The notes below the pieces were generated by a model, which saw only the letters and a list, made by a program, of their open reading frames with translations, had not been told where the DNA came from and made no database searches. A stretch of 64,000 nt of DNA from Lentzea tibetensis (GTDB taxonomy: Bacteria > Actinomycetota > Actinomycetes > Mycobacteriales > Pseudonocardiaceae), in contig NZ_VOBR01000006.1 of NCBI RefSeq assembly GCF_007845675.1, forward strand, positions 62,001 through 126,000, written 5' to 3'. The translations under genes and the position numbers were made by a program. Below, one piece after another: positions 1 to 64,000 of the stretch (position 1 is the stretch's first letter; every line of letters starts with the position of its first letter).

Positions 1-730
1 TGTTGCCGCTCCAGCCGCCGAACGAGATCTCGATGTCACCACCCGCGCCGCGGATGGCGTTGATCGTCTGCTCGTCGACGCCACCCTTCAGCGGACGGCT
101 GCTGTCCCACGCGGGGCTGCAACCACCACCGGAGAGCATGAACGCCAGGGTGAACCTCTTGATGCCGGTCTGGGACATCACCGACGTCGCGCTCTGCGGG
201 TTGCCCCAGCCCAGGTACAGGTAGGGCGCGCCCTTGCCGCCGCCAGGCAGCGGCGGGTTCGACGTGGTCGTTGTGGTGGTCGTCGTCGTGGTCGTCGTGC
301 TGGTGGTCGTCGGTGGCTGGCCGGTGCCGTCACACGAGCCGCCGTTGACCTTGCAGCCGCTCGGCGCCGTGTAGCCGCCCGAGTAGACGACGTTGAAGCC
401 GAAGCTCGCCGAGCCACCGACCCCGATGTTGCCGTTCCAGCTGTTCTTCACCGTCACGGTCTGACCACTGGTGGTGTAGTTGCCGTCCCACAGGGCCGAG
501 ATCCGGTGGTTGGCCGGGAGGGTGAACTCGACCGTCCACGAGGTGAGCGCGGAGGTACCACCGTTGCTGATCGTGTACTTGCCCTCGTAGCCCGAACCCC
601 AGTCCGAGCCCTTCGAGAACGTCGCCTTCACGCCGGTGGCGCCGCTGGCAGGGGCGGCCACGACGAGTCCGGCGACCACTGCGGCGACCGCAGTCGCCGC
701 GGCCGCGAAACGCCAACGAATTTTGGACAT
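1..730 (-). CDS. Secreted CBM2-GH18 chitinase, C-terminus cut by the window edge
   Basis: About 243 codons are visible. An N-terminal Sec signal peptide (residues 1-31, ending APASGA) is followed by a family 2 carbohydrate-binding module (about 32-133, with conserved W and G-rich strands), a Thr-rich linker (about 137-165) and the start of a GH18 barrel that includes [17 protein letters not shown] and SFGGWSGN. The acidic DxxDxDxE active-site strand lies beyond the edge. The protein is likely exported and cleaves chitin while bound through the CBM2. The ATG at 728-730 has a GAGGAG ribosome site just upstream, which rules out the longer overlapping frame. A DasR-type operator lies upstream at 785-800, fitting GlcNAc-responsive chitinase control. 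A lytic enzyme on another beta-glucan is a less likely alternative. Confidence 0.85.
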
Positions 731-784
731 CGTGCTCCTCACGCGCAGGGAAACGCCAGGACACTGCTTGTGCGGGGCACGCTA

Positions 785-800
785 ACTGGTCTGGACCACC
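785..800. promoter_or_regulatory. DasR-type (dre) operator upstream of chitinase
   Basis: The site actggtctggaccacc contains the core TGGTCTGGACCA (787-798), one base off the palindromic dre core TGGTCTAGACCA bound by the GntR-family repressor DasR in Streptomyces. It lies about 55 bases upstream of the chitinase ATG, a normal repressor position. DasR releases its sites in response to GlcNAc-6-P or GlcN-6-P. Binding here is inferred from the motif. Confidence 0.7.
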
Positions 801-868
801 TGAGGGAAGACCGTAAACGGTTTCAGGATGTCCGCGCTCTCAGCGGATCGGTGAGTGGTCCGGATGGC

Positions 869-1100
869 TCAGGCCTCGGCGACCAGCTCCACCGCCCGGA
901 AGTGCTCGGCGGCGGCACTGACCTTCCCGAGGAAGTCCGGCCCGTTGTCCGCGGCCTTGGACCAGCCGTCGATCTGCTCGCGACTCGTCGGAGTGGCGCC
1001 ACGCCGCCTCGTACAGGCCGACCAGGTGGTCCCTGGTCTCCTCCGGCCGCGCCCACAGGTGCCCGGAGAAGTTCAGACCGATCAGGCCTGCTGAGACGCC
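869..1100 (-). pseudogene. Remnant of a decayed gene (C-terminal fragment)
   Basis: On the minus strand one frame reads NFSGHLWARPEETRDHLVG then YEAAWRHSD. A neighbouring frame continues SREQIDGWSKAADNGPDFLG then KVSAAAEHFRAVELVAEA, ending in TGA at 869-871. Joined by one frameshift the two pieces look like a normal protein end, but there is no start codon with a ribosome site, and the fragment begins right where the SGNH gene stops. I cannot name the parent family. A short real protein read from one frame alone is possible but less likely. Confidence 0.45.
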
Positions 1101-1847
1101 CTACGCCAGTGGACGGAGCTCAGGCCGCCGGGGCTTGACCACGTCGCCGGAGGACTCGCCGCGCAGCCTGCGCACCACCCACGGCATCACGTGCTCACGC
1201 GCCCAGCGCACGTTCTCCGCGCGCCGCACGCGCGGGTCGGCCACGAGCGCGGGCGCGAGCCGGACCGTCTCCAGCGGATGGTCGACGCCGAGACCGTCGA
1301 GTACGGCGATGGCGACCTCGTTGTGCCCCAGCGCGTTGATGTGCAGCCGGTCGTCCGACCACAGTCGACGGTCACGCAGCTGGCGCATGGCCCACATGTC
1401 GACGAGCACGGCCTCGTGGTCCCGCGCGATCGCGCGCACGTGCTCGTTGTAGATGGCGACGCGGCCGCGCATCTTGCGGAACACCGGGTCGTCCACGCCG
1501 TCGACGCCGGTGAAGAGGATGACGCGCGCGCCGGCGGCGGTGAACCGAGCGACGGCGGCGCGGTAGCCGCGCATCAGCTCGTCGATGTCCACCCGAGGCC
1601 GCATCAGGTCGTTGCCGCCCGCGTAGAGGGAGACGAGGTCCGGCTTCATCCGCAGCGCGGGGTCCAGCTGCTCGCGCAGCACCTGGCCGAGCAGCCTGCC
1701 GCGCACGGCCAGGTTGGCGTAGTGCACGCCGGTCAGCTGCTCCGCGACCCGGTCCGCCCAGCCGCGCACGCCGTTCGGCCGGGTGGGGTCCTCGTCGCCG
1801 ACGCCTTCGGTGAACGAGTCCCCCAACGCCACGAAACGCTTGCTCAT
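1101..1847 (-). CDS. SGNH/GDSL family hydrolase (esterase/lipase)
   Basis: 248 residues. Block I GDSFTEG carries the nucleophile Ser near residue 10, GGND forms block III, and DRLHINALGH supplies the Asp-x-x-His of block V. No signal peptide is visible, so it probably acts in the cytoplasm on an ester (acylated sugar or lipid); the substrate cannot be told. The ATG at 1845-1847 is preceded by AAGGTGG at the right distance. A GTG three codons upstream overlaps that ribosome site and is less likely. It is divergent from the DUF4142 gene across about 220 bp in which I recognise no operator. Confidence 0.85.
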   Translation of the reverse strand: MSKRFVALGDSFTEGVGDEDPTRPNGVRGWADRVAEQLTGVHYANLAVRGRLLGQVLREQLDPALRMKPDLVSLYAGGNDLMRPRVDIDELMRGYRAAVARFTAAGARVILFTGVDGVDDPVFRKMRGRVAIYNEHVRAIARDHEAVLVDMWAMRQLRDRRLWSDDRLHINALGHNEVAIAVLDGLGVDHPLETVRLAPALVADPRVRRAENVRWAREHVMPWVVRRLRGESSGDVVKPRRPELRPLA

Positions 1848-2065
1848 GCTCACCACCTTAGAGTTGTGACCCAGGCCATCGACGGCCGAGGAGACTCATC
1901 GCCAGAGAATCAAAACCGATTGGCGAGTCAAACCGAACGCCCACGTAATGACCGTCGCACGGTCGTGCGACCCCATCTGCGCGAGACGAGGACCAGCCGT
2001 CCTGGTTGCCCGCCGCCAGATAACGGTTCGATAACGCCGGGGTCTCGAAGTGAGGCGCACCCCGA

Positions 2066-2989
2066 GTGCTCTCCGTAGTCCCGATCGTGCGACTCCCTAC
2101 AGATGCGGCCAACCCGACCCGGCGACTCCTGGTCGTCGCGTTGGGCTGCCTGACGTCAGCTCTGCTCGCGGTGGGGAGTGCGGCTGCACAACCGCCGTCG
2201 AGCGAGGGTCAGCCGCCCCCGGCCACCTCCGTCTCCACTCCCCCGCCCGGAAGCGGCGGGAAGGGCGACGAGGTGGTCGAGACGCAGTGGGGTCCGCTCG
2301 GACCCGCGGACCGGGACTTCCTGTTCAAGGTGAAGCAGGCCGGACTGTGGGAGAACCCCGCCGCGGAGAAGGTGGCGGCGAAGTCCACCAACCCCAAGTT
2401 CGCGGATGCCAGCAAGACCATCGTGGACGGGCACAAGCTGCTCGACCGGGTCGTCGATCGCGCCGGGCTGCTGCTCGGGGTCGAGCTCCCCAAGGAAGCG
2501 ACCTCCGAACAGCAGGGCTCGCTCGGCGAGATGGACGCCGCGGCCAACGGTGACGAGTTCGAGGTCCTGTTCGCGAACCGTCTGCGTGCCGGACTCGGCA
2601 CGGTCTACCAGGACGCCGCGAACATGAGGATGAGCACCAAGAACGAGCTCGTCCGAATTCTGACCAACCAGGCCATGATCACGCTCCTCGAGCACATCAA
2701 GGCACTGGAGGCGACCGGCCGCGTCGACTTCAACGGCGGTCAGCCCGCTGGCAACAACTCGTCCGGGCAACAGGGCGACCAGCAGGCGGGCACCGACGAC
2801 ACGGCCGACGGCACGATCCCGAGCGTTCCGCCGGACAGCAAGTTCACCAGGACCGCTGGTCAGAACGGCGCGTTCGGCGGCAACAACGGAGTCTTCATCG
2901 GCGCATTGGTGGTGCTGGTGCTCTCACTGGCCAGTCTCCGCCTGATAACCCGGGCCAAGAAAACAAAGCGCAAATCCAGGGCTTACTAG
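2066..2989 (+). CDS. DUF4142 exported, C-terminally membrane-anchored protein
   Basis: 307 residues from a GTG start. An N-terminal hydrophobic signal (about 18-42, ending SAAA) is followed by a Pro-rich stretch and a helical DUF4142 domain (about 72-225, with DRDFLFKVKQAGLWE and HKLLDRVVDRAG). A Gly/Asn/Gln-rich spacer follows, then a C-terminal transmembrane helix (about 270-293) and a basic tail KKTKRKSRAY, resembling a surface anchor without LPXTG. DUF4142 proteins are ferritin-like helical bundles of unknown function. The gene precedes the DUF1996 gene by about 85 bp; both are exported and may be co-expressed. Confidence 0.75.
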   Translation: MLSVVPIVRLPTDAANPTRRLLVVALGCLTSALLAVGSAAAQPPSSEGQPPPATSVSTPPPGSGGKGDEVVETQWGPLGPADRDFLFKVKQAGLWENPAAEKVAAKSTNPKFADASKTIVDGHKLLDRVVDRAGLLLGVELPKEATSEQQGSLGEMDAAANGDEFEVLFANRLRAGLGTVYQDAANMRMSTKNELVRILTNQAMITLLEHIKALEATGRVDFNGGQPAGNNSSGQQGDQQAGTDDTADGTIPSVPPDSKFTRTAGQNGAFGGNNGVFIGALVVLVLSLASLRLITRAKKTKRKSRAY

Positions 2990-3010
2990 TTCTCGGAAGT
3001 ACCCGCAAAC

Positions 3011-3050
3011 AAAACGGCTCTTCACCGCCGTCAGTCAACCATGCCGTTTT
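3011..3050 (+). terminator. Weak inverted repeat between DUF4142 and DUF1996 genes
   Basis: AAAACGGC (3011-3018) is repeated inverted as GCCGTTTT (3043-3050) around a 24-base loop, ending in four T. It could be a weak terminator or attenuator between the two exported-protein genes. The loop is long, so support is modest. Confidence 0.35.
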
Positions 3051-3074
3051 CACACTACCTCACGAGGTGGAAGT

Positions 3075-4580
3075 ATGGCTTTTCACCGGAAGAAATCCAC
3101 ACTCTGGCTAACCGCCGCGTTCGTCGCGATGACCGCGGTAGCCGGTACAGCGGCCGCGGTCGTGGTCGGCTCCGAGTCCGGCCAAGCGCTGGCGGACGGG
3201 CCGGACAAGGGCCTCTTCGTGGACATCACGAAGGTGAAGGCGAACGTGAAGAAACCAAAGGCGCAACAGGGCGCCACCACCGGCACGTTCACCGTCGACT
3301 GCGGGCGCAACGAGAACGAGCACTTCAACCCCGACAACTTCATCGCGCAGCCCGGCGTCCGCAACGGCGCCCAGCACCTGCACGACTACGTCGGCAACCT
3401 CTCCACCAACGCGGACTCGAACAACAAGTCGTTGCAGAAGGCTGGAACCACCTGCAAGAACGGCGACAAGTCCGCGTACTTCTGGCCCGTGATCCGCGTT
3501 CTCGACGCTGAGCAAGAGGCGGCCGAGGAAGCGGAGAAGAAGAAGCAGCAGGACCAGCAGAAGGACCAGAAGAAGCAGAACGGCAAGAAGCAGCGCGAGC
3601 AGCAGCAGAACGCGGACAAGGCCGCGAAGGACGCCGCTCGCGTCGACTGCCCGGACGTCGCCTCCAAGCTCGAGGAAGGCGTGCCGGACAAGGCGCAGGC
3701 CGAGATCGACAAGGAGCTCCAGGCGATCGACAAGCAGGTCGAGGACGCCGAGAAGGCACTGGAGCAGGGCAAGGGCAAGAACAACCCCGACGAGGTGCTC
3801 GGACCGCTGAAGGACAAGCGCGCGGCCGCGCTCAACCGGATGAAGGTCGCCATCGAACGGCAGGGCGAGCAGGCGCCGGAGCTCGAAGCCCTCGCGCAGT
3901 GCAAGCTGAAGGACAAGGCCAAGAACGACGAGGGCGTCGACAACGGCGACGAGAACAGCGACAACGCGCAGGCCGAAGGCGTTGAAGACAAGGCGAAGCA
4001 GAAGAACGAGGCGGAACAGGGCGCGGACAACGAGCTCGAGGGCAACGAGGGCGAGATCCAGCGTCCCGAGGTCGCCGAGATCACCTTCCGCGGCTCGCCG
4101 GTCGGCAAGGTCACCGCGATGCCCAAGTTCCTCCGCGTCCTCTACGGCGACGCCAAGGTCGGCACCAACGGCCCGAAGAACGCCAAGGAGTCCTGGACCT
4201 GCACGGGGTTCGAGGACAAGGTGCTGATCAACAAGTACCCGATCTGCCCCAAGGGCTCGAAGGTCAAGCGCATCCACGACTTCGCGAGCTGCTGGGACGG
4301 CAAGAACACCGACTCGGCGAAGCACCGGGAGCACATCATCTACCCGGACGCCAACGGCAAGTGCAAGAAGGGCTTCAAGGCGGTGCCGCAGCTGCGGATC
4401 TCGCTCACCTACAACATCCCCCAGGATGTGCAGAAGGCCGGCCTGTACGCGGTCGACTCGTTCCCCGAGGAGGAGCACGACCCCTTCGGTGACCACGACG
4501 ACTTCGCCAACGTGATGTCGCAGTCGATCATGAACCGCGTCGTCAACTGCATCAACACCGGGAAGAAGTGCAAGGAGTGA
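3075..4580 (+). CDS. Secreted DUF1996 protein with long charged insertion
   Basis: 501 residues with an N-terminal signal/anchor (about 10-32). The first half of a DUF1996 domain occupies about 70-143 (DCGRNENEHFNPDNF, QHLHDYVGN, YFWPVIRVLD). The second half lies at about 329-490 (FRGSPVGKVTAMPKFLRVLYG, CWDGKNTDS, HREHIIYPD, PQLRISLTYN). Between them lie about 185 residues rich in Lys, Glu, Gln, Asp and Asn, predicted to be helical or coiled. DUF1996 proteins are secreted in fungi and actinomycetes and their function is unknown. The ATG at 3075 follows GAGGTGG. A 42-base hairpin follows the stop. Confidence 0.8.
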   Translation: MAFHRKKSTLWLTAAFVAMTAVAGTAAAVVVGSESGQALADGPDKGLFVDITKVKANVKKPKAQQGATTGTFTVDCGRNENEHFNPDNFIAQPGVRNGAQHLHDYVGNLSTNADSNNKSLQKAGTTCKNGDKSAYFWPVIRVLDAEQEAAEEAEKKKQQDQQKDQKKQNGKKQREQQQNADKAAKDAARVDCPDVASKLEEGVPDKAQAEIDKELQAIDKQVEDAEKALEQGKGKNNPDEVLGPLKDKRAAALNRMKVAIERQGEQAPELEALAQCKLKDKAKNDEGVDNGDENSDNAQAEGVEDKAKQKNEAEQGADNELEGNEGEIQRPEVAEITFRGSPVGKVTAMPKFLRVLYGDAKVGTNGPKNAKESWTCTGFEDKVLINKYPICPKGSKVKRIHDFASCWDGKNTDSAKHREHIIYPDANGKCKKGFKAVPQLRISLTYNIPQDVQKAGLYAVDSFPEEEHDPFGDHDDFANVMSQSIMNRVVNCINTGKKCKE

Positions 4581-4615
4581 TCCGCACGTAGTGGTGGTGT
4601 AGCACCGCCTTTCCG

Positions 4616-4657
4616 CTCGAGGCCGTTCCAGGTGACTGAACCTGGGGCGGCCTCGAG
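4616..4657. terminator. Strong hairpin terminator after the DUF1996 gene
   Basis: CTCGAGGCCG pairs perfectly with CGGCCTCGAG, and the stem continues through TCCAGGT/ACCTGGG to a 6-base loop. There is no U tract, which is common for actinobacterial terminators. It lies 36 bases after the stop codon. Confidence 0.75.
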
Positions 4658-4724
4658 ATGTTTGGGGCGCAACGGTTCGAGGCCCGGTTCACCTGCGTGA
4701 ACATCGGACCGGAATGTTTGACGG

Positions 4725-4740
4725 TGTGGTCTGGACCACA
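4725..4740. promoter_or_regulatory. DasR-type (dre) operator upstream of the alginate-lyase-like gene
   Basis: TGTGGTCTGGACCACA carries the same core TGGTCTGGACCA as the site before the chitinase at 787-798, in a longer palindromic frame. It sits 36 bases before the ATG at 4776. The shared core suggests both secreted polysaccharide-active genes answer to the same GntR-type repressor, probably DasR. Confidence 0.7.
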
Positions 4741-4775
4741 CACACTGAGGCTTCCCCTGCCTCCTGGAGAAGCCG

Positions 4776-5954
4776 ATGAAGGTCCACCGCAGCGTCGCGG
4801 TAGTCGTCTCGCTACTCGCCTCCCTGACCGTCCCCGCCGCGACCGTCCCCTCCGCAACGGCCGCCCCCGCCGCGTTCACCCACCCCGGCGTCCTCGTGTC
4901 GCGTCCCCAGCTGGACTTCATGCGCGCCAAGGTGAACGCGGGCGCCCAGCCGTGGAAGTCCGCGTACGACGCCATGCGCGGCACCGCGTACGCGTCACTG
5001 ACCCGCACCGCCAAACCTCGCGCGGTGGTGGAGTGCGGCCCGTACTCGAACCCCAACCTCGGGTGCACGGACGAACGCCAGGACGCGCTCGCCGCGTACA
5101 CCCTGAGCCTGATCTGGTACGTGACAAGGGATGCGCGCTACGCGCAGAAGGCGATCCAGATCATGGACGCCTGGTCCGCGACGATCAGGGACCACACGAA
5201 CTCCAACGCTCCACTCCAGACCGCGTGGGCCGGCAGCAGCTGGCCGCGCGCGGCGGAGATCATCAAGTACACCTACACGGGCTGGCCCAACGCGAACCGG
5301 TTCGCCACCATGCTGCGGACCGTCTACCTGCCGGAGATCCAGAACGGCCGGGCCAACACGAACGGCAACTGGGAACTCTCCATGATGGAGGCCCCACTGG
5401 GCATCGCCGTGTTCATCGAGGACAAAGCCGCGTACGACAAGGCGGTCGGCATCTTCCGGACGCGCATGCCCGCGTACGTGTACCTGACGACCGACGGGTC
5501 GTTGCCGAAGACGCCACCCGGCAGCGGGATCGACACGCGCGCCGAGATCATCTCGTACTGGCACGACCAGTCGACGTTCGTGGACGGGCTGAGCCAGGAG
5601 ACGTGCCGCGACTTCGCGCACACCGGGTACGGGATCGCCGCCGCCGCGCACTTCGCCGAGACCGCCCGGCACCAGGGGCAGGACATCTGGGGCGAGATCA
5701 AGGACCGGATGCGGCACGCGCTCGGGCTGCACACCAAGTACGAGAACGGCGACCCCGTACCGTCGTGGCTGTGCGGCGGCAGCAAGTCGCGGGAGCTCGG
5801 GCCGACCACCGAGGTCGGCTACAACGCGCTGAGCACGCGGCTCGGGATCCCGATGGCCAACACGCAGAAGTACACCGAGCAGCACCGGCCGCAGGGCACC
5901 GACAACCTGTTCATCGCGTGGGAGACCCTGACGCACGCCCAGAACCCCAGCTAG
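4776..5954 (+). CDS. Secreted alginate lyase family (PL5-like) enzyme
   Basis: 392 residues with a Sec signal peptide (about 1-30, ending ATAAPAA). The rest matches the all-alpha alginate lyase superfamily (PF05426-like): FTHPGVLVSRPQLDFMRAKV near the start, RQDALAAYTLSLIWY, AWSATIRDHTNSNAPLQTAW, SWPRAAEIIKY, NGNWELSMMEAPLGIAVF and SQETCRDFAHTGYGIAA. The NGNWE and RDFAHTG segments hold the likely substrate-binding and catalytic Asn, His and Tyr residues of this fold. It probably cleaves an acidic or amino-sugar polymer extracellularly; true alginate activity is not certain. The dre site upstream hints at a GlcNAc-linked programme. Confidence 0.75.
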   Translation: MKVHRSVAVVVSLLASLTVPAATVPSATAAPAAFTHPGVLVSRPQLDFMRAKVNAGAQPWKSAYDAMRGTAYASLTRTAKPRAVVECGPYSNPNLGCTDERQDALAAYTLSLIWYVTRDARYAQKAIQIMDAWSATIRDHTNSNAPLQTAWAGSSWPRAAEIIKYTYTGWPNANRFATMLRTVYLPEIQNGRANTNGNWELSMMEAPLGIAVFIEDKAAYDKAVGIFRTRMPAYVYLTTDGSLPKTPPGSGIDTRAEIISYWHDQSTFVDGLSQETCRDFAHTGYGIAAAAHFAETARHQGQDIWGEIKDRMRHALGLHTKYENGDPVPSWLCGGSKSRELGPTTEVGYNALSTRLGIPMANTQKYTEQHRPQGTDNLFIAWETLTHAQNPS

Positions 5955-5982
5955 CACAGAATCGCAGCCAGCACCCCTCGCA

Positions 5983-5998
5983 TAGAACAGGTGTTCGA
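5983..5998. promoter_or_regulatory. LexA (SOS) box in front of the alkB-type gene
   Basis: TAGAACAGGTGTTCGA matches 11 of the 12 specified bases of the actinobacterial SOS box TCGAAC-N4-GTTCGA and contains the perfect core GAAC-N4-GTTC. It ends 15 bases before the AlkB start codon, so LexA binding would block initiation. A DNA-repair target supports the assignment. Confidence 0.75.
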
Positions 5999-6013
5999 GT
6001 ACACTGCGTGCCC

Positions 6014-6619
6014 ATGCAGGGTTCACTGTTCGACTTGGCCGAGGCTCCGGCGCTCGGCCCGCTCGACGGGATCCGGCGCACCGAGCTCGCACACGGCGCC
6101 TGGGTCGACGTCCTGCCCGGCTGGTTGCGGGGTGCGGACGCGCTGTTCGACCGGCTCGCCGGGGACGTTCCCTGGCGGGCCGATCGCCGCACCATGTACG
6201 ACCGGGTCGTGGACGTGCCGCGGCTGCTCTGCTTCTACGACGAGCACGACGAACTGCCCGACGAGGTGCTCGCAGAGGCCAGGAAGACCTTGAGCGACCA
6301 CTACGGCGCGGAGCCGTTCGTCACGGCCGGGCTCTGCTACTACCGGGACGGCAGGGACAGCGTCGCGTGGCACGGTGACCGGATCGGGCGCGGCGCGATC
6401 GAGGACACGATGGTCGCGATCGTCAGCGTCGGCGCCGCGCGGCCACTCCTGCTGCGCCCCAACGGTGGCGGCGAGAGCCTCAGGTTCGCGGTGGGACACG
6501 GCGACCTGATCGTCATGGGCGGGTCGTGCCAGCGGACGTGGGAGCACGCGGTTCCCAAGACCGCCAAGGCCGTCGGGCCGCGGATCAGCATCCAGTTCCG
6601 GCCGCGCGACGTGCGTTAG
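6014..6619 (+). CDS. alkB: AlkB-like 2-oxoglutarate/Fe(II) DNA repair dioxygenase
   Basis: 201 residues. The double-stranded beta-helix iron ligands are visible: H120 and D122 in WHGDRIG and H178 in TWEHAVPK. The 2-oxoglutarate-binding arginines follow in GPRISIQFR (R190, R196). RFAVGHGDLIVMGG is the typical strand before the distal His. The enzyme removes methyl adducts from DNA bases by oxidation. The ATG at 6014 is chosen because homologues begin near this MQGSLFDL; a long in-frame extension upstream runs through the lyase gene and is artefactual. A LexA box precedes it. The stop overlaps by 4 bp the stop of the convergent phosphatase gene. Confidence 0.88.
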   Translation: MQGSLFDLAEAPALGPLDGIRRTELAHGAWVDVLPGWLRGADALFDRLAGDVPWRADRRTMYDRVVDVPRLLCFYDEHDELPDEVLAEARKTLSDHYGAEPFVTAGLCYYRDGRDSVAWHGDRIGRGAIEDTMVAIVSVGAARPLLLRPNGGGESLRFAVGHGDLIVMGGSCQRTWEHAVPKTAKAVGPRISIQFRPRDVR

Positions 6620-8007
6620 CGGGCCTGGACGGTCAGCAGGGCCAGGTCGTCGTGGTCGCCTGGGCCCAGCCACTCCAGCACGGCCTCGCGGAAGCGGCGG
6701 GCCATCGCGTCCGCCGCCATGCCCGCGCACTCGTGCAGGAGCTTGCGCAGCCGGTCGTCGCCGAACAGCTCGCGGCGGTCGTTGTGCGCGCGGGCCTCGG
6801 TGAAGCCGTCGCTGTAGAGCACGAGGGTCTCCCCCGGCGCCAGGGTGACGCTCTCCGGGTGGAAGCGGACGTCGTTGAGGATGCCGACGATCGCGCCGGA
6901 CGTCGGCACGTCCTCGACCCTGCCGTCGGCGCGCAGGACCAGCGGGACCGGGTGGCCGCCGGACGCCAGCGTCAGCCGCAGGCCGCCCGCGCCGAGCGGC
7001 ACGAGCTCGCCGACGACCAGCGTCGTGAAGAGCTTGGATCCCGTGGCGCGCAACGAGGTGTTGAGCAGGTGCAGCAGGCGCACCGGGTTCGTCTCGACCA
7101 GTGACAGCGCCTGCAGCGACTGGCGCACTCGTCCACTGTGGACCGCGGCCTCGAGTCCGTGACCGCAGACGTCGCCCAGTGCGAACGTGGCCGTGCCGTC
7201 GGTGCGCGGGTGCACGTCGTAGAAGTCGCCGCCGACCTGGGCGCGGTGGTGCGCGGGCAGATAGACGCTGCCCATCGCCACGCCCCGCAGCTCGGGCAGC
7301 GGGCTCGGCAGCAGGCTGGAGCGCAGCACGTCGATCATGCGGCCCTGCTCGCTCAGCCGGGACGCGGACTCCAGCGCCACGGCCGCGTGCCTGCCGAAGA
7401 GCCGCACGCGTTCGACGTCCGCCGCCGTGAAGTCACCGCGGCGCACGACGACCAGTGCGCCGCCGACGCCGAGCGGGACCGCGATGGAGACACCGGGTTT
7501 CCAGCCGTCCGGCAGGCCCCAGCCGCCCTCGCCCAGTTCCGCGATCCGGGTGTGCGACGACGCGCCGACGAGGACGCCCGAGATCGCGGACGCGCGGCGC
7601 GGCGTCCGGGTGACGGTCACGTCGGCGGAGCCCGCGCGCCACCACTCGAGCCGGTCGCGCGAGCACGGCACGACGGCGACGCAGTGGTCGCCGAGGAGAT
7701 CGGCTGCAAGTTGCACGATGGTTTTGAGCGTCGCGGCGCGCTCGGTCGACGAAGCGAGGCGCAGATGCGCCTGTTCGAGTGACGTGTCGGAGATGTACCA
7801 GGCGCTCCAGCCCTCGCCGATCTCGTGGTGGCGCGCCGTTTCGATGCCGGAGAAGTGCTCGCCGGGACCCAGACGGGGGAACTTCGTGGCAGCGGCCGAG
7901 TTCCGCACGCGGATCGTCCCAACAGGATCGACGACGAGAACGGCTTCCCGCAGGCCGTCAACTAGGCGCTGCCAGCCGTCCAGATCGATGCCCAGCGCGT
8001 GGCTCAT
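6616..8007 (-). CDS. PAS-GAF-PP2C (SpoIIE-type) serine phosphatase
   Basis: 463 residues. An N-terminal PAS-like sensor (about 1-75) precedes a GAF domain (about 100-235) and a SpoIIE-type PP2C phosphatase (about 250-460). Metal-binding motifs are intact: GGDFYDV, ALGDVCGHG, LYSDGFTEAR and GDHDDLALL. It should dephosphorylate a STAS anti-sigma antagonist, such as the one at 12248-12589, in response to the sensor domains. The ATG at 8005-8007 has an AGGAGG site 7 bases away, preferred to an upstream in-frame extension. It is divergent from the HAMP-array kinase, an arrangement reminiscent of osaC near osaA in Streptomyces, though the RsbW domain of OsaC is absent here and encoded separately. 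Confidence 0.87.
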   Translation of the reverse strand: MSHALGIDLDGWQRLVDGLREAVLVVDPVGTIRVRNSAAATKFPRLGPGEHFSGIETARHHEIGEGWSAWYISDTSLEQAHLRLASSTERAATLKTIVQLAADLLGDHCVAVVPCSRDRLEWWRAGSADVTVTRTPRRASAISGVLVGASSHTRIAELGEGGWGLPDGWKPGVSIAVPLGVGGALVVVRRGDFTAADVERVRLFGRHAAVALESASRLSEQGRMIDVLRSSLLPSPLPELRGVAMGSVYLPAHHRAQVGGDFYDVHPRTDGTATFALGDVCGHGLEAAVHSGRVRQSLQALSLVETNPVRLLHLLNTSLRATGSKLFTTLVVGELVPLGAGGLRLTLASGGHPVPLVLRADGRVEDVPTSGAIVGILNDVRFHPESVTLAPGETLVLYSDGFTEARAHNDRRELFGDDRLRKLLHECAGMAADAMARRFREAVLEWLGPGDHDDLALLTVQAR

Positions 8008-8102
8008 GCGCGGGCCTCCTGCGGGTCTCAATGGATGGTGCGTGCCGCATCTCAACCTAACGTGGCAGGCTTGTCCACGACCACCGAGGCACGGAGGCTG
8101 GA

Positions 8103-12247
<4,145 letters not shown>

Positions 12248-12251
<4 letters not shown>

Positions 12252-12589
12252 CTCGACGCGGCTGCCTCGCAGGCCTCGCCGACCGTGCCGCGGACGTCCA
12301 GCACGTCCGCCACGTCGGCGAGCGTGAAAAGCCGCATGACAGGCGCCTGAGGTGCGGCGATGCGCAGCTCGCCACCCTTCTCGCCCAGCCTGCGGTGCCA
12401 GTCCAGCAGCAGCGCCAGCCCGGTCGAGTCCATGAACGTGACCTCGGCGAGGTCGAGCACGGCACGGTCGCCGGTGACGTCCTCGTCCAGCCGTGTGGCC
12501 AGCAGCGGAACGGTGTCGATGTCGAGCTCACCCGCGACAGCGATCACCCGCCAGCCGCTGAGGACCTCACTGCCGACCCGGAGCTCCAT
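12248..12589 (-). CDS. STAS-domain anti-sigma factor antagonist
   Basis: 113 residues forming a single STAS domain: GELDIDTVPLL, the phosphorylation loop VTFMDSTGLALLLD with the target Ser in DSTG, then a terminal helix. In the partner-switch model, the unphosphorylated form binds an RsbW-like kinase and frees a sigma factor. The ATG at 12587-12589 follows GGAAGGAA; a much longer in-frame extension upstream is spurious because it crosses the promoter and the RsbW gene. It is divergent from that RsbW-like gene and convergent with the hybrid kinase. No sigma factor gene lies in this group. Confidence 0.88.
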
Positions 12590-12749
12590 CGTCGCCGTTC
12601 CTTCCCGGCACGCCCGACACGTGCCGACCAAATCGTGCAGCACGCGGCCTCGGGGTGCGACCACCGGGGGGCTGAAACGCGGGGCCAGGTGTGTAGATGT
12701 GCGACGATGCGGGGTGTCACCAGGTCTATCGGGAGGCGCGGAGCCGGAT

Positions 12750-13142
12750 GTGCTGAACGACCCACTGGCCGAGGTGCGGGCAACGCTGGCCGCCGAAGGT
12801 GGCTCCTGCGCGCGCGCCAGGCAGATGGTCCGCGAGGCCGCGTCCTCGTGGAACCTCCCCGACGACCTCGCCGACGACGCCCAGCTCGTCGTCACCGAGC
12901 TCGTGTCCAACGGCATAGACCACGCCGAGGGCCCTCTAGAGCTGACCGTGCGACGCGCCGGGTCGGGCATGTTCATCTCTGTTCGGGATCGGTCCAGCGC
13001 CCTGCCCCAGGTGCGGCCCGTCGACCCTTCGTCGGCACGGGGGCGGGGCATGCAGCTCGTGTCCGCGCTGAGCGTGGAGTGGGGTACCGAGCCGCAGCCG
13101 AGCGGCAAGGCCGTGTGGGCTCTGCTGGACGGGCGCGGCTGA
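12750..13142 (+). CDS. RsbW-like ATP-binding serine kinase (anti-sigma factor)
   Basis: 130 residues from a GTG start preceded by GGAG. The GHKL ATPase motifs are an N box (VVTELVSNGIDHA) and a G2-like segment (SSARGRGMQLVSAL); the G1 loop VRDRSS is degenerate, as is usual in this family. It likely phosphorylates the adjacent STAS protein and sequesters a sigma factor, completing a phosphatase/antagonist/kinase switch with the genes at 6616-8007 and 12248-12589. The start is chosen by the ribosome site; further upstream the frame runs into the STAS promoter. The longest non-coding stretch of the left half follows its stop. Confidence 0.83.
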   Translation: MLNDPLAEVRATLAAEGGSCARARQMVREAASSWNLPDDLADDAQLVVTELVSNGIDHAEGPLELTVRRAGSGMFISVRDRSSALPQVRPVDPSSARGRGMQLVSALSVEWGTEPQPSGKAVWALLDGRG

Positions 13143-13511
13143 CCGCCCTTCGCTCCGCGAGCGCGCCCCTGGGGTACGGCAGCGTGCAGAACGTGCCGCG
13201 CGGCACAGTCCCCCTGCGACAGCGGGACGCTCACGCGGCGCGGGCCCGAGGGGCGCGAGAGCAGGCGAATTCTGCGGCACCGCGCACACCCCGCGCGCGC
13301 AACGACGCCAGCACCAGGCGCCCCACCGGCATGCACCCAGCGAGCACCAGCCCCGCCGCAGGAGCATGGCGGGCACGGCATGCGGCGATGCTCACGCGGG
13401 CGTCCCCGCTCGTGAGAACCCCCGAATCCATGCTCTCAGCCAGCACCGACAACTCCGTGCCCTCAGAAGCGGAGACGGGCACATCAAAACCGGCGCATGC
13501 GGGACGGCGTG

Positions 13512-13822
13512 GCGAAACCGGCGCGAGCCAAGAGAGCACCGACCAACCGCGCATATCAAGCGAGCACAGCGAACCAGCGGGCACCCAAGGAACGCGGCCG
13601 AACCAGCAGGCACAAGAGAGCGCGGCCAAACCCGCAGGTACCAAGGGGGCATCGACCAACCTGCAAGTACCAAGAGAGCTCAGCGAGAACCGGCGCGAGC
13701 CAAGAGAGCACCGACCCAACCGGCAGGCACCAAGGAGCCCCAGCGAACCGGCAGATACCAAGCGAGCACCGCCAAAACCAGCAGATACCAAGGGAGCCCG
13801 CCAAAACCGGCAGATACCAAAA
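13512..13822. repeat. Degenerate ~29-bp tandem repeat array, 11 units
   Basis: Units approximate to aaaccggcagataccaagag followed by agcaccg; the CCGGC-like core recurs at 13518, 13547, 13574, 13603, 13632, 13660, 13690, 13720, 13748, 13778 and 13807, giving spacings of 27-30. Units vary from one to the next and there are no unique spacers, so this is not CRISPR. The last units, next to the linker, are the most regular and most like those of copy 2. Confidence 0.85.
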
Positions 13823-13928
13823 GAAAGGAGCGCCCGCCGCACTGCCAACCCCCGCAGTGCCAACCGGGCGCGGCCCCCGAGCACAAACCGGCAGCCGAAC
13901 GACCAGAACAAACTTTCCCGGAGGGCAG

Positions 13929-14061
13929 GGGGTGGGGAGGGTCTCGCTGATCAGGCGAAGCCTTGCCACATCGAAAATGCCCTGTCAAGGCAGCTTTTCC
14001 GCCTTGACAGGGCATTTTCGATGTGGCGACCTCTGGTGATCAGCGAGACCCTCCCCACCCC
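13929..14061. repeat. 133-bp palindromic element, copy 1
   Basis: Two nested perfect inverted repeats: 25 bp (13929-13953 with 14037-14061) and 26 bp (13966-13991 with 14001-14026). They are separated by an asymmetric bulge (12 and 10 bases) and capped by a 9-base loop agcttttcc. The palindrome ends 28 bp past the stop of the minus-strand enoyl-CoA hydratase-like gene. It may act as a terminator for that gene, but it is far longer than needed. Copy 2 is at 25209-25341. Confidence 0.92.
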
Positions 14062-14089
14062 ACCACCAGAAAGAAACCCAACCCACACC

Positions 14090-14860
14090 TCAAAAACGAG
14101 GCGCCCGCTTCTCCAAAAAGGCAGCAACACCTTCGACGTAGTCAGCGCTGTGCACAGCAGCGTCGTAGAGCGAGTGCACGGAGTCATCCTCGTGCTCCCC
14201 CTCGACGATCCGCCCGATGATCGCCTTGGCTCCACGCACGGACACCTGCGACCGAGCGGCGACAACCGACGCCAACTCCTTGACCCGCCCATCCAGCGAA
14301 GCAGCGGGATGCACCTCGTTGACCAACCCGATCCGCAGAGCAACATCGGCCGAGATCAACTCGCCCGAGAACAAGATCTGCTTGGCCCACGCGGGCCCCA
14401 CGACGTCGACGAGCTGCTTGGTAGACGTAAAGTTGTAGATGATCCCCAGCTTGGCAGGCGTGATCCCGAACTGCGCATCGTCAGCGGCAACGCGCATGTC
14501 GCAGGCCAGCGCGATCTCGCACCCGCCACCGACGCAGAACCCGTGCACCGCGGCGATGGTCGGCTTGGACAGCGACACGATCGCGCGCTCTCCGGCGTGC
14601 ACCGCCTCGCTGTAGCGCGCGGCCCCGGAGGCACCGCTGCGCAACGTGGAGAACTCGGCGATGTCGGCACCGGCGGAGAAGTGATCGCCGCCGCGGATCA
14701 CGAGCACGCGCACGGCGTCGTCGGCCTCGACGGACGCCATGAGGCCCGGCAGCGCGGACCACATGTCGTAGCTCATGGCGTTGCGCTTCGCCGGACGGTT
14801 GATCGTCAACGTGGCCACCGCGCCCGCGGCCGTCAGATCGAGGAACTCGCTCACAGCCAT
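14090..14860 (-). CDS. Enoyl-CoA hydratase/isomerase (crotonase) family protein
   Basis: 256 residues. The crotonase fold is clear: LTINRPAKRNAMS, oxyanion-hole segment HFSAGADIAEF, and GFCVGGGCEIALACDMRV with the second oxyanion Gly. The second catalytic Glu of true hydratases is not present; the region reads FGITPAKLGIIYNFTS. TPxxLGxxYN and the C-terminal YVEGVAAFLEKRAPRF resemble methylmalonyl-CoA decarboxylase (YgfG) more than a beta-oxidation hydratase, although the His of that enzyme's SAGHD motif is Ala here. The precise reaction is therefore uncertain. The ATG at 14860 fits the family; a TTG 18 bases upstream is possible. Confidence 0.8.
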   Translation of the reverse strand: MAVSEFLDLTAAGAVATLTINRPAKRNAMSYDMWSALPGLMASVEADDAVRVLVIRGGDHFSAGADIAEFSTLRSGASGAARYSEAVHAGERAIVSLSKPTIAAVHGFCVGGGCEIALACDMRVAADDAQFGITPAKLGIIYNFTSTKQLVDVVGPAWAKQILFSGELISADVALRIGLVNEVHPAASLDGRVKELASVVAARSQVSVRGAKAIIGRIVEGEHEDDSVHSLYDAAVHSADYVEGVAAFLEKRAPRF

Positions 14861-14902
14861 CACGTTAACCAATCTCAATTGGGCCTAATGCCAGCGACCT
14901 AC

Positions 14903-14922
14903 TTGTAAAGTCCTTTTACGAA
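14903..14922. promoter_or_regulatory. Possible operator in the divergent crotonase/DUF2332 promoter
   Basis: TTGTAAAGTCCTTTTACGAA is a near-perfect inverted repeat (TTGTAAA facing TTTACGAA) in the 82-bp gap between two divergent genes and about 20 bases before the DUF2332 start. Its form suits a MarR- or PadR-type dimer. No such regulator adjoins. Confidence 0.4.
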
Positions 14923-14942
14923 TTGCTGAAGGGAGCGAAGAC

Positions 14943-15911
14943 GTGACCCGGTCCCGTAGTGGCGCGTCGACGCTGCGCACGTTCGCGGTGCGGTTGCGGA
15001 ACAGTGCGCCCGTGTCCGCGCGGATCCTGTCCGAGCTCGCGGGTGAGATCGACCGCGGCGGGCCTGTCGCTGATCTCCTGTGCTCCCACCGGGCCGTGCA
15101 CAGTCCGTTGTTCGGCATCCAGGCGCTCGCGGGTGTGCGGCTGCTCATGCTGAACGGCAAGGCGCCGGAGCTCACCGAGCGGTTCGCCACCGCGCACTCC
15201 GCGGCGATGGCCGGCGAGGGCGACAGCACGTCGCTGCTCGCGTGGCTCGCCGCGCGGCGGGCGATAGTCGAGAACGCGGGCGAGATCCTCGCCGCGCTGG
15301 ATCGCACGGTGCAGCAGCACCAACCGAAGACAGCGGGGTTCCTGCTGCGCGGGCTCACGATGCTCGGCGCACCCCGCGTGCGGCTGTTCGAGCTGGGCGC
15401 GTGCGCGGGGCTCAACCTGATACTCGACCACTACCGCTGGTTCGGGCTCGGCTGGGAGTGGGGCGACGTCGACTCGCCGGTCCGGCTCGCGGCCGTCGGG
15501 CCGCGGCCGCACCAGATCGAGATCGTCGAGCGCGCGGGCTGCGACCTGCAGCCGCGCGACGCGGCTGACCCGCGGCACGCGATGATCCTGCGCAGCTTCA
15601 TCCCGCCGGAGCACGACGCGCTGCGCTGGGACCTCGACGACGCGATCTCGCTCGCGTCGCGCCTCGGCATCAAGGTGCAGCAGTCCCCTGCCGGCCGGTG
15701 GCTGCGCGAGGTCCTCACCCCGCCGGAGGACCGGTCGACGCTGACCGTCGTGTGGCACAGCTCGTTCTGGAACTACCTCACCGACGACGAGCGCAACGAG
15801 ATCGAGACGACGCTGACAGCCGCGGCCGGTTCGATGCCGCTGGCCCGAGTCTCGTTCGAACCAGTGGACTGGCGAACCAACCCGCGGCTGTCAGTGACGG
15901 TCTACGGCTAG
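14943..15911 (+). CDS. DUF2332 family protein
   Basis: 322 residues matching the DUF2332 family throughout: SPLFGIQALAGVRLLMLNG near residue 52, FELGACAGLNLILDHYRW in the middle and VVWHSSFWNYLTDDER towards the end. The ELGACAGLNL segment resembles a nucleotide- or SAM-binding loop, but no function is established for the family. It has no signal or membrane segment. The GTG at 14943 follows GAAGGGAG. The gene is divergent from the crotonase gene and its stop directly abuts the stop of the convergent GH28 gene. Confidence 0.8.
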   Translation: MTRSRSGASTLRTFAVRLRNSAPVSARILSELAGEIDRGGPVADLLCSHRAVHSPLFGIQALAGVRLLMLNGKAPELTERFATAHSAAMAGEGDSTSLLAWLAARRAIVENAGEILAALDRTVQQHQPKTAGFLLRGLTMLGAPRVRLFELGACAGLNLILDHYRWFGLGWEWGDVDSPVRLAAVGPRPHQIEIVERAGCDLQPRDAADPRHAMILRSFIPPEHDALRWDLDDAISLASRLGIKVQQSPAGRWLREVLTPPEDRSTLTVVWHSSFWNYLTDDERNEIETTLTAAAGSMPLARVSFEPVDWRTNPRLSVTVYG

Positions 15912-17294
15912 CTAGACCGGCTTCCCGTTCACGGTCACGTTGGTGAACTTCAGGTTGTCCACGTTCTTGACGGTGTTGGACGTGCTGCCGACACCGGTGA
16001 ACTTGCAGTTCGACAGCGCGAGACCCTTGACGTGCGAGTTCGACAGGCCGCTGACGTCGAGCACCTTGGAAGCCTTGGTGCAGGTGGAGTTCGACAGCGT
16101 GTACGGCCCGAACTTCGGCACGAAGTTGCCGGTCTGCCCGTTGTACGTGGAGATCAAGTACACGATGGCCCGCTCGAACACGCCGGAGACGCTGTCCAGG
16201 TTGATGTTCTCGGAGAACCCGCCGCGCTTGGTGTTCGACTTGACGTACAACGCGAACTTCGTGGCGCCGACGCAGTTGAGCTTGTAGCCGTAGACGTTGC
16301 GGATGCCGCCGGTCTGCTCGGACCCGCAGGTGATCGCGCCCCAGTTGCCGTTCATCCGGCAGTTCACGACGATCAGGTTCTGGCACGGCACGTTGACGCG
16401 CCGCCCGTCCTCGTCACGACCGGACTTGATCGCGACGTTGTCGTCGTGCGCGCCGAGGTCGGAGTTCGAGATGACGATGTGGTCGCACGACTCCGGGTCG
16501 CACGCGTCGGTGTTGGACGACGCGGTGCTGGGGTCGGTGTGCACGTCGTCGACCGTGACGTTCTTGCACAGCGTCGGGTGGATCTGCCAGAACTTCGGGT
16601 TCTTCAGCGTCACGCCCTGGATCAGCACGGTGTCGCAGTTGTACGGCTCGATGAACGTCGAGCGCATCGACGCGTTGCCCGGCACGACCCGCTGCTGCGG
16701 CGGCTTCGAGACCTGCTTCTCCAGCCACGCCCGGTCGCTGCCCTTGTTCCAGCTGCTGGTGGCGCCCGCGTCGAGCGTGCCCTTGCCGGTGAGCGCGATG
16801 TTGGTCTGCCCGAACGCGTAGACCATGGGCGAGCGGTTCATGCACTCGATGCCCTCGTACCTGGTGAGCACGACGGGGAACTTCGAGGCGTCGCCCGAGA
16901 ACTTGAGCACGACACCGTCGTCGAGGTGGAAGTCGACGTTGCTCTTCAGGTGGATCGCGCCGGTGACGTACGTGCCCTTCGGCACGATCACGTGCCCGCC
17001 GCCCGCCTCGTTGCACGCGGCGATCGCCTTGCGGAACGCGTCGGTGTTGTCGGTCTTGTTGTCGCCCTTCGCCCCGTACGCCGTGGCGTCGAAGTTCTTG
17101 TCGGGGAACGAGGGCAGCTTGGTGTTCTTGACGATCTCGTTGGCCTCCGGCCACGGCAGCGTCGGGATCGCGGCGACATGAGCGGTGGTCTTAAGGAGGG
17201 GATCAGCGACTGCGACCTGCGCCAGCAGTGGTGAGGCCACCGCGGCCATCAAGGTTGACTTCATGAGTAGTCGCCGGTTGATCCTGCCGTCCAT
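15912..17294 (-). CDS. Secreted GH28 polygalacturonase-like glycosidase
   Basis: 460 residues. The N-terminal export signal (1-30, with RINRRLLMKS before the hydrophobic core) has a Tat-like twin arginine. The parallel beta-helix GH28 fold starts at FDATAYGAKGDNKTDNTDAF (about 68-90). Catalytic acids are visible in SNTDACDPESCD and GAHDDNVAIKSG. The usual GHG histidine is not seen; the corresponding strand reads GNWGAITCGSEQTGG. The RIK-type basic motif is probably VKSNTKRGG. It likely cleaves pectin-type uronides outside the cell, but the missing His suggests exo or altered specificity. A LacI-type operator lies about 70 bases upstream. Confidence 0.82.
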   Translation of the reverse strand: MDGRINRRLLMKSTLMAAVASPLLAQVAVADPLLKTTAHVAAIPTLPWPEANEIVKNTKLPSFPDKNFDATAYGAKGDNKTDNTDAFRKAIAACNEAGGGHVIVPKGTYVTGAIHLKSNVDFHLDDGVVLKFSGDASKFPVVLTRYEGIECMNRSPMVYAFGQTNIALTGKGTLDAGATSSWNKGSDRAWLEKQVSKPPQQRVVPGNASMRSTFIEPYNCDTVLIQGVTLKNPKFWQIHPTLCKNVTVDDVHTDPSTASSNTDACDPESCDHIVISNSDLGAHDDNVAIKSGRDEDGRRVNVPCQNLIVVNCRMNGNWGAITCGSEQTGGIRNVYGYKLNCVGATKFALYVKSNTKRGGFSENINLDSVSGVFERAIVYLISTYNGQTGNFVPKFGPYTLSNSTCTKASKVLDVSGLSNSHVKGLALSNCKFTGVGSTSNTVKNVDNLKFTNVTVNGKPV

Positions 17295-17362
17295 GGACGT
17301 CCTCTTCCGCAGTGAAGGAAACGTTGTGGCGGCGGCGTGTGACCCGTGTTACAGAAACGACT

Positions 17363-17374
17363 GTAAACGTTTAC
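17363..17374. promoter_or_regulatory. LacI-family operator upstream of the GH28 gene
   Basis: GTAAACGTTTAC is a perfect 12-bp palindrome with the central CG typical of LacI/GalR operators. It lies 69 bases upstream of the GH28 ATG and after the stop of no gene reading into it, so repression by a sugar-responsive LacI protein is likely. No LacI gene is in the window. Confidence 0.65.
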
Positions 17375-17394
17375 GCCGCCGCCGTCCAGACCGC

Positions 17395-18312
17395 TCAGCG
17401 ATAGGCGTTGCGCACGTACGTCCGGCTGAAATCACCCTCGTTCGCGAAGTAGGTGCTGACCAGCAACGCCGGGTCGGACGCCATGAACCCCCGCAGCACG
17501 GCACCGTCGTTCTGGTCGTCCCAGCCCCACGCAGTGTTGGCCGCGTTGTCCTTGCCGTTGTCACCGCGGAACGTGCCGAGCGACGCGTACGTCTCGGCGT
17601 TGTTCCGCCGCGCCCACAGCCCGCCGGGCGCGAACGTGTCGATGAGCCGGTACCCGACCTGGCGGTCGTTGCCACCGGACGGCACCTCCCCCACGCCGGT
17701 CGGCGAGTACACGACGCCGTCACCACCGGGGAAGTTCTTGCCGTCCCACGCGTACAGCCCGTGCCCCTTGGCCTCCTGCCGCGTGGCGGGGTGCCCGTTG
17801 ACGAGCAGGAGCGTGCCGTCGACGTTCTCCTGACCGCCGGTGAAGGACGACCCGGCGGGCACGTAGGAGTAGAAGTCGCTGTGCGCCACGGTGACCGCGG
17901 CCTCGAGCTTGCCGAACGCCGAGCCGTCCTTGCGCACGGTCAGCAGCAGGCCTTCCATGTCGTTCTCGTGCGTCCGCTGGCCGAACGGGTCCGGTGAGTC
18001 GTCCCAGTCGCGCGGGTGGAAGTAGCTGTAGACCAGGAACCAGTGCGTGCCGGTCTCGACCACCGAGTAGTAGGCGGCGCCGGTGAGCCTGGCGAGCGAG
18101 TCGTCCTGCGACTCCCAGTTGTTGAGCGCGTTCCAGTCACCGTCGAAGTCCACGGTGGACAGGTAGTCCGCGTCGTAGTCCGACGAGTCGGTGTCCTGGT
18201 GGTGCACCGGCGCCCAGTGCGCGGCCAGCTGGGCGTCGGTGGCGGCGTGCGCGGGACTCGCGAAGACGGCGGTGAGAGCGATTGCCAACAGCGAAGCTCT
18301 GATCGGTTTCAC
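17395..18312 (-). CDS. Secreted Vps62-like protein of unknown function
   Basis: 305 residues. The signal peptide covers about 1-23 (ending SPAHA). The mature part begins LAAHWAPVHHQDTDSSDYD, similar to the Y/W-APVxxxD opening of the Vps62/DUF946 beta-sandwich family, and continues with Trp- and Asp-rich strands (GTHWFLVYSYFHPRDWDD, THENDMEGLLLTV). No catalytic motif can be assigned. It follows the GH28 gene on the same strand about 100 bp upstream, but the LacI operator and a separate signal peptide suggest independent promoters. A phytotoxin- or NPP1-like fold is an alternative. Confidence 0.6.
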   Translation of the reverse strand: MKPIRASLLAIALTAVFASPAHAATDAQLAAHWAPVHHQDTDSSDYDADYLSTVDFDGDWNALNNWESQDDSLARLTGAAYYSVVETGTHWFLVYSYFHPRDWDDSPDPFGQRTHENDMEGLLLTVRKDGSAFGKLEAAVTVAHSDFYSYVPAGSSFTGGQENVDGTLLLVNGHPATRQEAKGHGLYAWDGKNFPGGDGVVYSPTGVGEVPSGGNDRQVGYRLIDTFAPGGLWARRNNAETYASLGTFRGDNGKDNAANTAWGWDDQNDGAVLRGFMASDPALLVSTYFANEGDFSRTYVRNAYR

Positions 18313-18368
18313 GCCTCCGGACGGTAGGTGCTACCGCCCGGAGACCACCACGACCTGCGGTTGACCGT

Positions 18369-19181
18369 TCACGCAACGTTCGGGTACAGCGCGGCAAGGC
18401 CGGGCGGCGGCGCGAACGGCCGCCAGTGACCCTCGGGCTGCGCGAGCCGGTCCGCCACGACCCACATCACGGTGGGGTTGTAGCCGTACCCGAGGTGGCT
18501 CGACGACACCTGGACGTTCTCGCGACGGTGTCCCGGTTCCTCCACGCACGACTCCCACGCCACGATGCCGTCGGTCTTGGAGTAGATCGACGTCGCGGGC
18601 ACCGGGATCGGCGGGCGGGAGTGCTCCGGCGGAGGGAACTCGTCCTTCGGGATGTGCAAGCGCGAGAACAGCTCGAACGCGGGCAGCGCACGCGACTGCC
18701 GCGGGTCCGTCATGTTGTACGGGCTGCCGAGCGTGATCACCTGGCGCACCCGGTGCGGGTGGTCACGGGCCAGTTCGCGGGCGAAGATCCCGCCGAGCGA
18801 CCAGCCGACCAGGCTGACCGGACCGCCGTAGGCGTCCGACACCCGCGTGATGAGGGCGTGGATGCCGTCGACGGCCTTGCGCGTCGGGCCGATGTTGCGG
18901 CCGAGCCCCCACTTGTGGGCCTCGTAGCCGAGACCGGTCAGGAAGCGCCGCAGCGTGATGGTGGTGGTGTCCGCCGCGCCGAGGCCGGGCAGGACGAGCA
19001 CGGGATGGCCGTCACCACCGGGAGCACCCTTGAGCATCGACCGCGACGCCACGAACTGGGCGACGTCGACCGCGCAGCGGGTGGGCTCGGTGAGGTGCCA
19101 GAAGAGGCTCGGTGCCGTGCCTCTGACCAAGTGCAACCGCGTGGGAGGAGTTTCACGGAACTCTGAAGGAACGGCAGACAT
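18369..19181 (-). CDS. Alpha/beta hydrolase (lipase-like)
   Basis: 270 residues. LVLPGLGAADTTT forms the oxyanion region, and the nucleophile elbow GWSLGG is at about residue 135. TSIYSKTDGIVAW places the acid Asp, and SSHLGYGYNP places the His. It resembles triacylglycerol-lipase-like cytoplasmic hydrolases. No signal is visible from the chosen ATG (19179-19181), which has GGGAGG 7 bases before it; a longer in-frame N-terminus of basic residues is dismissed. It is divergent from the WS/DGAT gene across 215 bp, so a role in neutral-lipid turnover is plausible. Confidence 0.82.
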   Translation of the reverse strand: MSAVPSEFRETPPTRLHLVRGTAPSLFWHLTEPTRCAVDVAQFVASRSMLKGAPGGDGHPVLVLPGLGAADTTTITLRRFLTGLGYEAHKWGLGRNIGPTRKAVDGIHALITRVSDAYGGPVSLVGWSLGGIFARELARDHPHRVRQVITLGSPYNMTDPRQSRALPAFELFSRLHIPKDEFPPPEHSRPPIPVPATSIYSKTDGIVAWESCVEEPGHRRENVQVSSSHLGYGYNPTVMWVVADRLAQPEGHWRPFAPPPGLAALYPNVA

Positions 19182-19396
19182 GAGAGCCTCCCCGCAACGT
19201 CGACAACCCCGAAGCCGGCGCCTGGGCCTCGTTGCCCAGATATGACCATGATGTTTCGCGGACGATCTTTTGGCCAGCACTTTCTCGTCTCGATTCGTGC
19301 GGTGAGCTGTAACACGTCGGCAACCTCACAGGTGTGCAGTGCCTCTCACCTGCATGGACGTCGATTCAGAAGCTAACTGTGCAGTAACATTTTTGT

Positions 19397-20797
19397 GTGG
19401 ATCGCATGAGCTCTTTGGACGCAGGTTTCTACTTCATCGAGGACGAGAACGTGCCCATGCACGTCGGCTCGGTCCTGGTTTTCGACGGCCCGGCGCCGTC
19501 CTACGGCGACGTGATTCGCCTCTTCGTGTCCCGACTGGACCAGGTCCCGAGGTACCGGCAACGCGTCAAGGCGCTCCCGTTCCACGTTGGCCGTCCGGTG
19601 TGGGTGGACGACGACCACTTCCAGATCCTCTACCACGTGCGGCACACCGCGGTGCCGTCGCCGGGTGGTGAGGACCAGCTCCGCAACCTCGCGGGCCGCA
19701 TCTTCGCCCAGAAGCTGGACAACAACAAGCCGCTCTGGGAGGCCTGGCTCGTCGAGGGCCTCGAGGGTGGTCGCTGGGCGATCATCTCCAAGGTGCACCA
19801 CTGCATGATCGACGGCGTTGCCGGCACGGACATGCTGCAGCTGCTGCTGGACTTCAAGCAGGAGAGCACGCTGCCGGAGCCCAAGAACTGGAAGCCCGCG
19901 CCGACGCCGAGCACCCTCGACCTCGTGGTCGACGGCGTGCGCGACGCCGTGCTGACGCCCGTGCAGCACCTGTCCGCGCTGCCCGCGCTGGCCCGCAACC
20001 TGCGCAGCTTCAGCGAGATCCTGGACTTCGGCAAGTCCGTCCTCTCCAGCCTCCCCGGCACCGCGCGCAGGCTGATCACGCGCGCCGCGACGTCGCTGAA
20101 CGGCCCGAACGGCCCGCACCGCCGCTGGGTCTGGGCGCGCGCGAACCTCGCCGAGATCAAGCAGGTCCGCAAGGTCACCGGCGGCACGGTGAACGACGTC
20201 ATCCTGGCGGCGATCACGCGTGGTTTCCGCGACCTGCTGGAGAAGCGCGGTGAGCTGACCGACGACATGGTCGTGCGCACCATGGTCCCGGTGTCGATGC
20301 GCGCGTCGGACCAGCACGGCGAGCTGAACAACCGGGTCAGCGCGGTGCTGGTGAACCTGCCGGTCGGTGAGTCGGACGCCCGCGCCCGCCTGACCGAGAT
20401 CCGCTCGCAGATGGACGACCTCAAGTCCAGCCGTCAGGCCGCCGGTGCGGACGTGCTGACCAACCTCAGCAACTTCGCCGCTCCGACGCTGATGGCGCTG
20501 GGTTCGCGCACCGCGATGCGCTTCCCGCAGAACATCATGCAGACGATCACGACGAACGTGCCCGGCCCGCGCGTGCCGCTGTTCATGCTGGGCAGGCCGA
20601 TGGTCGAGATGTTCCCGTACGTCCCGACGGCGTCGACGGTCCGCATCACCGTGGGTATCTTCTCCTACATGGACAAGTTCACCTTCGGCATCAACGCCGA
20701 CTTCGACGGTGTGCCGGACGTGCAGATCCTCGCCGACGGCATCCGCGCGGGCTTCGACGAGCTCGTCGCCATCGCGGCTGCGACCGAAGAGGCCTAA
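19397..20797 (+). CDS. Wax ester synthase/diacylglycerol acyltransferase (WS/DGAT)
   Basis: 466 residues. The family hallmark HHxxxDG is HHCMIDG at about residue 134, and the conserved PLWEAWLVEG segment precedes it. C-terminal motifs NVPGPRVPLF and TFGINADFDG are present. It transfers acyl-CoA to diacylglycerol or fatty alcohol, making storage triacylglycerol or wax esters at the membrane or lipid body. The GTG at 19397 gives the family N-terminus MDRMSSLDAGFYFIE; an internal ATG at 19406 is possible. No clear ribosome site is visible. The DUF2993-like gene follows within 6 bases. Confidence 0.88.
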   Translation: MDRMSSLDAGFYFIEDENVPMHVGSVLVFDGPAPSYGDVIRLFVSRLDQVPRYRQRVKALPFHVGRPVWVDDDHFQILYHVRHTAVPSPGGEDQLRNLAGRIFAQKLDNNKPLWEAWLVEGLEGGRWAIISKVHHCMIDGVAGTDMLQLLLDFKQESTLPEPKNWKPAPTPSTLDLVVDGVRDAVLTPVQHLSALPALARNLRSFSEILDFGKSVLSSLPGTARRLITRAATSLNGPNGPHRRWVWARANLAEIKQVRKVTGGTVNDVILAAITRGFRDLLEKRGELTDDMVVRTMVPVSMRASDQHGELNNRVSAVLVNLPVGESDARARLTEIRSQMDDLKSSRQAAGADVLTNLSNFAAPTLMALGSRTAMRFPQNIMQTITTNVPGPRVPLFMLGRPMVEMFPYVPTASTVRITVGIFSYMDKFTFGINADFDGVPDVQILADGIRAGFDELVAIAAATEEA

Positions 20798-20802
20798 GAG
20801 GC

Positions 20803-21375
20803 TTGAGACACCCGTTGACGGTCCGGGTGGGCGAGCACGACGCCACCATGACCGTCGTTGGACTCGACGCGAGGCTGGGCGCGCTCGGTGTTGCGCTCGG
20901 CCAGCTCGACGACGTCCGCGTCGAGCTGGAGGACCTGGAGTGGTCGCAGTACCGCGCTACCCGCGCGGTACTGGTGTTCCGGGACGTGCACGTGAACCCG
21001 CCCGCCACGGTCGTCGCGTCGCCGATGGAGTTCGAGGTGGTGATCCCCGCCGAGGGGGTCCCGCAGCTGCAGCGGTGGAAGTGGTTGCCGCTGCACGTCT
21101 TCCTCGTCGACGACGCGCTGCACGTGCGCGTGCACCGGTGGTTACCGCCCAAGGTCTTCCCGATTCCCGAGCTGCCGCGGGGAATCAAGCTCACCTCGCT
21201 GCAGACGCGCACCAACAGCGCAGGTGACAGCGAGTTCGTGCTGGGCGGAGCCGCCCCCGTCGTCCGGGAGCGGCTCAGCGTCGCTCAGCTCGTGGACTTG
21301 TTGAGCCGGTTGGCTTCCAGCCAGTCCAGCAGCCGCTCGGACACGACGTCCGGGATCTCCATCTGGGGCACGTGA
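20803..21375 (+). CDS. Small DUF2993-like lipid-binding protein
   Basis: About 190 residues from a weak TTG start immediately after the WS/DGAT stop, suggesting translational coupling. The alternating hydrophobic strands (DVRVELEDLEW, ATRAVLVFRDVHVNP, PMEFEVVIPAEG, DDALHVRVHRWLP) resemble the DUF2993 tubular lipid-binding fold (LmeA-like), but no signal peptide is seen. The C-terminal part overlaps the end of the convergent hydrolase gene by 91 bp, and the last 20 residues are Ser-rich and probably not structural. A later start is possible. The function is unknown, with lipid handling suggested by its neighbour. Confidence 0.55.
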   Translation: MRHPLTVRVGEHDATMTVVGLDARLGALGVALGQLDDVRVELEDLEWSQYRATRAVLVFRDVHVNPPATVVASPMEFEVVIPAEGVPQLQRWKWLPLHVFLVDDALHVRVHRWLPPKVFPIPELPRGIKLTSLQTRTNSAGDSEFVLGGAAPVVRERLSVAQLVDLLSRLASSQSSSRSDTTSGISIWGT

Positions 21376-22199
21376 CCGACGCCGGAGAACTCGTCGTAGC
21401 GCCAGTGCGGGTGCCTGCGCGCCGCGTACCGCGCCGAGGCGACGTTCACCAGGCGGTCCTGGTCACCGCTCATCAGGAACACCGGCATCCGCAGCTTCGC
21501 CATGGCGCCGAAGTACGGCCCGCGCCGTGACACGGCGAACACGGTCGAGCGCGCGGCCGCGAGGAACGCGTCGTTCAGGCCCGGCACCTTGGCGCGCTCG
21601 GTGAGCAGGTGCTCGGAGGCCAGCTTGAGCTCCTCGGGGATCGCCGACGGGTCGGCGCAGCACAGCTCCAGCACGCGCTCGATCTGCGCGCGCACCGGCG
21701 CCTGCTTGGTCTTCGCGAGGAACCGCTGCCCCAGTCCGGGCACGGAGTACATGAAGAACGAGGTCAGCATCGTCGGGTCCGGCCGGGTGCCGAGCACCAT
21801 CGGCAGCGCTGGGTCGACCAGCACCAGTCCGCGCACGGTGTCCGGGTTCCTGGACGAGTGCAGGATGGACACCAGGCCGCCCATGGAGTTCCCGACGAGC
21901 ACGACGGGCTCCGCCACGACCTCGTTCAGGAACCGCCCGAGCAGCCCCGCGTTGGCCGAGACGGACGTCTTGCGGCCTTCCGGGTGCGTCAGCCCGAAGC
22001 CGGCGAGGTCGACGGCGACGACGCGGGCGTGCTGAGCCAGCTTCGGCGCCAGCAGTGCCCAGTTGAGATGCGAACCGCCGAGCCCGTGCACCAGGACGAT
22101 CTTCGGACCGTCTGCCGGTCCTCCGAAGTCGACCCAGTGCACGGGCCCGTCGATGTCCACGTACTGGCTGGTTCCGCCGAAGTTGGCCACGGTCGTCAT
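21285..22199 (-). CDS. Alpha/beta hydrolase fold enzyme
   Basis: 304 residues. The HGLGGSHLNW oxyanion turn, GNSMGG nucleophile elbow (about residue 105), MSGDQDRLV acid loop and GVGHVPQME catalytic His are all intact. A cap segment lies between about 140 and 225. It resembles esterases/epoxide-hydrolase relatives common beside lipid genes, and the substrate is unknown. Its ATG (22197-22199) begins MTTVANFGG. It is convergent with the DUF2993-like gene and overlaps its tail. The fucosidase gene ends 58 bp upstream in the same direction. Confidence 0.82.
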   Translation of the reverse strand: MTTVANFGGTSQYVDIDGPVHWVDFGGPADGPKIVLVHGLGGSHLNWALLAPKLAQHARVVAVDLAGFGLTHPEGRKTSVSANAGLLGRFLNEVVAEPVVLVGNSMGGLVSILHSSRNPDTVRGLVLVDPALPMVLGTRPDPTMLTSFFMYSVPGLGQRFLAKTKQAPVRAQIERVLELCCADPSAIPEELKLASEHLLTERAKVPGLNDAFLAAARSTVFAVSRRGPYFGAMAKLRMPVFLMSGDQDRLVNVASARYAARRHPHWRYDEFSGVGHVPQMEIPDVVSERLLDWLEANRLNKSTS

Positions 22200-22257
22200 C
22201 CAGCCAGTATCAGCGACCGACCTACTGAGAGGTAGCCACCGTTAGTGGCGCCACATT

Positions 22258-24402
22258 TCAGCCGACCTCGAGGTAGTCGAGGTTCGGCCCGCCGTTCGCC
22301 GAGGTCGCGACCGCTTTGATCGTGTTCTCCCCGGCGTTGAGGTTCACCGTCACCGTCACGCTCTGCCACGTCGTCCACGCGCCGGTGCCCGCGAACGCCA
22401 CCTCGTCGGCGGCGAGACCGCCGTTGACGTTGATGTCCAGCGGCCGGTTCACCGCGGTGCCGTTGGCGAAGCGCAGGGTGAGCGTGGCCGGACCGGCCTG
22501 CGCCGCGGTCACCTTGAACTCCACGGCCCCGCCGACGGCGTTGTCGTAGTTCACGAAGCCGGTGCCGGAGAAGCCCGCGTGGTTGGACTCGACGACGCCC
22601 TGCGTGATGGTGCCGCTCTCAGCCTCGTACCGGCCGGGTTCCGGGTCCGGGTCCCCGCCGCCGCTGCCGGGGTAGGCGTTGCCGAGCCACGCCTCGTCGA
22701 CCCGCAGCTGCGCCTTGCCCTGCGTCGAGGTCTTCTCGACCCGGATGTGCCGCGCGGTCGTGTTGGCGGGCAGGTCGATGACCTGCACGCCCCGGTGGTT
22801 CGGCAGCGAACCGGACTTCACGTTCGTCCAGCTCGACCCGTCGTTCGACGTGTACACGTTGTAGTTCTTGATGCGCGCCGACCCGGACGACGGGTGGGTC
22901 GTCGAGTCCTCGCGCTGGTTGAGCGCCACGTACGAGACCTTCTTGGCCGACCCGAGGTCGAACCGCAGCGACACGGTGCCGGCACCCGTCGCGTCCCAGT
23001 AGGTCTGGTAGTTGCCGTCCGCCGCGTGGGCCGCGGGGTGGTTGGCGCCTGCCGCGCTCGAGCTCATGGTGTACGACGACTGCGGGATGATGCCTTCCTT
23101 GCCCGCGGTCTCGACCTTGAACACCGTGTCGTACTGGTCCCAGTTGGACACTCCGCTGATCGTCAGCGTGCCCGCGCTCTGCGTCCAGTTGACGGCCGCG
23201 CCGGTGCGCAGGTTCGTCACCTTCGAGATCTTGTAGCCGTTGTCCCGCACCTTGAGCGTCGTGCCGGACGGCTTCGTGATCGCGTGGATGTAGTGCAGGT
23301 TCGGGTTCGCCTTGCTCACGGTCGTGATGCCGTGCGCGCCGTCGTTCCAGAAGCCTGGCTTGAGTCCACCGTTGTTGTAGCCGCCGCCGTGCACGCCGAG
23401 CAGCGACTCCTTGATCTGCCCGAGATAGCCTTCGGCGAAGTTGTTGAAGTTCTGCTGGTTCGAGGGGAACTTGCCGTTGACCATGGCGGTCTCCGCCATC
23501 AACGCCTTGACGTCAGACCCCGCGTTGGTGATCAACCGTCCGAGCGTGAGCTTGTAGTCGACCGACGTGTTCGACCCGCCGTACCACCAGGGCCCGCCAC
23601 TGGGCAGCTTGAAGCACGCCTCGATCAACCGCGGCGCCGCCGTGTAGACCGCCTGCGGGTAGTCGTAGCTCGGCGTCATGCCGGTCTTCTGCTCGTTGCT
23701 GATCGTGTCCATGATCGGCGTGTCCTCGTTGTTGTTGCTGAGGACGTAGTGCGGGCGGTCCTTGCGGATCCGCTCGTACAGGCCGTTCTGCTCCCAGTAC
23801 GCGTTGTCGTTGTCGATCCAGAACCCGGCGAGCTTCGGGTACCGCTGCATGACCTCGACGAAGTTGTCGTAGCTGAACTGCCCGAAGCCGTTGCGCTCCT
23901 GCAGGTTCACCGTCTTGCCCTTGTACTTCGAGTACCCGGCCGAGTCGAGCCACTCGTGCCCGCCCTCGTTGTGCCACTGCGGGTCGTCCGTCATGTAGTT
24001 GATGACGTACAGCCCCTCCTTCTCGGCGGCTTCGATCAGCTCACCGAGGAAGTCGCGCTTGGTGGCACAGGCGCCGGGAATCGAGCTCGGCCACGCCCGC
24101 GCGTACCCGAGACGACTGTGGAAGCTGGCGAGCACGAGGTACTGCGCGTGCAGCTTCTTGGCCTCGTCCACCCAGTACTTCGCGCTCCACCCACCACTGG
24201 TGACGGCGTTCTCCCACGCCGAGCAGCTGGTGTAGCCAGGCGAGGTGCGCATGCCCCAGTGCAGGAAGAGCCCCGCCGTGGACGCCCGCAGCCAGTCCTG
24301 GCGGGGGTGGAGGACTTCGGCGCTGGCCGGTGATGGGCTCAGGCCGACAACAAGTAGAGCGGCGGTCAACAACACGCCGATGCGACGCAACTTTGCACGC
24401 AC
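22258..24402 (-). CDS. Secreted multidomain alpha-L-fucosidase with CBM32 and CBM6/35 modules
   Basis: 714 residues from a GTG start with AGGAGG 7 bases upstream. A signal peptide (1-28, ending PASA) precedes a GH29-type barrel (about 30-400: LFLHWGMRTSPGYTS, AKKLHAQYLVLASFHSRLG, KLAGFWIDNDNAYWE with the probable nucleophile Asp). A discoidin/F5-8 type C module follows (about 440-575, YVALNQRED), then a short Pro/Asp/Gly linker and a CBM6/35 module (about 595-714: YEAESGTITQG, GFVNYDN, NLDYLEVG). It releases fucose from extracellular glycans. A frame open further upstream runs through the repeat cassette and is not coding. No fucose transporter is nearby. Confidence 0.85.
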   Translation of the reverse strand: MRAKLRRIGVLLTAALLVVGLSPSPASAEVLHPRQDWLRASTAGLFLHWGMRTSPGYTSCSAWENAVTSGGWSAKYWVDEAKKLHAQYLVLASFHSRLGYARAWPSSIPGACATKRDFLGELIEAAEKEGLYVINYMTDDPQWHNEGGHEWLDSAGYSKYKGKTVNLQERNGFGQFSYDNFVEVMQRYPKLAGFWIDNDNAYWEQNGLYERIRKDRPHYVLSNNNEDTPIMDTISNEQKTGMTPSYDYPQAVYTAAPRLIEACFKLPSGGPWWYGGSNTSVDYKLTLGRLITNAGSDVKALMAETAMVNGKFPSNQQNFNNFAEGYLGQIKESLLGVHGGGYNNGGLKPGFWNDGAHGITTVSKANPNLHYIHAITKPSGTTLKVRDNGYKISKVTNLRTGAAVNWTQSAGTLTISGVSNWDQYDTVFKVETAGKEGIIPQSSYTMSSSAAGANHPAAHAADGNYQTYWDATGAGTVSLRFDLGSAKKVSYVALNQREDSTTHPSSGSARIKNYNVYTSNDGSSWTNVKSGSLPNHRGVQVIDLPANTTARHIRVEKTSTQGKAQLRVDEAWLGNAYPGSGGGDPDPEPGRYEAESGTITQGVVESNHAGFSGTGFVNYDNAVGGAVEFKVTAAQAGPATLTLRFANGTAVNRPLDINVNGGLAADEVAFAGTGAWTTWQSVTVTVNLNAGENTIKAVATSANGGPNLDYLEVG

Positions 24403-24905
24403 GAGCCAGCCTCCTGAACGGACGCCTCCTGCGGCGGAAGAAGACGTGCTCGATATCACTCGGCCAGAGATGTACTCCACGGTTGTGAAACCTTCAAGAG
24501 GAGGTCCGATGTTTGAGCGTGTTTCATAAGTTACGTAATCGATAAAGGCTCCGAACGAGCCGATGTCTGTTGCAGAGCGTTGCCGATTTGGGCCCGAGTT
24601 CGACCCAACGGCATGGTCACGCTCCCACGACCGCCGTGGCGCCGAGCGGGTGCCGCGGGGTGCCCAGCAGGCAACACGCGCCCGCCGAGCACCCGCTCCG
24701 CGCCGCTCTTCTCGGCCTCGGGCCAGGCTCACGCAGGCGTCCCCGCACGCGAGAACCCCCCGAATCCATGCTCGCAGCCAGCACCGACAACCCCCGGCCC
24801 CGCCGACGCGCCAGCCCCGAAACCAGGGGGCGACAGCCTGCACTTTCTGCCGCGCGGCGCACACCCCGCGAGCGAAGCGAAGCCAGCACACCAGCGGCCC
24901 ACCAC

Positions 24906-25102
24906 GAAACCGGCAGGCGCCAAGGGAGCACAGCGAAAACCGGCGCGAACCAAGCGAGCGCCGCCCCAACCGGCAGGTGCCAAGAGAGCCCCAGCGAACC
25001 GGCAGATACCAAGCGAGCACCGCCGAAACCGGCAGATACCAAGAGAGCGCGGAGAAACCGGCAGATACCAAGAGAGCCCGACGAAACCGGCGCGAACCAA
25101 AA
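24906..25102. repeat. Degenerate ~29-bp tandem repeat array, 7 units
   Basis: The CCGGC core recurs at 24911, 24941, 24970, 24999, 25029, 25058 and 25087 (spacings 29-30). Units read like aaaccggcagataccaagag plus agcgcg. The array matches the one at 13512-13822 but has four fewer units, and in both the final unit runs into ccaaaagaaaggagcgcccg of the linker. Confidence 0.85.
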
Positions 25103-25208
25103 GAAAGGAGCGCCCGCCGCACTGCCAACCCCCGCAGTGCCAACCGGGCGCGGCCCCCGAGCACAAACCGGCGGCCGAACGATCAGGACAAACTTTCCCG
25201 GAGGGCAG

Positions 25209-25341
25209 GGGGTGGGGAGGGGCTCGCTGATCAGGCGCAGCCTTGCCACATCGAAAATGCCTTGTCAAGGCAGCTCTTCCGCCTTGACAAGGCGTTTTCG
25301 ATGTGGCGACCTCTGGTGATCAGCGAGCCCTTCTCCACCCC
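25209..25341. repeat. 133-bp palindromic element, copy 2
   Basis: Same architecture and length as 13929-14061: outer stem 25209-25233 with 25317-25341, inner stem 25246-25271 with 25281-25306. It differs from copy 1 at nine positions, two in loops or bulges and seven in stems. Four stem changes form two compensatory pairs (25222 with 25328; 25262 with 25290); the other three leave G-U pairs in plus-strand RNA. It starts 37 bp past the stop of the minus-strand patatin gene. Confidence 0.92.
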
Positions 25342-25378
25342 ACACCGCAAAGCCCCACACCGCAAAGAAGCCCAAACC

Positions 25379-26227
25379 CTAGTGGCTGGGATGCCCGTAC
25401 AACCCAGCCCCCGCAATCTCCAACGTAGTCAAAAACGCGTTAGAAGCCTCATACGAAGTCAAGATCAGCTCCGCGGTGTGCGTGAAGTCCAACGGAGTCA
25501 CGGGTTGCACAGGCGGCCCAGGCAGGTACAACACCGGCACATCACGCGATGCCAACTCAACTTCGAGCACGGCTTGGTTGCGCATCCCCAAAGTCGCCCA
25601 GAACAACAAGGTCTCGGCAAGCGTCTCCGGCACCGTAGGCAAGTGCCCGGGAAACGCACAGTCGAGCACCACCAACGACCGAGCCCCCATGGCCAACGCC
25701 TGCCGAATGGGCACGTTGGCGAGCACCCCACCGTCGTACAACACCTGATCACCGATCCGCACAGGCGGATAAACCCCGGGGATGGCCGAGGAAGCGAGGA
25801 TCGCAGGCACCAACTCCCCAGAAGTGATGTTGACCGCCTCACCGGTGACGCAGTCAACAGACACAGCCCCGAACGGCAGCCGCAACGAGGAGAAGTCCGT
25901 TGCCCCGTCAAGCCCTTCGGCCAAAACAGCAGCAAGCCCGGTGTTGGGGAACAGGTAAGTCTTGTTGGTGCGCAACGACCTCAGCTGAGCGATCGGCCCA
26001 CCGGGAAACACGCGCGGCCGCGTCATGCCCTCCCACATCACGGCGAGCCGGTCGGCAGCCTTGTCCGGGTCGAGCGACCCGTTGACCGAGCCGACCGACG
26101 TGCCGACCACGAGGTCAGGCCGGACGCCGTGCTCCGCGAGGGCGCGCAGCATCCCGACCTGACTGGAGCCGAGGCTGCCACCACCGCCGAGCACGAACCC
26201 GACGGGTCCGGGAAGAGTGATCGTCAC
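25379..26227 (-). CDS. Patatin-like phospholipase
   Basis: 282 residues from a probable GTG. The glycine-rich oxyanion segment FVLGGGGSLGSSQVGMLRAL is followed by the nucleophile motif GTSVGS (Ser near residue 42) and the catalytic dyad Asp in YDGGVLANVP. No signal or membrane segment is visible. It likely hydrolyses acyl chains from phospholipids or neutral lipids inside the cell. No clear ribosome site precedes the GTG, so the mRNA may be leaderless; a longer start upstream cannot be excluded. The repeat-cassette palindrome follows its stop. Confidence 0.82.
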   Translation of the reverse strand: MTITLPGPVGFVLGGGGSLGSSQVGMLRALAEHGVRPDLVVGTSVGSVNGSLDPDKAADRLAVMWEGMTRPRVFPGGPIAQLRSLRTNKTYLFPNTGLAAVLAEGLDGATDFSSLRLPFGAVSVDCVTGEAVNITSGELVPAILASSAIPGVYPPVRIGDQVLYDGGVLANVPIRQALAMGARSLVVLDCAFPGHLPTVPETLAETLLFWATLGMRNQAVLEVELASRDVPVLYLPGPPVQPVTPLDFTHTAELILTSYEASNAFLTTLEIAGAGLYGHPSH

Positions 26228-26448
26228 GGGTGCATCGTAAAACGACAGAGCTGTCTCACCACGTGAACACGCTTGGCCAGCCACTGACCGGGTGTCAGCA
26301 TCAAGGCGTGTCCCAGGCATCTGTGCTCAGCACGCGCCGCCACGTCGACCTCCGTCGGCAGGCGAGCGCGATCTGTGCGGTGCCCGTTCGTCTCGTCTGA
26401 AGAGTCTGAAAGCAGAACCAGACAACGCCCCGGCACTGGGGAGGGACC

Positions 26449-27567
26449 ATGAGCCGCACCGCGTCCACCGTGTTGAGGTCCGTCCTCGACCACGGGCCCG
26501 TCGCCCGCAGCACCATCGCCCGGCTCACCGGGCTGAGCGCCGCGACGGTCACCAAGCAGTACGCCGAGCTCGCGCGACGCGGGCTCGTGCGAGAGGTCGA
26601 CACGCGCATTCCGCGCGTCACGCTCGGGCGGCCGCACGTGCCGGTGGACATCGACGTCGACAGGCACGTCGTGTGCGGCGTGCACATCGCGTACGGGCAC
26701 ACGACGTTCGCGTTGATGAACCTGCGCGGCACGGTGCTGGCGCAGGAGCGCGAGCCGCATCGGACCACTGCACCCGAAGCTGTCCTGACCAGGATCGCGG
26801 ACCGGGTTCCAGCATTCCTGAAGGAGAACGACCGGACGCCGGTCGGCATCGGGCTCGCGACCGGCGGGCGCATCGACCCGGACAGCGGCACGATCGTCGA
26901 GCACAGCCAGCTCGGGTGGCGGCACGTCGGTGCCAAGCGGTTCCTCGGGGAACGGCTCGGGCTGCCGGTGCACGTCGACTCGCACTCGCGGGCGCTGGCG
27001 CGGGCCGAGCAGCTGTTCGGTGACGAGCGGACGCGGGTCAGCGTCGTGCACCTCTTCGTGGGCAACGTGGTGGACGCCGCGATCGCCACGAACGGGACCG
27101 TCCACAGCGGACCCGGCGCGCGAGCGGGTGAGATCGCGCACCTCGCGCTGCAAGACGACAACACGCCTTGTCCCTGCGGGAGAACCGGCTGTCTGCAGGC
27201 CGCGGTCGCGGACCGGACCATCGCGGAACGGGCGGTGGCCGCCGGGATCATCGACGTGCCGGACGTGCGACGGCTGCTCGACAAGGCGAGACACGACCCC
27301 AGGGCGCGAGCCGTGTTCCGGCAGCGGGCGCGCAAGATCAGCCAGGCCGCGAAGCTGCTGCTCGACGTGATCAACCCCGAGGTGCTGGTCATCGTCGAGG
27401 CGGGCGCGATGCACCTGCCTGAATGTCTCGACGAAATCAGGGCGAGAACCGGGGACAGAATCGTCACGACCAGTTTCGGCAGCGACGTGCTCAGCGTCGC
27501 CGCCGGTTCGGTGATGCTGAACGAGGTCTACGGTCATCCTCTTTATTTTCTCAAGTCGCAAAATTGA
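26449..27567 (+). CDS. ROK-family transcriptional regulator
   Basis: 372 residues. An N-terminal winged helix-turn-helix (about 1-60: ARSTIARLTGLSAATVTKQY) is followed by a ROK domain. The zinc-binding motif CPCGRTGCLQA is intact at about 242-252. Kinase residues are lost: the DxGGT phosphate loop reads GVHIAYGHTT, and the catalytic ND pair reads SH in HVDSHSRALARAEQLFG. It is therefore a regulator rather than a sugar kinase. The ATG follows GGGGAGGG. It lies 66 bp before the TauD gene on the same strand and probably controls that organosulfur operon; the patatin gene is divergent from it. Confidence 0.85.
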   Translation: MSRTASTVLRSVLDHGPVARSTIARLTGLSAATVTKQYAELARRGLVREVDTRIPRVTLGRPHVPVDIDVDRHVVCGVHIAYGHTTFALMNLRGTVLAQEREPHRTTAPEAVLTRIADRVPAFLKENDRTPVGIGLATGGRIDPDSGTIVEHSQLGWRHVGAKRFLGERLGLPVHVDSHSRALARAEQLFGDERTRVSVVHLFVGNVVDAAIATNGTVHSGPGARAGEIAHLALQDDNTPCPCGRTGCLQAAVADRTIAERAVAAGIIDVPDVRRLLDKARHDPRARAVFRQRARKISQAAKLLLDVINPEVLVIVEAGAMHLPECLDEIRARTGDRIVTTSFGSDVLSVAAGSVMLNEVYGHPLYFLKSQN

Positions 27568-27633
27568 CACTCAGGCACCTCTGACAGAGGATTGACCTGC
27601 ACATACACCCACAACAATTCTAAGGAATTGGCG

Positions 27634-28593
27634 ATGACCGCTGTCCAGGAAAAGACCATCACCGTGCGCCCGATCGCAGGTCACATCGGCGCGAACATCT
27701 CTGACATCGACATTTCTCAGCCGCTCGACAAAGACACGATCCAGGCCCTGAAGAACGCCCTGCACGCGCACAAGGTGATTTTCTTCCGCGACCAGGAGCT
27801 GGACCACGCGGCCCAGATCGCGTTCGGCCGCCAGTTCGGCGAGCTGACCTACGCCCATCCCCACGACGACGCGCCGCCGAACGGGCACCCGGAGATCTTC
27901 ACGATCGACCCGCGGCGGTACGAGGAGCGCTACGGCAAGGACTTCAAGGAGCAGACCCGCAAACGCCAGTACAGCTACTTCTCCGGCTGGCACACCGACG
28001 TCACGGCCGCGGTGAACCCGCCTGCCGCGTCGATCCTGCGCGCGGAGGTCGTCCCCGAGGTCGGCGGCGACACGACGTGGACGAACCTCGTCGCCGCCTA
28101 CAACGGTCTCTCCGACCAGCTGAAGTCCTTTGTGGACACCCTGCGCGCCGAGCACAGGTACGGCGGCGCGAGCAAGGTCGACGAGGGCGCGTACGCCAAG
28201 CGCGTCAACGACAACCTGCTCGTCGCCGAGCACCCGGTCGTGCGCGTGCACCCGGTGACCGGCGAGAAGGGGCTCTTCGTCAACCCCGGCTTCACCAGCC
28301 ACGTCGTCGGCGTGTCACCGCACGAGAGCAAAGCGATCCTCGACCTGCTCTACGGCGAGCTGACCCGGCCCGAGTACACCGTGCGGTTCCGCTGGGAGCC
28401 GGGCAGCGTCGCCTTCTGGGACAACCGCGCCACCGCGCACCTCGCGCCGCGCGACCTCGAACACCTCGACGTCCAGCGCACGCTGCACCGCGTCACGCTC
28501 ATCGGCGACACCCCGGTCGGCCCGGACGGCAGGGAGTCCACGCTGCTGGCGGGCAGGCCCTTCACCGCGGACCACGCCGTGGTGGTGGACTGA
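27634..28593 (+). CDS. TauD/TfdA-family 2-oxoglutarate dioxygenase
   Basis: 319 residues. The iron triad is visible: H120 and D122 in GWHTDVTA and H269 in RATAH, with a following basic stretch QRTLHRVTL for 2-oxoglutarate. Family members oxidise taurine or alkyl sulfates/sulfonates, releasing sulfite or sulfate. The ATG at 27634 is preferred over a start 42 bases upstream because of AAGGA and the family N-terminus. Its stop overlaps the next start (TGATG). It is the first structural gene of the sulfur operon. Confidence 0.87.
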   Translation: MTAVQEKTITVRPIAGHIGANISDIDISQPLDKDTIQALKNALHAHKVIFFRDQELDHAAQIAFGRQFGELTYAHPHDDAPPNGHPEIFTIDPRRYEERYGKDFKEQTRKRQYSYFSGWHTDVTAAVNPPAASILRAEVVPEVGGDTTWTNLVAAYNGLSDQLKSFVDTLRAEHRYGGASKVDEGAYAKRVNDNLLVAEHPVVRVHPVTGEKGLFVNPGFTSHVVGVSPHESKAILDLLYGELTRPEYTVRFRWEPGSVAFWDNRATAHLAPRDLEHLDVQRTLHRVTLIGDTPVGPDGRESTLLAGRPFTADHAVVVD

Positions 28594-29081
28594 TGACGGC
28601 CATCATCCCCGCGCAACTGGCACCGGACGCCTTCCGCCGGGCGTTCCGGCGCCACCCCGCGGGCGTCGTCGTGATCACCGCGGACGCCGAGCACGGCCCG
28701 GTCGGGTTCACCGCCACCAGCCTCACGTCGCTGTCGCTGCGCCCGCCGCTGATCTCGTTCGGCGTCTCCACCGGCAGCTCCAGCTGGCCGCACATCAAGG
28801 ACGCGGCGACGGTCGTCGTGAGCTTCCTGCAGGCGCAGCACGAACACGTCGCCCGGCGGTTCGCGACGAGCGGCATCGACCGGTTCGCCGAACGCGACTG
28901 GCACCGGCTGCCCGGCGGCGAGCCGGTCATCACCGGCACGAACTGGTTGCGCGCCGAGGTCGAGCGGTTCATCCCGATCGGCGACCACTCGATCGTCGTC
29001 GCGCAGGTGCTGCAGAGCGACCTGCACAACGACGGCCCTCCCCTGCTCTACCACGACGGCAGCTACCACTCGATCCCCTAG
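28593..29081 (+). CDS. Flavin reductase-like FMN-binding protein
   Basis: 162 residues. The split-barrel flavin reductase fold shows FRRAFRRHPAGVVVITA, GFTATSLTSLSLRPPLISF (flavin phosphate loop) and the C-terminal GDHSIVVAQV followed by YHDGSYH. It supplies reduced FMN, most likely to the flavin-dependent monooxygenase encoded at 31574-32896. The start codon overlaps the TauD stop, indicating coupled translation. It has no signal peptide and is cytoplasmic. Confidence 0.88.
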   Translation: MTAIIPAQLAPDAFRRAFRRHPAGVVVITADAEHGPVGFTATSLTSLSLRPPLISFGVSTGSSSWPHIKDAATVVVSFLQAQHEHVARRFATSGIDRFAERDWHRLPGGEPVITGTNWLRAEVERFIPIGDHSIVVAQVLQSDLHNDGPPLLYHDGSYHSIP

Positions 29082-29089
29082 GAATCCCC

Positions 29090-30109
29090 ATGTTGCGCAG
29101 ACGAACGTTCCTGGCGGGGTTGGCGGCGCTCGGCGCCGCGGGCTGCTCCACCGGTGAGGCGGCACCGGCGCTGACCGGTGCCCTGCCCACCGCCGCACCG
29201 CCACCGGACACGAAGCTCACGATCTCCATCCGCTCCACGCTGATCCAGCTCGAGCAGTCGGGAGAACTGACCAAGCTGCCGTTCAAGGTGCCGGACTGGC
29301 CGAACATCCAGGCGGGCCCTGACGTCATCCAGGCGTTCCGGGCCAACTCGGTCGACCTCGCCACCAACGCGGGCATCCCGCCCATCCAGGCGAAGGCGAA
29401 CCGGTTCGACGCGCGGATCGTCGCGGTCGGGCAACGGGAGAAGCCGCTCTACACGTTCGCCGGCGCACCCGGTCTCGCACTCAACGACCTGAAAGACCTG
29501 CGCGGCAAGAAGATCGCGTTCTCGCAGGGCCAGGCGCAGGGCGTCGTCGTCCTGCGCACGCTGAAGGAACTGGGGCTGAAGAACACCGACGTCGAGCTGG
29601 TCGGGTTGACCAGCAACCAGTTCCTCACCGCACTGCAGGCCCAGCAGGTCGACGTCGCGGTGCTCGCCGAACCGGTGCTCACCAAGTACCTCGGCCAGTA
29701 CCCGGACGCGAAGTCGCTCGCCATGAACGCGGTCGACCTGCTCACGATCCTGTGGGCACCGGTGAGCGTGCTGAACGACCCGGCGAAGCTCGCCGCGGTC
29801 CGCGCCTTCATCCCGTTCTGGGCGCGCGGACAGGTGTGGGCCTACGAGAACCCGGACAAGTGGGTCGACGCCTACTACGTCAAGGACCAGAACGTCACCA
29901 AGGCCGACGGCGACCGGATCGTCAAGGCGACACCCGAGCTCGTCTTCCCCGCCAACTGGGACCGGGCGATCCGGTGGGAGCAGGAGACCGTCGACCTGCT
30001 CGCCGACGGCGGCTTCGTCCCGTCCTTCAAGGCGGACGAGCTGTTCGACCGCCGGTTCGAGCACATCGCGGCCGAAGCCGTCGACGCCGAGTATCGGAGC
30101 AGCACATGA
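29090..30109 (+). CDS. Sulfonate/taurine ABC transporter substrate-binding lipoprotein
   Basis: 339 residues. The export signal begins MLRRRTFLAGLAALGAAGC, which combines a twin-arginine-like start with a lipobox (Cys19 acylated). The mature part has the SsuA/TauA/NMT1 type II binding-protein fold: GPDVIQAFRANSVDLATNAG, DLKDLRGKKIAFSQGQ, VLRTLKELGLKNTDVELVGL and DVAVLAEPVLTKYL. It captures an organosulfur ligand at the outer face and passes it to the permease. Its stop overlaps the permease start (ATGA). Confidence 0.85.
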   Translation: MLRRRTFLAGLAALGAAGCSTGEAAPALTGALPTAAPPPDTKLTISIRSTLIQLEQSGELTKLPFKVPDWPNIQAGPDVIQAFRANSVDLATNAGIPPIQAKANRFDARIVAVGQREKPLYTFAGAPGLALNDLKDLRGKKIAFSQGQAQGVVVLRTLKELGLKNTDVELVGLTSNQFLTALQAQQVDVAVLAEPVLTKYLGQYPDAKSLAMNAVDLLTILWAPVSVLNDPAKLAAVRAFIPFWARGQVWAYENPDKWVDAYYVKDQNVTKADGDRIVKATPELVFPANWDRAIRWEQETVDLLADGGFVPSFKADELFDRRFEHIAAEAVDAEYRSST

Positions 30110-30939
30110 CACAGGTGCTCGAACGGCCCGTCGCACTGACCGCACCCCACGCGAGAACCAAGCGGAAGAGGCTCGGTCTGGGCAAACCCATCCCGTACGG
30201 ACGCGCGCTGGGACCGTTGCTGCTCATCGTGGTCTGGAGCGCCGCGTCGGCGACCGGCGCGCTGGACCCGCGCATCCTGTCCGCGCCGTGGACGGTGCTG
30301 CAGACCGGCATCGAACTGACGCGGAGCGGAAAGCTGCCGGAGAGCGTGCTGATGTCGTTGCAACGCGCGGCATTGGGCTTCCTGTTCGGCGCCGTCGCCG
30401 GCACCGCGCTCGCCATCGCGGCCGGCCTCAGCCGCATCGGCGAGGCGCTGATCGACGGGACCGTGCAGGTCAAGCGCGCGATCCCGTCGCTCGGCCTGAT
30501 CCCGCTGCTCATCCTGTGGCTCGGCATCGGCGAGCCGTTCAAGGTCGTGGTGATCGCGCTCGGCGTCGCGGTGATCATGTACCTGCAGACCTACACCGCG
30601 CTCACCGGCATCGACAGCAGGTACGTGGAGCTGGCGGAGGTCGTCGGGCTGAGCCGGGCGCAGTTCATCCGCAAGGTCGTGTTCCCCGGTGCGCTGCCGG
30701 GCTTCTTCCTCGGCCTGCGGCTCGGCGTCACCGGCTCGTGGCTGTTCCTGATCGTGCTGGAGCAGATCAACGCGACCAGCGGCATCGGTTACCTGATGTT
30801 CCAGGCGCAGAACTACGGCCAGACCGACGTGATCATCGTCGGGCTCGTCGTCTACGGGCTCTTCGGGTTCCTGTCCGACGCGGTGCTCCGGCTCGTCGAA
30901 CGGAGGGCGCTGTCGTGGCGACGCACGCTGTCCGGGTGA
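30106..30939 (+). CDS. ABC transporter permease (SsuC-like)
   Basis: 277 residues with about six transmembrane helices. The EAA-type coupling loop is visible as VELAEVVGLSRAQFIRKVVFPGALPG. A basic N-terminal tail precedes the first helix (LGPLLLIVVWSAASA). It forms the channel for the sulfonate-type importer with the flanking binding protein and ATPase. The start overlaps the upstream stop, and its 3' end overlaps the ATPase gene start by 25 bp, typical of a tightly coupled transport operon. Confidence 0.86.
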   Translation: MTQVLERPVALTAPHARTKRKRLGLGKPIPYGRALGPLLLIVVWSAASATGALDPRILSAPWTVLQTGIELTRSGKLPESVLMSLQRAALGFLFGAVAGTALAIAAGLSRIGEALIDGTVQVKRAIPSLGLIPLLILWLGIGEPFKVVVIALGVAVIMYLQTYTALTGIDSRYVELAEVVGLSRAQFIRKVVFPGALPGFFLGLRLGVTGSWLFLIVLEQINATSGIGYLMFQAQNYGQTDVIIVGLVVYGLFGFLSDAVLRLVERRALSWRRTLSG

Positions 30940-31577
30940 GCGGGCTGGTCCGCTCGTTCGGTGACCGGAACGTGCTGGACGGTCTCGACCTCGCGATCGC
31001 ACCCGGTGAGTTCGTGGCGATTCTGGGCCGCAGCGGGTCGGGCAAGAGCACGCTGCTCAAAGCCGTCGCGGGCCTCGACTACGACGTGACGGGCGACGGC
31101 GACATCGCCGTCGCCGGCGAGATCGCGGTCGCGTTCCAGGACTCGCGGCTGCTGCCGTGGCTGCGGGTGGTCGACAACGTCGAGCTGGGCGTCCGGCCCG
31201 GCCGCGGCACAGCGGCTCTCGCCGAGGTCGGACTCGAAGGCCGCGAAAGGGCTTGGCCCAGCGAGCTCTCCGGCGGCGAGCAGCAACGGGTGGCGCTGGC
31301 CCGTTGCCTCGTCAGGGAACCGCGCGTGCTGCTCGCCGACGAGCCGTTCGGCGCGCTGGACGCGTTGACCCGCATCAGGATGCACGACCTGCTGCGCGAG
31401 CTGTGCGCCAAGCACCAGCCCGCGGTGCTGCTCGTGACGCACGACGTGGACGAGGCGATCGAGCTCGCCGACCGCGTGGTGGTCCTGCACGAAGGCCGGA
31501 TCGGCCTGGACGTCCCGGCGCACGACGCCGATCGCACACATCTGTTGAGAGCACTGGGAATCGGAGTCGCGGCATGA
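30915..31577 (+). CDS. ABC transporter ATP-binding protein (SsuB-like)
   Basis: 220 residues from a GTG inside the permease gene end. Walker A is GRSGSGKST, Q-loop FQDSRLLPW, signature LSGGEQQRVALARCL, Walker B VLLADEPFGALD and H-switch LLVTHDVDEA. The FQDSRLLPW variant is characteristic of nitrate/sulfonate/taurine importers. It powers uptake through the adjacent permease. Its stop overlaps the monooxygenase ATG. Confidence 0.9.
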   Translation: MATHAVRVSGLVRSFGDRNVLDGLDLAIAPGEFVAILGRSGSGKSTLLKAVAGLDYDVTGDGDIAVAGEIAVAFQDSRLLPWLRVVDNVELGVRPGRGTAALAEVGLEGRERAWPSELSGGEQQRVALARCLVREPRVLLADEPFGALDALTRIRMHDLLRELCAKHQPAVLLVTHDVDEAIELADRVVVLHEGRIGLDVPAHDADRTHLLRALGIGVAA

Positions 31578-32896
31578 CACTGCACCTCAACCTCTTCATC
31601 TTCGACACGGGGCACCACGAGGCGTCGTGGCGGCTGCCGCAGAGCGACCCGCTGGCGTACCTGGACATCGCCTACTACCAGCGAATCGCGCGGATCGCCG
31701 AGGACGCGAAGTTCGACTCGGTGTTCCTCGCCGACAGCCCGGTGCAGTTCGGCGACCCCGGCCGCAGGCCGTCCGGACGGCTCGAACCGACCGTGCTGCT
31801 CACCGCGCTGGCCGCCGTCACGTCCCGCATCGGCCTCATCGCCACCGCGTCGACCACCTACAACGAGCCGTTCAACCTGGCACGCCGGTTCTCCTCGCTC
31901 GACCACGTCAGCGGCGGCCGCGCGGGCTGGAACATCGTCACCACCGCGGGCGACGACGCGGCGCGGAACTTCGGCCTGGACAGCCAGCCCGCGCACGTCC
32001 ACCGCTACGAGCGCGCCGCCGAGTTCGTCGAGGTGTCGAAGAAGCTGTGGGACTCGTGGGAGGACGACGCGGTCGTCGGCGACAAGGAACGCGGCGTGCA
32101 CGCGGACAGCGGAAAGGTGCACGTGATCGACCACGTCGGCCCGCACTTCAGCGTGCGCGGCCCGTTGAACGCGCCGCGCTCGCCGCAGGGCCACCCGCTG
32201 CTCGTGCAGGCGGGGTCGTCCGAGGACGGCAAGGACTTCGCCGCCCGGCACGCCGAGGCGGTGTTCACCGCGCAGCAGACGCTGGAGGAGGCCGTCGCGT
32301 TCTACGCGGACGTGAAGCGGCGCGCGGTGGCGTTCGGCCGCGACCCCGACCAGGTCAAGATCCTGCCCGGACTGGTGCCGGTGATCGGGTCGACCGAGGC
32401 GGAAGCCCTTGCGGCGGAAGAGGAACTGGACCGGCTGATCATCCCCGAGTACGCCCGCGAGAACCTGGCCGAGCTGCTCAAGGTGCCCGCCGAGTCGCTC
32501 GCGCTCGACGAGGAGCTGCCCGCGGACCTGCCCGCCGAGGACGAGATCGAGGGCTCCAAGTCGCGGTACACGCTGATCGTCGAGCTGGGCAGACGCGAGC
32601 GGCTGACCGTGCGCGAGCTGATCGGGCGGCTCGGCGGCGGGCGCGGGCACAAGACGTTCGCGGGCACTCCGGAACAGGTCGCGGACACCATCGAGCGCTG
32701 GTACCGCTCGGGCGCGGCCGACGGGTTCAACATCATGCCCGCGGTGCTGCCGTCCGGGCTCGAGGTGTTCGCCGCCGAGGTGCTGCCGATCCTGCGGCAA
32801 CGCGGGCTGTTCCGCACCGAGTACACCGGGTCCACGCTGCGCGAGCACTACGGGCTGCCCCGGCCCGCGAACCAGTTCTCACTCGTCGCGGTGTGA
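31574..32896 (+). CDS. LLM flavin-dependent monooxygenase (NtaA/SnaA/DszA family)
   Basis: 440 residues. The N-terminus LHLNLFIFDTGHHEASWRLP and the segments SVFLADSP, HVSGGRAGWNIVTT and HPLLVQAGSSEDGKDFAA are hallmarks of the NtaA/SnaA/DszA subgroup of FMNH2-dependent monooxygenases that attack C-S or C-N bonds. Reduced FMN should come from the flavin reductase of the same operon. The substrate is unknown; an aromatic or alkyl sulfur compound is the best guess given the importer and TauD gene. The ATG overlaps the ATPase stop. Confidence 0.85.
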   Translation: MTLHLNLFIFDTGHHEASWRLPQSDPLAYLDIAYYQRIARIAEDAKFDSVFLADSPVQFGDPGRRPSGRLEPTVLLTALAAVTSRIGLIATASTTYNEPFNLARRFSSLDHVSGGRAGWNIVTTAGDDAARNFGLDSQPAHVHRYERAAEFVEVSKKLWDSWEDDAVVGDKERGVHADSGKVHVIDHVGPHFSVRGPLNAPRSPQGHPLLVQAGSSEDGKDFAARHAEAVFTAQQTLEEAVAFYADVKRRAVAFGRDPDQVKILPGLVPVIGSTEAEALAAEEELDRLIIPEYARENLAELLKVPAESLALDEELPADLPAEDEIEGSKSRYTLIVELGRRERLTVRELIGRLGGGRGHKTFAGTPEQVADTIERWYRSGAADGFNIMPAVLPSGLEVFAAEVLPILRQRGLFRTEYTGSTLREHYGLPRPANQFSLVAV

Positions 32897-32914
32897 GGTG
32901 CGTAAGGTCGAGGT

Positions 32915-33082
32915 ATGGGGCAACTGGGCGAGATGTTTCCCGGACGGAAACTGCGCAGCGAGGCAGGCGACTCGGGCACGGGTGAGGACTACGAGGAGAC
33001 CGGTCCGCTCGACCTGACGACCGGGACGGTGCGGCTGGCCCCGCGGCCGAAGCCGCAGGAGCCCGCCGAGCCGAAGGATTAG
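32915..33082 (+). CDS. Small conserved actinobacterial protein, function unknown
   Basis: 55 residues starting MGQLGEMFPGRKLRSEAG, acidic in the middle (GEDYEETGPLDL) and Pro/Lys-rich at the end (RPKPQEPAEPKD). Small proteins with this MGxLGEMFPGRKLxxE start recur in actinomycetes, from memory; no function is known. The ATG at 32915 has an AAGG-type site (taaggtcgagg). It follows the monooxygenase by 18 bp and could be the last operon gene. The stop overlaps the convergent SDR stop by 4 bp. Confidence 0.7.
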   Translation: MGQLGEMFPGRKLRSEAGDSGTGEDYEETGPLDLTTGTVRLAPRPKPQEPAEPKD

Positions 33083-33885
33083 ATGCCGAACGCCCGCGCC
33101 AGGATGCTGTCCATGGCGCGGGTGGGCAGCACCTTGCGCAGCAGTTCCTGCACGCGCGCGTCGTTGCCGACGACGTAGCGGTCGCGCGGCCGCCGGTCGG
33201 TCAGCGCGCGCTCGACGGTCGCGGCCACGATGTCCACCGGAGCGGTGCCGCGCTGCATCTTGGGCGCGGCCTTCCGCAGCCCCGCGATGTGCCGCGCGTA
33301 GAGCTTGCGGTGCTCGGGTTTCAACGCGCCGACCGTGGAGTTGATCGTCGCGTCCATGTCGCGCCACAGGTCGGTGTCGATGGCGCCGGGCTCGACCAGC
33401 GACACCGGGATGTGCCACGGCCGCAGCTCGATGCGCATCGTGTCGGCCAACGCGGTCAACGCGAACTTCGAGGCGCTGTAGGCGCCGGTCATCGGCACGG
33501 CCAGCCTGCCGTTCGCCGACGAGATGAACACGACCCGGCCGCGGCGGGGACGCAGCAGCGGCAGCACGGCCTGGGTGACGGCGACCTGCGCGACGACGTT
33601 CACCTCGAGCTGGTGGCGCACGTCGTCGAGGTCGAGCACCTCGACCGGGCCGCCGACGAAGATGCCCGCGTTGTTCACGACGGCGTCCAGCGACGGCAGC
33701 GACGACAGCTCGGCGATGTGGTCGTCGTTGGTCAGGTCCAGCTTGACCGGCGTGATCCGCTCGCCCAGTGACCTGGGCGTGCGCATCCCGGCGTACACGT
33801 TCCACCCGGCGCCGGCGAGCCGCTGCGCGATCGCGAGGCCGATTCCGCGGCCGGCTCCGGTGATCAGGACCGATGGCATGGTCAC
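33079..33885 (-). CDS. Short-chain dehydrogenase/reductase (SDR)
   Basis: 268 residues. The Rossmann motif TGAGRGIG is at about 10-17, NNAG follows, the catalytic Ser lies in VVFISSANG and the YxxxK motif in YSASK. It reduces or oxidises a hydroxyl or ketone with NAD(P); the substrate is unknown. The GTG at 33885-33883 shares bases with the TGA of the upstream regulator gene (GTGA), which decides the start over an ATG two codons later and implies translational coupling to the SARP regulator. Confidence 0.87.
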   Translation of the reverse strand: MTMPSVLITGAGRGIGLAIAQRLAGAGWNVYAGMRTPRSLGERITPVKLDLTNDDHIAELSSLPSLDAVVNNAGIFVGGPVEVLDLDDVRHQLEVNVVAQVAVTQAVLPLLRPRRGRVVFISSANGRLAVPMTGAYSASKFALTALADTMRIELRPWHIPVSLVEPGAIDTDLWRDMDATINSTVGALKPEHRKLYARHIAGLRKAAPKMQRGTAPVDIVAATVERALTDRRPRDRYVVGNDARVQELLRKVLPTRAMDSILARAFGI

Positions 33886-36800
33886 ACGCTACGCAGCGTC
33901 CCTGCGGGAACGGCGGAGGGGTTGCCGGTGACGTGCGCGAAGATCTTCCCGGCCTCGTCCGCGCGCCCGAGCAGGCCGAGCGCTTCGGCCTGGCCGAGCA
34001 GGTGGCCGGTGGCCGTCTGCACCTCCAGCGCCTCCTCGACCAGCATGCGCGCCTGACCGGGGTGAACCGAGGCCAGCGTGGTCAGCGCCCGTCCCCGCAG
34101 CACCCGCAGCGAACGCTCGTCGGCCAGCTCCAGCGCCGCGGTCGCGTGCCGCACGGCCGCGTCCGGCTCGGAGGAGGCGAGCACTCGCGCGAGGTCGATC
34201 AGCACGGAGGTCTCGTGGTAGCGCTTCTCCAGCGACCGAGCGAGGCGGAGCCCGCGTTCCAGCGCCGCGACGGCCTCGCCGGTCCGCCCGAAGTGGTGCA
34301 GCAGCTCCCCCTGCACGATCAACGCGCTCAGCACGTAGTGGCTGGTGGCCGTCTCCTCCGCCGCTTCGAGCAGCCGGGTCGTCGTCTCCAGCGCCTGCTC
34401 GGACCGGCACGTGTCGCGCTCCAGCATCGCCCGCGAGCGCAGGGTGTTGAGCCGCCACGTCTGCGACCCCGAGCCCTCGGCAAGGCCGGCCGCCTGGTCG
34501 AGGTAGGTGGTGGCGCAGGCGATGTCGCCGAGCTGGCAGGTCACGTCGCCGAGGCCGCTGAGCGCGGGCACCGCGCGCATCTCGTTGCCCGTCTGGGCGA
34601 ACAGCTCCAGCGCCTGCTCGAAGTGCTGCCGCGCGGTCGCGAGGTGGCCGGTGAACGTGGCCGCGACACCCAGGCTGGTCAGCGTCAACGCCTTGCGCGG
34701 CACGTCGGTGACCAGGTGCAGCGCCTGGCTGAACAGCTCGGTGGCTCGCGCCGGCCGCCCGAACAGGGTGTGCGCGTTGCCGAGGTTGTGCAGGCAGTGG
34801 CACTCGCCCGCGAGGTTGCCCGCGACGCGGTAGAGGTCGCGCGCGGCCAGCCAGTGCTCGGTCTGCGGGGCGTCCTGCTCGATGCACGCGGTGGCGAGCG
34901 CGCTGTGCGCCGCGGCCCGTCCCTCCGGGTCCGACTCGGCCTCGGCGGCGATCAACGCGGCCTGCCCCGCGATCTGACAGTCCGCCGAGTTCCTGCGCAG
35001 CCAGAAGTAGCCGCGCCACGCGTCGGTGAGCTGCCAGGCGTACTCGCGCGGGCCTTCCTCGGCGCACTGGACGACGAGCGTCACCACGCTCTCCCGCTCA
35101 CCGTCCAACCAGGACAGTGCATCCGCGCGTCCGGCGAACGGGCGCGCCGTGCCGGAGCGGTCGAGCCGGAACATGTCCGGTGCCAGCAACCTCATCGCCG
35201 CGTCGGTGGTGTGCAGGTAGAACTCGAGCAGCCGGTGCCGCGCCGCGGCGCGGTCCGGGTCGTGCGCCACCAGGTCCTGCGCGTAGAGCCGCAGCAGGTC
35301 GTGCATCCGGTACCGGTTCGGCGTGTGCGGCTCGATCAGGCTGGCCGCCTCCAGCGCGAGCACCGCGTCCCGCGCCGACGGCTCACCGAGCAGCGCGGCG
35401 GCCGCGTCGGGCGTGAAGTCCGTGCGGGGCAACAACCCCAGCCTGCGGAACAGCACTCGCGCGTCCGGCGGGAGCGCGCGGTACGACAGGTCGAACGCGG
35501 CGGTGACGGCCGCGCGCCGGTCACCGGGAACGGCCAGCTTCGCGAGCCGGTCCCCGCCGCTGAGCTCGGCCACGGCGTCGACGACGAGGTGGTGCGGCCT
35601 GGCGACGAGGTTCGCGAGCGCGATCCGCATCGCCAGCGGCAGGTACCCGCACAGCCAGGCCAGCTCGGCGACGGCGTCGGGCTCGGCGGCGGCCCTGCTC
35701 TCGCCGAGCACCCGCCCGATCAGCTCGTGCGCCTCGTCGGGCTCGAGCACGTCCAGCTCCACCTGGTGCGCGTCGTCGAGCGCGACGAGGCCGAGCAGCG
35801 AGTTGCGGCTGGTGATCACCACCGCGCACCGCGCCGATCCGGGCAGCAGCGGGCGGACCTGCGCCTCGGACGCCGCGTTGTCCAGCACGATCAGCATCCG
35901 CCGGTCCGCCAGCAACGACCGGTACAAGGCGGCCTGTTCGGCTTCCTCACGCGGGATCGCGGACGAGTCGATGCCCAGCGCGCGGAGGAACTGCGCCAGC
36001 GCGTCCGCGGGCGTGGTCGGCGGCGCGTCGTCGTGGCCGCGCAGGTTGACGTAGAGCTGGCCGTCCGGGAACAGGGGGCGAGCCCGGTGCGCCCAGTGCA
36101 CGGCCAGCGCGGTCTTCCCCACCCCGGCGACACCGGCGATGGACGTGATCACGACCGTGCCCGCGCGGGCGCTGACCAGGTCGTCGAGCCGCGCGAGGTG
36201 CTCCTGCCGTCCGGTGAACCTGGCCAGGTCCGCGGGCAGCTGCGCGGGTGTGGTCGTCGGCTTCGGTTGCACCGCAACGGGTTCCTGGCTCAGCACCGAC
36301 TGGTGCACCGAGCGCAGGCTCTCCCCCGGCTCGACGCCGAGGTCGTCGGCGAGCCTGGTGCGCATGCGCTGGTAGACCTCCAGCGCGTCGGCGCGCCGCC
36401 CGGAGCCGTGCAGCGCCTGCATCAGCAGCTCGGCGAGCCGTTCGCGGTACGGGTGCTCGCCGACCAGCGCGGTCAGCTCGGCGACCGCCTCGCGGTGCCT
36501 GCCGAGCCCCAGCTCCAGCGCGAGACAGCGTTCCCGCACCTCGGCGCGGCGCTCCTCCAGCCGTTCGACGTCCGCGCGCAGCGCCTGGCTCTCGATCCCG
36601 GCGAGCGCGGTTCCGCGCCACAGGCTCAGCGCCGCGCGCAGGTGCGCGACGGCGTCACCGAGCTCCACGGTGTGCGACTGCGCGACCAGTCTCTCGAAGG
36701 TGCGCTGGTCGAGGTCGGCCTCGCCGAGCACGAGCCGGTAGCCGGCGCTGTCCGTGACGATCACGTCCGGCCCGAGCACCGAACGCAGCTCGCCGACGCA

Positions 36801-36992
36801 CTTCTGGATCTGATGCCTGCTGGTCGACGGCGGATCCTCGCCCCACACGACGTCCACGAGGTACGACGGGGTGGCCACGCGCTCGGCCGACAGCAGCAGC
36901 GCGGCCAGCACCTTCTGGTTGCGGACACCGCCGGGGTCGAGCCGGACCCCGCGGTCGGACACCTCGAGCGCCCCCAGAATCCGGAACTCCAC
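33882..36992 (-). CDS. AfsR/SARP-type regulator with NB-ARC and TPR domains
   Basis: 1036 residues from a GTG giving VEFRILGALEV, the usual SARP start. OmpR-type winged helix occupies about 1-95, the bacterial activator domain about 100-245, NB-ARC ATPase about 285-520 (P-loop GVAGVGKTALAVHW; LIVLDNA; HDLLRLYAQ) and TPR repeats about 620-1010. Proteins of this build activate secondary-metabolite or differentiation genes by binding heptameric repeats. No biosynthetic core genes adjoin, but its stop is fused to the SDR start. The Tex gene is divergent, 92 bp away. A longer N-terminus is open but lacks the family start. Confidence 0.88.
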   Translation of the reverse strand: MEFRILGALEVSDRGVRLDPGGVRNQKVLAALLLSAERVATPSYLVDVVWGEDPPSTSRHQIQKCVGELRSVLGPDVIVTDSAGYRLVLGEADLDQRTFERLVAQSHTVELGDAVAHLRAALSLWRGTALAGIESQALRADVERLEERRAEVRERCLALELGLGRHREAVAELTALVGEHPYRERLAELLMQALHGSGRRADALEVYQRMRTRLADDLGVEPGESLRSVHQSVLSQEPVAVQPKPTTTPAQLPADLARFTGRQEHLARLDDLVSARAGTVVITSIAGVAGVGKTALAVHWAHRARPLFPDGQLYVNLRGHDDAPPTTPADALAQFLRALGIDSSAIPREEAEQAALYRSLLADRRMLIVLDNAASEAQVRPLLPGSARCAVVITSRNSLLGLVALDDAHQVELDVLEPDEAHELIGRVLGESRAAAEPDAVAELAWLCGYLPLAMRIALANLVARPHHLVVDAVAELSGGDRLAKLAVPGDRRAAVTAAFDLSYRALPPDARVLFRRLGLLPRTDFTPDAAAALLGEPSARDAVLALEAASLIEPHTPNRYRMHDLLRLYAQDLVAHDPDRAAARHRLLEFYLHTTDAAMRLLAPDMFRLDRSGTARPFAGRADALSWLDGERESVVTLVVQCAEEGPREYAWQLTDAWRGYFWLRRNSADCQIAGQAALIAAEAESDPEGRAAAHSALATACIEQDAPQTEHWLAARDLYRVAGNLAGECHCLHNLGNAHTLFGRPARATELFSQALHLVTDVPRKALTLTSLGVAATFTGHLATARQHFEQALELFAQTGNEMRAVPALSGLGDVTCQLGDIACATTYLDQAAGLAEGSGSQTWRLNTLRSRAMLERDTCRSEQALETTTRLLEAAEETATSHYVLSALIVQGELLHHFGRTGEAVAALERGLRLARSLEKRYHETSVLIDLARVLASSEPDAAVRHATAALELADERSLRVLRGRALTTLASVHPGQARMLVEEALEVQTATGHLLGQAEALGLLGRADEAGKIFAHVTGNPSAVPAGTLRSV

Positions 36993-37084
36993 CGTCCCAC
37001 CGTAGTGCGGCAAGCGCTCCACAACACCGCCGCGCCCTGACCCGTTCCCGGCGGGCAGATCGGCGAGGGGCACAATGACCGGCT

Positions 37085-39400
37085 GTGACCACGCTCATCC
37101 ACCAGAGGATCGCTGACGAGCTCGGTGTACGCGCGGGCCAGGTGAGCGCTGCCGTCGAGCTGCTCGACGGTGGCGCGACCGTCCCGTTCGTCGCCCGCTA
37201 CCGCAAGGAGGCGACGGGCGCACTCGACGACGCGCAGCTGCGCACGCTCGAGGAGCGGCTCGGCTACCTGCGGGAGCTGGAAGAGCGCCGCGCCGCCGTG
37301 CTGGAGTCCATCCGCGGCCAGGGCAAGCTGACCGACGAGCTCGAAGCGCAGATCCACGCCGCCGACTCGAAGGCAAGACTCGAAGACATCTACCTGCCGT
37401 ACAAGCCGAAGCGGCGCACCAAGGCGCAGATCGCCAAGGAGGCGGGCCTCGAACCGCTGGCCGACGCGCTGCTCGGCGACCCGAACCTGAACCCGCAGGA
37501 GACCGCCGCGGCCTACGTGGACGCGGAGAAGCAGGTCCCGGACGTGGCCGCCGCGCTGCAGGGCGCCCGCGCGATCCTCGTCGAGCGGTTCGGCGAGGAC
37601 GGCGACCTGATCGGCGAGCTGCGCGAGCACATGTGGATGCGCGGGCGGGTCGTCTCGAAGGTCCGGGAGGGCAAGGAGACGGACGGGGCGAAGTTCTCGG
37701 ACTACTTCGAGTTCTCCGAGCCGTTCAGCAAGCTGCCGTCGCACCGCATCCTGGCGCTGTTCCGCGGTGAGAAGGAAGAGGTGCTCGACCTCGTCCTGGA
37801 GCCGGAGGAGCCGGTCGAGGAGGGCCCGTCGTCGTTCGAGGTCCGCATCGCGGCCCGGTTCGGCGTCGACGACCAGGGCCGCGCTGGCGACCGGTGGCTC
37901 ACCGACACGGTCCGCTGGGCCTGGCGCACGCGCATCCTCGTGCACCTCGGCATCGACCTGCGCGGCAGGCTGCGCCAGTTCGCCGAGGACGAGGCCGTCC
38001 GGGTGTTCGCGTCGAACCTGCGCGACCTGCTGCTCGCCGCACCGGCGGGCACGCGCGCCACGATGGGGCTCGACCCCGGCTTCCGCACCGGTGTGAAGGT
38101 CGCGATCGTCGACGCCACCGGCAAGGTCGTCGCGCACGACACGATCTACCCGCACGTTCCGGCGAACCGCTGGGACGAGTCGCTCGCCAAGCTGGCCGTG
38201 CTGGCCAAGCAGCACAACGTCGACCTCATCGCGATCGGCAACGGCACCGCGTCGCGCGAGACGGACAAGCTGGCCGCGGACCTGATCGCGCGGCAGCCGG
38301 ACCTCAAGCTGACCAAGGTCGTCGTGTCCGAGGCGGGCGCATCGGTGTACTCGGCGTCGGCGTACGCGTCGTCCGAGCTGCCCGAGCTGGACGTGTCGAT
38401 CCGCGGCGCGGTGTCGATCGCGCGGCGGCTGCAGGATCCGCTGGCCGAGCTGGTGAAGATCGACCCCAAGTCCATCGGCGTCGGGCAGTACCAGCACGAC
38501 ATCACCGAGTCGAAGCTGTCGCGCTCGCTGGACGCGGTGGTCGAGGACTGCGTGAACGCGGTCGGCGTCGACCTGAACACGGCGTCGGTCCCGCTGCTGA
38601 CCCGCGTGTCCGGCATCAGCGCCGGTCTCGCGGAGAACATCGTGTTGCACCGCGACTCCAACGGCCCGTTCCGCACGCGCGACTCGCTGAAGAACGTGGC
38701 GCGGCTGGGCCCCAAGGCGTTCGAGCAGTGCGCGGGCTTCCTCCGCATCCGCGGCGGCGACGAGCCGCTCGACCAGTCGAGCGTGCACCCCGAGGCGTAC
38801 CCGGTGGTGCGGCGCATGCAGGAGAACGCGGGTGCCGAGCTGATCGGCAACACCGCGGTGCTCACGAAGCTGCGCCCGGAGACGTTCGTGGACGACACGT
38901 TCGGTCTGCCGACCGTCACGGACATCCTGCGGGAGCTCGAGAAGCCGGGCCGCGACCCGCGTCCGGCGTTCAAGACCGCCACGTTCGCCGAAGGCGTCGA
39001 GAAGCTCTCCGACCTCAAGCCCGGCATGGTGCTGGAGGGCGTCGTCACGAACGTGGCCGCGTTCGGCGCGTTCGTCGACATCGGTGTGCACCAGGACGGT
39101 CTCGTGCACATCTCCGCGCTGTCCAACAACTACGTGAAGGACCCGCGCGACGTCGTGAAGTCCGGTGACGTGGTGCGGGTGAAGGTGCTCGAGGTCGACG
39201 TGGCGCGCAAGCGCATCGGCCTCACGCTGCGGCTGCAGGACGAGCCGGGCAAGCCCAAGCAGCAGCAGGGTGGCGGTGGCGGCCGGGACCGCGGCAACCG
39301 CCCGCAGCGCGACAACCGCGACAAGGGCCGCACCAGCCCACCGCCCGCGGCCGGCTCCATGGCCGACGCACTGCGCCGCGCGGGCTTCGGCAACAAGTAG
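37085..39400 (+). CDS. tex: Tex family transcription accessory/RNA-binding protein
   Basis: 771 residues. The N-terminal helical Tex region ([38 protein letters not shown]) leads into a YqgF/RuvC-like domain (about 325-450: [20 protein letters not shown]), helix-hairpin-helix motifs (about 500-570) and an S1 RNA-binding domain (about 645-715: [30 protein letters not shown]). A Gln/Gly/Arg-rich tail follows. Tex associates with nucleic acids and influences transcription and toxin-gene expression in other bacteria. The GTG at 37085 gives the family N-terminus. A strong bidirectional terminator follows. Confidence 0.92.
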
Positions 39401-39405
39401 CTGCA

Positions 39406-39458
39406 AACGCCGCCGGGGCACCTCCACCTGAGATCGGTGGACGTGCCCCGGCGGCGTT
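39406..39458. terminator. Bidirectional terminator between tex and a convergent binding-protein gene
   Basis: AACGCCGCCGGGGCAC pairs with GTGCCCCGGCGGCGTT, and CTCCACC with GGTGGAC inside, giving a stem of more than 20 bp with a 7-base loop. It fills the 62-bp gap between the two stops. Confidence 0.85.
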
Positions 39459-39462
39459 GTGC

Positions 39463-40704
39463 TTACTTGGCGCGGGTGCCCTTGGCCTTGACCAGTTCGG
39501 ACTCGAAGAGGTCCTCGACCTGGGTGAGCGCTCCGGGCGCGTTGGCGTCCGGCCTGGTGATGTAGGACTGGGTGCTCGACGGGCGGCCGACCAGCGAGAA
39601 GTGCAGCGCACCGGTCAGGTTCTTCATGTCGAGACCGTTGGTGTCGTGGAACGCCCGCAGCACGCCGTCACGCGTGAGGTCGTTGGCCTTGCACGCCTTC
39701 TCCAGCACCGCCGTGTACGCCATGGCGACCGCGTAGCCGTGGACCGTGTAGATCGCGGACTTCTCGCCGGGGTACTTGGACTGGAACGCGGCGGCGACTT
39801 CCTTGGCACCGGCGGCGTTGCCGCTGAACGGCGCCACCGACGTCACCACGGACACCTGCTTCTGCACGGCGGCCGACACGGGCGTCTCGAGGATCGCCGG
39901 GTCGAAGCCGACGACGTTGACCATGAACGGGACGTCCCACTTCATGGCGGCCGCGACGCCGACGGCGACGGCGGTCTGCTGCGGCACCGTGCTGAGCACG
40001 ACGGCCTTGGCACCGGCGGCCTTCAGCTCGCCGATCTGCCGGGTGAGGTCCGCGGTCGTCTCACCGATCTTCTGCTCGGCGATGTTCAACCCCCACTGCG
40101 AGGCGGCGAACTTGCTGCCCTCCAGCGCGTTCCCGCCGTAGCTGCCGTCGACGTAGACGTGCCCGACGGTGTCGCCTTCCTTGATGATGCCCTTGCGCTT
40201 GTAGTAGTCGAGACCGTTGATGACGTCGAGGTCGTAGGTCGTGCCCACGATCATCATCTGCGGGTTGCCGAGCAGCGACGCGGCCCACGAGGCGGGGGCG
40301 GTCAGCGTGCGCGTCTGCATCAGGTCCGGCTCGATCGCGGCGGTCATCGGAGCGCCCGCGAGCTCGATCAGGCCGAGCACCTCGGGCTCGATCTCGAAGT
40401 AGCCGTCGAGCGCCTTCTGGACGTCGAAACCGTGGTCCTTCAGCTTCAGCTCGACCTTGCGGCCGCAGACGCCGCCGCGGTCGTTGAGCTGGCTGAGGTA
40501 CAGCTCGTAGCCCTTGATGCGCAGCAGCGCGGAGGACTTGAACGGACCTGTCATGTCGGTCAGCACGCCGAGCGAGATCGAGTCGTTGTCGACGCCAGGC
40601 CCTGTCTTGACAGCGACAGCGGCCTGCTCTTTCGCACCACAGGCGGCCATCGCCACCGTTAGTACTAGCGCAGCGGGCAGGGCAACACGACGGCGGAACG
40701 ACAT
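39463..40704 (-). CDS. Branched-chain amino acid-type ABC substrate-binding lipoprotein
   Basis: 413 residues. The signal ends in a lipobox (AMAAC, Cys near residue 22). The type I periplasmic fold is typical of LivK-like receptors: ISLGVLTDMTGPFK, YELYLSQLNDRGGVCGRKV, GHVYVDGSYGGNALEG, AAGAKAVVLST and YTVHGYAVAMAY. It lacks adjacent permease or ATPase genes, so it may share another transporter or act as a sensor; the ligand is unknown. The ATG at 40704 follows AAGGAAG. The 205-bp gap to the divergent flavoprotein gene is unusually AT-rich (for example attaattaacgatgtgat) and must hold both promoters. Confidence 0.83.
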   Translation of the reverse strand: MSFRRRVALPAALVLTVAMAACGAKEQAAVAVKTGPGVDNDSISLGVLTDMTGPFKSSALLRIKGYELYLSQLNDRGGVCGRKVELKLKDHGFDVQKALDGYFEIEPEVLGLIELAGAPMTAAIEPDLMQTRTLTAPASWAASLLGNPQMMIVGTTYDLDVINGLDYYKRKGIIKEGDTVGHVYVDGSYGGNALEGSKFAASQWGLNIAEQKIGETTADLTRQIGELKAAGAKAVVLSTVPQQTAVAVGVAAAMKWDVPFMVNVVGFDPAILETPVSAAVQKQVSVVTSVAPFSGNAAGAKEVAAAFQSKYPGEKSAIYTVHGYAVAMAYTAVLEKACKANDLTRDGVLRAFHDTNGLDMKNLTGALHFSLVGRPSSTQSYITRPDANAPGALTQVEDLFESELVKAKGTRAK

Positions 40705-40909
40705 GCAGACTTCCTTGTCCAAAGCGGGCTACATACTAAGCGGTAGCTCAGTATCGTTGAGTAGTCATCAAACTCCTACACATGTGGTACGGAACACAGA
40801 ATCCAATCGTTCACTGGACTACCGTATTAATTAACGATGTGATATTCGTACGGCCTCGAACGAAACGAGACACGGTCCGCCGCCCAGCTCTTTCTGGAAT
40901 GGTGGTCAC

Positions 40910-42496
40910 GTGAACGAAGAGGTTGACGCGGTAGTCATCGGCTCGGGTCCCAACGGTCTCGTCGCTGCAAACCTGCTGGCAGACGCGGGGTGGGACGTCC
41001 TCGTGCTCGAAGCGCAGGGCTCGCCGGGCGGCGCGGTCCGGACCGCGGAGATCACCGCACCGGGCTTCCGCAACGACCTCTACAGCGCGTTCTACCCGCT
41101 GGGACTCGGCTCGCCCGTCCTCAACGGCCTCGAGCTCGAACGTCACGGTCTGCGCTGGTGTCATGCACCCTCCGTGCTCGCGCACGTGTTCCCGGACGAC
41201 CGGGTGGCGCTGCTGTCCCGCGAGGTCGACGTGACCGCCAAGTCGGTCGGCGCGTTCGCCCACTCCGACGCGGACGCCTGGTACGCGGAGTTCGAGGCGT
41301 GGCAACGGGTCCGCACGGCCGTCCTGAACTCGCTGTTACGCCCGTTCCCGCCTGTGCGCGCAGGCGCGTCGTTGCTCCGCGCGGTCGGCGTGGGCGACGC
41401 GCTGCGCCTCACCCGCCTGCTGACGCTGCCCGTCCGCCGTCTCGGCGAGGAGCGCTTCGCGGGCGAGGGCGCGCGGATCCTGTTGGCGGGCAACACGATG
41501 CACACCGATCTCGGCCCGGACCAGGCAGGCGGCGCCGGGTTCGGCTGGCTGCTCGCGATGCTCGGCCAGGAGGTCGGCAACCCGGTTCCCGAAGGCGGAG
41601 CGTCGGCGCTGACCGCGGCGCTGGTGTCGCGCCTGAACTCCGCAGGCGGCCGGGTCGTCTGCGACTCGCGCGTCTCGTCGGTGCTGCACGCCCGCGGTGT
41701 CGCCGTCGGCGTGCGGGTGGGCGACACGCTGGTCCGCGCACGCCGCGCCGTGATCGCCGACGTGCCCGCTCCCGTGCTGTACATGGATCTCGTGGGCGCG
41801 GCCGCGTTGCCGCAACGCCTGATCGACGACCTGTCCCGGTTCCAGTACGACAACGCGACGATCAAGGTGGACTGGGCGCTGTCGTCGCCGGTCCCGTGGA
41901 CCAACTCCGAGGCCGGTTCCGCGGGCACCGTCCACCTCGGCGGCGACATGAACGGACTCGCCGCGGCCGCGAACGACGTTGCGTGCCAACGGATCCCGCG
42001 CAACCCGTTCCTGGTGATGGGCCAGATGACCACGTCCGACCCGACCCGCTCCCCCGCGGGCACCGAGTCAGCGTGGGCCTACACGCACGTGCCGCGCGGC
42101 GCGAAGTGGACCGACGACCGGTTGCGCCGCCGGGCCGACCGGGTCGAGCAGATCATCGAGGAACGCGCGCCGGGGTTCCGGTCGCTCATCGTCGGACGCA
42201 GCGTCGCCGGGCCCGACCAGCTCGAGGCAGGCAACGCCTCGCTCGTCGAAGGTTCGATCAACGCGGGCACCGCCGCCATCCACCAGCAGCTGGTGTTCCG
42301 GCCCGTGCCGGGACTGGGGCGCGCGGACACGCCGTTCGACCGGCTGTACCTGGCGAACGCCTCGGCCTGGCCCGGTGGTGGCGTGCACGGCGCCGCCGGT
42401 GCGAACGCGGCTCGGGCGGCGCTGGCGCGGCACGGGCGCGCGGGCGAGGTGTACCGGATGGTCGTGCAGGGCGCGCACCGCGCGATCTACTCCTAG
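40910..42496 (+). CDS. Phytoene dehydrogenase-like FAD-dependent oxidoreductase
   Basis: 528 residues from a GTG. The N-terminal dinucleotide-binding motif VVIGSGPNGLVAANLLADAG and LEAQGSPGGAVRT are followed by the C-terminal FAD motif LYLANASAWPGGGVHGAAG. It belongs to the phytoene desaturase/retinol saturase-like group common in actinomycetes; no carotenoid genes are near, so the substrate is unknown. There are no membrane helices. The stop overlaps that of the convergent SRPBCC gene by 4 bp. Confidence 0.85.
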   Translation: MNEEVDAVVIGSGPNGLVAANLLADAGWDVLVLEAQGSPGGAVRTAEITAPGFRNDLYSAFYPLGLGSPVLNGLELERHGLRWCHAPSVLAHVFPDDRVALLSREVDVTAKSVGAFAHSDADAWYAEFEAWQRVRTAVLNSLLRPFPPVRAGASLLRAVGVGDALRLTRLLTLPVRRLGEERFAGEGARILLAGNTMHTDLGPDQAGGAGFGWLLAMLGQEVGNPVPEGGASALTAALVSRLNSAGGRVVCDSRVSSVLHARGVAVGVRVGDTLVRARRAVIADVPAPVLYMDLVGAAALPQRLIDDLSRFQYDNATIKVDWALSSPVPWTNSEAGSAGTVHLGGDMNGLAAAANDVACQRIPRNPFLVMGQMTTSDPTRSPAGTESAWAYTHVPRGAKWTDDRLRRRADRVEQIIEERAPGFRSLIVGRSVAGPDQLEAGNASLVEGSINAGTAAIHQQLVFRPVPGLGRADTPFDRLYLANASAWPGGGVHGAAGANAARAALARHGRAGEVYRMVVQGAHRAIYS

Positions 42497-42936
42497 CTAT
42501 CCCCGCGTCCTCGAGCCAGGTCCGCGAGACGCTGCAGGGTCTCCCGGTTCCGCGGCACGAGCAGCAGGTCCTGCACCGCGTCCGGCACCAGCGAGCCAGG
42601 TCCGCTCAGCACCTGCTCGGCCATCCTGACCTCGGTCACCCCGGCTCCCTTGTCGGTGAGCCGGAACCGGATCCGGGCGGACCCGAGCGGCCACATCCGG
42701 GCGTCCAGCTCCATCTCCCGAGGCCGGGAGGCGGAGACGACCTCGGTGGTGTCGCTGACGACCAACGGCCACGGCCCCACGCTGTGGTGGATGCGTGCGC
42801 CGGGCTTCGGCCAGTCCGGATCGACGTCGCGGATGTGCGACGCGCCCACCACCCACCCCGCGTAGCTCCACCCGTCGGCGAGCACGGCGAAGACGCGCTC
42901 GATCGGCGCGTCGACCAGTTCCACGACTTCGGCCAT
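42493..42936 (-). CDS. SRPBCC (polyketide cyclase-like) family protein
   Basis: 147 residues. It has the START/SRPBCC helix-grip pattern: VELVDAPIERVFAVLADG at the N-terminus, central strands (PWPLVVSDTTEVV, MELDARMWPLGSARIRFRL) and a long C-terminal helix (LLVPRNRETLQRLADLA). Such proteins bind hydrophobic ligands or cyclise polyketides; no biosynthetic context supports a specific role. It is convergent with the flavoprotein gene and lies 37 bp after the DUF4041 gene on the same strand. Confidence 0.8.
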   Translation of the reverse strand: MAEVVELVDAPIERVFAVLADGWSYAGWVVGASHIRDVDPDWPKPGARIHHSVGPWPLVVSDTTEVVSASRPREMELDARMWPLGSARIRFRLTDKGAGVTEVRMAEQVLSGPGSLVPDAVQDLLLVPRNRETLQRLADLARGRGDS

Positions 42937-42973
42937 GCCACCGGCTACCCCGGCGGCCCGGCCGAAAACGACC

Positions 42974-43597
42974 TCACGCGGCCTTGCGTCCCTTGGTGCG
43001 CCGCTCCTCCAGCTTCTTGCGCAGGTGGTCGACGGTGAGCTCCAGCTCGTAGACCCGCAACGCCGTGTACCGCGGCGACAGCCGCACCCCGAGCCGCTCC
43101 CCCAGCCGGTTCACGTCCTCGGCGGCGCGTTCGAGCCGCTTGCGGGCCACGCTCGCGGACGACGCGCGCACCATCACCAGGCAGATCTCGGCCTCGGTGT
43201 TGTAGGCGCGCAGCATGAGGACGCGCCAGTCGGCGAGCAGGCCGTCGCCCTGTTCGGAGCACGAGTTGAAGGTGCACTCGGTGCCGCCCTCGGTGGCGTT
43301 GCCGTCCTTGATCAGCTGCGTCATCTCGCTCTGCGCCAGCTCCAGGTGGGTCTGGTAGTCCGACGAGGACGAGAGCGGGTGGTGGTAGCGGAAGACGCCG
43401 GAGCGCTGGACGCCGACGTCGGCGCGGAGCGGGGCCAGCTCGGCACGGGCGTCGTCGATCTGGCGGCGGATGTGCAGCAGGGCGGCCCGTTCGCGGGCGA
43501 CCTCGCCGCGTTCGCCGCCCATGCGCGAGAGCATGCTCTGCAGGCCCGTCGCGACCTGTTCGAGTTCCCTGATCCTCCGCTGCTTGCGCCCGAACAT
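42974..43597 (-). CDS. DUF4041-like coiled-coil protein without a nuclease domain
   Basis: 207 residues. An N-terminal coiled coil (about 1-65) precedes a DUF4041-like region (about 68-195: GVFRYHHPLSSSSDYQTHLEL, LLADWRVLMLRAYNTEAEICL, ASVARKRLERAAEDVNRLGER, LSPRYTALRVYELELTVDHLR). In many phage and defence-linked proteins DUF4041 is followed by a GIY-YIG nuclease (T5orf172/MUG113). Here the gene ends at a basic tail RRTKGRKAA with no nuclease, and none adjoins. The role is unknown. The ATG follows GGGGAGGGG. Confidence 0.65.
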   Translation of the reverse strand: MFGRKQRRIRELEQVATGLQSMLSRMGGERGEVARERAALLHIRRQIDDARAELAPLRADVGVQRSGVFRYHHPLSSSSDYQTHLELAQSEMTQLIKDGNATEGGTECTFNSCSEQGDGLLADWRVLMLRAYNTEAEICLVMVRASSASVARKRLERAAEDVNRLGERLGVRLSPRYTALRVYELELTVDHLRKKLEERRTKGRKAA

Positions 43598-43705
43598 GCG
43601 GACCCCTCCCCGATGGTGCGACGTGGCTCTACCCGATCCATCGCACCGGCGGAGACGTGCTGTTATCCAGGCGGCGTGGACTTACACGAACGGGTGAAAT
43701 GAGGT

Positions 43706-44542
43706 TTAACCAACGAGTGGCCTGACCTGTTCGGCCGCGAACCGCACGAACGCCTCCGGGTCGGGCTCGCTGGCCGTCGGCTGGAGCACGACGGTGTGCG
43801 CGCCCGCCTCGGCCAGGGCTTCGACGGCCGCCGCGACGGCGTGCGCGTCACCGGCCACGCCGTGGCCCTTGAACTCGGCGTCCAGGCGTTCCTGAGCACC
43901 TTCGCCGGTGGCGGTCAGCAGGTAGGCGACGATCTCGTGGTCGGGCGAACCGCCTCCCTCGGCGATCAGCTCCATCGCCGCGCGCAGCCCGTCCGGCGAC
44001 GTCACGGAGTCGATGATCGTGCCGTCCGCGGCCTCACCGGTCAGCTTGATCGTCTTCGGGCCGACGCCGCCGGCGAGCACCGGGGCGGGCGAGGTCGGCG
44101 GCCAGTCGAGCGCGACCCCGTCGAGCTGGACGTACTTGCCGGACACGGTGACCCGCTCGCCGCGCAACAGCGCCCGCAGTGCGAACAGGTATTCGCGCAA
44201 CAGCCGCAGCGGCGACTCGGCGCGGGCGCCCACCTGGCCCATCCAGTCCTGCACGCCGTGACCGACGCCGATGATCACCCGGTCCGGGAACAGGCGGTGC
44301 AGGGTCGCGGTCTCCATCGCGGCCAGCGCGACGTTGCGCAGCGGCACCGGCAGCAGGCCGACACCGACCTTCAGCCGGGACGACCACGCCAGGGCCGTCG
44401 CGGCGGTCGCGATGCCGCTTTCGAGGAAGCAGTCCTCCCACAGCCACAGCTGCTCGAGACCCGCGGAGTCGGCCGCCTCCACGACCGATCGCAGGCGTTC
44501 TGGTGGGAGCTGGGGCCGGAACACAGCGCCGAGTGCGGTCAT
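43706..44542 (-). CDS. LLM class (F420-type) flavin-dependent oxidoreductase
   Basis: 278 residues with a luciferase-like TIM barrel: AADSAGLEQLWLWEDCFLESG, RLKVGVGLLPVPLRNVALAA, RVIIGVGHGVQDWMGQVGA and PVLAGGVGPKTIKLTGEAAD. These are typical of F420- or FMN-dependent reductases in actinobacteria. The substrate cannot be inferred. It is monocistronic on the minus strand, 108 bp upstream of the DUF4041 gene. Confidence 0.85.
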   Translation of the reverse strand: MTALGAVFRPQLPPERLRSVVEAADSAGLEQLWLWEDCFLESGIATAATALAWSSRLKVGVGLLPVPLRNVALAAMETATLHRLFPDRVIIGVGHGVQDWMGQVGARAESPLRLLREYLFALRALLRGERVTVSGKYVQLDGVALDWPPTSPAPVLAGGVGPKTIKLTGEAADGTIIDSVTSPDGLRAAMELIAEGGGSPDHEIVAYLLTATGEGAQERLDAEFKGHGVAGDAHAVAAAVEALAEAGAHTVVLQPTASEPDPEAFVRFAAEQVRPLVG

Positions 44543-44583
44543 GTGATCTTCCTACCCGGCCCCAGCTCACCGCGCTAGCTGCT

Positions 44584-45057
44584 CTAGCAACCGCCGCAGT
44601 TGTAGTAAGTCACGTCCCAGTGGTTCGACTCGCGGAAGTAGATGTTGCCCGAGCCGGACTTCCACTTGTTCCCGCCGATGGACGTGAACGTGCGGGTGAT
44701 GTAGTTCGTCACGCACGTCGACAGCGAGTAGTCGACCTTGTAGCCGTTGCGGTGGCTGTAGGTGCCGGACGCGTGGCCGACCTCGGTGCCGCCGGTGACG
44801 TTCACCGCGCAACCGCTGGCGCGCTTGAACGTGATCGCACCCTGCACGGTGGTCAGGTTGATGTTGGTGAACGAGGTGCAGGTGCGGTTGTTCCAGTCAC
44901 TGCAGTTGCCGCTGGACGACCAGGTGATGCCTGCGGCGCGGAACCGCGCGGCCGCGTCCGAGTGGGTCAGCTTCGTGGGCGCCGCATTCGCCACCGAAGA
45001 GCCCAGCACGAGCGCGGTGGCCACAAGGACCAGCGCAGACAGTGCGCGAGCGAACAT
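44584..45057 (-). CDS. Small secreted protein with M15 (D-Ala-D-Ala peptidase)-like motifs
   Basis: 157 residues with a signal peptide (1-26, ending ANAA). The mature part has paired cysteines (C52, C60, C83, C115, C154, C157). It also has a pattern like LAS/M15 zinc peptidases: SHRNGYKVD (H102 and D109) and NHWDV (H147), the expected His, Asp and His metal ligands. Proteins ending HWDVTYYNCGGC are common in actinomycetes, from memory, and often unannotated. A peptidoglycan peptidase role is an inference. The ATG has GAAGGAGAGG upstream. It is divergent from a secreted NlpC/P60-like gene, which suggests joint cell-wall function. Confidence 0.65.
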   Translation of the reverse strand: MFARALSALVLVATALVLGSSVANAAPTKLTHSDAAARFRAAGITWSSSGNCSDWNNRTCTSFTNINLTTVQGAITFKRASGCAVNVTGGTEVGHASGTYSHRNGYKVDYSLSTCVTNYITRTFTSIGGNKWKSGSGNIYFRESNHWDVTYYNCGGC

Positions 45058-45195
45058 GTCCTCTCCTTCACAACAGGGGACTCGAAAGCTAGGAACGCGC
45101 GGTAAAGGACCGCCTAAATCCGTCTTTGGCCGATCTTTGGCGTGCTCGGCGACAGTGCGTCCTGCCAGGAAAACCTTGATGAGCGGAGAGAAACG

Positions 45196-45744
45196 ATGAG
45201 CATTCGCCGGGCCATCGCGGTAACGGCACTGTCACTCGGACTGCTGTCCGGTTTCGGCTCCACGGCGACCGCCGCGCCCGAGGGCGTGGAGGGCACCGAC
45301 AGCACCATCCAGCAGGTCGAGGTCGCGGGTGCGTACGGCGGCGCGATCACGCGGGCCGAGGTCATCTCGCGTGCGAAGAACTGGTGGGACCGCAAGGTTC
45401 CGTACAGCCAGACCGCCTCTGCGTGGGACGTCAACCACGGCAAGCAGTACCGCACCGACTGCTCCGGTTTCGTCTCCATGGCGTGGAAGCTCACCAGCAG
45501 CCGCACCACGTCCACTTTGGACGAGGTGTCGACGAAGATCGCGTGGGCGAACCTCCAGCCGGGCGACATGATCCTGCGCAACGGTCACGTCAAGCTGTTC
45601 GAGAAGTGGACCAGCTCGGCCAAGACCGCCATGTGGATCTACGAAGAGGGCAGCACCTCGACGGACATGGACCACGAGACCGTGACCGTCGCGACGCTCA
45701 AGAGCGGTGGCTACGCGCCCTGGAAGTACAAGAACATCAGGTGA
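45196..45744 (+). CDS. Secreted NlpC/P60-like cysteine hydrolase
   Basis: 182 residues with a signal peptide (1-27, ending ATAA). The core resembles NlpC/P60: WWDRKVPYSQTA, then YRTDCSGFVSMAW with the probable nucleophile C89, and the His strand LRNGHVKLFEKW with H131 after LQPGDMI. It likely cleaves peptidoglycan stem peptides or a related amide outside the cell. The family often has a longer N-terminal helical region, which is absent here. The ATG follows GGAGAG. Its 3' end overlaps the convergent SARP gene by 8 bp. Confidence 0.75.
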   Translation: MSIRRAIAVTALSLGLLSGFGSTATAAPEGVEGTDSTIQQVEVAGAYGGAITRAEVISRAKNWWDRKVPYSQTASAWDVNHGKQYRTDCSGFVSMAWKLTSSRTTSTLDEVSTKIAWANLQPGDMILRNGHVKLFEKWTSSAKTAMWIYEEGSTSTDMDHETVTVATLKSGGYAPWKYKNIR

Positions 45745-48568
45745 CCGCGAGGCTCCAGCGCGTCGCCCACTGCGGCACCTCCCCCGACTCCCTGGTGCCC
45801 AGCTGAGCGAACAGCAGCGCAGCCTCGTCCCAGCAGCGGTCCGCGCCTGCCACATCCCCCCGGCAGGCGTGGACCGCACCGAGGTCTCGCAACGTCCGCG
45901 CGCGCCACAGCGACAGGCCGAGCGAGGTCCACTCGTCCAGCGCGGCGCACAGCATCACCCGCGCACCGGCGAAGTCGCCCGCCGCCAGCCGGAACTCGCC
46001 GACCGTGCGGCGCACCAGCGCGACGCCGAACCGGTCGCCCACCTCCCGGCAGCCGTCCAGCGCCACGTCCAGCAGCGGCTCGGCCCGGTCGAGCGAACCC
46101 TGGCGCAGCAACACCTTCGCCCACGCCTGCGCGGTGTAGCAGGCGAGCAGCTGGTCACCGGTCCCGGCCACCATCTCGTGCGCGCGTTCGCAGTGCGACG
46201 CCGCGTCGTCCAGCTCGCCGCGCGCCCGGTGCACGAGCCCTATCCCTCTCGCGGCCAGCGCTTCGCCGCGTCTGCTCCGCGATCTCCGGTACGCGTCCTC
46301 GGCCAGCAGCAGCGACTCGACGGAGTGCGTGTCCATGCCGAGTTCCCGTTGCACGGAGCCGATTCCGTACAGCGCGTGCGCCGCACCTTCGGTGTCGGCC
46401 AGTGAGGTCAACAGGTCACGGGCCCGGCACAGCGCGTCCAGCGCGCGGTCGTAGCGGCCGAGGTCGCGGCCGACCATCCCGGTGCCGTTCAGCGCGACGG
46501 CCTCGCCGCGCCGGTCGCCCAGCGCCACGAACAACGTCTGCGCCGCGTCGAACCACTCCTGCGCCTGCACGAGGTTGTCCCGCTTGTAGTGCATCTGGCC
46601 GAGGCTGCACCGCAGCACGGCCTCCAGCCTCAGGTCGCCCGTGCGGCGCACCGCGTCCAGTGCGGCTGTATGTGTTCGTTCCCATGCCTCGTAACGGTTG
46701 CGCAGCCCGAACCACGCGAACACCAGCGCCTCGGCGAGCTGCGACGCGAGCTCGGCGAGACCGAGCTCGGCCGCGCGTTCGACGGTCCTGGTGAGCAGCT
46801 GTTCCTCGCGCGCGAACCACGCGTCGCGGTCGGCGGGCGGCGCGGTCGGCACCAGCCCGACCGGATCCTGCATGCGCGGCACCGTGAGGAAGAGCTGCTC
46901 GGTCAGTCCGTCCACTGTGGACAAGGAGGCGAGCACGGCCCTGCGCACGAAGTCGAGGCGATCGGGCGCCGCGTCCTCGCGCTCGGCCAGCTCGCGGGCG
47001 TGCAACCGCACCAGCTCGTGCATCCGGTAGCGGGCGCTCCCGGTGACGTCGAGCAGCCGCGCGTCGACGAGCCGGTCGAGCACGTCCTCGTCGAGCAGCG
47101 GCACCCACAGGTGGCTCGGCAGCTCGGGCAGCCCGAGGAAGCCGACCATGCGGTAGGCGTGCCTGCTCTGCTCGTCGAGCGCGCCGTAGGTGAGCTCGAG
47201 GCTGCTGCGCACCGCGAGGTCGTCGGCGACCAGCTCGTCGAGCCTGCTCCGCTCGTCGGCGAGCCTGCGCGCCAGCTTCGACACCGGCCAGTGCGCGCGC
47301 CCGGCGAGGCGTGCGCCGGTGATCCGCACCGCCAGCGGCAGGTAGCCGCACAGCCGCGCGACCTCGGCCGCGGCGTCCGGTTCGGCGGACACCCGGTCGT
47401 CGCCGAGTATCCGCGCCAGCAACGTCACGGCCTCGGCGGACGGCAGCACGTCCAGCGGCAGCCTGCGCACGCCTTCGAGCCCGCACAGCCTGCTGCGGCT
47501 CGTGATCAGCGTGAGGCAGCCGGGGCTGCCGGGCAGCAGCGACCGCACCTGCGACACGCTCGTCACGCCGTCCAGCACGATCACCAGCCGCCGCGCGGAG
47601 ATCTGCGCGCGCCACAGCGCCGCCCGTTCCTCGTGCGACTCGGGGATTCGCTCGCTCGGCACGTCCATGGCGCGCAGCAACGCGTCCAGCGCGCCGGACG
47701 GCGAGTGCAGGTCGACGAACAGCTGGCCGTCCGGGTAGCGGTCGGCGAGCAGGTGCGCGGCGTGCACGGCCAGCGCGGACTTCCCGACCCCCGCGGGGCC
47801 CTCGATCCACCAGACGGCACCACCCTCGCTGCCGAGCACCCGCTGCAGCTCCTGCGCGCGCCCGGTGAAGTCGCCCGCGTCGCGCGGCAGGTAGTTGCGC
47901 CGCGCGTCACCGGCGCCGTCGAGCACGACCCGGTACAGCTCCTGCAGGTCGGCGCCGGGCTCGACGCCCAGCTCGTCGACGAGCGTGCGCCGGGTGTCGC
48001 GGAAGACGCGCATCGCGTCGGCCCGTCGGCCGCTGCGCGCGAGCGCGGTCATCAGCTGGCCGCGCAGCCGTTCGGCCAGCGGGTACTCGACGACGAACGA
48101 GCTGAGCGGGTCCAGCACCTCCGCGTGCCTGCCGAGCGCCAGCTCGGCGTCCACCCAGCCCTCGATCGCGGCGAGCCGCTGCACGTCCAGCGTCTGCCCG
48201 TGCACCGGCGGCGCGCCACGCCACAGCTTGAGCGCCTGCCCGAGCCGGTCGCTGCGCACGGCCGGATCTCCGGACTCCCCCGCTTCGGCGACGAGCGCGC
48301 GGAACACGTGGAGGTCGACCCGCAACGGGTCGGCGGCGAGCACGTAGCCGGACGCACGGTGCTCGACCGGGAGCCCTGACCTGCGCAGACACGAGATGTG
48401 CACCTGGAGCGACTTGCGCGCCTGCGGCGGCGGGTCCTCACCCCAGATCAGATCGATCATCCGTTCCACCGGCACAACTCGCCCGCACTCGACCGCCAGC
48501 ACCGCTAGTATCTGCGCGGGCTTCGGCGGCAAGGCCGGCTCGACCGGTCCCAGGATCCTGACCTCCAC
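45737..48568 (-). CDS. AfsR/SARP-type regulator (BTAD, NB-ARC, TPR)
   Basis: 943 residues from a GTG (48566-48568) preceded by GGAGGGGG, giving VEVRILGPVEP. A winged helix (about 1-85), BTAD domain (about 90-240), NB-ARC ATPase (about 255-490; P-loop GPAGVGKSALAVH) and TPR repeats (about 590-930) follow in order. It resembles the regulator at 33882-36992 but is clearly distinct in sequence. The target is unknown, and no biosynthetic genes adjoin. A start 39 bases upstream is open but has no ribosome site. Confidence 0.87.
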   Translation of the reverse strand: MEVRILGPVEPALPPKPAQILAVLAVECGRVVPVERMIDLIWGEDPPPQARKSLQVHISCLRRSGLPVEHRASGYVLAADPLRVDLHVFRALVAEAGESGDPAVRSDRLGQALKLWRGAPPVHGQTLDVQRLAAIEGWVDAELALGRHAEVLDPLSSFVVEYPLAERLRGQLMTALARSGRRADAMRVFRDTRRTLVDELGVEPGADLQELYRVVLDGAGDARRNYLPRDAGDFTGRAQELQRVLGSEGGAVWWIEGPAGVGKSALAVHAAHLLADRYPDGQLFVDLHSPSGALDALLRAMDVPSERIPESHEERAALWRAQISARRLVIVLDGVTSVSQVRSLLPGSPGCLTLITSRSRLCGLEGVRRLPLDVLPSAEAVTLLARILGDDRVSAEPDAAAEVARLCGYLPLAVRITGARLAGRAHWPVSKLARRLADERSRLDELVADDLAVRSSLELTYGALDEQSRHAYRMVGFLGLPELPSHLWVPLLDEDVLDRLVDARLLDVTGSARYRMHELVRLHARELAEREDAAPDRLDFVRRAVLASLSTVDGLTEQLFLTVPRMQDPVGLVPTAPPADRDAWFAREEQLLTRTVERAAELGLAELASQLAEALVFAWFGLRNRYEAWERTHTAALDAVRRTGDLRLEAVLRCSLGQMHYKRDNLVQAQEWFDAAQTLFVALGDRRGEAVALNGTGMVGRDLGRYDRALDALCRARDLLTSLADTEGAAHALYGIGSVQRELGMDTHSVESLLLAEDAYRRSRSRRGEALAARGIGLVHRARGELDDAASHCERAHEMVAGTGDQLLACYTAQAWAKVLLRQGSLDRAEPLLDVALDGCREVGDRFGVALVRRTVGEFRLAAGDFAGARVMLCAALDEWTSLGLSLWRARTLRDLGAVHACRGDVAGADRCWDEAALLFAQLGTRESGEVPQWATRWSLAVT

Positions 48569-48687
48569 CGCGACCCCCTCCAGTGTTGAAGATTCACCAA
48601 CTGTCACGCGGCGTCGTCAGATTCTGACCGCAATCCTGTGAACGTGGTTCCACTTCCTCATGAAGGCCACTCGAATGGCCGCAAATG

Positions 48688-49197
48688 TCAGAGCGACCGG
48701 CGCAGTCTCCCGAACTCCTCGGCGAGCGCGGGCAACTGCCAGTGGGCGTTCAACCCGCTCGGGTTCGGCAACACCCAAACACGCGCGGATGCCATCAGGT
48801 CGTCCTGCGGCCCCACCTGGGCTTTCTTTCTGGTGAACGCCGTGCGATAGGCCGTCACCCCGACGACCGCCACGACCTTCGGTGCGTACTTCGCGACCCG
48901 CTCGGTCAGGTCCACGCCGCCCGCGCGCAGCTCGTCGTTCGACAGCTCGTCGGCCTTCGCGGACGGCCTGGCGACGACGTTCGTGATGCCCAGGCCCAGG
49001 TCGAGCAACTCGTTCTGCTCGGACGGGTGGAGCTGGCGCGGGGTGAAGCCGCTCAGGTGCAGTGCGGGCCAGAAGCGGTTGCCGGGGCGGGCGAAGTGGT
49101 GGCCGGTCTGTGCGGACATCAAGCCGGGGTTGATGCCGCAGAACAGGACGTCCAGGCCGGGCGCGATGACGTCCGGGATGCCGGTCAGCTCGTCCAC
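48688..49197 (-). CDS. mug: G/T(U)-mismatch-specific DNA glycosylase
   Basis: 169 residues. The UDG superfamily motif A is visible as LFCGINPGLMSAQTGHHFA, GNRFWPALHLSGF follows, and motif B is LPNPSGLNAHW. The Asn in GINPG and the wedge NPSGLN are typical of Mug. It excises uracil or thymine from G mismatches to start base excision repair. The start overlaps the end of the SMI1/HEAT gene by 13 bp. No LexA box is seen before it. Confidence 0.88.
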   Translation of the reverse strand: MDELTGIPDVIAPGLDVLFCGINPGLMSAQTGHHFARPGNRFWPALHLSGFTPRQLHPSEQNELLDLGLGITNVVARPSAKADELSNDELRAGGVDLTERVAKYAPKVVAVVGVTAYRTAFTRKKAQVGPQDDLMASARVWVLPNPSGLNAHWQLPALAEEFGRLRRSL

Positions 49198-50408
49198 GCG
49201 GTCACGACCTGTTCGAGGTTGCGGAGCACGGTCGGGTCGGTCTCCACGCCGAGGCGCTGCCGCAGGAGGGGCAACAGAGCCCGGTCGCCGCGCCGGAACG
49301 CCGCCTGCACCGCGTGGATGCGCACGAAGTGGTCTTCGTCGTCCAGCGCGGTCGCGAGCAGGCCGGTCGCGTCGTCCTGAGCGTTGATCAACGCGTGCAC
49401 GGCCGACCCGCGGATCTCCGCGTCCGGTCGGGTGGTGAGCGGGGCGAGGTCGGCGACGACCAGCTCGCCGAGGTCGCCGAGCGCGGTGACCGCGCGGCGC
49501 AGCACCGCGGGATCGTCGTCGCTGAGCAGTCGCCGGGCCAGTTCAGGCAGGTCGGCCGCGGAGAGGGCGCGCAACACCATGATCGCCTCGGCGCGGACGG
49601 ACGCGTCGGGGTCGGACAGTGCGACGCGGGCCGGGTCCGCGCACGCCTCGACCGTTCTGCTGCGGGCCGCGCCCAGTGCGCACTCGCGCACCAGCGGGTC
49701 CGGGTCGGCGATCGCCGCCGCGAGCGCCTGCGCGCCCGCCGGGCCGACCTCCCGCAGCAGCCCGAGCGACGCCGCGGCCTGTGCCCGCCGGTCCGCCGAC
49801 GGGTCGTGGGCGGCGATGGCGACCAGCTCGGCCTCGCCGCCGGGGAGCTTGCGGCCGAACCACGTCACCGTGCACCCGGCGAGCAGCTCGTCCAGCCAGC
49901 GCTCGTACCAGGACAGGAAGTCCGGGTCCTCGGCGACGACCGGGCGTCCCCACCCGTCGAGGTTGATGGTGACCAGCCTGCCGCGGCCGGGCCCGCTGAC
50001 CACGAGCTGGGTGTAGTCGGAGCAGCCGTGGTGCACGACGGCGAGGCTGCCCTGACGCGGCTCGTCGAGGTCGTCGGACCACGAGTCCACCGGGTACGCG
50101 ATGCCGGGGGCGAAGTGGCTCGGCGCGGCCAGGAAGCCGTCCGGGGACTCGTCCCAGTCGAACGACTCGCGCAGCGGCGCCACCCCGTACGAAGGGCCTG
50201 CGCCGCCGTCGCCCAGTTCGATGACGAACCGGCGGTACTCCGCGGGCAGGACGATCCCGTGCTCGGACTCGAACGCGGCGACGTCCGGCTCGGCGAGCGG
50301 CGGGTTCAGCCGGTAGGAGTGCTTCTGCGCGCCGAACGACTCGAGCAGCGCGGGATCAGCGGCCGCGCGGGCGAGCTTCTCGCGGATCCGCGAGATCTGG
50401 TTCTCCAC
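49185..50408 (-). CDS. SMI1/KNR4 domain protein with HEAT repeats, copy A
   Basis: 407 residues from a GTG. An SMI1/KNR4-like domain occupies about 25-175 (LAEPDVAAFESEHGIVLPAEYRRFV, ELGDGGAGPSYGVAPL, DEPRQGSLAVVHHGCSDYTQL). About 180-400 is HEAT-repeat helices (DPLVRECALGAARS, DPDASVRAEAIMVLRAL, DDDPAVLRRAVTALGDL, DEDHFVRIHAVQAAF). SUKH/SMI1 proteins often act as immunity or adaptor proteins in toxin systems, but no toxin is adjacent. It is paralogous to the next gene, sharing even the bases just upstream of the start. Confidence 0.78.
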   Translation of the reverse strand: MENQISRIREKLARAAADPALLESFGAQKHSYRLNPPLAEPDVAAFESEHGIVLPAEYRRFVIELGDGGAGPSYGVAPLRESFDWDESPDGFLAAPSHFAPGIAYPVDSWSDDLDEPRQGSLAVVHHGCSDYTQLVVSGPGRGRLVTINLDGWGRPVVAEDPDFLSWYERWLDELLAGCTVTWFGRKLPGGEAELVAIAAHDPSADRRAQAAASLGLLREVGPAGAQALAAAIADPDPLVRECALGAARSRTVEACADPARVALSDPDASVRAEAIMVLRALSAADLPELARRLLSDDDPAVLRRAVTALGDLGELVVADLAPLTTRPDAEIRGSAVHALINAQDDATGLLATALDDEDHFVRIHAVQAAFRRGDRALLPLLRQRLGVETDPTVLRNLEQVVTAWTS

Positions 50409-50431
50409 CCGGCCAGCCTACGAAGCGCCCC

Positions 50432-51463
50432 TCATCCGTCGACCGCTGCCCGCAGTGCCCTGATCGCGGTGTTCCGGAGGTCGGGGTTCGGGTGGGTGGT
50501 GAGGGGTTCGAGGTCGCCTGCGGTCAGGCCGCCGAGCTCCTTGAGGGCGTAGATCGCCTGCCGGGCGACGGCCGGCTCCTCGTCCCCCAACCGCTCGCGG
50601 ACGCGGTCGGCCAGGTCAGCGGGCTCGAGCCGGTGCAACGCCAGCAGCGCCTGAACGCGGACATCCGCCACCGGGTCGGTGAGAGCTTCGCGTGCCGGTG
50701 CCTCGCAGGCCGCGACCCTCTTGGCCCCGGCGGTCAGGAGCGCTGCGGCTCGGACCGCCGGGTCCTGGTCGCGGATGGACGCGGCGAGCACGTCGGCGCC
50801 TGCCTGCCCGATCGACGGCAGCGAGATCAGCGAGCGGGCGGCCCGTGCCCGCCGATCAGCGGACGGGTCGTGCGCGAGGACGTCGACGAGTACGGGCTCG
50901 TCGCCGGGGATCTTGTTGCCGAACAGGCTCACGCCCCAGCCCGCGAGCAGCTCGTCGAGCCAGCGTTCGTACCAGGACAGGAAGTCCGGGTCCTCGGCGA
51001 ACACCGGCCTGGTCCAGCCTGCGAGGTTGACGTTCACCAGCCTGCCGCGGGCGGGTCCGGTGACGACCAGCTGCGTGATGTACTCGCAGTCGAGGTCGGC
51101 GACGGCCAGCGTGCCCTGACGCAGTTCGGGGTAGTCGTGCCAGTCGCGCGTGTGCGCGGTGCCCGGCGCCAACCCGCTCGGCGTGGCGAGGAACCCGTGC
51201 GGCAGGTCGTCCCAGTCGTGCGCCTCGTGCAGCGGCACCATCCTGAGACCGGGGCCCGCGCCGCCGTCACCCAGCTCCAGCACGAACCGCCGGTACGCCT
51301 CGGGCAGCGTCACCTCGCGCGACTCCTCGAACCACGCCACGTCCTCTTCGGACAGTGGCGGGTTGAGGCGGAACAGGTGCCTTCGGCCGCCGGACTCCAG
51401 CAGCGAAGGGACAGCGGCCGCGCGGGCGAGCTTCGAACGGATCCGTGAGATGTGGTTCTCCAC
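50432..51463 (-). CDS. SMI1/KNR4 domain protein with HEAT repeats, copy B
   Basis: 343 residues from a GTG giving MENHISRIRSKLARAAAVP, nearly the same start as copy A. The SMI1/KNR4 domain (about 25-175: LSEEDVAWFEESREVTLPEAY, FVLELGDGGAGPGLRMVPLHE) and HEAT region (about 180-340) are conserved, but two or three C-terminal repeats found in copy A are missing. The leader gcttcgtag-ctggccgggtg is also shared, pointing to tandem duplication. The function is unknown. Upstream on the same strand is the sunset-domain gene, 9 bp away, so a four- or five-gene operon is likely. Confidence 0.76.
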   Translation of the reverse strand: MENHISRIRSKLARAAAVPSLLESGGRRHLFRLNPPLSEEDVAWFEESREVTLPEAYRRFVLELGDGGAGPGLRMVPLHEAHDWDDLPHGFLATPSGLAPGTAHTRDWHDYPELRQGTLAVADLDCEYITQLVVTGPARGRLVNVNLAGWTRPVFAEDPDFLSWYERWLDELLAGWGVSLFGNKIPGDEPVLVDVLAHDPSADRRARAARSLISLPSIGQAGADVLAASIRDQDPAVRAAALLTAGAKRVAACEAPAREALTDPVADVRVQALLALHRLEPADLADRVRERLGDEEPAVARQAIYALKELGGLTAGDLEPLTTHPNPDLRNTAIRALRAAVDG

Positions 51464-51472
51464 CCGGCCAGA

Positions 51473-51775
51473 CTACGAAGCGGCCTTCACCCGCGGGCGC
51501 CACATCGCGTAACCCGCCTCCTCGGCCTCCTCGGGGGTGCTGAAGAACGCGTCGCCCTTCATCCGCTTGTAGTACGGCGAGTCGGGCGTGTGGAAGATCA
51601 TCGTGCGGGAGTTCGCCTTGATGTAGGGCGGTTCCGGCTCGGCGAAGATCTCGGTGATCCGCACCGGCTCCGGCGCGCGCTGCATCTTCGGGCGCAGCGA
51701 CACCCACGTGAGCACCACTCCGGCGAGGAACGACCCGGCGCAGAACACGAACACCTGGGTGAACAGCAAGACCAC
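51473..51775 (-). CDS. Single-pass membrane protein with sunset-like domain
   Basis: 100 residues. One N-terminal transmembrane helix (about 3-26, LFTQVFVFCAGSFLAGVVLTW) is followed by a short soluble part ending in IKANSRTMIFHTPDSPYYKR and FFSTPEEAEEAGYAMWRP. This last stretch resembles the small sunset domain (consensus IKGNxxSxIYHxPxxxYY then FxxxxxAxxAGYR). The function is unknown. The GTG has AGGAG upstream. It starts 8 bp after the BON/OmpA-like gene, suggesting a joint envelope role. Confidence 0.65.
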   Translation of the reverse strand: MVLLFTQVFVFCAGSFLAGVVLTWVSLRPKMQRAPEPVRITEIFAEPEPPYIKANSRTMIFHTPDSPYYKRMKGDAFFSTPEEAEEAGYAMWRPRVKAAS

Positions 51776-51783
51776 TGTGGCTC

Positions 51784-52563
51784 CTAGCGAACGATGACGT
51801 CTACCTGGTTCGAGCTGCCCGCGGGATCGACGTCGACGGTCGTCTCGATCACGGCGGGAGACACGCCCTGCGCCACGAGGACGTCGCGCACCAGTGCGGC
51901 GCGGGTCTTCGCGAGGTCGGGCTGCGGCGCGTGTGCGACGAGGGTCACGGGGGTGCGCGGGGCGACGAGCAGCAGCCTGCCGACGCGTTCGGCGAGCGCC
52001 GGGTCCCAGCTGATGTCGTGGAACGGGATGCCCTCGCCGACCGTGCGCTTGACGGACTCGTTGAGCGCGCGGACGTTCAGGTCGCCGGTCGTGACCGGGT
52101 CGCCGATCCGGAAGTCCTCGTCGACGACGAGCGCGCCCGCGACGGACCGCAGCGCGTCGCTCAGCACACCGGCGCGCGCCGGGTCGGCGACCCGCGCGGT
52201 CGCGATGAGACGGCCGTCGTGGACGACGCCGGTGAAGTCCGAGACGCCGTTGTCCAGCACGGTGCCGACGAACACGCCGATGTCGGCGGGGCGGACGGGC
52301 AGCGGCGCGCCGCGCACGATCATGTCCGTGATCCGGTGCCGTGGCGCGCGGAAGCGGACGGCGTCCACGACGCGCTGACGCTCGTCGGTGGTGGCGGTGC
52401 CGGTGAGCACCACCTCGTCGCCTCTGATCACGAACACGACCTGGCCGTCCCGCCGCTCGACCGAGCGGGCGGGACGTTCACCGGACCGCAGTACGACTGC
52501 CGTGGCGGCGAGCAGGAGCGGCACGACGATGGCGCCGATCCAGATCCGGTGGGGTAACTGCAC
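51784..52563 (-). CDS. BON/OmpA-like membrane-anchored protein (ArfA-like)
   Basis: 259 residues. One transmembrane helix (about 8-26) precedes a BON-like region (about 40-160; LTGTATTDERQRVVDAVRF, with a repeat-like second half VVHDGRLIATARVAD). A degenerate OmpA-like C-terminal domain follows (about 165-259: ALAERVGRLLLVAP, VTLVAHAPQPDLAKTRAALV, LVAQGVSPAVIETTVDVDPA). The layout resembles mycobacterial ArfA (OmpATb), which also sits beside small membrane proteins. The usual peptidoglycan-binding Asp/Arg of OmpA is not obvious, so wall binding is uncertain. The GTG start has a weak ribosome site. Confidence 0.62.
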   Translation of the reverse strand: MQLPHRIWIGAIVVPLLLAATAVVLRSGERPARSVERRDGQVVFVIRGDEVVLTGTATTDERQRVVDAVRFRAPRHRITDMIVRGAPLPVRPADIGVFVGTVLDNGVSDFTGVVHDGRLIATARVADPARAGVLSDALRSVAGALVVDEDFRIGDPVTTGDLNVRALNESVKRTVGEGIPFHDISWDPALAERVGRLLLVAPRTPVTLVAHAPQPDLAKTRAALVRDVLVAQGVSPAVIETTVDVDPAGSSNQVDVIVR

Positions 52564-52605
52564 GCAGTTGGCCTACCGGATGGGCCTCGTCCAATTCCAG
52601 TCGCT

Positions 52606-54375
52606 TCACCCGTTCGTGGTGATTTGGACAGGAACTCCGTTCGCCACGAGCCGCCAGTCCTTCGTGTGGAACAGGGCGGGGTCGATCTCGCCCTTCTCCT
52701 TGACCCAGTCGATCAGCAGCTGCCTGATCTCCTGCTGCGCGTTGTGCAGCACGGGTGCTTTCGCGACGTGCGGGAAGTTGCCGCCGCCGGACTGCCGGTA
52801 GTTGTTCACGGCGACCGCGAACTCCTGCTCGGCGGTCACCGGAACGCCGCCGTAGCTGAGGTTCGCGATGCGCTGGCCCTGCGGTTTCGCGATGTCGATG
52901 TCGTAGGTGAGCGGCTTGTCCAGGCCGGCGGCGACGTCGTAGTTGTAGTCCGGCACGCCGTTGCCCAGCTGGTCCGGCGTGTACGGGCCGGGGCCGTCGA
53001 CCTGCTTGAAGTACGTGGCGCTGCGTTCGAGGAAGTCCTTGAGCTGCGCGCCGGTCAGCTTCACGCCGAGCAGGTAGTTGTCGAAGATGTACAGCCCGGC
53101 GACGTCCCTGATCGTCACCTCACCGGCCGGGATGGCGGCAGCGCGGTTGAACGGCGCGCACAGCGACAGCACGGGCAGCTGCGTGGCCTTCTTGATCTCC
53201 TGCGCCTGCACGTGGTTGATGAAGTCGAGCGCGGCGGTGTCCTCGTAGCGCGCGGTGGCCGCGGACATGGCCGCCTTGCACGTGCCGACCTTGGCGTTGA
53301 CGTACCCGACGACCTTGTCGTGACTGGGCCTCAGCAGCCGGACGATCCGCGGGTCCTCGGGCGCGGTGTTGGAGTTGAGCACCTGGCTCCGCTTGGCCTT
53401 GATCTGCCAGCCGCGCTCGTAGGCGAGGTCGAACTCCATGACGCTGAGCCGCTTGCCCCAGAACAGGGGCTCGGTGAGCAGCACCTGCTTGCCGGTCTGC
53501 TTGTTCGTGACGAACCGCTGCGCGATCTCGGCGTGCGCGTGACCGACGAGGATCGCGTCGATGCCGGGCACCTCCTCCGCGACGAGCGCCGAGCAGTTCT
53601 CCGGGAACGGGACCTGGTCACCGAGCGAGCTGGACAGGTCCGCGCCGGAGTGGGCGGCGACGACCACGACGTCGGCTCGGCGGCGCACCTCGGGCACCCA
53701 GATCCGGGCCTGTTCGAGCACGCCGGGGAAGGTCATCTGACCGGTGACGTTGGCCTTGTCCCAGATCGCGATGCCGGGGTTGGTGAGGCCGATGATGCCG
53801 ACCCGCAGCGGCGGGCCGCCGGTGCGCCAGATCGTCTTGATCACGTACGGCCGGAACGCCGGCTTGCCGCGCGGGTCGAGCGCGTTGGCGGCGAGCAGCG
53901 GGAAGTCGAGCTGCCGCTCCCACGCGCGCAGCAGCGGGATGCCGTAGTTGAACTCGTGGTTGCCGAGCGCGGCGGCGGTGTAGCCGATGGCGTTCATGGC
54001 CCGCGCCATCGGGTGGATGCGGCTGCGGTTGATGGGCTCGACCTTGGCGAAGTAGTACGCCAGCGGGGTGCCCTGGATCGTGTCGCCCGCGTCCACGAGC
54101 AGCGTGCGGTGCCTGCCCCGCTGCTCGCGCAGCGCGTTCACCAGCGTCGAGACCTTCGCCAGGCCGATGTCGTTGTGCCCGGAGTCGTCGAACTCGCGGT
54201 TGGCGTAGTAGTCCCAGTTGAAGACGTTCCCGTGCAGGTCCGTCGTGCCGAGGACGGTCAGCGTGAACGGACGGCGCACGCCGTTCTCCTCGGCTCGGGC
54301 GGTCTGCTGGAAACCGGCGGCGGCCAGCACGCCCGCTGCTCCCGCCAGCACGGTTCGGCGACTTGTCTCAGACAT
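52606..54375 (-). CDS. Secreted 5'-nucleotidase/2',3'-cyclic phosphodiesterase family metallophosphatase
   Basis: 589 residues. A Tat signal (SRRTVLAGAAGVLAAAG) leads the export. The metallophosphatase domain (about 37-345) shows GTTDLHGN, VDAGDTIQGTP, ALGNHEFNYG, VVAAHSGADL and LVGHAHAEI, covering both metal sites. The C-terminal 5'-nucleotidase domain (about 375-560) includes GEVTIRDVAGLYIFDNYLL and AVNNYRQSGGGNFP. It hydrolyses extracellular nucleotides to provide phosphate and nucleosides. It stands alone on the minus strand. A long hairpin lies upstream at 54446-54517. Confidence 0.9.
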   Translation of the reverse strand: MSETSRRTVLAGAAGVLAAAGFQQTARAEENGVRRPFTLTVLGTTDLHGNVFNWDYYANREFDDSGHNDIGLAKVSTLVNALREQRGRHRTLLVDAGDTIQGTPLAYYFAKVEPINRSRIHPMARAMNAIGYTAAALGNHEFNYGIPLLRAWERQLDFPLLAANALDPRGKPAFRPYVIKTIWRTGGPPLRVGIIGLTNPGIAIWDKANVTGQMTFPGVLEQARIWVPEVRRRADVVVVAAHSGADLSSSLGDQVPFPENCSALVAEEVPGIDAILVGHAHAEIAQRFVTNKQTGKQVLLTEPLFWGKRLSVMEFDLAYERGWQIKAKRSQVLNSNTAPEDPRIVRLLRPSHDKVVGYVNAKVGTCKAAMSAATARYEDTAALDFINHVQAQEIKKATQLPVLSLCAPFNRAAAIPAGEVTIRDVAGLYIFDNYLLGVKLTGAQLKDFLERSATYFKQVDGPGPYTPDQLGNGVPDYNYDVAAGLDKPLTYDIDIAKPQGQRIANLSYGGVPVTAEQEFAVAVNNYRQSGGGNFPHVAKAPVLHNAQQEIRQLLIDWVKEKGEIDPALFHTKDWRLVANGVPVQITTNG

Positions 54376-54445
54376 GGCCCGACCCTAGCCAGTGACCGTT
54401 GACGGACAGCCCTGTTTGATCAACTCCGCAGATTGTCGGTGCTGG

Positions 54446-54517
54446 TCGGTAGGCTCGGATCGGGGGGCTCGCGGTCCCCCAAGGGGGCGCGAGGTCCCCC
54501 GGATCCGAGCCTACCGA
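54446..54517. terminator. Long 72-nt hairpin downstream of the DUF5666-like gene
   Basis: A 16-bp perfect stem (TCGGTAGGCTCGGATC, 54446-54461, with 54502-54517) continues inward as GGGGG/CCCCC, CTCGCG/CGCGAG and CCCCC/GGGGG to a tiny loop. It lies 24 bp beyond the stop at 54541 on the minus strand and 70 bp upstream of the 5'-nucleotidase start, so it can insulate the two genes. Confidence 0.8.
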
Positions 54518-54540
54518 GGCACTCTGACAATTCCTGTGCG

Positions 54541-55041
54541 CTACTTCGTGGGCGGGGTACCTCCGTTGGTGGGGCGCTGGCCCTGGCCCTGGGTGCGGGG
54601 CTCGGTGACGGCTTCGGCGGTCGTCTTGCCGTCCGCCTCGGTCGCGACGACGGTGACGGTGTCGCCCTTCTCGACGCCCTCGATCACGGTGTCGGAGTCG
54701 ATGACGTAGGCCTTGGTGTAGCCGTCGGTGGACTTGACCTCCACCGACGAGTCGCTGATCGAGGTCACCTCACCGGTCTGGAACTCTCCGTGCGGGAAGT
54801 CGGCGAGCGGGCCGCCGCGCATCATCCCGCCGTCGCCGCCGGGAGGGCCGCCCATCTGGCCACCGGGGCCTCCGCCGGTCGCGGCCTGCGTGCCGGACGC
54901 CGCGTAGATCGCGACACCTCCGGCTGCGGTGATGCCGACGGCGATGGCCACGGCCGCGATGGTCTTCTTCGCGTTCCACTGGTTCTTCGGCTGGGGCTGC
55001 TCGGCTCCCCACTCGGGAGTGGCCTGCTGTTCGTCGCTCAT
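54541..55041 (-). CDS. Membrane-anchored protein with OB-like (DUF5666-type) domain
   Basis: 166 residues. A cytoplasmic Gln/Pro-rich start precedes one transmembrane helix (about 26-46, TIAAVAIAVGITAAGGVAIY). A Gly/Met-rich spacer follows (GGQMGGPPGGDGGMMRGG), then a small beta domain (about 88-148: FQTGEVTSISDSSVEVKSTDG, YVIDSDTVIEGVEKGDTVTVV) like DUF5666. The function is unknown; the Met/Gly spacer might bind metal, which is speculation. The ATG at 55041 is chosen over an upstream in-frame extension. It diverges from an OmpR-type two-component system across shared direct repeats, so it is probably a target of that system. Confidence 0.7.
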   Translation of the reverse strand: MSDEQQATPEWGAEQPQPKNQWNAKKTIAAVAIAVGITAAGGVAIYAASGTQAATGGGPGGQMGGPPGGDGGMMRGGPLADFPHGEFQTGEVTSISDSSVEVKSTDGYTKAYVIDSDTVIEGVEKGDTVTVVATEADGKTTAEAVTEPRTQGQGQRPTNGGTPPTK

Positions 55042-55062
55042 GACCGTCAAGCTCCACCCGCC

Positions 55063-55129
55063 ACCTGTGCCCAACCTGTGTGGTCGATGGGCGTGGACTG
55101 TGGGATCCGCTCACAGGTGGTACACAGGG
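55063..55129. promoter_or_regulatory. Paired OmpR-type direct repeats in a divergent promoter
   Basis: ACCTGTG at 55063 and 55074, and CACAGG(T/G) at 55112 and 55123, form two direct-repeat pairs, each with exact 11-bp spacing and facing in opposite directions. Eleven-bp-spaced direct repeats are the classical binding pattern of OmpR/PhoB dimers. One pair faces the DUF5666-like gene and the other the response regulator, predicting autoregulation and shared control. Confidence 0.75.
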
Positions 55130-55150
55130 TCCGCGTTCACGATGGGAGCC

Positions 55151-55876
55151 ATGCGCGCGATGAAAGCGGAACTCCGCAGGCCGGACGGCCAGCCGGTCAG
55201 GGTGCTCGTCGTCGACGACGAGTCGACTCTCGCCGAGCTCATGTCCATGGCGCTGCGCATGGAGACCTGGGACGTGCGCACCGCGCTCGACGGGTACACC
55301 GCGGTCCGCACCGCGCGCGAGTTCCACCCGGACGCCGTCGTGCTGGACATCATGCTGCCCGACATCGACGGGCTCGAGGTGCTCAAGCGCATCCGCGCCG
55401 AGACGCCGAACGTGCCGGTGCTGTTCCTCACCGCGAAGGACGCCGTCGAGGACCGCATCGCCGGCCTCACCGCGGGCGGCGACGACTACGTCACCAAGCC
55501 GTTCAGCCTCGAGGAGGTCGTGCTGCGGCTGCGCGCGCTCATGCGCCGCACCGGCGTCACCGAGGCGAACGCGGGCGCCCGCCTCGTCGTCGGCGACCTC
55601 AGCCTCAACGAGGACACCCGCGAGGTGTACCGGGCTGGCGACTCGATCGACCTCACGGCCACCGAGTTCGAGCTGCTGCGCTACCTCATGCGCAACCCCA
55701 AGCGCGTGCTGAGCAAGGCGCAGATACTCGACCGGGTCTGGAGCTACGACTTCGGCGGGCAGGCGAACATCGTCGAGCTGTACATCTCGTACCTGCGCAA
55801 GAAGATCGACGTCGGCCGCACGCCGATGATCCACACGATGCGGGGCGCGGGCTATGTCCTCAAGCCGGCGGCCTAG
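55151..55876 (+). CDS. OmpR-family response regulator
   Basis: 241 residues with this start. The receiver domain (about 15-130) shows VLVVDDES, phospho-acceptor D66 in VVLDIMLPD and Lys in DDYVTKPFS. The C-terminal winged helix (about 145-238) shows DLTATEFELLRYLMRNP and the YISYLRKKID recognition region. ATG codons at 55142, 55151 and 55160 are all possible; GGGAG at 55145 favours a later one. It is coupled to the sensor kinase by a 23-bp overlap. The direct repeats at 55063-55129 are its likely binding sites. Confidence 0.9.
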   Translation: MRAMKAELRRPDGQPVRVLVVDDESTLAELMSMALRMETWDVRTALDGYTAVRTAREFHPDAVVLDIMLPDIDGLEVLKRIRAETPNVPVLFLTAKDAVEDRIAGLTAGGDDYVTKPFSLEEVVLRLRALMRRTGVTEANAGARLVVGDLSLNEDTREVYRAGDSIDLTATEFELLRYLMRNPKRVLSKAQILDRVWSYDFGGQANIVELYISYLRKKIDVGRTPMIHTMRGAGYVLKPAA

Positions 55877-57230
55877 AACGCTCAGAGCCAAGCTCGTCAC
55901 GGGCCAGGCGCTGCTGCTCGCGTTGCTGCTCACCGCCATCGGACTCATCGCCGTGGTGGCGCTGCGCGAGTACCTGATGAGAGACCTCGACCGCCAGGTC
56001 AGCACCTACCTGGGGCCGCCGTCGATGAAACGGCTCGGCCCCGGCCTCGTCCGGATCGACAGCAACCCCGACGGCTCGGTCGACGCGGTGTACGCGACAC
56101 CGCCACCCGACCGCGACATCCAGCGGCTGTCGGCCGACCAGATCGACGCGCTGAAAGCGGTGCTGACCGACACGTCCGGACACGCGCGAACGATCACGGT
56201 TCCCGGCCTCGGCGACTACCGCGTGGCCGCCGACCCGCACTCGATCGTCGGACTGCCCGTGAAGCGGGTCACCGACGTCCTGTGGCAGATGAGCCTGTTG
56301 ATGGTCGCTCTCGCCATCGCCGGTGTCTGCGCCGCGATCCTCGTCGGCAGGCAGATCGTCCGCCGCATGCTCAGACCGCTCGACGACATGGCCGCGACCG
56401 CGACCCGCGTCGCCGAAATCCCTTTGCACGAGGGAGAAGTAGCGCTCGCCGAACGCGTCCAGGACACCGACCCGGACACCGAGGTCGGCAAGGTCGGCCT
56501 CGCGCTCAACCACATGCTCGGCCACGTCGACGACGCGCTGAAAGCCAGGCACGCCAGCGAAACGCGGGTCCGGCAGTTCGTCGCGGACGCGAGCCACGAG
56601 CTGCGCACCCCGCTGGCCGCCATCCGCGGCTACGCCGAGCTGACCCGGCGCACCGACGAGGAGCTGCCCGACACCGTCCGGCACGCCATGGGCCGCGTCG
56701 AGTCCGAGGCGAAGCGGATGACCTCGCTCGTCGAGGACCTGTTGCTGCTGGCCAGGATCGATGCGGGCCGCCCGCTGGAGAGCCGTCCGGTCGACCTGTC
56801 GCGGCTGGTGATCGACGTGGTCGGCGACGCCAGGATCGCGGGCCGCGACCACAACTGGAAGCTCGAGCTGCCGGAAGAACCCGTCACGGTCCGAGGCGAC
56901 GTCCAGCGGCTGCACCAGGTGCTCGGCAACCTGCTGAGCAACGCGCGGACCCACACCCCGCCCGGCACGACGGTCGTCACCGGCGTGAACGTCCACAACG
57001 GACACGTCGAGCTGACCGTGACCGACGACGGGCCCGGCATTCCCGACAGCCTCGAGGTGTTCGAGCGGTTCGCACGGGGCGACAGCTCGCGCTCGAGGGC
57101 CGCCGGAAGCACCGGGCTCGGCCTGTCCATCGTGTCCGCGGTGGTGTCCGCGCACGGCGGATCCGTCGCGGTGGACAGCGAACCGGGACGCACCCGGTTC
57201 ACCGTCCGCCTCGGCCGGACTAGCGCCTAG
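55854..57230 (+). CDS. Sensor histidine kinase of the two-component system
   Basis: 458 residues. Two transmembrane helices (about 20-40 and 147-167) flank an extracellular sensor of about 105 residues. HAMP follows (about 168-225), then HisKA with H248 in ASHELRTPLAAI, and the ATPase domain (N box NLLSNARTHT, G1 DDGPGIPD, G2 STGLGLSIV). The extracellular part has no recognised fold, resembling small envelope-stress sensors. Its start lies inside the regulator gene. The 3' end overlaps the convergent S33 peptidase gene by 11 bp. Confidence 0.9.
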   Translation: MSSSRRPRTLRAKLVTGQALLLALLLTAIGLIAVVALREYLMRDLDRQVSTYLGPPSMKRLGPGLVRIDSNPDGSVDAVYATPPPDRDIQRLSADQIDALKAVLTDTSGHARTITVPGLGDYRVAADPHSIVGLPVKRVTDVLWQMSLLMVALAIAGVCAAILVGRQIVRRMLRPLDDMAATATRVAEIPLHEGEVALAERVQDTDPDTEVGKVGLALNHMLGHVDDALKARHASETRVRQFVADASHELRTPLAAIRGYAELTRRTDEELPDTVRHAMGRVESEAKRMTSLVEDLLLLARIDAGRPLESRPVDLSRLVIDVVGDARIAGRDHNWKLELPEEPVTVRGDVQRLHQVLGNLLSNARTHTPPGTTVVTGVNVHNGHVELTVTDDGPGIPDSLEVFERFARGDSSRSRAAGSTGLGLSIVSAVVSAHGGSVAVDSEPGRTRFTVRLGRTSA

Positions 57231-58773
57231 GCGCGATCGGCAGCCCCTCCGGCACCTCCGCCACCGCGGGCAGGAACGGGTTCGGGTTGGCCGGGCACAC
57301 CGTGCCGACCGGCGGCAGCGCACCGTTCAGCAGGTATTTGTTGACGTAGTCCGACGCGCACGCGCTGCGGTTGTAGGCGGTGTGGCCCCAGCCCGCGTAC
57401 GTGAGGAGCCTGCTGCCCTGGATCTGCCGCGTCACGGCCTGCGCGCCGCGGTAGTCCGTGACACCGTCGAAGTAGTTGCCCACCACCAGCACTGGGGCGT
57501 TCGTCCTGGTGTGCCAGGGGCCGGTGAAGCGGTCGGCGTTGACGGGCCAGTCGGAGCACGCCGCGTTGCCCCACCACCACGACGGGCCGAAGCGCGAGCC
57601 CGCCTCCGCGTACCTGCCGATCGCCTGGTACTCGGCCAGCCGGTCGGGGAACTGGGTGTCGGCGCACACGTTGCCGTTGTAGGCGTCGAAGAAGTTGTCG
57701 TAGTCCGCCTCGCGGGCGAGGCGCTGAGCCGTGGCGGCCGACGTCCGGTCGCCCTCGACGACGTCCGCGACCGAGTCGAGGAACGCGGCCAGCCCGTTCG
57801 CGCCCGCCCACGCCCGCTCCGGCGCGTACATGGCACCGACGGCACTGCCGATCAGGGCGTCGTAGGTGACGACCTCGCCACCACCGAGGTCGACCGGCTT
57901 CTGGCGCACCGACTTCGCGAGCGCTTCCCAGCGCTTCGGCGAACCCTGCGGCGTGTGGAAGGCGCACGCCGAACCGGCCGCGTCGCACAGCCGCAGGAAC
58001 TCGTCGAACTCCTCCTGCGTCGCGATCCGGTCGGACTGGATCTGCCGGCCGCTCGACCACAGCTCCGGGTTCAGCACGCCGTCGATGACGAGCGCGCGGA
58101 TGTTGTTCGGGAACAGGTTCGCGTACGTGGCGCCGAGGTAGGAGCCGTACGAGAAGCCGAGGTACGACAGCTTCTTGTCGCCGACCGCGCGGCGCAGCAG
58201 GTCCATGTCGCGCGCCACGTCGGCGGTGCTCATGTGCGCCGAGATCGCGCGTTCGTCGTCACGGCATTCCGGGCCGAGCGACCGGTACCGGTCGAAGTAC
58301 GGCCGTTCCTGGGCCGCTTTGTACGGGAACGCCGGAACGCCCTCGAAGAACTGGTTGAGATCGTCCTCGGAGTCGAAGCAGTGAATGGGATCGGACGCGC
58401 CGATGCCCCTCGGGTCGAATCCGACGATGTCGAACCGGCCACCGAGCTGCGTGGACAGCCGGTTGCCCGAGCCGAGCGCGAACTGGACGCCCGAGCCACC
58501 GGGACCACCGGGGTTCAGGAACAGCGAACCGATCCGATTCGCCTTGTCCGTGGCGGGTTTGCGGGCCAGCGCGACGTTCGTGGTCGCACCGCGCGGCTTG
58601 TCGTAGTCCAGTGGAACGGCCACGGTCGCGCACTCGAAACCGGGGAACTGCGTTCCACACGATTTCCAGTCGATGACAGGAACAGCCGCTGAGGCCTCGG
58701 CGGCGGATACCGGAACGGCCATGGTCGGCACGAGAGCCATGGCAACAACGAGTCTGAGCAGTTTCGCTCGCAT
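57220..58773 (-). CDS. Secreted S33 tripeptidyl aminopeptidase-like hydrolase
   Basis: 517 residues. The signal peptide is about 1-28 (ending PVSA). The alpha/beta hydrolase motifs fit the S33 tripeptidyl aminopeptidases of Streptomyces and mycobacterial Hip1 relatives: CATVAVPLDYDKPRG near the N-terminus, LFLNPGGPGGSG, DPRGIGASD, the nucleophile elbow LGFSYGSYLG, and the C-terminal GWGHTAYNRSACA with the catalytic His. It likely cleaves peptides outside the cell. The ATG at 58773 has GGGGAG 7 bases away and is preferred to one 15 bases upstream. Confidence 0.88.
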   Translation of the reverse strand: MRAKLLRLVVAMALVPTMAVPVSAAEASAAVPVIDWKSCGTQFPGFECATVAVPLDYDKPRGATTNVALARKPATDKANRIGSLFLNPGGPGGSGVQFALGSGNRLSTQLGGRFDIVGFDPRGIGASDPIHCFDSEDDLNQFFEGVPAFPYKAAQERPYFDRYRSLGPECRDDERAISAHMSTADVARDMDLLRRAVGDKKLSYLGFSYGSYLGATYANLFPNNIRALVIDGVLNPELWSSGRQIQSDRIATQEEFDEFLRLCDAAGSACAFHTPQGSPKRWEALAKSVRQKPVDLGGGEVVTYDALIGSAVGAMYAPERAWAGANGLAAFLDSVADVVEGDRTSAATAQRLAREADYDNFFDAYNGNVCADTQFPDRLAEYQAIGRYAEAGSRFGPSWWWGNAACSDWPVNADRFTGPWHTRTNAPVLVVGNYFDGVTDYRGAQAVTRQIQGSRLLTYAGWGHTAYNRSACASDYVNKYLLNGALPPVGTVCPANPNPFLPAVAEVPEGLPIAPRR

Positions 58774-58916
58774 CGACGAACTCCCCATTGGTCGGCGTCC
58801 GTCATTAGTACTCCGGTGCCCGGCGCGGGTCGAGCGCCGAAAGTACTGTCCGCCGCACAGCTCACGCACAGCTCGGACACACCTGCCACCAAGGCCGGCC
58901 CAAGAGGCTCGTCGCC

Positions 58917-60650
58917 ATGAGACGAGAACGCGTCGCACTGCTGGCGCTGCTGGCCGGGACGGCCGCGCTGTACCTGTGGCGACTCGGTGACTCCGGCTGG
59001 GCCAACGCCTACTACTCCGCCGCCGCGCAGGCGGGCGCGACCAGCTGGAAGGCCTGGTTCTTCGGGTCGAGCGACGCCGCGAACGCCATCACGGTCGACA
59101 AGACGCCCGCCTCGGTGTGGGTGATGGGGCTGTCCGCGCGGATCTTCGGCGTCAACGCGTGGAGCATCCTCGTCCCGCAGGCGCTGATGGGCGTGGCGAG
59201 CGTGTGGCTGCTCTACGCGACCGTGCGCCGCTGGTTCTCCCCCGCCGCCGCGCTGATCAGCGGCGCGGTGCTCGCGCTCACCCCGGTCGCGGTGCTGATG
59301 TTCCGGTTCAACAACCCGGACGCGCTGCTGGTGCTGCTGCTCGTCGCGGGCGCGTACTGCGTGACCCGCGCGATCGAGAACGCGAGCCCGTGGTGGCTCG
59401 CGCTCGCCGGTGCCGCGGTCGGGTTCGGCTTCCTGACCAAGATGCTGCAGGCGTTCCTGGTGCTGCCGGCGTTCGCGCTCGCGTACCTGATCGCCGCGCC
59501 CGCGTCGATCCCCAAACGGCTGCTCCACCTCGCGGGTGCGTTCGGCGCGATGGTCGTCGCGGGCGGCTGGTGGATCGTCGCGGTCGAGCTCACCCCGGAC
59601 CGCCCGTACATCGGTGGCTCGCAGACCAACAGCGTGCTCGAGCTCGCCTTGGGCTACAACGGTTTGGGCAGGCTCACCGGGGACGAGGTCGGCAGCGTCG
59701 GCGGTGGCCGCGGCTGGGGAACGCCCGGCTGGAGCCGGTTGCTGAGCGCCGAGATGAGCAGTCAGATCGCGTGGCTGCTGCCGACCGCGGTCGTGCTGCT
59801 GATCGCCGGGCTCGTCATGGCGAAGGGACGCACCCGCACGGCGCTCGCGCTGTGGGGCGGCTGGCTCGTCGTCACCGGCGGCGTGTTCAGCTTCATGAAC
59901 GGGATCATCCACTCCTACTACACCGTCGCGCTGGCGCCGGCGATCGCCGCGATCATCGGCATCACGGCGACGAAGCTGTGGGAACGCCGCGCGGAACCCG
60001 TTGCGGCGGCGGTTCTTTCGGGTGCGACGGCGTTGAGCGCGGTGCAGTGCTACCTGCTGCTCGCCACCTACGCGCCGACGATCGCGATCATCGCGATGGC
60101 GCTGGGCCTGCTGGCCGCGGTCGGGCTGGTGCTGTCGCTGCGGATCGCCGTCCCGGTCGCGCTGGGCGCCGCGCTGCTCGGTCCCGCCACCTACTCCGTC
60201 GCCACCGCCGCCACACCGCACGAGGGCGCGATCCCGTTCGCCGGACCGGCCAGCGGCCGCGGCATGCGCGGCGGCTTGGGCGGCGGTGGCGGCATGGGCG
60301 GCCTGCTCGGTGCGACGACGCCGAGCGACGAGGTCGTCGCACTGCTGCGCAGCGGCTCGTACCGCTGGGCGGCGGCGACCGTCGGTTCCAACAACGCGGC
60401 CGGGCTGCAGCTCGCCTCCGGGCTCCCCGTCATGGCGGTCGGCGGCTTCAACGGCACCGACCCCGCTCCCACGCTGGAGGAGTTCCAGGAACTCGTCCGA
60501 AGTGGACAGATCCACTACTTCGTCGGCGCGTCCATGGGCATGGGCGGGAACAGCGGCAGCGACGCGTCCCGCCAGATCGCCGACTGGGTCGCCGACACCT
60601 TCACCGCGACGACCGTCGACGGTGTCACCATCTACGAAATGAGTGCGTGA
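58917..60650 (+). CDS. GT39/ArnT-like membrane glycosyltransferase, copy 1 (YkcB-like)
   Basis: 577 residues with about 11 transmembrane helices. The first extracytoplasmic loop has NAYYSAAAQAGATSWKAWFF then ITVDKTPASVW, matching the acidic-loop region of lipid-phosphosugar glycosyltransferases. FRFNNPDALLVLL and GFGFLTKMLQAFLVLPAF are family hallmarks. A Gly/Met-rich loop and a soluble C-terminal domain (about 440-577: SYRWAAATVGSNNAAGLQLAS, VGGFNGTDPAP) complete it. It transfers sugar from a polyprenyl-phosphate donor to an extracytoplasmic acceptor. It overlaps the GT2 gene (ATG/TGA). Confidence 0.85.
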   Translation: MRRERVALLALLAGTAALYLWRLGDSGWANAYYSAAAQAGATSWKAWFFGSSDAANAITVDKTPASVWVMGLSARIFGVNAWSILVPQALMGVASVWLLYATVRRWFSPAAALISGAVLALTPVAVLMFRFNNPDALLVLLLVAGAYCVTRAIENASPWWLALAGAAVGFGFLTKMLQAFLVLPAFALAYLIAAPASIPKRLLHLAGAFGAMVVAGGWWIVAVELTPDRPYIGGSQTNSVLELALGYNGLGRLTGDEVGSVGGGRGWGTPGWSRLLSAEMSSQIAWLLPTAVVLLIAGLVMAKGRTRTALALWGGWLVVTGGVFSFMNGIIHSYYTVALAPAIAAIIGITATKLWERRAEPVAAAVLSGATALSAVQCYLLLATYAPTIAIIAMALGLLAAVGLVLSLRIAVPVALGAALLGPATYSVATAATPHEGAIPFAGPASGRGMRGGLGGGGGMGGLLGATTPSDEVVALLRSGSYRWAAATVGSNNAAGLQLASGLPVMAVGGFNGTDPAPTLEEFQELVRSGQIHYFVGASMGMGGNSGSDASRQIADWVADTFTATTVDGVTIYEMSA

Positions 60651-61405
60651 TGGCCCCGACGCTCGACGTGGTGATCCCGGTCTACAACGAGCAGCGCGAC
60701 CTCGAGAACAGCGTGCGCAGACTGCGCGCCGAACTGCCGATGACGTTCCCGCACCCGTTCCGCATCACCATCGCCGACAACGCGAGCACCGACGAGACGA
60801 CCGGCATCGCCGATCGGCTGGCCGCCGAGCTGCCGGACGTGCGCTGCGTCCGGTTGGAGCGCAAGGGACGCGGTGGCGCGCTGAGCACCGTGTGGGGCGC
60901 GTCGGACGCGCACGTGCTGGCGTACATGGACGTCGACCTCTCCACCGACCTGCGCGCCGTGCAGCCGCTCGTCGCGCCGCTGCTGTCCGGGCACTCGGAC
61001 CTGTCGATCGGCAGCAGGCTCGCCGTCGGCGCGCGCGTCACCCGCGGCATGAAGCGGGAGGTGATCTCCCGCTGCTACAACGTGCTGGTGCGCGGCTCGC
61101 TGAACGTCCGGTTCACCGACGCGCAGTGCGGCTTCAAGGCGATCCGCGCCGACGTGGCGCGCGGCCTGCTGCCGCACGTGCGGGACACCAACTGGTTCTT
61201 CGACACCGAGCTGCTCGTGCTCGCCGAACGCGCGGGCCTGCGGATACACGAGGTGCCGGTCGACTGGGTCGACGACCCGAACAGCAGCGTCGACATCGTC
61301 GCGACTGCCATGGAAGACCTGCGCGGCATCGCGCGGCTGAGGAAGACGCTGCGGCGCGGTCCGGTCGTGGAACTGCGCGGACAACTGGGAAGGATCGCGG
61401 CATGA
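60650..61405 (+). CDS. GT2 dolichyl/polyprenyl-phosphate glycosyltransferase (YkcC-like)
   Basis: 251 residues. The GT2 fold shows VVIPVYNEQRDLENSV, ADNASTDET, the metal-binding DxD in AYMDVDLSTDL and DAQCGFKAIRAD with NWFFDTELLVLA near the active site. It has no membrane helices. It likely makes a polyprenyl-phosphate sugar used by the two flanking GT39 proteins. Both ends overlap its neighbours by 1-4 bp, which indicates translational coupling across the operon. Confidence 0.88.
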   Translation: MAPTLDVVIPVYNEQRDLENSVRRLRAELPMTFPHPFRITIADNASTDETTGIADRLAAELPDVRCVRLERKGRGGALSTVWGASDAHVLAYMDVDLSTDLRAVQPLVAPLLSGHSDLSIGSRLAVGARVTRGMKREVISRCYNVLVRGSLNVRFTDAQCGFKAIRADVARGLLPHVRDTNWFFDTELLVLAERAGLRIHEVPVDWVDDPNSSVDIVATAMEDLRGIARLRKTLRRGPVVELRGQLGRIAA

Positions 61406-63189
61406 TGCTGGCGGAACGGGTCACGGCTCCCACCGAGGTGGTGACCAGACGGGGTAGCGACAACTTCCACCGCATCGCTTTGGCGGTTCTGCTGGTGGGC
61501 ACGGCCGTGCTGTACCTGTGGAACCTCACGGCTTCCGGGTACGGCAACGAGTTCTACGCAGCGGCGACGCAGGCCGGTTCGCAGAGCTGGAAGGCGCTGC
61601 TGTTCGGGTCGCTCGACCCCGGCAACACGATCACCGTGGACAAGCCGCCCGCGTTCCTGTGGGTCAGCGGGTTGTTCGCGCGTGTCTTCGGGTTCTCCAG
61701 CTGGTCGGTGCTGGCGCCGCAGGCGATCGAGGGCGTGCTGGCCGTGTGGTTGTTGTACGCCACCGTGAAGCGCACGTCCGGTCCGTGGACCGGGTTGTTC
61801 GCCGGTGCCGCGCTCGCGCTGACTCCCGTTGCCACGCTGATGTTCCGGTTCAACCTGCCGGACGCGCTGCTGGTGCTGCTGATGGTCGCGGCCGCGTACT
61901 GCACGGTGCGCTCTCTTGAGAAGGCGAGCCCGTGGTGGCTGATGCTCGCGGGTGCGGCGATCGGGTTCGGCTTCCTGACCAAGATGATGCAGGCATTCCT
62001 GGTGCTGCCCGGTCTGGCGCTGGTCTACCTGTTCGCGGCGCCGACGGGGCTGATGAAGCGGTTCCTGCACCTGCTGGGTGCTGGGCTGGCGGTCGTCGTG
62101 TCGGCGGGCTGGTTCATCGCGCTGGTCGACCTGTGGCCGTCGGACAGCCGCCCGTACATCGGCGGGTCGACCGACAACAGCCTGTGGGAGCTGGCGATCG
62201 GCTACAACGGCCTCGGCCGGATCTTCGGCGGCGGCCGGGGTGGCGGCGGTGGTGGAGGCGGGAACGTCGGTTTCGGCGGCGAAACCGGCATCACGCGGTT
62301 GTTCGGCGCGAGCATGGGCGGGGAGATCTCGTGGCTGCTGCCCGCCGCGTTGATCGGCCTGGCACTGGGCCTGTGGTTCACCCGCAGGGCTCCGCGGACC
62401 GACCGCACGCGTGCGGCGCTGGTGCTGTGGGGCGGCTGGCTGCTGGTGAGCGGCGTCGTGTTCAGCTACATGGGCGGCATCATGCACCCGTACTACACGG
62501 TGGCTCTGGCACCCGCGATCGCGGCGCTCGTCGCGATCAGCGGCCGCGAGCTGTGGCGCGGCCGCGCGCACTTCCCCGCTCGCGTGGGACTGGCGCTGAT
62601 GGTCGCGGTGACCGGCGTGTGGGGGTACATCCTGCTCGACCGCGTGCCGACCTGGTTGCCCGCGGTGCGCTGGATCCTGCTGGGATTGACGGCGCTCGCG
62701 GTGTTCGCGCTGCTGTTCGGCGTGAAGCGCGGCGCGCTGCTGGGTGTGGTGATGGCGGCGGTGCTCACCGGCACCGGCGGCTACGCGTTCGCCACGGCCG
62801 CGCAGGCGCACAGCGGTTCCATCCCGATGTCCGGACCGGTTCAGTCCGGCCAGCGCGGCGGACCCGGAGGTTTCGGCGGTCAGACGTCGTCCGAGCTGGC
62901 CGCGTTGCTCGCGCAGACCGACACCGAGTGGGCGGCCGCGACGACCGGTGCGCAGAGCGCGGCGAGCCTGCAGCTGTCGTCCGGACGGCCGGTGATCGCG
63001 ATCGGCGGCTGGAACGGCAGCGACCCGGCGCCGACATTGGAACAGTTTCAGCGTTACGTTTCAGATGGGAAAGTGAGGTACTTCGTATCGGGTCGCGACA
63101 ACGGCGACATAGCCGAATGGGTGGCTGCTAACTTCGAGGCGCAAACCATTGGCGGACAGACCGTCTACGACCTTGACTCGGGTTCCTGA
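61402..63189 (+). CDS. GT39/ArnT-like membrane glycosyltransferase, copy 2 (YkcB-like)
   Basis: 595 residues, paralogous to the protein at 58917-60650 along its whole length: NEFYAAATQAGSQSWKALLF, ITVDKPPAFLWVSG, FRFNLPDALLVLL, GFGFLTKMMQAFLVLPGL and a C-terminal soluble domain (about 465-595). A poly-Gly loop (FGGGRGGGGGGGGNVGFGG, about 274-292) lies between helices. The first of two ATGs is used, after AAGGA. It likely adds a second sugar or modifies a second acceptor. Confidence 0.85.
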   Translation: MMLAERVTAPTEVVTRRGSDNFHRIALAVLLVGTAVLYLWNLTASGYGNEFYAAATQAGSQSWKALLFGSLDPGNTITVDKPPAFLWVSGLFARVFGFSSWSVLAPQAIEGVLAVWLLYATVKRTSGPWTGLFAGAALALTPVATLMFRFNLPDALLVLLMVAAAYCTVRSLEKASPWWLMLAGAAIGFGFLTKMMQAFLVLPGLALVYLFAAPTGLMKRFLHLLGAGLAVVVSAGWFIALVDLWPSDSRPYIGGSTDNSLWELAIGYNGLGRIFGGGRGGGGGGGGNVGFGGETGITRLFGASMGGEISWLLPAALIGLALGLWFTRRAPRTDRTRAALVLWGGWLLVSGVVFSYMGGIMHPYYTVALAPAIAALVAISGRELWRGRAHFPARVGLALMVAVTGVWGYILLDRVPTWLPAVRWILLGLTALAVFALLFGVKRGALLGVVMAAVLTGTGGYAFATAAQAHSGSIPMSGPVQSGQRGGPGGFGGQTSSELAALLAQTDTEWAAATTGAQSAASLQLSSGRPVIAIGGWNGSDPAPTLEQFQRYVSDGKVRYFVSGRDNGDIAEWVAANFEAQTIGGQTVYDLDSGS

Positions 63190-63210
63190 CCACCTGTTCG
63201 CTCGTGCCCC

Positions 63211-64000
63211 ATGCGTCAGATGACAGCACTGCTCGCCGCGGTCGCGGTGGCGTTGAGCGCAACTCCCGCCACCGCGTCCGCGGCTTCCCCCGAACGCGAG
63301 ATCGCGACGGGACTGACCCACCCGTGGGCCATCGGCTTCCTGCCCGACGGCTCCGCGCTGTTCACCGAACGGGACAGCGCGCGGATCATGTCCGTGCGCG
63401 GCGGCGTGGTCCGCGAGGTCCAGAAGATCACCGAGGCGAAGCCGAACGGCGTGCAGAGCGGACTGCTCGGCATCGCGGTGTCACCGAAGTACGCGGTGGA
63501 CCGCACCGTCTTCATCTACTACTCCACCGAGACCGACAACCGCATCGCCCGCCTGAAGCTGGGCCAACCCCCGCAGCCGATCGTCACCGGAATCCCACTG
63601 GGCCAGCGCCGCGTCGGCGGCCGCCTGGCGTTCGGTCCCGACGGCCACCTGTACGCCACCACCGGCGACGCCATGCGCCCCGAACTCGCACAGGACCCGA
63701 ACTCGTTGGGCGGCAAGGTGTTGCGGATGGACCGCAACGGCAAACCGGTGCGCGGCAAGTCACTCGTCTACTCACTCGGCCACCGCGACCCGCAGGGCAT
63801 CACGTGGGACTCGGGCAAGCGCCTGTACGTGTCGGAGTCCGGCGAGAGCACGTGGGACGAGCTGAACCTCGTCGAGCAGGGCCGCAACCACGGGTGGCCG
63901 ATCTGCGAGGGCAAGTGCGGCAAGCCGGGGTTCGTCGACCCGATCGTCCAGTGGCACACCGAGGAGGCCACTCCCAGCGACCTCGGGTACGCGCGTGGCC
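63211..64000 (+). CDS. Secreted PQQ-type sugar dehydrogenase family protein, cut by the window edge
   Basis: 263 codons are visible, with no stop before the edge. A signal peptide (1-25, ending ASA) is followed by the soluble glucose/aldose dehydrogenase-like beta-propeller: ATGLTHPWAIGFLPDG, LFTERDSARI, VQSGLLGIAVSPKY, LAFGPDGHLYATTGD, SLGHRDPQGITWDSGK and NHGWPICEGKCGKPG. The calcium/PQQ site residues cannot all be placed because the C-terminus is missing. It probably oxidises sugars extracellularly. It lies 21 bp after the GT39 gene and may be co-transcribed. Confidence 0.85.
   Translation, partial: MRQMTALLAAVAVALSATPATASAASPEREIATGLTHPWAIGFLPDGSALFTERDSARIMSVRGGVVREVQKITEAKPNGVQSGLLGIAVSPKYAVDRTVFIYYSTETDNRIARLKLGQPPQPIVTGIPLGQRRVGGRLAFGPDGHLYATTGDAMRPELAQDPNSLGGKVLRMDRNGKPVRGKSLVYSLGHRDPQGITWDSGKRLYVSESGESTWDELNLVEQGRNHGWPICEGKCGKPGFVDPIVQWHTEEATPSDLGYARG

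Follow-up and report, generated by a model that had tools for sequence, protein, structure and literature searches.

A 64,000-nucleotide stretch of contig NZ_VOBR01000006.1 of Lentzea tibetensis (hereafter the window) carries two copies of a 133 bp palindrome, which raises the question of what kind of element this is and what keeps its arms paired. Copy 1 lies at 13929..14061 and copy 2 at 25209..25341, both on the plus strand, exactly where a sequence-only reading of the window had placed them; each was delimited by RNA folding, sequence comparison and a covariance model. The copies differ at the nine positions counted in that reading (13942, 13958, 13982, 13996, 14010, 14014, 14048, 14051 and 14054, in copy 1 numbering). 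The differences at 13942/14048 and 13982/14010 are compensated pairs, as had been claimed, and those at 14014, 14051 and 14054 give G-T pairs on the plus strand, all three of them in copy 2. The layout first proposed was an outer stem, a bulge, an inner stem and a loop; the stems and loop were recovered, whereas the bulge proved to be a four-way junction bearing two mini-hairpins. Folding of copy 1 on the plus strand, with comparison to other copies for the mini-hairpins, placed mini-hairpin 1 (AGGC-GAA-GCCT) at 13953..13963, the inner stem at 13964..14028 with its 9-base loop at 13992-14000, and mini-hairpin 2 (ACC-TCT-GGT) at 14029..14037. The loop of mini-hairpin 1 is GCA in copy 2 (AGGC-GCA-GCCT), and mini-hairpin 2 has an alternative loop, GTGA, in other copies (ACC-GTGA-GGT). 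Predicted folding energies were -123.5 and -114.4 kcal/mol for copies 1 and 2 (z = -14.1 and -12.4), and none of 200 shuffled sequences folded as well. On both strands of the window the covariance model found these two copies only, the next match having E = 0.28.

The length of 133 bp holds for the palindrome, but the repeated unit is longer: positions 13775-14063 and 25055-25343 are 93% identical over 289 nt, the likeness ending to the right of the palindrome. Copy 1 is preceded on the plus strand by a degenerate tandem array of ~29 bp units (13528..13824, from a repeat scan) and by an arm of ~110 nt, delimited by sequence comparison and containing a GC-rich inverted repeat (13820..13928); copy 2 is likewise preceded by a ~29 bp array (24905..25091) and an arm (25100..25208), found on the same strand by the same methods. 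On the minus strand a T-rich stretch follows the inverted repeat of the copy 1 arm, giving a weak terminator-like signal at 13843-13829; the terminator scan gave four such sites in the window against 1.9 expected, which is near chance. To the right of each copy a minus-strand reading frame ends close by: one of 262 amino acids (14090..14878) has its stop 29 bases from copy 1, and one of 313 amino acids (25379..26320), missed by our home-made gene callers, has its stop ~38 bases from copy 2. Elsewhere in the window, positions 8530-10442 hold a 276 bp tandem repeat (6.9 copies, 82% matches) within long reading frames.

A wider search for further copies, which the sequence-only reading had proposed, revealed that the two window palindromes belong to a large family. 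Among the matches listed for a covariance model built from 36 palindromes, the family occupies at least 61 separate places in the L. tibetensis genome, of which 46 hold a full-length and 15 a partial palindrome. Most of the partial places lie where a contig stops, and two of these contig ends could carry the halves of a single palindrome. The initial family search used a 242-base query with the best 40 candidates scored, and queries with the arm and with half-palindromes added places, again with the best 40 candidates scored for each. At least two array-type motifs precede 45 of the 53 arms that have 120 nt of left flank. Palindrome copies account for assembly breaks, 17 of the copies read (the minus-strand copy of L140 counted among them) reaching a contig end. 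Away from contig ends, 14 of 45 arms lack an intact tip (one of them, L132, has a degenerate tip) and the breakpoints differ, as expected of unstable palindromes. The family thus consists of dispersed, non-coding, intergenic palindromes together with deletion derivatives. A literature search of incomplete coverage found no published description of this palindrome element. At the left of some islands we also noted a second, different palindrome family with outer arm GCGATTGGGCCTTGACTTGGGG, for example ~530-400 bases before the arm in L106 and also in L103, L118, L120, L123, L125 and L130; beyond it the array units run in the opposite direction, and similar sequence occurs in loci L036 and L039 of a second Lentzea genome, G024. 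A third long hairpin, formed by GAGCTCGTGAGTGATTAGGA and its complement, is present in two islands: in L113 it lies ~160-100 bases ahead of the arm, and in L130 it precedes position 12529.

Across Lentzea, a genus of soil bacteria, the model gave matches at E <= 0.001 in at least 19 of 25 genomes, among the matches listed. Fourteen genomes yielded loci (L155-L168) with palindromes of the same plan and other stem letters: an outer stem, a four-way junction bearing two mini-hairpins, an inner stem and a conserved loop. This is therefore a genus-wide family with one plan and differing stem sequences, and a palindrome of the same plan was found in Saccharothrix algeriensis. Locus L172 holds a fragment only. 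Loci in other genomes were the matches listed by a scan for the tip pattern, whose tip bases are fixed by the search pattern; it occurred in 21 of 391 genomes of the bacterial family, and a reversed control pattern in none. Pattern matches in Bacteroidetes (L185), Pyrinomonadaceae (L260) and Pelovirga (L288) were set aside as chance, having no long palindrome. Three loci of other Lentzea (L169, L170 and L171) contain large hairpins of a more distant type that share a GTCAAGACACGCTT tip. Palindrome-carrying alleles of other Lentzea (L358, L360, L361 and others) have a further conserved hairpin, CTGGGGCAGAGCCCCAG, in their islands, which use an array unit of their own of ~28 bp, GCGATGCCGCAGGCGAGCCGTCCT.

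Pairing was examined in 31 full copies of this genome, a set that excludes contig-end copies, L132, the minus-strand copy of L140 and one double find in L130. Watson-Crick pairs filled 1742 of 1767 cells, the remainder being 8 G-T, 6 A-C and 11 other combinations, and 22 of 57 pairs showed at least two Watson-Crick types. When four rows from G024 and L140 were added, 98.9% of cells paired and 33 of 54 pairs were altered on both sides; the covariation score of this extended set was 0.408 against 0.106 for shuffled and at most 0.118 for slid alignments, although a measure of further standard pair types was matched by 10 of 500 shuffles. Pairing is thus maintained across many copies, as the sequence-only reading had held, and the random loss of pairing in additional copies that would have refuted that reading was not seen. 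Among 57 distinct stems of other genomes (from the matches listed, with eight loci left out and then L257 and L288 dropped), all four Watson-Crick pairs occurred at 11 of the 13 middle positions (1-13 from the tip), and only 13 of 741 middle-stem cells were not Watson-Crick (4 G-T, 5 A-C and 4 other). The junction side of the inner stem was of another character: at positions 14, 16 and 17, read on the strand with the ACGCTTTTCG loop, 83 of 171 cells were G-T, 4 A-C and 2 other.

Such covariation could be read as the mark of a structured plus-strand RNA, or of single-stranded DNA, with a function of its own and with pairing kept by selection. The wobbles at the stem base are consistent with this, as are the conserved sequence and orientation of the loop and the retention of the mini-hairpins, and the one-strand bias is suggestive of a possible functional plus-strand form. 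Against it stand the middle stem, where G-T and A-C cells are about equally rare, and the wobble cells themselves, which come from related copies, so that few independent changes underlie the strand signal. The original argument that changes leave G-U pairs on the plus strand did not survive the enlarged sample, the 31 copies of this genome having 8 G-T against 6 A-C. Nor did any Rfam family match at its gathering score, which leaves no described RNA family as a candidate; when 651 bases were compared permissively with Rfam, ten matches were obtained, all below threshold, and eight of these were to microRNA-precursor models, which any long hairpin may match. We regard selection on an RNA or single-stranded DNA as a distinctly unlikely main cause of the pairing.

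Of the two ideas first put forward for the kept pairing, selection and a palindrome-dependent copying process, copying is the better, because the middle stem is near-strictly Watson-Crick with free letters, because the loop is inverted in one copy and because some copies have arms of mixed subtype. Pairing of the middle stem would be maintained chiefly at the level of DNA: after a mutation in one arm, template switching during replication would copy one arm onto the other, so that both sides would change together and the loop could flip. In two papers on quasipalindromes, arm homogenisation and inversion of the loop or spacer mark template switching (PMC8794818, PMC8604942). The Lentzea palindromes resemble those quasipalindromes in their identical arms, multi-pair changes and loop inversion, and differ from them in extending across many species as an entire repeat family with a conserved loop and with probable conversion among its members. 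Stem arms in our family stay identical while their letters change, several pairs together, the pattern by which template switching is recognised. A single loop inversion was found among the 31 full copies (L107), and mismatches at columns 20-21 are places where arms of different subtypes have been joined. Copying alone does not account for the wobbles at the stem base and the conserved ACGCTTTTCG loop, so some strand- or sequence-specific selection must act as well. One might go further and see two regimes in a single stem, with ~13 middle pairs free in their letters but perfectly paired and with base and loop constrained by strand. The palindrome would then represent a novel class of hairpin that is recognised as RNA or as single-stranded DNA, is copied from one chromosomal site to another and is rewritten where it stands, and this would explain conserved sites with species-specific sequences; we consider this extended reading unlikely. 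Should a protein recognise the loop or the wobble zone, the dispersed element would have such a partner.

Comparison of orthologous sites suggested that copies may also overwrite one another. In 12 of 15 site pairs, orthologous palindromes were less alike than were copies within either species. Median identity was 0.925 within and 0.776 between species for 63 loci among the matches listed. Three flank pairs (L209/L280, L213/L232 and, in Nocardia, L189/L252) stayed out of this comparison, and in some pairs the match is confined to a single flank. At two orthologous sites, S1 and S2, the palindrome is carried by 5 of 17 and 4 of 15 genomes, respectively, that have both neighbour genes. The S2 palindromes of G010 and G005 differ by one compensated inner-stem pair, those of G006 and G009 have unrelated middle blocks, and the tip and inner stem of G006 at S2 are those of G021 at S1; other genomes have a truncated palindrome (G003) or island remnants, as judged by eye, at S2. 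Palindromes at orthologous sites are thus species-specific. Locus L239 appears chimeric: its left arm is typical of the species, and its right arm agrees with the orthologues at two letters, the only ones by which the chimera is recognised. These site and chimera patterns fit template switching within the palindrome and conversion between copies. Copies within one genome would overwrite one another by ectopic conversion after past spread as parts of composite islands. We think both template switching and ectopic conversion fairly probable.

Within-genome likeness would have another cause if the element were still moved in trans by a transposase or hairpin nuclease, as recent transposition rather than conversion would then keep copies alike. 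Such movement agrees with the large number of near-identical copies in a single genome, with a palindrome that is there in some species and missing in others at the same orthologous site, and with tip hairpins beside integrase and DUF932 genes (Nocardia, Haloechinothrix) and several on a Prauserella plasmid. It is opposed by orthologous positions common to several species and by the failure to find either target duplications or fixed ends; a target duplication is unreadable at the compared sites, because alleles with and without the palindrome are dissimilar across the entire gap. For copy 1, the covariance model found the palindrome at none of 23 orthologous loci in other Lentzea, and its left neighbour gene was also found at none of the 23, so the empty-site junction cannot be read. 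The REP transposase family PF01797 has no match in this genome (G000) or in G024, the genomes with the most matches among those listed, which eliminates a REP moved by a RAYT transposase here; it occurs in 11 of 25 genomes of the genus, with no relation to copy number. A composite transposon was considered for the one inverted pair examined (L117) and rejected, since the reading frames between its members are ordinary-looking genes. Continuing movement in trans therefore seems rather unlikely to us. The earlier description as MITE-like holds for dispersal and for absence from orthologous sites; target-site duplication, defined ends and a transposase (PF01797 being the family searched) were not found.

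Several known systems provide points of comparison. REP and BIME elements are short intergenic palindromes near gene ends that code for no protein and are moved by RAYT transposases. The Lentzea palindromes are likewise numerous, intergenic, near gene ends and non-coding, but they are much longer and cross-shaped, are homogenised species-wide and rewritten at fixed sites, and have no Y1 transposase gene in this genome. MITEs are non-coding, inverted-repeat and multi-copy, and the Lentzea family shares these traits and is absent from orthologous sites, whereas neither target duplications nor fixed ends were found for it, nor a parent transposon among the genes inside the one inverted pair examined. 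Palindromes of Streptomyces telomeres contain GCGAAGC or GCGCAGC mini-hairpins, and mini-hairpin 1 includes one or other of these motifs, but the Lentzea palindromes are internal and dispersed; a literature search on telomere palindromes with such mini-hairpins found nothing. On balance we would class the element as a dispersed repeat, REP- or MITE-like.

Gene context points to a further property. Gene calls were based on home-made scores. Of the 40 copies in this genome with both flanks called, 27 lie between convergent genes, 10 between tandem genes (6 and 4 by direction) and 3 between divergent genes. In other genomes 29 of 56 loci, drawn from the matches listed with eight left out, are convergent against 125 of 669 background neighbouring pairs taken from the same loci, the rest being tandem (14 and 11 by direction) or divergent (2). 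The palindromes are thus enriched between convergent genes, and the lack of a favoured direction between tandem genes also counts against a plus-strand RNA. The right neighbour is on the minus strand for 43 copies, and in 18 of these the palindrome lies at most 40 bases from the stop of that gene. A native-terminator motif occurs at S1 in 6 of 12 palindrome-free alleles and in none of 5 with the palindrome; the other 6 palindrome-free alleles lack it as well. From the convergent setting, the proximity to stops and the absence of the S1 motif we infer a possible two-way transcript end: between convergent genes the island would replace a short native terminator, and, as a tentative proposal, the long hairpin might end or protect transcripts arriving from either side. 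In S1 alleles free of the palindrome (L362, L369, L370, L373 and others) a short hairpin, CACGCGGGG..CTTTCGT..CCCCGCGTGC, lies between the convergent genes and could constitute a separate repeat family.

Bidirectional intrinsic terminators are hairpins between convergent genes, and the palindrome resembles them in position and hairpin form, but it has no T-run directly after it and has a conserved loop, mini-hairpins and family-wide subtypes. The same observations on context, stops and the S1 motif would suit an ordinary long-hairpin terminator inherited by descent, free of mobility or conversion. Such a terminator would not be expected to occur in many copies that have composite arms and arrays, to be missing from all 23 loci orthologous to that of copy 1, or to show species-specific homogenisation with a conserved loop and junction, and we find this explanation improbable. 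The account that we favour, as somewhat the likelier description, is a REP/MITE-like dispersed repeat that is kept symmetric by template switching, homogenised ectopically, enriched between convergent genes and a candidate transcript end. If it is right, strong RNA-like covariation has arisen here mostly from DNA copying and not from selection on RNA. Searches that use covariation to discover non-coding RNA would then call for caution, and some 20 sister species would offer a record of template switching and of conversion from copy to copy.

A last explanation, that the palindrome is a signal for single-strand replication or transfer of plasmids that invaded chromosomes, draws on the copies that lie beside mobile-element genes or are carried by a plasmid. 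It is very improbable given that neighbour genes are inconsistent, that the tip pattern occurs in no viral contig and that the window element matches nothing in plasmid or phage collections; the last two results also led us to reject the idea that the window element came from a phage or a plasmid. In two Nocardia species (L189 and L252) the tip hairpin GTCAAGCCGCACGCTTTTCGCGGCTTGAC lies close to an integrase gene, and in Haloechinothrix (L271) it is flanked by DUF7715 and DUF932 genes. The Prauserella marina plasmid NZ_CP016354.1 (L355) carries three long hairpins with a GTCAAG tip, at 109964, 112050 and 114890, one of which is without its loop region.
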